Assembly (NCBI GenBank): GCA_030042915.1
Contig: JASHYS010000220.1
Location: 1-21,039 of the forward strand
Source: Acidobacteriaceae bacterium
GTDB taxonomy: Bacteria > Acidobacteriota > Terriglobia > Terriglobales > Acidobacteriaceae
DNA: 21,039 nt
Direction of reading: 5' to 3'
The position numbers and the translations under genes are program-made. Below, piece by piece: positions 1-21,039 of the stretch (position 1 is its first letter; every line of letters starts with the position of its first letter). The notes beneath the pieces are model-generated. The model did not search any database. It saw only the letters and a program-made list of their open reading frames with translations, and was not told where the DNA came from.

Positions 1-2132
1 TCTGCGTTTCCAGTCCAAAGGTTCCACTGGCCCGAACGGTTGGAGACGAAGGCAATTGACTTCCCGTCCGGTGAATACGCCGGATCTAATTCATCGCGAA
101 CGGAGGCGAACAGTTTTTCGGGTGGAGGCGAGTCCTTCTGTTGAATCCGACCCAGCGGTATCCGCCAGATGTTGGCATCAAGATTTTGTAGAACGTAAGC
201 CAGCCGGGCGCCGTTGGGAGCAATCGTTATCTCGTCGGACGCACCTTCTAAAACGAAAGGCGCAAGCGCGCGGCGACCGTCAATAGTGACCTGCCATAGC
301 TCGCCGGTGCTGATTGCGCCACCGCCATACACGATGGTTTCACTGTCGCGTTTCCACGCAAACGAGGTAATCGGAACTGGGCTCGTGACGAGCAATTTAG
401 GTTTTCCAGTTGGCTGCGGAACAGCCCAGAGCTCGTATGTGGCGCCATTCTCCCAACGAAGATAAGCGAGCCATCGGCCGTCCGGGGAAAAAGCAGGAGA
501 GACATCCTGTGCCCCTTCTGGTCCCTCTGTGATCAAGTGTTCAGGGTCTCCGGAGACCGGCAACCGGTACAAGTGGAGCGCAAAGGTGTCTTTCAACCGA
601 TTTGAGACCACGAGTGCTTTGCCATCGGGTGCCCAGGTTAGGAATTTGCGCGCGCTTGGCCGGAAACCAGGAAGGCTTGCGATCACATGTTCGGCACCGC
701 CACCTGCGGGAATGACGATTGCGTCGAGGGTTTCGGGGCTTGTCCTCCGCAAGAATGCGATACGGGACCCGTCAGGCGACCAGACCGGATTGGTGTCGTC
801 CTGGGGCCCCGACGTAAGCGTGAATTGCTGGTCCGATCCCGACCCGCCAGAAGCCAGTCCGTCAACAGATCGAGTCATAATATGATGAATCCCAGCCGAT
901 CCCAAGTCAGAGGCATAGACAATACTGCCGCCATCCGGCGAGAAAGCGGGTGCTGTCTCCGAGGCCGGCTCACTATCGAGAGGCAGGCTTTGCAACAGGA
1001 CGGGCTTGTCATCCGCCCGATGCAAAGGAACCAGGCGCCAGACGGCCAAGGCGCCGAGCGAACACGTGGTGAGGACAAGGCCAACCCAAACAGTTCGGCG
1101 CCGGAATATGCGCGGCTGAACGATGGCTTCGAGTCGCGATGCAACTTCGGAGGCTGAAGGGCGAGCAGCCGGCGATTTGCTGAGCATGACACGCAGCAAT
1201 TGGTCGAGTTTCCGAGGAACACCTTTACCGTGGCCGGGCAGCGGGGGTGGCTCCAGTCCCTGGATGAGCCGTGTCGTAGCGCCAGCCGAGTCGCTGCGGA
1301 ACGGATTCGTACCCGAAGCCAGCTCGTACAGGACAATGCCCAGGGAGAAGATGTCGCTCGCCGCGGTTATGGGGCGCTGCAGAATCTCCTCCGGCGACAT
1401 ATACCCTAGCGTACCCATTGCCAATTCGCCGTCTGCCCGGTCGGTGCCAGCGTGCCGGGCCAGTCCGAAGTCGAGAACTTTGATGTACCCGTCGGAGCGA
1501 AGCATCAGATTCTCCGGTTTGATGTCCCGATGGACAATACCGCAGGCGTGCGCTGCGGCCAACGCGCGCGCGATCTGACCTCCCCAGAGAGCCACCTTCT
1601 CGACTGATTGTGCCGTCTGGCAAAAATGCCGCAGTGAGGTTCCCGTTACCAGTTCCATGGCGATGGCCACCGTGGGACCCGAGTGAATCACCTCGAACAC
1701 AGTCACGATGTTCGGGTGGTTCAGGGCCGAGGCGGCCTGTGCCTCGCGAATAAATCGTTCGGAGTCGGTCGCTTCAGCCTCTCTTGCGATCACTTTCACG
1801 GCTATTTCGCGATTCAGCTCGGGGTCATGGGCCGAATAGACTCTGCCCATCCCCCCCTGGCCGACGACACCGGTGATGACAAAACGGCCTAGCGCAGCAC
1901 CAACCAGCAGAGCATTGGGTGGCGGAGCGGCGGCGGGGTCCTTAGAATGCTCGGGTTCGGGAACTGAATCCGAATCGGCGGAAGCAGCCATCTCGTCCAG
2001 CATCGCCAGCACTTTGCCGGCAATTCCTGCATCCGGGGCGGCAGAGATTACGTAATCCCGCCGCTCCGATTCGTCAAGAGCGGCGGCTTTCTCGAAAATG
2101 GCGTACGCCAGTCTCCAGCGTTCGTCCGTCAC
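1..2132 (-). CDS. Ser/Thr protein kinase with TolB-like propeller domain (partial, C-terminus beyond window)
   Basis: I translated this frame on the minus strand. It stays open from a GTG start at 2132 to the window edge, about 710 codons. After a ~80-residue leader comes a Hanks-type kinase domain (about 83-335): glycine loop GQGGMGRVYSAHD (91-103), catalytic Lys113 in AVKV, Glu130, HRDIKPEN (201-208), DFG (221-223) and SPE (246-248). All catalytic residues are present, so it should be active. One membrane helix follows (about 348-370), then repeated blades such as FSPDG, WSPDG and WAPDG typical of TolB/WD40-like propellers. The topology implies a cytoplasmic kinase controlled by an external or periplasmic propeller sensor. 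GTG was chosen because it overlaps the upstream sigma-factor stop as GTGA, which implies translational coupling; the next in-frame ATG would remove about 43 residues. The kinase call is secure; ligand and targets are unknown. Confidence 0.93.
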   Translation of the reverse strand, partial: MTDERWRLAYAIFEKAAALDESERRDYVISAAPDAGIAGKVLAMLDEMAASADSDSVPEPEHSKDPAAAPPPNALLVGAALGRFVITGVVGQGGMGRVYSAHDPELNREIAVKVIAREAEATDSERFIREAQAASALNHPNIVTVFEVIHSGPTVAIAMELVTGTSLRHFCQTAQSVEKVALWGGQIARALAAAHACGIVHRDIKPENLMLRSDGYIKVLDFGLARHAGTDRADGELAMGTLGYMSPEEILQRPITAASDIFSLGIVLYELASGTNPFRSDSAGATTRLIQGLEPPPLPGHGKGVPRKLDQLLRVMLSKSPAARPSASEVASRLEAIVQPRIFRRRTVWVGLVLTTCSLGALAVWRLVPLHRADDKPVLLQSLPLDSEPASETAPAFSPDGGSIVYASDLGSAGIHHIMTRSVDGLASGGSGSDQQFTLTSGPQDDTNPVWSPDGSRIAFLRRTSPETLDAIVIPAGGGAEHVIASLPGFRPSARKFLTWAPDGKALVVSNRLKDTFALHLYRLPVSGDPEHLITEGPEGAQDVSPAFSPDGRWLAYLRWENGATYELWAVPQPTGKPKLLVTSPVPITSFAWKRDSETIVYGGGAISTGELWQVTIDGRRALAPFVLEGASDEITIAPNGARLAYVLQNLDANIWRIPLGRIQQKDSPPPEKLFASVRDELDPAYSPDGKSIAFVSNRSGQWNLWTGNA

Positions 2133-2713
2133 AGTCGAGTCGTCCCCGTGAAGGCTTCCTCTAACCAGCTTCGGGCGAAACTCCAGTGGCGGGCAACGGT
2201 AGCAGTGCCGCAGCCCATTGTTCGCGCGATCTCTTCGCGCGTCAGGCCTTCGAACACCCTAAGTTCCACCACGCGACGAAGCGCGGGATTAATGGCGGCG
2301 AGCCGGTTCAGAGCATCGTCGATTTCGATCAGCGAGTTTTCCGTAGACAAAGGCGGGCCGGGCAGGTCTTGGAGCTCGACTTTTTCCGCCCGCTTCGAGA
2401 GCGGACGCGCATGATGAATCAACAGTTGCTTCATCAGGTATGCTGCCAGCCCTAGGAACGCGGCTTTCTCATCGGCTCCCTCAGAATCTGCCGGGCGAAG
2501 GGCCTTCACTTTGACCAGTTCGAGATACAGCTGATGGACCACCGCGGTGGGCTGGAGCGTATGATCCAGGCGTTCGGCCCTCATGCGCGCGACTGCGATC
2601 CGCCGGAGTTCTGGGTAGAAAAGCTCAACCAGCTGGCCTGCGGCCTCATGGTCGCCGCCACGAAACCTTGCCATCAACCGAGCTACGGTATCGGGCTCAA
2701 TAGAGGCCGGCAC
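2129..2713 (-). CDS. ECF-type RNA polymerase sigma factor (acidobacterial, TIGR02999-like)
   Basis: This 194-residue protein would redirect RNA polymerase to a small promoter set. The N-terminal half (about 8-105) resembles sigma region 2, with the stretch FYPELRRIAVARMRAERLDH followed by QPTAVVHQLYLEL, a signature I associate with the TIGR02999 ECF-like family common in Acidobacteria and Planctomycetes. The C-terminal part (about 132-188) is region 4, with the helix-turn-helix LTREEIARTMGCGTATVARH. The GTG start at 2713 follows an AGGTGA ribosome site about six bases upstream. Its stop overlaps the kinase start by four bases (GTGA), so sigma factor and kinase are probably made together. No anti-sigma gene is adjacent; the kinase may take that regulatory role, which is inference. 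Confidence 0.9.
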   Translation of the reverse strand: MPASIEPDTVARLMARFRGGDHEAAGQLVELFYPELRRIAVARMRAERLDHTLQPTAVVHQLYLELVKVKALRPADSEGADEKAAFLGLAAYLMKQLLIHHARPLSKRAEKVELQDLPGPPLSTENSLIEIDDALNRLAAINPALRRVVELRVFEGLTREEIARTMGCGTATVARHWSFARSWLEEAFTGTTRL

Positions 2714-2817
2714 GGGTCACCTCGCGTGCCCAGTCTACACCCCCTTAGAAGAAAATTTCGGCGCCTTCGATACAATCCGCGACCCTCCTCTCCCATTAAC
2801 GGTTAGAGGAGATTCAC

Positions 2818-3390
2818 ATGACACCCACACTGATTCAAGACACTGAAGAAGGCCTGGAGCAAACTCGGAAACAGGCAAGCATCAACGATCAACCGGAAGC
2901 CGCGGCCGTGTCGTCGCAAAGCCACGCAAAATACCTGCCTGCAGGAACCGGCCGATCCTACAAGAGTCCCATCGACCAGATCACGTTTCTCCTCACAGGG
3001 GAGCAAACGGCCGGCGCATTTTTCCTGTTGGAAGCGATCGTTCCGCCGGGCTGCGGGAACCCCCCGCACATTCACGATCGCGAAGACGAAACTTTCTATG
3101 TGCAGCAGGGAACCCTGACTGTCCATGTCGACGGCAAGACTCTGAATGCGTCGGCCGGGGATGTGGCTCATCTGCCTCGCGGGATTGCGCATTGCTTTCA
3201 GAACAACGGGGACGTGGACGCAAAAGTGTTGGTTGTGTGTGCGCCCGCCGGCCTGGAGAACTTCTTTGCCGATGCATTCTATCCCGCAGAGGATTGGCCG
3301 GACGCGATGCCGCCCATGAATGATGCGTTCATGGCCAGACTGCTCACGGCCGCAGCCAATAACGGACTGAGGTTTCTTCCCCCGGCATAG
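2818..3390 (+). CDS. Cupin-domain protein (quercetin dioxygenase-like fold)
   Basis: A 190-residue single-domain cupin. Motif 1 is complete: His84, His86, Glu91 and Gly98 in HIHDREDETFYVQQG. Motif 2 is also complete: Gly114, Pro120, Gly122, His125 and Asn129 in GDVAHLPRGIAHCFQN. Three His and one Glu can therefore bind a metal, so it is probably a metal-dependent dioxygenase, isomerase or small-molecule sensor; the substrate cannot be read from sequence. The first 35 residues are polar and probably disordered. There is no signal peptide, so it is cytoplasmic. The start has an AGAGGAGA ribosome site seven to eight bases upstream. It is divergent from the sigma-kinase pair with a 104-base shared control region, and a decayed relative lies about 1 kb downstream. 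Confidence 0.88.
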   Translation: MTPTLIQDTEEGLEQTRKQASINDQPEAAAVSSQSHAKYLPAGTGRSYKSPIDQITFLLTGEQTAGAFFLLEAIVPPGCGNPPHIHDREDETFYVQQGTLTVHVDGKTLNASAGDVAHLPRGIAHCFQNNGDVDAKVLVVCAPAGLENFFADAFYPAEDWPDAMPPMNDAFMARLLTAAANNGLRFLPPA

Positions 3391-3462
3391 CGTCCAAGAG
3401 TCAGGCCAAGCTGTCACTCGACTTGGTGAACGATCAAGAAACAACGTAAGAGGAGGCATGTC

Positions 3463-3684
3463 ATGCAGGTAGCTCAGCTGGTGGTCGGCAGGGGCACAAG
3501 ATCACGCCGCACAATTCGCGCTCGGGCGGCAAAGACCAGCCAGCCCACTAGAAGAGCGATCATGCAGGACATGCCACCGCTTCCTGAACTCAGCATCAAC
3601 GATCTGATCGTCGCACTGAACGTAGCCGTGTATCACAGCCGTCCCGGTGGCAAGACGATCTCACTAAACTCGGGGGCTCAATGA
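3463..3684 (+). CDS. Hypothetical small protein (doubtful)
   Basis: A possible 73-residue protein that I do not recognise. The best support is a strong AGGAGG at 3451-3456, six bases before the ATG. The N-terminal half is rich in Arg and Thr and looks non-globular; the C-terminal half (PPLPELSINDLIVALNVAVYH) could form a helix. It begins 72 bases after the cupin and could be co-transcribed with it. The downstream palindrome at 3696-3712 could end the transcript. It may be spurious, or a remnant with an internal start. Confidence 0.35.
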   Translation: MQVAQLVVGRGTRSRRTIRARAAKTSQPTRRAIMQDMPPLPELSINDLIVALNVAVYHSRPGGKTISLNSGAQ

Positions 3685-3695
3685 GTAATGTGCTT

Positions 3696-3712
3696 AGGAG
3701 GACGGTCCTCCT
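3696..3712. repeat. Perfect inverted repeat AGGAGGAC-G-GTCCTCCT
   Basis: Two eight-base arms flank a single base. As RNA the inner pairs would open to a loop of about five bases with a six-base G/C-rich stem. It lies 12 bases after the stop of the short frame ending at 3684 and has no T-run after it. It could be a weak terminator, an operator, or a hairpin that sequesters ribosome-site-like AGGAGG. Confidence 0.5.
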
Positions 3713-3830
3713 GGCTCATGAACCTGTTGTAAACGACGACAAACCCGACATCTGTTCGTACTAACCGGCCTCGGGGTATACGAATGACATTCCAGGCCCA
3801 CTGCCAATTGGTTCTCAGGAGGAAAACATC

Positions 3831-4268
3831 GTGAACAAAGTATGGCTGGTATTCCTATTCTCTCTCGTGATCGGTGCTGCAGCCTTCTTCATTGGACCAA
3901 TGATCTGGCCAATGAGCGCCGCGATTCCAATGCCGCCGCCGAATTTATTGCCTGCCTACATTGGGATTTCGGCGATTGAGGCACTCGCGTTCGGTTTTGC
4001 TGTGGCTTTTGCCATATTCGGATGGCCAGCGGTCCGCGACCTTCGTCTTGGTGCGCCGTGGCTTAACAAACTGCTGTTTGTCACTTTAGTTTGGTTCGTG
4101 GGAAATTGGTGGATGCACGATAACCTGCACATGCATATCGCTCTCGACATGAATCGCATGCTCTATATCGAATGCGCATTCCACATGTCCATGCTAGCCT
4201 GCGCGGTGACTCTGGCTCTCAGCTTGATGCGTCTCGCGAGGCGCGCAGCGGCAGGAAAGTCGGCTTGA
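3831..4268 (+). CDS. Small polytopic membrane protein of unknown function
   Basis: A 145-residue protein with about four hydrophobic segments (about 5-25, 43-65, 80-96 and 112-133). The first could be an uncleaved signal anchor. Between segments 3 and 4 lies a His/Met-rich loop, NWWMHDNLHMHIALDMNRM, with four His and three Met, which could touch haem or copper; that is only a suggestion. The GTG start is supported by CAGGAGGA at 3816-3823, eight bases upstream. I do not recognise the family. Neighbours are an uncertain short gene and a decayed cupin, so context says little. Confidence 0.7.
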   Translation: MNKVWLVFLFSLVIGAAAFFIGPMIWPMSAAIPMPPPNLLPAYIGISAIEALAFGFAVAFAIFGWPAVRDLRLGAPWLNKLLFVTLVWFVGNWWMHDNLHMHIALDMNRMLYIECAFHMSMLACAVTLALSLMRLARRAAAGKSA

Positions 4269-4307
4269 TCGCGTTCCCCTGTTAGGATTGCCCAATCGGT
4301 AGTTTGA

Positions 4308-4645
4308 GGATCTATTGCATCGGAGGCCGACGATGACCACTACGAGGAGACCATCTACGGCATCGAAGGTGTTTGACCTGGACCGTTGACGGCAAGCTGA
4401 TCAATGTGGGGCCGTGGCAGGCGCTCTGCATTCCGCGGGGCGCCGTTCACCGGTTCGATAACAACGGTACGGGAGACGTGAAGGTGCTCTGCGCCGTGAC
4501 GCCCGCGGCCATCAACCCGCAGTACTTCCGCGAAGCGGCGGAGGTGGTCAGAGCGGCGGCCGGTGGTCCGCCGGACCGCGCGAAGATGGTAGAGATTATG
4601 CGTCGCCACGGGCTGACGCCTGCTCCTCCTCTGCCTCAGGCCTAG
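4308..4645 (+). pseudogene. Cupin gene remnant, 5'-truncated and frameshifted
   Basis: From 4323 the frame reads EADDDHYEETIYGIEGV, a good cupin motif 1 tail. It then stops at TGA (4374-4376), but one frame over continues directly as LTWTVDGK through CIPRGAVHRFDNNG to a stop at 4645. Restoring one missing base near 4371-4373 rejoins them. Motif 2 is intact (PRG, His, Asn), but the first metal-binding HxH of motif 1 is absent, because an in-frame TGA lies at 4305-4307. Both a 5' truncation and a frameshift point to a dead copy. A single-base assembly error could explain the frameshift but not the missing start. Confidence 0.75.
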
Positions 4646-5040
4646 GCGGCGACGCATCCAAGCCAGCGGTTGCCCGTCATAAACGACAACTAGCACTTGC
4701 AGTCGCCGTTCCCGTTGGTTTGTGCCAAATCGCCGAACGACTCGTCGACCCGTGACTTTGAGCCCGCAATGCGGTCACCTGTCCGTAGAACGGCCCGGCC
4801 CGCCCTAGCTGTTCGGGCTATCCCGACGGCAGCTACAAACGGCCCGCTGTCGTTACCGTCTATCTATGTCAAGGCCGACGACCATCAGCACTGCTCCGAG
4901 ATCATTGGAGGGCAAGGTGTTCAGTTGCTTCCGATGGAACCGCCGCGACGGAGGACCAGGACGGCGGCGCTAGCCTGAATTGGCGAACGATTATTCCGTG
5001 CTGGCCCTGCCTCCGCAGTAGCTTTCGAGACTGAAGTGGC
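4646..5040. other. Gene-poor stretch between cupin remnant and HAF-repeat gene
   Basis: About 395 bases with no convincing gene. One plus-strand open frame (4697-4978) has low-complexity, Arg/Pro/Thr-rich content, no ribosome site and no recognisable domain. Both flanking genes end toward this stretch, so it must hold their transcript ends, but I found no clear hairpin with a T-run. Confidence 0.5.
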
Positions 5041-6318
5041 TCAGTTCCCATCGCCGGAATTCGCGACCGGTATCGCCAGGTAGGCGTGGGATTCACTGGG
5101 GTTGTTCTTCAAGGCCGCAAAGCCGATAATCTCGCCGTTGCCGTTGATGGAGCATGCGGACTCCAGGTACAAAGCAGAGTCTTGAGGGACTAGGGTATTG
5201 AGGTCGATTGCGGTCCCATCGCGCCAAAGCGCGGCCCGTGGGCTGAAGCTCGAGCTGACTGAGACTCCCAGGACCTGGCCGTCATTGCTGATGGCGATAG
5301 CTGAGCTGTACGAGTCACCGGCCAATGTTCCGAGATCGGTGATGTGGCCCTGCTGCCAAAGAAAGCCATGAAAGCTTGCGTCGCCCGTGGTGTCCGAAGT
5401 TCCCACAACCTGTCCGTAATCGTTCAGGCCGGAAGCGTAGATCCCGGCAAACCTCCCATCTCCACCAAGGTTGCCCAGGTTGATCGCGTTGCCGTTCCGC
5501 CAGAAAATGGCATGAAGCGGTATGAGATTGTTCTGCTCAATCGCATTGAACGGTCCGCAGTCTCCACTGGCGCCCACAGCCTGACCGAGATCATTAATTG
5601 CGTAAGCGATCCCGTCCGGATCGCCGTTAAGGGTTGCGAGTTCCTGGAGGCTCACCTGCGACCAGGGGAAGGGTTTCGTCCAGATGACTGGTTTGAACTC
5701 GATGGTCTGCGGCGAAATAGAAGCGCCCGGGCAGGTCGAGTCGGCTTCGCCGTTTTCCGCCGTTCCGGCCACCATGCCGAGGTTGTTAATCTCGAGCGCT
5801 ACACCGTTACTGCCCTCCATGTCCGCGCTGTTCCGGAGTCTCGGGAGCGCGACCATCGTGCCGTTTTGCCACAGAAAAGGCGCGCAAGTATTGCCGCTGT
5901 GAGTCAGACCCAGCGCCGTGGATCCACAGAAGTCTTCACCATTCGGATCCCGGGTTTGCGTGTCGGCTTGTCCTACTGCCTGCCCCAGGATGTTCACGCC
6001 GTAGGCAACGCTGTTTGGCCCGCCCAGTCCAGGGCTGCCGATGTCTTTCACGTTTGTTCCTTCCCACAGGACGGCGCGCGAGACCCATGCGTCGGAGTCA
6101 TCGGGGTTGGCTACGACAGCTTCGCCGCTGACCAACCCGTTGCCGCTGACAGTGAATGGCTGGCCCTGTGACCACGACGGGCCCACAGGCCCGAGATCGA
6201 CAACGACATAATGTGTTGGAAATTGTGCGAATGCGTAAACCGGCCCGATAAACGCAATCAGGGCCAGACCTAGCCGCGCGCAGCGCGACCACTCAGCTGT
6301 AAATCGTGTGGATTTCAT
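5041..6318 (-). CDS. Exported HAF-repeat protein
   Basis: A 425-residue secreted protein. The N-terminus has Arg/Lys residues, a hydrophobic stretch (LGLALIAFIGPVYAFA) and a probable cleavage site near residue 31. The mature part is a tandem of repeats built on two themes: AYGVNxLGQAVG-type segments (for example AYAINDLGQAVGASG) and HGFLWQQGHITDLGTL-type segments. This is the pattern of the extracellular HAF-repeat family, which probably folds into a propeller-like structure. Function is unknown; members are abundant in Acidobacteria and Proteobacteria. The start overlaps the preceding gene's stop as TAATG, so the two are coupled. Confidence 0.85.
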   Translation of the reverse strand: MKSTRFTAEWSRCARLGLALIAFIGPVYAFAQFPTHYVVVDLGPVGPSWSQGQPFTVSGNGLVSGEAVVANPDDSDAWVSRAVLWEGTNVKDIGSPGLGGPNSVAYGVNILGQAVGQADTQTRDPNGEDFCGSTALGLTHSGNTCAPFLWQNGTMVALPRLRNSADMEGSNGVALEINNLGMVAGTAENGEADSTCPGASISPQTIEFKPVIWTKPFPWSQVSLQELATLNGDPDGIAYAINDLGQAVGASGDCGPFNAIEQNNLIPLHAIFWRNGNAINLGNLGGDGRFAGIYASGLNDYGQVVGTSDTTGDASFHGFLWQQGHITDLGTLAGDSYSSAIAISNDGQVLGVSVSSSFSPRAALWRDGTAIDLNTLVPQDSALYLESACSINGNGEIIGFAALKNNPSESHAYLAIPVANSGDGN

Positions 6319-6632
6319 TATTTGTCTCCTGTTTTCGCGTCGGTTTTTGGGTTACCGAGCCTGTGAACGGCGTCGGTTTCGAAGCACTGCAGCAGCGACG
6401 GGAGACAGATTTGAGCTGGCCCTCCGCCGATCCGCCAGGAATGCAACTTGCCAGTTGCGAGCCAGTCTGCTAAGTAGCTGGTAGGGATGTCTTCTCCCAG
6501 GCTGTCGCCCTCGAGCATCATCACTTCCACATCAGCGCAACAGCCAGGGCACCAAGTAACTGAGGTTTTGCCTCTGCGCACGACCAGCAGGTTTTCGATT
6601 TCAATGGTGATTCTTGTCGTTTTCAGCACCAA
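6318..6632 (-). CDS. Small CxxC protein, excisionase-like C-terminal half (hypothetical)
   Basis: A 104-residue protein. The N-terminal part has a short beta-rich stretch (TRITIEIENLLVVRRGKTS) followed by WCPGCCADVEVM, a likely zinc-knuckle CxxC. The later part, IPTSYLADWLATGKLHSW then ICLPSLLQCF, resembles a degenerate MerR/excisionase-type helix-turn-helix and strand. From memory, acidobacterial genomes hold many short proteins of this layout (ITIETERVLVIRRR, CPxC, then LVEAGRLHF). It is probably a small DNA- or protein-binding factor, role unknown. It overlaps the HAF-repeat start by one base (TAATG), so it heads a two-gene unit. Confidence 0.65.
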   Translation of the reverse strand: MVLKTTRITIEIENLLVVRRGKTSVTWCPGCCADVEVMMLEGDSLGEDIPTSYLADWLATGKLHSWRIGGGPAQICLPSLLQCFETDAVHRLGNPKTDAKTGDK

Positions 6633-6882
6633 GCTCTCATCCCCTCCTCGCTCCCGGAGCCGCTTCGATTGGTTGCATACTGAGCGAAGCGCAGGCGGAA
6701 GTCTTCAAAACGCGCCTCAATATTTCTCAAAGAACTTCAACGGGCGCTTCGAGACAACAAATGAAGGGACTTATGACGGAATGCTCGGGGTTCCGGTGCC
6801 GGTGTTCAGTGACGGTCCGTAAATTCGGTTGCGCTCAATCTTCCCTAACTGGGCGGCTTGACACCCGTGTGGTTATCAACCC

Positions 6883-9132
6883 ATGACTGCGGACCCCGGG
6901 ATCGTTTACGAATTCGGGCCGTTTCGCATGGATCCGGACAAGCAGGTCCTGCTGCGTGAAAACCAGCCGATTCCCATTACTCCGAAGGCGTTCGAGACGC
7001 TGCTTGCGCTGGTTCGCCGCAGCCGCAACGTAGTGACAAAGGAAGAGCTCATGAAGGAAGTCTGGCCAGACTCGTTTGTCGAGGAGTCGAACCTGAGCCA
7101 GAACATCTTCATGCTGCGCAAAGCGCTGGGAGATAACGCGGAGAACCGCCAATATATCGTGACGCTGCCGGGCAAGGGCTATCGATTCGCAGCGCCGGTT
7201 CGCACGGTGACGCAGCCAGGCGAAGTCCTGGTCGCCCACGCACGGACACGCGCGCAGATCGTGATTGAAGAGAACGAAGCGGGCACGGACCCGGCGTTGA
7301 TCGCGCGCTCTATACCCGTCCTGCCGAGTACAGCGCGGACGCGCAGAGCTTTCTATTTTTACGTTGCGGCTGCCGTTGTTCTCTTGGCTGCCCTGGCGGG
7401 AGTGCTTTTCCTACATCGATCGTCTGCCGCTAACTCCGCTGCCGGCAGAGAGTGGGAGCAGCTAACCTTTTTCACCGATTCAGCTGTCTATCCAGCGTTG
7501 TCGCCGGATGGGCGTATGCTCGCGTTCATCCGGGGAAGCGATTCGTTTATAGGGTCGGGACAGATCTATGTCAAGCTGCTTTCGGGAGGCGAGCCGGTCC
7601 AGCTTACCCACGACTCGAGGACAAAACTAGCCCCGACGTTCTCGCCAGACAACTCCAGCATCGCGTATGGCGTCACGGAGCCCTGGGACACCTGGGAGGT
7701 TCCTGTTCTTGGCGGCGAACCTCATCTCTTGTTACCCAACTCGTCCTCGTTGACTTGGATTGAGCAGGGGAAGCGGCTGCTCTTCTCCGAGTTTAGAGAA
7801 GGCCTGCATCTGGTGGTGGTGAGCACGGATGAGGACCGAGGAAACAGCCGCGATGTCTACCTGCCCGCCGGGAAGCGCAGCATGGCGCATCATTCCTATC
7901 TTTCCCCGGATGGCCGATGGGTACTTATTGTGGAGATGGATAGTCAAGGCAAGATTCTGCCCTGCCGCGTTGTTCCGTTTCCGGAGACAGGTTTGCCACC
8001 CACCAACGAGGTCAAGCTGGTTGGCCCTCCGCAGCGCACATGCATCGCGGGTGCGTGGTCGCCGGACGGCAAGTGGATCTACCTCGCTGCCAGCGAGGAG
8101 CCTGGAGGGGTAGGGCGCGTCGACTGGTTGTCCGGGGCCGGGTCTCACATCTGGCGACAGCGCTTTCCGAACGGAGAGCCCGAGCAAGTGACCTTTGGCC
8201 CGACGACACAAGAAGGAATTGCGATGGCCCCGGACGGCAAGTCGCTGATCACCTCAGTTGGCACACAGGACCGCACCGTGTGGATGCACGACAAGGACGG
8301 AGAGCATCAGATCTCCTCCGAAGGAAGTGCTTCCTCGCCGTCGTTCTCTTCCGACGGTCGCGATCTCTACTTCCTGATGTCCAACGGCCAGACGCACGGC
8401 GAGGAGCTTTGGATGAAGGACCTGGGCAGCGAAAAGGTGGAGAGGGTCCTGCCGGGTTACCCGATGGAGGACTACTCGGTATCGCGAGACGGCAAAGAGG
8501 TTGCCTTTACTATGAACGGCCAGGGCGGCCGCTCGAACATATGGATTGCCCCGACCAGCCGTCGCTCATCCCCCGTGCGCATCTCCTCTGCGGTCGGCGA
8601 AGACACCCCATTGTTGCTGCCCGACGGAGACCTGGTCTTCCGCGCAACCGAGGGTGGCGCGAACTTCATTTATCGCATGAAAGCCGATGGCAGCGACCGC
8701 CGGAAGATCTCTCCGGAGCGGGTTCTTGATCTTTACTCCATCTCACCCGACGGTCGGTGGGCTATTGCCGAGACGCCAGGCTCCGGCGACGAAAAGCATA
8801 TTACGCTGGGCACAGCCAAGGCGTTTGCACTGGATGGAACCGCAGCGGTAACACTGTGTACTGGATACTGCCTGGCGAGTTGGGACACGAGTGGGGGATT
8901 CGTCTACTTCCGATTCCCTCAGGTGAAGGCGGGCTCTTACGCGTTGCCGGTGATGCGTGACTCCGGTCTTCCAAGGATTCCGCCTTCAGCCACAGACATT
9001 GAGGCCATTACGAAGCAGAAGGCCATCACCCTAATCCCCTGGGAAGTGGAGTCGGCCGTGAACCCCTCGGTCTACGCCTACACGCGGCTGAATACGCGCC
9101 GCAATCTGTACCGAATCAGTCTCGGCGATTGA
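6883..9132 (+). CDS. Winged-helix transcriptional regulator with TolB-like propeller (CadC-like layout)
   Basis: A 749-residue one-component regulator. Residues about 9-106 form an OmpR/PhoB-type winged helix (start EFGPFRMDPDK; recognition region EESNLSQNIFMLRKALGD; wing YIVTLPGKGYRF). A linker leads to one membrane helix (about 157-178), then a long C-terminal part with repeated blades such as LSPDGRMLAF, FSPDNSSIAY, WSPDGKWIYL and FSSDGRDLYF, the TolB/WD40-like signature. The layout resembles CadC and ToxR: DNA binding in the cytoplasm, sensing outside. The propeller resembles that of the kinase at the start of the window, so the two may be related sensors with different outputs. The ATG at 6883 gives the full N-terminal strand of the winged helix; no strong ribosome site is visible. 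Target genes are unknown. Confidence 0.9.
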   Translation: MTADPGIVYEFGPFRMDPDKQVLLRENQPIPITPKAFETLLALVRRSRNVVTKEELMKEVWPDSFVEESNLSQNIFMLRKALGDNAENRQYIVTLPGKGYRFAAPVRTVTQPGEVLVAHARTRAQIVIEENEAGTDPALIARSIPVLPSTARTRRAFYFYVAAAVVLLAALAGVLFLHRSSAANSAAGREWEQLTFFTDSAVYPALSPDGRMLAFIRGSDSFIGSGQIYVKLLSGGEPVQLTHDSRTKLAPTFSPDNSSIAYGVTEPWDTWEVPVLGGEPHLLLPNSSSLTWIEQGKRLLFSEFREGLHLVVVSTDEDRGNSRDVYLPAGKRSMAHHSYLSPDGRWVLIVEMDSQGKILPCRVVPFPETGLPPTNEVKLVGPPQRTCIAGAWSPDGKWIYLAASEEPGGVGRVDWLSGAGSHIWRQRFPNGEPEQVTFGPTTQEGIAMAPDGKSLITSVGTQDRTVWMHDKDGEHQISSEGSASSPSFSSDGRDLYFLMSNGQTHGEELWMKDLGSEKVERVLPGYPMEDYSVSRDGKEVAFTMNGQGGRSNIWIAPTSRRSSPVRISSAVGEDTPLLLPDGDLVFRATEGGANFIYRMKADGSDRRKISPERVLDLYSISPDGRWAIAETPGSGDEKHITLGTAKAFALDGTAAVTLCTGYCLASWDTSGGFVYFRFPQVKAGSYALPVMRDSGLPRIPPSATDIEAITKQKAITLIPWEVESAVNPSVYAYTRLNTRRNLYRISLGD

Positions 9133-9290
9133 CTCCACAGTTCCGTTGCCCTCGGCTCAGTTTTCGTTCGGATTCCGGCCCTGTTGATCTTTGTGGATCG
9201 TTTGTGCTTTGACTGCTACAAAATCGACTACACCAGAAGGTGCCTGTTTGTTTTTCATCGTGTTCTCGCCGCCGGAACCCTTCTCATTAA

Positions 9291-9377
9291 TTCCGACATG
9301 CCCTCCGTGGCAATCCGGCGTTTTCCAACGACGGCGGCAGGACATGGGAGCGAAATTTCGTCGCGACACTGACCCGC
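9291..9377 (+). pseudogene. C-terminal scrap of a paralogue of the next gene
   Basis: After a TAA at 9288-9290 the frame reads AFSNDGGRTWERNFVATLTR (9318-9377). This closely matches the C-terminus of the following gene, AFSDDAGKTWEPNWIMTFTR. The scrap is in the same frame as that gene and no stop separates them. It looks like the end of a tandem duplicate whose main body has been lost. Confidence 0.7.
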
Positions 9378-9404
9378 GATGAAGAAACACCGACGGGCGA
9401 CGAG

Positions 9405-9893
9405 ATGCATTTAGATCCTGCTACGAGCGCATCCGATGGTGCACACGACTTCGACTTCAATTTCGGCGTGTGGAAGACCCATATACGGCGCCTTCAAAAT
9501 CCTCTAACCGGTTCACGCGCTTGGACCGAATACGACGGCACTTCAGTGGTTAGCAAAGTCTGGGGAGGGCGGGCGAGCCTTTTTGAACTCGAAGCTACGG
9601 GACCAGCAGGACACATCGCCGGCGTTGGGTTGCGGCTCTTCAACCCACAATCACATCAATGGAGCCTGAACTGGGCAAGCGGCTCAAACCCCGTCATGAC
9701 AACTCCTATGGTTGGCAGGTTTGTCCATGGACAAGGGCGGTTCTACGACCAGGAAGAATTCCAAGGAAGAATCATCATGGCCCGCAATGGTTTTTTCGAC
9801 ATCACTCCGGACTCGAGCCGCTTTGAACAGGCGTTTTCTGACGATGCCGGAAAGACCTGGGAACCAAATTGGATCATGACCTTCACTCGATAG
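9405..9893 (+). CDS. DUF1579-like small protein, function unknown
   Basis: A 162-residue protein starting MHLDPATSASDGAHDFDFNFG and then VWKTHIRRL, ending in GKTWEPNWIMTFTR. The pattern (a D-F-D-F-x-x-G-x-W opening, a central LRLFNP strand, and a final SFSxDxGKTWExNW strand) fits a lipocalin-like beta-barrel family resembling DUF1579. Biochemical role is unknown. The ATG at 9405 lies just before the conserved opening and has only a weak ribosome site. The frame is open further upstream to 9291, so a longer product fused to the paralogue scrap cannot be excluded. It stands alone and converges on the radical SAM gene. Confidence 0.7.
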   Translation: MHLDPATSASDGAHDFDFNFGVWKTHIRRLQNPLTGSRAWTEYDGTSVVSKVWGGRASLFELEATGPAGHIAGVGLRLFNPQSHQWSLNWASGSNPVMTTPMVGRFVHGQGRFYDQEEFQGRIIMARNGFFDITPDSSRFEQAFSDDAGKTWEPNWIMTFTR

Positions 9894-10001
9894 GTCTTGA
9901 TCGCCTCCACTCTCATGCTGATGGTACGCGACGCCCATCGCCTCCTAATCGGATCGTCGAATCCACTGTCGGGTTTTCACGCCTATCTGTATGCCCATGT
10001 G

Positions 10002-11147
10002 TCAGGCTCCTTGGAGCACATAAAGAGTAGATGCTTTCTTCAGCGCAGGAGGTGGCGGAACATATCCCTTAGGAGTATAGGAACAGCAAGGCTCTTCCCC
10101 AAAAGGATTCCCGGTGAGCGCGTAAGCGCGAGCGCGGGATCCGCCACAGATGTGCTTGAATTCGCATGCTCCGCATTTGCCTTCGAGCATCGCAGGATTG
10201 CGCAACGACTGAAAAAGCGGGGATTCACGATAGACCTCCGCAAGCAGCTGGTTACGGATGTTCCCAGCGGGAGCAGGCAGAAAACCGCTGGGGAAGACCT
10301 CGCCGATGTGCGATATGAAGACAAAGCCTTTGCCATCGTTCAGCCCGCGGGGCGCGCGCCCAATGGTGTCGGGTAGCTTTTCCGGCGTTTCGATAGCTGT
10401 ACCCATTCGGCGTTCGGCTGCGCGCTGCTGCAGAAAGTATCGGCGATAGTGTTGCGCTTCGGTGGTCTTGATATCGAAGCCGGCGGTCTTTGACAGTTGA
10501 TAGATCTTCGCAAACACCTCTTCGAACTCGTCGGCGTTGAGCAGATCGTTCAACTTCCCCCGACCTGTCGGAACAAGAAAAAACACGCTCCAAAGCGTAA
10601 TGCGCAGAGTCTCCATCAAAGCTACGATCGCATCAATTTCTCCGATATTCCTGCGACTGAAAGTAGTGTTGATCTGAGCAGGGAGACCAGCCTCGTTCGC
10701 CCAGCGAACGGCATCAAGGGTGCGCGCGAATGATCCGCTCATGCCGCGGAATGTATCGTGGGTTAGTGAACTCGCGCCGTCCATACTCACGGCCAGCCGC
10801 GCCAAGCCTGCTTCCTTCAGGCGGAATACGATCTCCCGCGTAAGCAGCGGAGTTGCACTGGGTGTCAATGAGACACGAATGCCCACCTTTCGGGCGTGGG
10901 CAATAAGGTCGAAGAGGTCGGGGCGCTTGATCGGGTCTCCGCCTGTGAGAACAAATACGGGAACCCGCAAGGCCGCAATCTGATCAATCAAGCCCTTGCC
11001 CTCTTCGGTGGTGAGCTCCATCGGATGCCGGTCAGGCTGGGCGGATGCGCGGCAATGAACACAGGCCAGATCGCAGGCTTGCGTCACTTCCCAGATGGCA
11101 AGAAACGGTCGTTCGTCGAAATCATTCGCGCTCAAAAGTGGACTCAT
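10002..11147 (-). CDS. Radical SAM/SPASM enzyme (TIGR04053-like)
   Basis: A 381-residue radical SAM protein. The 4Fe-4S motif is CDLACVHC (Cys25, Cys29, Cys32) in the context WEVTQACDLACVHCRA, as in NirJ/AhbC/AhbD-type enzymes. The SAM-binding GGDP lies at 69-72. The C-terminus holds a second cysteine set (Cys325, 328, 334, 354, 355) in CGACEFKHICGG and EEPCC, a SPASM-like auxiliary cluster. It probably modifies haem or a peptide; the substrate is unknown. The frame is open to 11297, but that would overlap the divergent regulator gene by 85 bases; ATG 11147 places the start just before the conserved domain. The regulator palindrome at 11181-11196 is centred 41.5 bases upstream of this ATG, the usual activating distance from a transcription start, so a leaderless or near-leaderless message is possible. 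Confidence 0.85.
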   Translation of the reverse strand: MSPLLSANDFDERPFLAIWEVTQACDLACVHCRASAQPDRHPMELTTEEGKGLIDQIAALRVPVFVLTGGDPIKRPDLFDLIAHARKVGIRVSLTPSATPLLTREIVFRLKEAGLARLAVSMDGASSLTHDTFRGMSGSFARTLDAVRWANEAGLPAQINTTFSRRNIGEIDAIVALMETLRITLWSVFFLVPTGRGKLNDLLNADEFEEVFAKIYQLSKTAGFDIKTTEAQHYRRYFLQQRAAERRMGTAIETPEKLPDTIGRAPRGLNDGKGFVFISHIGEVFPSGFLPAPAGNIRNQLLAEVYRESPLFQSLRNPAMLEGKCGACEFKHICGGSRARAYALTGNPFGEEPCCSYTPKGYVPPPPALKKASTLYVLQGA

Positions 11148-11180
11148 ACATCGATTGAAACCCGATGCTCCCTGGCCGGC

Positions 11181-11196
11181 AGTGACCAAAGTCGCT
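11181..11196. promoter_or_regulatory. Predicted Crp/Fnr-family operator, site 1 (radical SAM / regulator)
   Basis: AGTGAC-CAAA-GTCGCT, an inverted repeat with one mismatch. The same 16 bases occur at 11926-11941. It lies in the 65-base gap between the divergent radical SAM gene and crp-type gene. On the plus strand TAGAAT (11201-11206) is a good -10 box that would start transcription near 11213, the GTG start; the operator would sit between -35 and -10, a repressing position. On the other strand it is correctly placed for activation. Confidence 0.75.
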
Positions 11197-11212
11197 CCTG
11201 TAGAATTTTCCC

Positions 11213-11911
11213 GTGACCCCGCCACGCACTGATTTGGCCCCCGTCCTCGAGAAGACCGCGCTGCTCTCGAACCTTTCGCGCGAGGAATTGCAGACACTCG
11301 CTGCCCGTACCGTGCGCAAGCTCTTCAGCGCCGGCGAACTCCTGTTCTCTGAAGGAGAGCCCTGCAGCGGCCTACACATCATTTCAAGGGGCAAGGTTCG
11401 CATCTTCAAGACATCGGTCAACGGGCGGGAACAGGTACTGGCCGTGAATGTCCCCGGAGAATCGGTCGCCGAATTGCCCGTGTTCGACGGCGGCCCGTAT
11501 CCAGCTTCAGCCGTGGCCACTGAAGAAACAGAGATAGCGTTCATCTCACGACGCGATTTTCACGCTTACTGCCTGGAGCATCCCGAGGTTCCCCTCAAGG
11601 TGCTTTCCGTAGTAGGGGCGCGCCTGAGGCGGCTGGTAGGCATCATTGAGGAGCTCTCGTTTACCACCATCCGCCAGAGGCTCATCGCCATGCTGGTGAA
11701 ACTGGCGCAGGGCGAGGGCAAACCGACGGATCGCGGTATTGAGATTCAATTGCCCGCAACACACCAGGAACTGGCCAATCAGCTGGGCACGGTGCGAGAG
11801 TTGATTTCAAGGAATCTGATGCGCCTTCAGGCCGAGGGGCTTATTGACGTAGACGCCCGGCAGATTGTCATCCGGGACTTGAAGGGGCTGAGCGCCCTGC
11901 TCGAATCCTGA
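11213..11911 (+). CDS. Crp/Fnr-family transcriptional regulator (probable NO/nitrosative-stress regulator)
   Basis: A 232-residue regulator. Residues about 15-130 form the cyclic-nucleotide-binding-like beta-roll (SEGEPCSGLHIISRGKVRIF, then PGESVAELPVF), followed by the long dimer helix (about 127-150) and a winged helix (about 153-228). The recognition helix is TVRELISRNL, with Arg195, Glu196, Ser199 and Arg200. RExxxR is the CRP contact set that reads GTGA; the ExxSR part is FNR-like. There is no N-terminal FNR cysteine cluster; only Cys51 and Cys120 are present, so direct O2 sensing by Fe-S is unlikely. A DNR/NnrR-like NO role is inferred from neighbours. The GTG start has no clear ribosome site and lies where a TAGAAT promoter would begin its transcript, so it may be leaderless and self-repressed through site 1. 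Confidence 0.88.
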   Translation: MTPPRTDLAPVLEKTALLSNLSREELQTLAARTVRKLFSAGELLFSEGEPCSGLHIISRGKVRIFKTSVNGREQVLAVNVPGESVAELPVFDGGPYPASAVATEETEIAFISRRDFHAYCLEHPEVPLKVLSVVGARLRRLVGIIEELSFTTIRQRLIAMLVKLAQGEGKPTDRGIEIQLPATHQELANQLGTVRELISRNLMRLQAEGLIDVDARQIVIRDLKGLSALLES

Positions 11912-11925
11912 CAAAAACATCCGGG

Positions 11926-11941
11926 AGTGACCAAAGTCGCT
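11926..11941. promoter_or_regulatory. Predicted Crp/Fnr-family operator, site 2 (ric)
   Basis: AGTGAC-CAAA-GTCGCT, identical over 16 bases to the site at 11181-11196. It lies in the 75-base gap between the regulator and the ric-type gene, centred 53.5 bases before ATG 11987. Activation at -41.5 would start transcription near 11975, leaving a short leader. This suggests ric and nnrS have their own promoter under the adjacent regulator. Confidence 0.75.
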
Positions 11942-11986
11942 GTGGCGTGAACCGGCGCTCTTTACCGTTACAGGTGGAGAGTGAAC

Positions 11987-12718
11987 ATGGCCACTGCAAC
12001 CCAGTCCATCCGTGAGATCATCACCGCCGAGCCGTCTGCCGCGGCGGTCCTCGAACGCTTTGAAATCGACCTCTGCTCACAGGCCGATGACCAGCTCGAA
12101 CGCGCCTGCGCCGACCTGCAGCTGTCTATAGAGCAGGTTCTCGAGAAGCTTGCGGATGCCGAATCACGTGCGAATGGCGCGATATCGCCGGATGTCGAGA
12201 CTTACTCGCTCACCCGTCTGATCCAGCACATAGTCCGCACACATCATCAGACCGTTCGCCAGGAACTGCCGCGCTTTGTCGCGTTGTCGCGGAAGATTGC
12301 GGGCAAGCATGGCGAGAAGGCTCCGCAGTACAGGACGGCGGCAATGCTGATCGAGCAGCTTTGCACCGACATGTTCGCCCATCTTGCAAAAGAAGAGCAA
12401 GTGCTCTTTCCCTACATCGTCCGCCTGGAGGAGGCGGCAGAAGATCGTTCGGCTGCGCCTTCTGCCTACTTTCGGTCCGTGACGCAGCCGGTCGCCATGA
12501 TGATCCATGAGCATGACGCCGCCGAAGGCATCGTCGCGCAATTGCGCCAGCTCACCAACGGATTTGAGCCGCCAGCATGGGCCTGCCCGAGAAACGCAGC
12601 CTTTCATGCAAGTCTGGCAGCCTTTGCAAGTGACCTGCGGCATCACGTGCATCTTGAAAACGACCTGCTTTTCCCACGAGCTATCGTGCTCGAAGCCGAA
12701 CTTTCAGAACGGAGGTAG
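11987..12718 (+). CDS. ric: RIC/ScdA/YtfE-type di-iron protein (iron-sulfur cluster repair)
   Basis: A 243-residue protein thought to repair Fe-S centres damaged by NO or oxidants. Residues about 6-58 form the ScdA N-terminal domain (DUF542-like). The hemerythrin-like four-helix part (about 78-240) carries the expected iron ligands: His87 in RTHHQTVRQELP, His132 and Glu136/137 in AHLAKEEQVLFP, His174/176 in MMIHEHD, and His219/220 with Glu224 in RHHVHLENDLLFP. Oddly, the CC motif usual in the N-terminal domain is reduced to a single Cys30 (IDLCSQADDQ). ATG 11987 is preferred over GTG 11981 because GGTGGAGAG lies about seven bases before it. The stop is followed by nnrS within two bases, so the two form an operon. 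Confidence 0.88.
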   Translation: MATATQSIREIITAEPSAAAVLERFEIDLCSQADDQLERACADLQLSIEQVLEKLADAESRANGAISPDVETYSLTRLIQHIVRTHHQTVRQELPRFVALSRKIAGKHGEKAPQYRTAAMLIEQLCTDMFAHLAKEEQVLFPYIVRLEEAAEDRSAAPSAYFRSVTQPVAMMIHEHDAAEGIVAQLRQLTNGFEPPAWACPRNAAFHASLAAFASDLRHHVHLENDLLFPRAIVLEAELSERR

Positions 12719-12720
12719 TG

Positions 12721-14115
12721 ATGACCGCGATTGCAAACCCCAGCGCAAAGATGCTTCCGCCAATCCTCGACAGTACGCCTGCCCTTGCCGGTCTTGAACG
12801 AACGAAAAGCCTGATTTTGCGCGCTTGGATTGCGGCAGGCATGTTTTTTATGGCATTGCCCGGAACCTTACTCGGCTTTTCGAACCTGATGGCCATCAGT
12901 GCCCACCATGGGGCCGCGGGCCTGCCCCCTGCATGGATGGAAGGCCATGGCCACGCGCAGGTTTTCGGATGGATTGGCAGTTTCATCCTGGGGATTGGCT
13001 TCTACTCGCAGCCGGCTCGTGGCAGGTCAGTGACGCGCATTCCGCTTTCGTGCTTTGGCTTGTGGGTTACGGGAGTGGCGCTGCGCTGGGCCGCAAACAT
13101 CTACGGCTGGCACTGGCGGATTCTCCTGCCTCTCTCTGCGGGGTTTGAGCTCATCGCCGTTCTGCTATTCCTCACTGCTGCATCGCATCACAAACTTCCC
13201 AATGAACCGGCCGACAACAGCTGGAGGCCACGCATGGAATTGTGGATGGTCTCTGTTCTGACGGGAACGGCCGGGCTGGCCGCTGCCGTAAGCTTCAACT
13301 TCGTCGAGTGCGTGCGATTGGCTCTTGCCGGTGTGTCGCCTTCGTTCCCCCACGCACTCGATCAGAGGTATCTCGTGATCCTCGGCTGGGGATTCATCGT
13401 GCCCGTGGTTTGGGGATTCTCAGCGCGGTGGCTGCCGGCCTTCCTTGGACTCGTGAGACCAAACAGTCGCCTGTTGGGCGCAGCATTGCTTCTTAATGTG
13501 CTCGGGGTGGTGATCGGCGTTTGTGGGCAGATAAGAATTGCAGTCTTGTTCATGACAGCCGGTGCCATTCTTAGCGGAACAGCATTGCGGCTCGTGAAGC
13601 GGCCGAATGCAAGAGCGAAAACGCAGGGAGTTCACCCAAGCTTTCCCATCTTTGCGCGCATTCCATATCTGTGGCTTGCGATTGCGGGAGCGCTAAGTGT
13701 GTGGGCAGCATTCAGCGATGTGCATGGCGGCATTTGGGGTGCGTCTCGGCATGCGCTCACGGTCGGCTTTGCGGCGACCATGGTCTTTGCGATTGGTCCA
13801 CGTATCCTTCCGCACTTCGGTGGGATCGTTCGCATCTTCAGCACGCGCCTGATGCTTTTGAGCTTGTTGCTGCTGCAAGTGGGCTGCACGCTTCGAGTTT
13901 CATCTGAACCTCTGGCCTACGAAGGCATCTTTTTCTATGCGTGGAAGGTGCTGCCGCTCTCCGGAATGCTCGAACTCTCCGGCGTGCTTGTCTTTGCGGC
14001 AAATATCTTACTCACGTTTGCATTCGGCCGCACGGCCTTCGCGCAAAGCCGCGCGGGACAAATCACAACTCACAGAGCCGTGGAGTCGTCCACCGCTTGC
14101 GGATGCGCCCACTGA
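12721..14115 (+). CDS. nnrS: NnrS family haem-copper membrane protein
   Basis: A 464-residue polytopic membrane protein with about 12 hydrophobic segments. Family landmarks are WMEGHGHAQVFGWIGSFILG near the start, HGGIWGASRHALTVGF, and MVFAIGPRILPHFGG. NnrS proteins are linked to NO and nitrosative stress, are reported to bind haem and copper, and are often controlled by NO-responsive Crp/Fnr regulators. ATG 12721 follows GGAGG (12711-12715) inside the end of ric; an overlapping GTG at 12718 is less likely. The 3' end overlaps the convergent membrane-protein gene by 46 bases. The Cys/His-containing tail (STACGCAH) is encoded in the overlap. Confidence 0.92.
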   Translation: MTAIANPSAKMLPPILDSTPALAGLERTKSLILRAWIAAGMFFMALPGTLLGFSNLMAISAHHGAAGLPPAWMEGHGHAQVFGWIGSFILGIGFYSQPARGRSVTRIPLSCFGLWVTGVALRWAANIYGWHWRILLPLSAGFELIAVLLFLTAASHHKLPNEPADNSWRPRMELWMVSVLTGTAGLAAAVSFNFVECVRLALAGVSPSFPHALDQRYLVILGWGFIVPVVWGFSARWLPAFLGLVRPNSRLLGAALLLNVLGVVIGVCGQIRIAVLFMTAGAILSGTALRLVKRPNARAKTQGVHPSFPIFARIPYLWLAIAGALSVWAAFSDVHGGIWGASRHALTVGFAATMVFAIGPRILPHFGGIVRIFSTRLMLLSLLLLQVGCTLRVSSEPLAYEGIFFYAWKVLPLSGMLELSGVLVFAANILLTFAFGRTAFAQSRAGQITTHRAVESSTACGCAH

Positions 14116-15005
14116 TACGCTGACCCCAACCAGGATGTGTCGCGCGTTGATTTCTCGACATGAGGAATCAGCGCCCAGAGCCCGATGAAAGCCAAACCAA
14201 CAAGGTTCGGGAACAAGAGAGGAGCCAGAGGCGGGGCGCCGTTGACGAGCTTCTCCCAGAGAGTGTGGCCCGGTTCAATCAGGTTGGCCTGCAAGTGAAA
14301 CCAGAAGCCGAGAATCCCGACCACCGCCTGTCCGATCATCACCAGAAAGCAAAGGTCGAGAAAACGCCGCGTAACCTGCATGATGAGAGGAACGATGAGA
14401 AATCCTGTCGCAAATGCGGACGAGATCACCGGTATCCACTCGGTGCGAGCGAAAAATCCGTTGGCGGCGTGATCGGTGAGTGAGAGGATGAAGTTTCCAA
14501 AGAATCCGCCAAGCGCCATCAAGATTACCCACCGAGCCCATTCGGCACTTCTCGGGGCAACCATACGGTTGACCAGAAGGAGAAAGCCAAGACCGGTGTA
14601 CGCCAGCGGCGCAGCAAACGGAGCCGCATACGTGAGGCTCTTGAGGGTCGTGTCCAAAAAGAAGCGGCTTTCGAGGTGGTACAGCACTCCGCCGAGTCCG
14701 ACCAGGATCGAAAGCCAGCCGACCAGATAGCCCATATCGCGCCAAGGGGAGTGAAAACCGCCAAGCCAACGCAGCGCGATCAAAACCACAAGCACAATCG
14801 GCGCTGCGATCGACACGTAAAGTGGGATATACTCTGCCGGCTTGCCGAAATGATTGACCGAGTGCGCGATCACTATATCGACGGCCAGGATTGCTAGATT
14901 CACTGTCACGAACAGCTCAACCCACAACGCTGGATTGTGCGCCCAGCGCAGCTTCGGGTGACCGATGATTTCTTGAGCACGCTTCAGCCATTCATTTGCG
15001 GCCAT
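14070..15005 (-). CDS. Polytopic membrane protein paired with octahaem cytochrome (unknown family)
   Basis: A 311-residue protein with about eight membrane segments (about 31-49, 61-79, 92-110, 128-147, 157-175, 191-211, 217-238, 262-281). His residues in or near membranes are H48, H52, H85, H110, H179, H237 and H246, enough to bind haem b, though no known cytochrome b pattern is recognisable. There is no CxxCH or Fe-S motif. ATG 15005 has GGAGAG just upstream and lies inside the end of the cytochrome gene (14-base overlap), so the two are translated together. The likely role, by context, is a quinol-oxidising or quinone-reducing anchor that exchanges electrons with the periplasmic octahaem protein. 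An alternative is an assembly or transport role. Confidence 0.75.
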   Translation of the reverse strand: MAANEWLKRAQEIIGHPKLRWAHNPALWVELFVTVNLAILAVDIVIAHSVNHFGKPAEYIPLYVSIAAPIVLVVLIALRWLGGFHSPWRDMGYLVGWLSILVGLGGVLYHLESRFFLDTTLKSLTYAAPFAAPLAYTGLGFLLLVNRMVAPRSAEWARWVILMALGGFFGNFILSLTDHAANGFFARTEWIPVISSAFATGFLIVPLIMQVTRRFLDLCFLVMIGQAVVGILGFWFHLQANLIEPGHTLWEKLVNGAPPLAPLLFPNLVGLAFIGLWALIPHVEKSTRDTSWLGSAYQWAHPQAVDDSTAL

Positions 15006-16227
15006 GTTCTCTCCGCAATTCATCGGCTTCATGCCGTAGTTCAACTGTCTTGGCCAGCAGCTCGTAATTTCCGTGCCACTGCACGAAATCGGCTCCGCCC
15101 ATAAAAGCGCCATGCTTGCTGGTGCGGCCGTCGTAGTGCCACAGATTGAAATATGTGAAGTCGATCGGATGACTGAAAGGCGGACCGGTAAGCGAACCGT
15201 CCTTATGGAGACCGTCCATGATGTCTTTGGCGGCGAGCACTCTGGTATTGGTATTGCCAATGACCTGTTCGGCCTGCACGTAAATACGATCAACGAGAGC
15301 TTGCGTGTGGCACTGCGTGCATACCTGCTTCATGTTGATCTGGGCCTGCAGGTAGTTTGGCCGGTGCGTGCTCACCTGGTCTGCCAGATACCAGCTCAGA
15401 CGGTCCGACGGATTGTGCGTCACCTTGAGCCCGTTGATGCCGCTCATGTGGCACGTGGCGCAGGTGGGCACGAACATATCGCGCGTTGTCAGCGTGCGAG
15501 GATCGGCCTTCAGGTTCAGCAGATCGCGCTGCGCGGCAAACATGATGCCGTGTTTCGACTCGTTATAGATCTCGATCTGCGAGTGGTCGGGGCCCATGTG
15601 GCACTGGCCGCAAGTCGTGGGGAGCCGCGCAAGCTCTATTGAACTTGTGTGACGCGAATGGCACTCAGTGCAGGTGCCAATGGTGCCATCGTCATTCGGC
15701 TTGCCGATGGAGTGGCATTGCTCGCAGCCGCCGCTCACCGCAACATGACCCTCTGGCATGGCTAACGGATTCGGCTGACGCTTTGTGCCGCCGGGCTGAA
15801 ACTGCTCGCTGAACGAAACTTGCTCAGACGTGAGCCCCTTTTCACCGTAGACCGCGGCCCAGCTTGGGGCAGCGTGCCGGCTCCGCAGGAATTCCTGATA
15901 CTCGTTTTCATGACAGGACCGGCAATTGCCCGCTGTCAAGTGGTCAGTGATGACAAACCCATGATGATCGACTTTTTTCTGCCCTGCCGCGGGCTGGTGG
16001 CAATCCAGGCAATTCACACCCTTCTTTGCGTGCGCCGACATTTCATATTCGTGAACAACCGAATATTGAAGCCGTGCATGGCACTCGGCGCACTTGCCCG
16101 AGGCACGAACAAAATCCGCCGTGGGCTGCACGGTTTCAACCTTTGGCCGCGCACGGTTGATCAGAAACGCCGACAAAATGAGGGCAAACGCAATAACCAC
16201 GGCAACAAACACTGAGCGGAATGACAT
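14992..16227 (-). CDS. Octahaem c-type cytochrome, hydroxylamine oxidoreductase-like
   Basis: A 411-residue protein with an N-terminal membrane anchor or signal (about 5-23) and eight CxxCH haem sites: 46-50, 73-77, 102-106, 168-172, 186-190, 206-210, 256-260 and 303-307. Spacing and motifs match the HAO family: CGQCHMGPDHSQIEIYNESK (206-225) and the C-terminal WHYDGRTSKHGAFMGG with QWHGNYE. HAO-family enzymes either oxidise hydroxylamine or run in reverse on nitrite, NO or hydroxylamine (epsilon-Hao type). The difference depends on a Tyr crosslinked to the P460 haem; Tyr359 and Tyr365 are nearby but I cannot decide by eye. Next to NO reductase, a reductive or detoxifying role is plausible. 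It acts in the periplasm, and the coupled downstream membrane protein is a likely electron partner. Confidence 0.85.
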   Translation of the reverse strand: MSFRSVFVAVVIAFALILSAFLINRARPKVETVQPTADFVRASGKCAECHARLQYSVVHEYEMSAHAKKGVNCLDCHQPAAGQKKVDHHGFVITDHLTAGNCRSCHENEYQEFLRSRHAAPSWAAVYGEKGLTSEQVSFSEQFQPGGTKRQPNPLAMPEGHVAVSGGCEQCHSIGKPNDDGTIGTCTECHSRHTSSIELARLPTTCGQCHMGPDHSQIEIYNESKHGIMFAAQRDLLNLKADPRTLTTRDMFVPTCATCHMSGINGLKVTHNPSDRLSWYLADQVSTHRPNYLQAQINMKQVCTQCHTQALVDRIYVQAEQVIGNTNTRVLAAKDIMDGLHKDGSLTGPPFSHPIDFTYFNLWHYDGRTSKHGAFMGGADFVQWHGNYELLAKTVELRHEADELRREHGRK

Positions 16228-16263
16228 CGATTCGACCCCGCGGGAATTGGCTGGAGAACCGCT

Positions 16264-16291
16264 CTGTGAGCGTCGCTACGAGTGATCACAG
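16264..16291. repeat. Inverted repeat CTGTGA-N16-TCACAG upstream of the octahaem gene
   Basis: Six-base arms 16 bases apart, 36 bases upstream of the cytochrome ATG. The right arm overlaps a smaller palindrome GTGATCAC (16282-16289). It could be a second regulator site or leader-RNA structure; six-base arms are weak evidence. Confidence 0.3.
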
Positions 16292-16369
16292 AAGGGACAG
16301 TGGAAATTTAGCAGGCCCGGCAGCGGGCTGCCAAGGCTTCCAGGATTGCGCGGTGGCTCATGGGAACGC

Positions 16370-16385
16370 TGCGACTTTTGTCACT
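16370..16385. promoter_or_regulatory. Predicted Crp/Fnr-family operator, site 3 (norZ / octahaem operon)
   Basis: TGCGAC-TTTT-GTCACT. Read on the minus strand it is AGTGAC-AAAA-GTCGCA, matching sites 1 and 2 at 14 of 16 positions. It lies in the divergent gap, centred 150 bases before the octahaem ATG and 117 before norZ. Its orientation favours the cytochrome operon, but the palindrome can serve either side. Confidence 0.65.
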
Positions 16386-16395
16386 TGCGTCTCCA

Positions 16396-16411
16396 TGTGA
16401 CTTAAGTCCCT
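16396..16411. promoter_or_regulatory. Predicted Crp/Fnr-family operator, site 4 (norZ)
   Basis: TGTGAC-TTAA-GTCCCT, a weaker palindrome with a perfect GTGAC left half, centred 26 bases downstream of site 3 and 91 bases before ATG 16495. Activation at -41.5 would start norZ transcription near 16445, leaving a leader of about 50 bases; CTAACT near 16433-16438 is a poor but possible -10. Confidence 0.5.
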
Positions 16412-16494
16412 GCAATGCTTTTGGTTTCTGCTCTAACTTCTTATCAGCAGCACTCATTGTGCGAATTCATTCCATGCGAATTGTGAGGCATTCC

Positions 16495-18780
16495 ATGAGC
16501 TACAAGCGTTATTGGCTGGCGCTGGCTGTTGTGATCGTCGGCTCCTTTGCCGTCCTCGGAGGGGTCGGGCGGAAAATGATCAGCGAAGCTCCCCCCATCG
16601 CGGACGTCTACTCTTCTGACGGGCAGCTTCTCTTCACCGGCGCCTCAATCACCGACGGCCAGGGCGTCTGGCAATCCATCGGCGGCCAGGAGATCGGTAC
16701 CGTTTGGGGGCACGGCGCATACGTGGCTCCTGACTGGAGCGCCGACTGGCTGCATCGTGAATCGGAGTTTCTCCTCGAGCGCTGGGCGCAGCAGGACGGC
16801 GCCGCGAATTTTGCTGCGCTCGATGCCGACGAGCAGGCGGTGCTCGAGGCGCGGCTGATTCGCGTGATGCGCACCAACACCTACGACGCAGCCATGAGGC
16901 GCGTAATGCTCGACGCTGACCGCGCAGCCGCAATCCGGCAGCTCGCAGCGTACTATGCGGGAGTCTTCGCCAATGGCCGCAAAGAGTACGCGATTCCCGC
17001 TGGCGCGCTCACCGATCCGGCCAAACAGAAGCAATTGGCCGCATTCTTCTGGTGGAGCGCATGGGCTACGAGCACCAACCGCCTCGGCTCCAATGTGACG
17101 TACACCAATAACTGGCCGCACGAATCGCTGGTCGCCAACAACCCGACTCCGGGAGCGGTGTTGTGGAGCCTTGTGAGCTTCTTTGGACTGCTCGCCGGGA
17201 TCGGCGCGCTCGTATGGTGGTATCAATCACAGGAGAGGCTCGAAATCGCCGGGCCATACACTGCCCGCGATCCGTTCATCGGGTTTCGGCCCACACCTTC
17301 GCAGCGCGCGACTATCAAGTATTTTGTTGTCGTCGTGGCGCTGTGGGGCGTGCAGATCGTGATGGGCGCGCTCACTGCGCACTATGGTGTTGAAGGACAC
17401 GGCTTTTACGGATTTCCACTCGACAGGTACCTCCCTTACGCCATCACGCGCACCTGGCACTTGCAATTGGCCATCTTCTGGATTGCGACCTCGTGGCTGG
17501 CGACCGGCCTCTACGTCGGACCGGCAGTCAGCGGTCATGAACCGAGATTCCAGCGGTTGGGCGTGAACGTGCTCTTTGTCGCATTAGTGCTGGTCGTCGG
17601 CGGTTCGCTGGCCGGCGAATGGATGGGCATTCAGCAGAAGCTCGGCAACCTGTGGTTCTGGTTCGGCGCCCAAGGCTTTGAATATGTCGATTTGGGCCGG
17701 TTCTGGCAGTTGCTGCTGTTCATCGGCCTGCTACTGTGGCTGGTATTGATGGTCCGCGCTCTCAAGCCTGCGCTCGCGCGCAAGAGCGAAGACCGCCCGC
17801 TGCTTTCTCTCTTCCTGATCTCGTCGATCGCCATTCCTCTCTTCTATGCCGCAGGGCTCATGTACGGCCAGCGCAGCAACTTGGTCACGGCGGAATACTG
17901 GCGCTGGTGGGTGGTGCACCTGTGGGTCGAGGGCTTCTTTGAGGTCTTTGCCACCGTGGTCATCGCGTTCCTGTTTACGCGGCTCAAGCTGCTTGAGATT
18001 CGCAGCGCCACGCGCGCTGTGCTGTTCTCCACCACAATTTTCCTGTCGGGCGGCATCATCGGCACCTTCCATCACCTCTATTTCGCCGGCTCCGGGCCCG
18101 CCGTCATCGCATTGGGCGCAATCTTCAGCGCTCTTGAAGTTGTACCACTGACGTTGATCGGCTACGAGGCATGGGAGAACCTGCGCCTGGCCCAGCCCAC
18201 CGAAAGGGCGCCATGGATCGCCAACTACAAATGGCCCATCTACTTCTTCGTTGCTGTGGCCTTTTGGAATCTGGTTGGTGCGGGTCTGTTCGGTTTTCTC
18301 ATCAACCCGCCCATCGCTCTTTATTACATGCAGGGATTGAACCTGACCCCTGTTCACGGCCACACGGCGCTATTCGGTGTCTACGGGATGCTGGGGCTGG
18401 GCCTGACCCTCTTTTGCTTGCGCGTGCTGCAACCGGGGCGGCGCTGGAAAGAGGGAATTCTCAAGGCGTCGTTCTGGTGCATCAACCTCGGCCTGGTCTT
18501 TATGGTGGTTCTCAGCATGTTTCCCATCGGCATCATGCAGGCTTGGGCATCGATCGAGCGGGGCACATGGTATGCAAGGTCGGCCGACTTCTTGCAAGCT
18601 CCTGTCATGCAAACCTTGCGATGGATGCGCGCGCCCGGCGATATTCTCTTCGCCACCGGCGCCGCACTCCTTGGATGGTTTGTGCTTGGGCTCCTCACCG
18701 GGCACTCTTATCAAACCCCAAGACCCTCTCCCTTCGCAAAGAAGAAAGAGCGGGAACTTGAGGCAGTCGCTGGCGACTAA
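16495..18780 (+). CDS. norZ: Quinol-dependent nitric oxide reductase (qNor)
   Basis: A 761-residue single-subunit qNor that reduces two NO to N2O using menaquinol or ubiquinol in the cytoplasmic membrane. It starts MSYKRYWLALAVVIVG (first helix), followed by the periplasmic cytochrome-c-like domain without haem (GQGVWQSIGGQEIGTVWGHG) and then the NorB-like core of about 12 helices. Active-site landmarks are H475 and E479 (HLWVEGFFEV, with E483), the HH pair 526-527 (IIGTFHHLYFAGSG), and HGH 621-623 (LTPVHGHTALFGVYG). Length fits full qNor. The frame is open from 16360, but ATG 16495 is preferred: GAGG lies six bases upstream, the protein starts at the conserved helix, and the regulator sites would otherwise be coding. 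It is transcribed alone and ends at a hairpin. Confidence 0.94.
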   Translation: MSYKRYWLALAVVIVGSFAVLGGVGRKMISEAPPIADVYSSDGQLLFTGASITDGQGVWQSIGGQEIGTVWGHGAYVAPDWSADWLHRESEFLLERWAQQDGAANFAALDADEQAVLEARLIRVMRTNTYDAAMRRVMLDADRAAAIRQLAAYYAGVFANGRKEYAIPAGALTDPAKQKQLAAFFWWSAWATSTNRLGSNVTYTNNWPHESLVANNPTPGAVLWSLVSFFGLLAGIGALVWWYQSQERLEIAGPYTARDPFIGFRPTPSQRATIKYFVVVVALWGVQIVMGALTAHYGVEGHGFYGFPLDRYLPYAITRTWHLQLAIFWIATSWLATGLYVGPAVSGHEPRFQRLGVNVLFVALVLVVGGSLAGEWMGIQQKLGNLWFWFGAQGFEYVDLGRFWQLLLFIGLLLWLVLMVRALKPALARKSEDRPLLSLFLISSIAIPLFYAAGLMYGQRSNLVTAEYWRWWVVHLWVEGFFEVFATVVIAFLFTRLKLLEIRSATRAVLFSTTIFLSGGIIGTFHHLYFAGSGPAVIALGAIFSALEVVPLTLIGYEAWENLRLAQPTERAPWIANYKWPIYFFVAVAFWNLVGAGLFGFLINPPIALYYMQGLNLTPVHGHTALFGVYGMLGLGLTLFCLRVLQPGRRWKEGILKASFWCINLGLVFMVVLSMFPIGIMQAWASIERGTWYARSADFLQAPVMQTLRWMRAPGDILFATGAALLGWFVLGLLTGHSYQTPRPSPFAKKKERELEAVAGD

Positions 18781-18786
18781 TAACAA

Positions 18787-18815
18787 GCGGGCGACATCAC
18801 GAGATTGTCGCCCGC
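18787..18815 (+). terminator. Strong hairpin after norZ
   Basis: GCGGGCGACA (18787-18796) pairs perfectly with TGTCGCCCGC (18806-18815) around a nine-base loop, starting six bases after the norZ stop. There is no downstream T-run, so it may be a non-canonical terminator or a 3'-end stabiliser. Confidence 0.6.
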
Positions 18816-18960
18816 CCACTCACGAGGGTGAAGGAAATGGACTAAAATTCCTCTTAGAACACCGAAGCGACCGTTCCAAAAAGCGGCATCCTTCGTAAAA
18901 TATACGCTTAATATGCTGCTTATTTTCAGCCATTTGCAAGAGGTCCGTGGAACAATGAAA

Positions 18961-19021
18961 TTGTGGGGACTACCTACAATTACCCACTATTTTGAAGGAG
19001 TCCCCCCACAAAATCCCCCAC
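18961..19021. repeat. G/C-tract inverted and direct repeats, possible integration scar
   Basis: TTGTGGGGACT (18961-18971) faces AGTCCCCCCACAA (18999-19011), an imperfect inverted repeat with a two-base bulge. On the minus strand the right side is a near-direct repeat, TGTGGGGGA then TGTGGGGGGA. It lies in an AT-richer gap between norZ and the Fic gene. It could be a recombination site or the end of a lost integrase gene; no integrase is visible. Confidence 0.35.
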
Positions 19022-19123
19022 AGTGAAATGGACTGCTTTGGGCCGTCCGTCTGGCTTGAATAGCGAGCCCATATATTAAAGTAAAAGTCGATATGTTTTA
19101 ATAGAGGAATGGGCTATTAAAGG

Positions 19124-20287
19124 ATGACGAAACCCTCCCACACCATCAGCCACAGTCGCTATGTGACCTCAACAGTCGCAGGAGAGAGCGTGCGAGCTTT
19201 CGTTCCTGGACCGCTTCCTCCGGACCCCCGGAATCTCGATCTGGCTCCCCTGCAGACCATCCTGGCTGAGGCGAATCAGGCCATAGGCCGACTCGATGGG
19301 ATGACCTCGGCGTTCCCTGATCTGAATCTTTTTCTCTACTCCTATGTCCGAAAGGAGGCAGTCCTCTCCTCTCAGATTGAAGGAACACAGTCTTCGCTCT
19401 CGGACTTACTTCTCTACGAGAACGCAGAGACACCCGGTGTGCCGCTGGACGATGTCCGGGAAGTCTCCAATTATGTAACCGCCCTCAATCATGGCCTCAA
19501 GCGGCTGCGGGGCGGGTTCCCCCTGTCACTGCGTCTGATCCGCGAGATCCACCAAGTACTGCTGGCTAAGGGTCGCGGGAGCCATGCGCAGCCGGGAGAA
19601 TTCCGCAAAAGCCAGAATTGGATCGGTGGTTCGCGTCCGGGGAATGCCTCCTTTGTACCGCCTCCGCCGGACTGCGTCATGAGTTGCATGAGCGATCTGG
19701 AGTCCTTTCTCCACCATGAAGACTCTCTCCCGCTGTTGGTTCGTGCCGGCCTTGCGCATGCTCAGTTCGAGTCCATACATCCGTTTCTGGATGGCAATGG
19801 AAGGGTGGGCCGATTGCTCATCACATTCATGCTTACTGAGAAAAAGGTACTGCGTGAACCCGTTCTCTACCTAAGCCTGTTCTTCAAGAAGCACCGGCGT
19901 CTGTATTACGACCGACTTAACGGAACTCGCAGAGAAGATGGCTGGAACGAATGGCTCGATTTCTTCTTGCAGGGCGTGCGCGACACGGCAAATCAAGCTG
20001 CGCAGACTGCAGTCGAGATCGACAAGCTCTTTCGAGTGGACAAGGAGTCGATTGAAGAATTCGGCCGTGGTGCACCATCCGCTCAAGCCATCTACAAACT
20101 CGCCCAGGTGAAACCGATGTTCTCGATCAGACATGCAGCCAGCAAGTCGGGCCTCAGCTTTCCCGCGGCCTCGGCGGCCGTTCAACGGCTAGCCAGTATC
20201 GGAATTCTGAGTGAGGCCAGCGGCAAGCGTCGAGACAGACTTTTCGTGTACTCAAAGTACTTGCAGGTGCTCAATCGCGGCCTCTGA
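19124..20287 (+). CDS. Fic-domain protein (probable AMP-transferase) with winged-helix C-terminus
   Basis: A 387-residue Fic protein. The catalytic motif HPFLDGNGRVGR (219-230) is complete, so it should transfer AMP from ATP, or a related nucleotide, to a protein hydroxyl. The N-terminal helix carries a self-inhibitory motif, SSQIEG (82-87), fitting (S/T)xxxE(G/N), which marks class II Fic proteins. Residues about 305-380 look like a winged helix (MFSIRHAASKSGLSFPAASAAVQRL), so it may bind DNA or a partner. ATG 19124 has AAAGG just upstream, and the control region is AT-rich with TATATTAAAG and TTTTAATAG stretches. The gene is single, with no antitoxin neighbour, as expected for self-inhibited class II. 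Its target is unknown. Placement beside a possible integration scar suggests an accessory gene. Confidence 0.9.
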   Translation: MTKPSHTISHSRYVTSTVAGESVRAFVPGPLPPDPRNLDLAPLQTILAEANQAIGRLDGMTSAFPDLNLFLYSYVRKEAVLSSQIEGTQSSLSDLLLYENAETPGVPLDDVREVSNYVTALNHGLKRLRGGFPLSLRLIREIHQVLLAKGRGSHAQPGEFRKSQNWIGGSRPGNASFVPPPPDCVMSCMSDLESFLHHEDSLPLLVRAGLAHAQFESIHPFLDGNGRVGRLLITFMLTEKKVLREPVLYLSLFFKKHRRLYYDRLNGTRREDGWNEWLDFFLQGVRDTANQAAQTAVEIDKLFRVDKESIEEFGRGAPSAQAIYKLAQVKPMFSIRHAASKSGLSFPAASAAVQRLASIGILSEASGKRRDRLFVYSKYLQVLNRGL

Positions 20288-20717
20288 AAATCAGATACGG
20301 GGATGACTGCTTTTGGAGCCCTGAGATGCTTTGAGTGAACCCTTGAGGGACCATGACCTCTGCCCTGCAAACCGGGGAGAGAAAATGGCTCAACGAGTGC
20401 ATTGGCTTGGCAACGACAACAGACAACCAAACGCACTTGTTAGGATAGGCCGTTTTACGGCAACTTGACGGGACACGGATCGATGGATCCTGGCCGACTT
20501 TCAGTTACTAACAGAGAGCGTAACTTCCGTGTCGCCGTGGTCGCAGCCGAGATCAAGTAACGGTGGGCGGTCTTTAAGGCCTGCCTGTGGTGCTCTTTTC
20601 CACAGGAATTTATCGAATCTCGAGGCGGTGGTGGGCAACTTCAGTGCCTGCGGCGTCCATCACCTAAGCGGGTTTCTCCTCTTTCTCCTTGCCACACTCA
20701 TGATCGAATCGAAATCC
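20288..20717. other. Stretch without a convincing gene
   Basis: About 430 bases after the Fic gene. A 73-codon plus-strand frame (20529-20750) has no ribosome site or recognisable domain, although its middle is hydrophobic. I saw no hairpin with a T-run for the Fic transcript. Confidence 0.45.
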
Positions 20718-21038
20718 TCAACGGGCGCAGAGCCCCGGAGCGCAAAGTGAAACCCCAAAGGCAACACGCCTCAATTGGATCTCCATTCGGCTGTCCCCGA
20801 TTTCTTCGGCGGAGATGAGGCCAGGCTTCAGGACTATTTCAAATTCCGCGATAGCCTGACGGGGCTCAAGAATCCAATTCGCATCGCAGCCCAAGTTTTC
20901 AATGGCTTCTTCCCAATCAACCAATCCGCGTTGCGTACGCAAAAGCGGCGATTCGTGGGGCCAGCACGGTGCGTGAGAGTTGAGGGTATGTTGCACGGTA
21001 GCCACGCGAGCGCGCAATGAGTCCAAGCGCCCCAAAAA
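20718..21038 (-). CDS. Possible partial hypothetical protein at window edge
   Basis: A minus-strand frame open to the window edge, about 105 residues, ending near the TGA at 20718. The segment DWEEAIENLGCDANWILEPRQAIAEFEIVLKPGLISAEEI looks like globular protein rather than shadow sequence, but I recognise no family. The only start inside the window is a TTG at the very edge, so the gene, if real, begins outside. An overlapping plus-strand frame exists and cannot be ruled out. Confidence 0.35.
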   Translation of the reverse strand, partial: FLGRLDSLRARVATVQHTLNSHAPCWPHESPLLRTQRGLVDWEEAIENLGCDANWILEPRQAIAEFEIVLKPGLISAEEIGDSRMEIQLRRVAFGVSLCAPGLCAR

Positions 21039-21039
21039 G

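Follow-up and report, generated by a model that had tools for sequence, protein, structure and literature searches.

This locus raises the question of whether a short palindrome that recurs around a Crp/Fnr-family gene, in the 21,039-nucleotide stretch of acidobacterial DNA analysed here (the window), is the operator of that regulator, and which genes and what signal it would serve. The first-pass annotation had reported the same 16 bases in the radical SAM/crp gap and before ric, and exact copies of AGTGACCAAAGTCGCT were found at both places (Table 1), together with the 14/16 variant that it had placed on the opposite strand, a copy with 2 mismatches at 16370-16385 (-). With up to 3 mismatches allowed, AGTGACCAAAGTCGCT matched at 3 places; the average over 100 shuffled sequences was 0.11, and no shuffle gave as many as 3. 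With the site modelled as the symmetric palindrome GTGAC-N4-GTCAC and a threshold of at least 9/10 matches, exactly four places were found in the window, identical to the four reported earlier, and the shared operator was thereby confirmed as an observation. The loose form GTGACN4GTCGC (up to 2 mismatches) was found 40 times against 26.2 +/- 5.7 expected, with 1 of 100 shuffles as high, and counts this near to chance make the loose consensus by itself weak proof. The exact ric operator, GTGACATAAGTTAC, was present in just 1 of 151 genomes of the class, so the exact form is limited to close relatives.

Table 1 Features of the operator-bearing region of the window
Feature	Positions	Strand	Remarks
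Radical SAM/SPASM gene	10002..11147	-	NCBIfam TIGR04053, 475 bits (cut-off 395); in-frame ATG at 11147
Predicted -10 TTCAAT, radical SAM gene	11154..11159	-	First base 29.5 nt from operator 1 centre
Operator 1	11181..11196	+	AGTGACCAAAGTCGCT; common to radical SAM gene and crp
Predicted -10 TAGAAT, crp	11201..11206	+	12.5 nt from operator 1 centre
Crp/Fnr-family regulator	11213..11911	+	232 aa; recognition helix TVRELISR (R195, E196, S199, R200)
Operator 2	11926..11941	+	AGTGACCAAAGTCGCT; precedes ric
Predicted -10 TACCGT, ric	11963..11968	+	29.5 nt from operator 2 centre
ric, YtfE/ScdA-type di-iron Fe-S repair protein	11987..12718	+	ScdA_N and Hemerythrin in Pfam
Polytopic membrane protein, "nnrS" of the first-pass annotation	12721..14115	+	No Pfam or NCBIfam family
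Octahaem c-type cytochrome	14992..16227	-	8 CxxCH; PF13447
Operator 3	16371..16384	-	GTGACAAAAGTCGC; faces octahaem gene, 26 bp upstream of operator 4
Operator 4	16397..16410	+	GTGACTTAAGTCCC; conserved norZ operator
Predicted -10 TAACTT, norZ	16434..16439	+	30.5 nt from operator 4 centre
norZ, quinol-type NO reductase	16495..18780	+	Pfam only: NorB cytochrome c-like domain and COX1

The ric site was present in 50 of 53 relatives' loci, and a -10 element TAnnnT lies 29.5 or 30.5 nt downstream of the operator centre in 47 of the 48 distinct site-bearing promoters. The window's ric product matched TIGR03652 at 2e-53 with 181 bits, under the cut-off of 204.7. The gene that follows is apparently co-transcribed with ric; its earlier identification as nnrS was not upheld, as no NnrS family (the profile of which we take to be PF05940) was found for its product in Pfam (E up to 10) or NCBIfam (E up to 0.01), and its AF2 model (mean pLDDT 68.7) has only a fold resembling the cbb3 oxidase CcoN (TM 0.57-0.67). 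It is referred to below as nnrS-like.

The start of norZ was set at ATG 16495, where matches to orthologues begin, and not at the longest-ORF start at 16360, so operators 3 and 4 are both intergenic, in keeping with the intergenic placement proposed earlier; the norZ product had no NCBIfam match. The site before norZ had been described as weaker than the others. Its presence stands but the description does not, since GTGACTTAAGTCCC scores equally as a palindrome and is conserved before norZ in relatives. It was found in 13 of 19 relatives' loci within the first search range and, in a wider search, at -187 in L028 and L032, where the -10 follows at 30.5 nt, and was not found in the 450 nt upstream in four of the 19 (L007, L009, L011 and L039). 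All 14 distinct site-bearing norZ promoters have TAnnnT at 29.5 or 30.5 nt, and on these predicted promoters the ric and norZ operators would both occupy the class II (-41.5) activator position. The one unit that had been drawn around these genes holds for the regulator, the radical SAM gene, ric with its nnrS-like neighbour, and norZ; for the octahaem gene it is not established, an operator facing that gene in 2 of 6 loci (the window and L010). On the side of the octahaem gene, TAnnnT stands at the class II distance in L010 alone, operator 3 of the window having none there, and the gene has a conserved promoter-like element of its own.

Operator 1 has two sides. In the window its centre is 41.5 nt from the radical SAM ATG, and 26 of 27 loci have a distance of 41.5-43.5 nt; with the -10 region aligned over the window and 31 loci, +1 is predicted to coincide with the ATG, which would make the mRNA leaderless. 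Five rearranged loci (L059-L063) have one site between the radical SAM gene and the nnrS-like gene that it faces there, about 42 nt from the radical SAM ATG and 29.5 nt from a -10 on the nnrS-like side. Towards crp the operator overlaps the core promoter, the -10 being at 12.5-15.5 nt in 38 of 39 distinct site-bearing sequences, a placement that is most likely one for autorepression. The crp-position site was present in 39 of 79 relatives' loci, the others being distant relatives, rearranged loci or simple misses.

Genome-wide motif scans covered the genomes of relatives, the window's own genome lying outside them, and recovered ric paralogues, norZ, hcp and a NapH/NosR-like ferredoxin gene. 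Among 62 distinct sites, TAnnnT stood at 29.5 or 30.5 nt downstream in 41 and upstream in 2 (about 0.5 expected), 11 further sites had the crp-type promoter position, and the remaining 10, with neither arrangement, are probably chance hits or unexplained ones. The raw count was only 68 for the motif and 39 for its reversed control. In Acidipila rosea (G002), which has the regulator, the search pattern is not matched exactly anywhere, and hcp occurs in just 5 of 100 family genomes, so it is not a general target.

The regulator consists of a cNMP-binding domain (PF00027, 1.8e-23) and a Crp-type HTH (PF13545, 1.1e-17), and no Fnr-type N-terminal cysteine cluster was found in its sequence; this architecture, with an N4 operator upstream of hcp, nor or ric, is that of HcpR/DNR/NnrR-type regulators. 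DNR recognizes TTGAT half-sites and NnrR TTGnC, both different from the acidobacterial GTGAC. DNR and NnrR belong to denitrifying Proteobacteria, unlike the surveyed acidobacterial genomes, seemingly none of which is capable of complete denitrification according to the accessible part of PMC5900883. The HcpR1 branch of Desulfuromonas/Geobacter and cyanobacteria (operator TTGACnnnnGTCAA) is alike in being a Crp/Fnr protein without Fnr cysteines that has an N4-spaced palindrome and controls hcp, and it also controls norB in one cyanobacterium and some hemerythrin-like genes, as given in the available sections of PMC1274295. It differs in that the acidobacterial half-site starts with G and the helix carries R in place of S, the acidobacterial regulon is centred on ric, norZ and the radical SAM enzyme, with hcp only sometimes included, and the regulator, from a different phylum, has two invariant cysteines. 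R195 and GTGAC were thus found in place of the TTGAC half-site and S/P at CRP position 180 of Geobacter/Desulfuromonas HcpR1, a pairing that is no branch-wide rule, since R180 occurs with TGTGA sites in Desulfovibrio HcpR (PMC1274295, same sections). Desulfuromonadales homologues are 30-34% identical to the regulator, and exact TTGAC-N4-GTCAA was found in 4 of 8 Desulfuromonadales-type loci. Helix R195 pairs with GTGAC sites in Acidobacteria and Ser with TTGAC sites in the Desulfuromonadales relatives, in agreement with the R180-G3 correlation in PMC1274295. R195 and E196 are predicted to read GTGA. In CRP and GlxR a GTGA half-site is read by R-E, and the acidobacterial system shares this half-site and the R-E pair, but has an N4 spacer and an inner C instead of TGTGA-N6-TCACA. 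Judged by these comparisons, the system appears to work in the manner of HcpR/DNR-type NO regulons, through an operator that is new.

The sequences themselves show the site, the constant geometry of its promoters in relatives, the genes that it precedes and the helix/half-site co-variation; that the neighbouring Crp/Fnr protein uses this site as its operator, in an HcpR/DNR-like nitric oxide (nitrosative stress) regulon of Acidobacteriota, we consider probable. It is the target genes that point to NO as the signal. In CRP, R82 holds the cAMP phosphate; its counterpart in the regulator, which from a hand alignment to CRP we take to be P97, is a proline and not an arginine, and this, with NO reductase, Fe-S repair and Hcp as targets, suggests NO as the ligand, probably sensed via haem. 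It is unlikely, by comparison, that the operator and regulon are real and the signal is a nucleotide or oxygen/redox (for example through C51/C120 thiols), the NO genes being part of a low-oxygen response. C51 and C120, the only two cysteines of the translated protein, are invariant in aligned acidobacterial orthologues (69/69 and 70/70) and were not found in 7 Desulfuromonadales-type relatives or in the divergent homologues compared, and CRP/GlxR-type regulators are among the best Foldseek and phmmer matches, and of the sequence matches with solved structures the best are mostly CRP/GlxR proteins of Actinobacteria, several of whose structures were determined with cAMP; most nameable targets, however, are NO-related (ric, hcp and norZ, with the NapH/NosR-like ferredoxin gene), neither a respiratory oxidase nor a nitrate reductase was among the profiled neighbours, and the missing Fnr-type cluster also argues against such a signal.

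That the sites belong to a different Crp/Fnr protein of the same genome, with the neighbouring regulator binding elsewhere, is improbable. Preliminary counts of candidates point to several Crp/Fnr-like genes in each genome, and R195-type homologues in genomes without a close orthologue have similar sites. Presence or absence of a close orthologue failed as a control to separate ric loci by site: where the genome encodes a regulator of 54-74% identity, 27 of 28 ric loci had a site of at least 9/10, and where a close orthologue is lacking, 9 of 14 distinct loci had one at 9/10 as well. The label "regulator-absent" is itself doubtful, as 11 of 12 such genomes encode a 27-40% identical homologue, 8 of these directly adjoining ric; in G230 the ric site is present and a regulator homologue was not found. 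Against a different protein stand the co-occurrence of ric and regulator (40/42 versus 12/58 genomes) and the site that 39 distinct sequences, counting the window, have inside the promoter of the regulator itself, also in L012, L020 and L040, where the extracted loci have no radical SAM gene. L040, from Occallatibacter savannae AB23, has sites at both crp and ric. The link to the Crp/Fnr gene made by the first-pass annotation is well supported, and the regulon's reach extends to hcp and other genes elsewhere in the genomes of relatives. Accidental sharing of 16-mers, or a low-level repeat, for which the near-chance loose counts in the window could be cited, has a negligible probability, being refuted by recurrence of the site at fixed positions upstream of orthologues in dozens of species (related sequences and not independent observations), with fixed -10 spacing, and by its presence at hcp in 5 of 5 genomes and at gyrA in 0 of 24.

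Under the NO regulon reading, a regulator dimer would read GTGA in each half-site through R195, E196 and R200. Bound at -41.5, it would activate ric with the nnrS-like gene, norZ and, in relatives, hcp in class II fashion. At operator 1 it may, from position -41.5, activate the radical SAM gene, whose mRNA would be leaderless, and also cover the crp promoter, limiting its own synthesis. NO would be the ligand. The name TIGR04053 was not found in the literature searched; since the runner-up model for this protein was the AhbD haem synthase, the enzyme is perhaps a modifier of haem or another cofactor. It is a rather doubtful extension that the regulator represents a distinct gas/redox sensor class acting via C51/C120 (thiol nitrosation, disulphide or thiolate-haem) and TIGR04053 a dedicated NO-response enzyme, made from a leaderless mRNA under the same sensor-limiting operator.

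Acidobacteria are abundant and ubiquitous in soils (accessible part of PMC5900883), and acidobacterial qnor reads and transcripts were relatively high in pH 3.8 and pH 6.8 soils (available text of PMC8692524). No description of an NO regulon or operator of Acidobacteriota was found in titles and abstract openings among the literature matches listed. A defined operator, regulator and regulon make NO control in soil Acidobacteria directly testable, the TIGR04053 radical SAM family gains its first functional context, and a clean natural case of operator/helix co-evolution is added (R with GTGAC, S with TTGAC). One regulator, encoded by an adjoining gene, most likely co-activates genes for NO detoxification and damage repair while limiting its own production.

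The pattern GTGACN4GTCAC, matched at 9 or more of its 10 defined positions, occurs at four places in the window, all intergenic and all among those named in the first-pass annotation, whose exact 16-base pair and 14/16 copy are likewise present. Upstream of norZ (16370-16411) there are two oppositely oriented operators with centres separated by 26 bp, whereas most of the other norZ promoters inspected carry a single operator within 180 nt. At the 9/10 threshold the window scan gave no operator of this type for the Fic/DOC gene. The window is probably acidobacterial DNA: the nearest organism-named homologue of the regulator, 94% identical, comes from a Terracidiphilus metagenome assembly.

Operators and gene order in the window
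Feature	Position	Strand	Placement
Radical SAM protein, TIGR04053		minus	first in gene order
Operator	11181-11196
Crp/Fnr regulator (crp)	11213-11911	plus	next to radical SAM gene
Operator	11926-11941
ric		plus	after regulator
Polytopic membrane protein (nnrS-like)	12721-14115	plus	after ric, before minus-strand pair
311-residue membrane protein and octahaem cytochrome	14070-16227	minus
Operator	16371-16384
Operator	16397-16410
norZ		plus	after octahaem cytochrome
Fic/DOC-domain protein	19124-20287	plus	downstream of norZ

Loci from relatives were the best 80 of 100 confirmed in one genome scan with the regulator alignment as query, 72 being acidobacterial (L001-L071, L073) and eight desulfuromonad or thermodesulfobacterial (L072, L074-L080). 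At 8 or more of 10 positions, the operator was found in relatives before ric in 50/53 loci, crp in 39/79 and norZ in 13/19 (15/19 with a wider range). In loci that have the site, its start lies about 33 nt ahead of crp, about 60 nt ahead of ric and 86-116 nt ahead of norZ (187 in two loci). No norZ site was found in L007, where the start is not aligned, in L009 and L011, whose norZ is 46% identical, or in L039, where norZ lies 77 nt after the nnrS-like gene. The crp loci without a site include the eight non-acidobacterial and some distant acidobacterial loci; in L025, L031, L042 and L056 ric is on the other side of crp, and the site is in the ric upstream region with the crp position empty.

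Promoter geometry was counted over distinct site-bearing sequences, window included, from the operator centre to the first base of the predicted -10 box, TAnnnT. This distance is 29.5 or 30.5 nt in 47/48 ric and 14/14 norZ promoters, putting the operator at -41.5, where class II activators sit in Crp/Fnr promoters. In 38/39 crp promoters it is 12.5-15.5 nt, and the operator thus lies over the core promoter, in a repressor position. On the radical SAM side the mRNA is predicted to be leaderless, because the ATG is 41.5-43.5 nt from the operator centre in 26 of the 27 loci with a match beginning at residue 1, and a looser T-rich box, most commonly TYTNAT, starts about 30.5 nt from the centre (32 sequences aligned). 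L059-L063 have a different layout, in which the radical SAM and nnrS-like genes diverge from a gap with a single 8/10 site. This site is about 42 nt from the radical SAM ATG; no TAnnnT box is present towards the radical SAM gene, but one lies 29.5 nt away towards the nnrS-like gene. This independent arrangement speaks for both genes being true targets.

Genome-wide, 68 matches to the pattern GTGACNWAAGTYNC were counted in 11/12 genomes; the reversed pattern gave 39. The 68 represent 62 distinct contexts, of which 41 have TAnnnT 29.5/30.5 nt downstream and 2 have it at that distance upstream, about 0.5 being expected from a background of 0.0038 per position. A further 11 are of the crp type, and the other 10 match neither promoter type. 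Neighbours named by profile or BLAST are ric and its paralogues, crp/radical SAM, norZ, hcp (NF003658, 775 bits, cut-off 367), NapH/NosR-like Fer4_5 proteins scoring under the NapH cut-off, a multihaem cytochrome, a DUF6448 protein and, at a site without a TAnnnT box, a NarK-like transporter under its cut-off. In a forward test hcp was present in 5 of 100 family genomes (loci L223-L227), all among the 42 with the regulator (E up to 1e-50), and the operator was found in 5/5, each time with TAnnnT starting 29.5 or 30.5 nt from its centre. The gyrA control had a site in 0/24 (gyrA was found in 25/31 genomes, one match at a contig edge being excluded). In L114, L111 and L097 hcp is divergent from a ric paralogue, each gene with its own operator. 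Judged by sequence, the operator is real, and the regulon is real and wider.

The recognition helix reads GTVREL(I/V)SR in 70/70 acidobacterial regulators, window included, those of L059, L071 and L073 not being readable and falling outside the 70. Among the eight non-acidobacterial homologues it is GTVSETLSR in seven, L080 not being readable; exact GTGAC-N4-GTCAC is absent from all eight loci, and TTGAC-N4-GTCAA is exact in L076, L078, L079 and L080, has one mismatch in L072 and L075, and is missing from L074 and L077. PMC1274295 reports this rule too, R180 going with G3 and E181 with A6. On these sequences, regulator and site co-evolve. The gene ric is found in 40/42 genomes with the regulator against 12/58 without (Fisher p about 1e-14). 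Divergent regulator homologues (27-40% identical) occur in 11 of the 12 family genomes having ric and no close orthologue; the helix could be read in 10 of these 11, and 10/10 have R at the key helix position, and GTGAC or GTGAT half-sites precede most ric genes. Perfect GTGACTTAAGTCAC palindromes are present in L210 and L202 (genomes G183 and G240) and in G193, G200 and G207, all family genomes lacking a close regulator orthologue; in G183 and G240 a homologue is present that is 27% identical and has R at this helix position.

The AF2 model of the regulator has a Crp/Fnr fold (mean pLDDT 88.6). DNR and HcpR are among its structural matches and are not the best, and the fold therefore does not decide the ligand. 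C51 is invariant in 69/69 and C120 in 70/70 acidobacterial regulators, and both are absent from the compared Desulfuromonadales-type relatives and the divergent homologues. The signal best inferred for the regulator is NO.

The name nnrS was not upheld, the gene having no family match in profile searches; an NnrS-like function is possible because the protein model (mean pLDDT only 68.7) resembles the cbb3 oxidase subunit CcoN (TM 0.57-0.67, 11-14% identity). The octahaem c-type cytochrome (8 CxxCH, PF13447) is weakly similar to hydrazine dehydrogenase, and the membrane protein after it has about 8 predicted TM segments; the pair accompanies norZ in five of the relatives' loci (L007, L010, L021, L027, L065). 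The octahaem operon carries its own promoter-like element, resembling an extended -10. This operon is a candidate member of the unit: the operator faces the octahaem gene in 2/6 loci, and TAnnnT is at class II spacing there only in L010.

Among the matches listed in a literature search of titles and abstract starts, no NO regulon or such operator in Acidobacteria was found; Acidobacteria, Solibacter and GTGAC are not mentioned in the main text of PMC1274295, nor Acidobacteria in PMC8510549, and a literature text search found no paper naming TIGR04053. The regulon is of a known general kind, that of the Crp/Fnr NO regulators; as judged from sequence comparison, what is new here is the operator specificity, the membership and the economical two-way operator.
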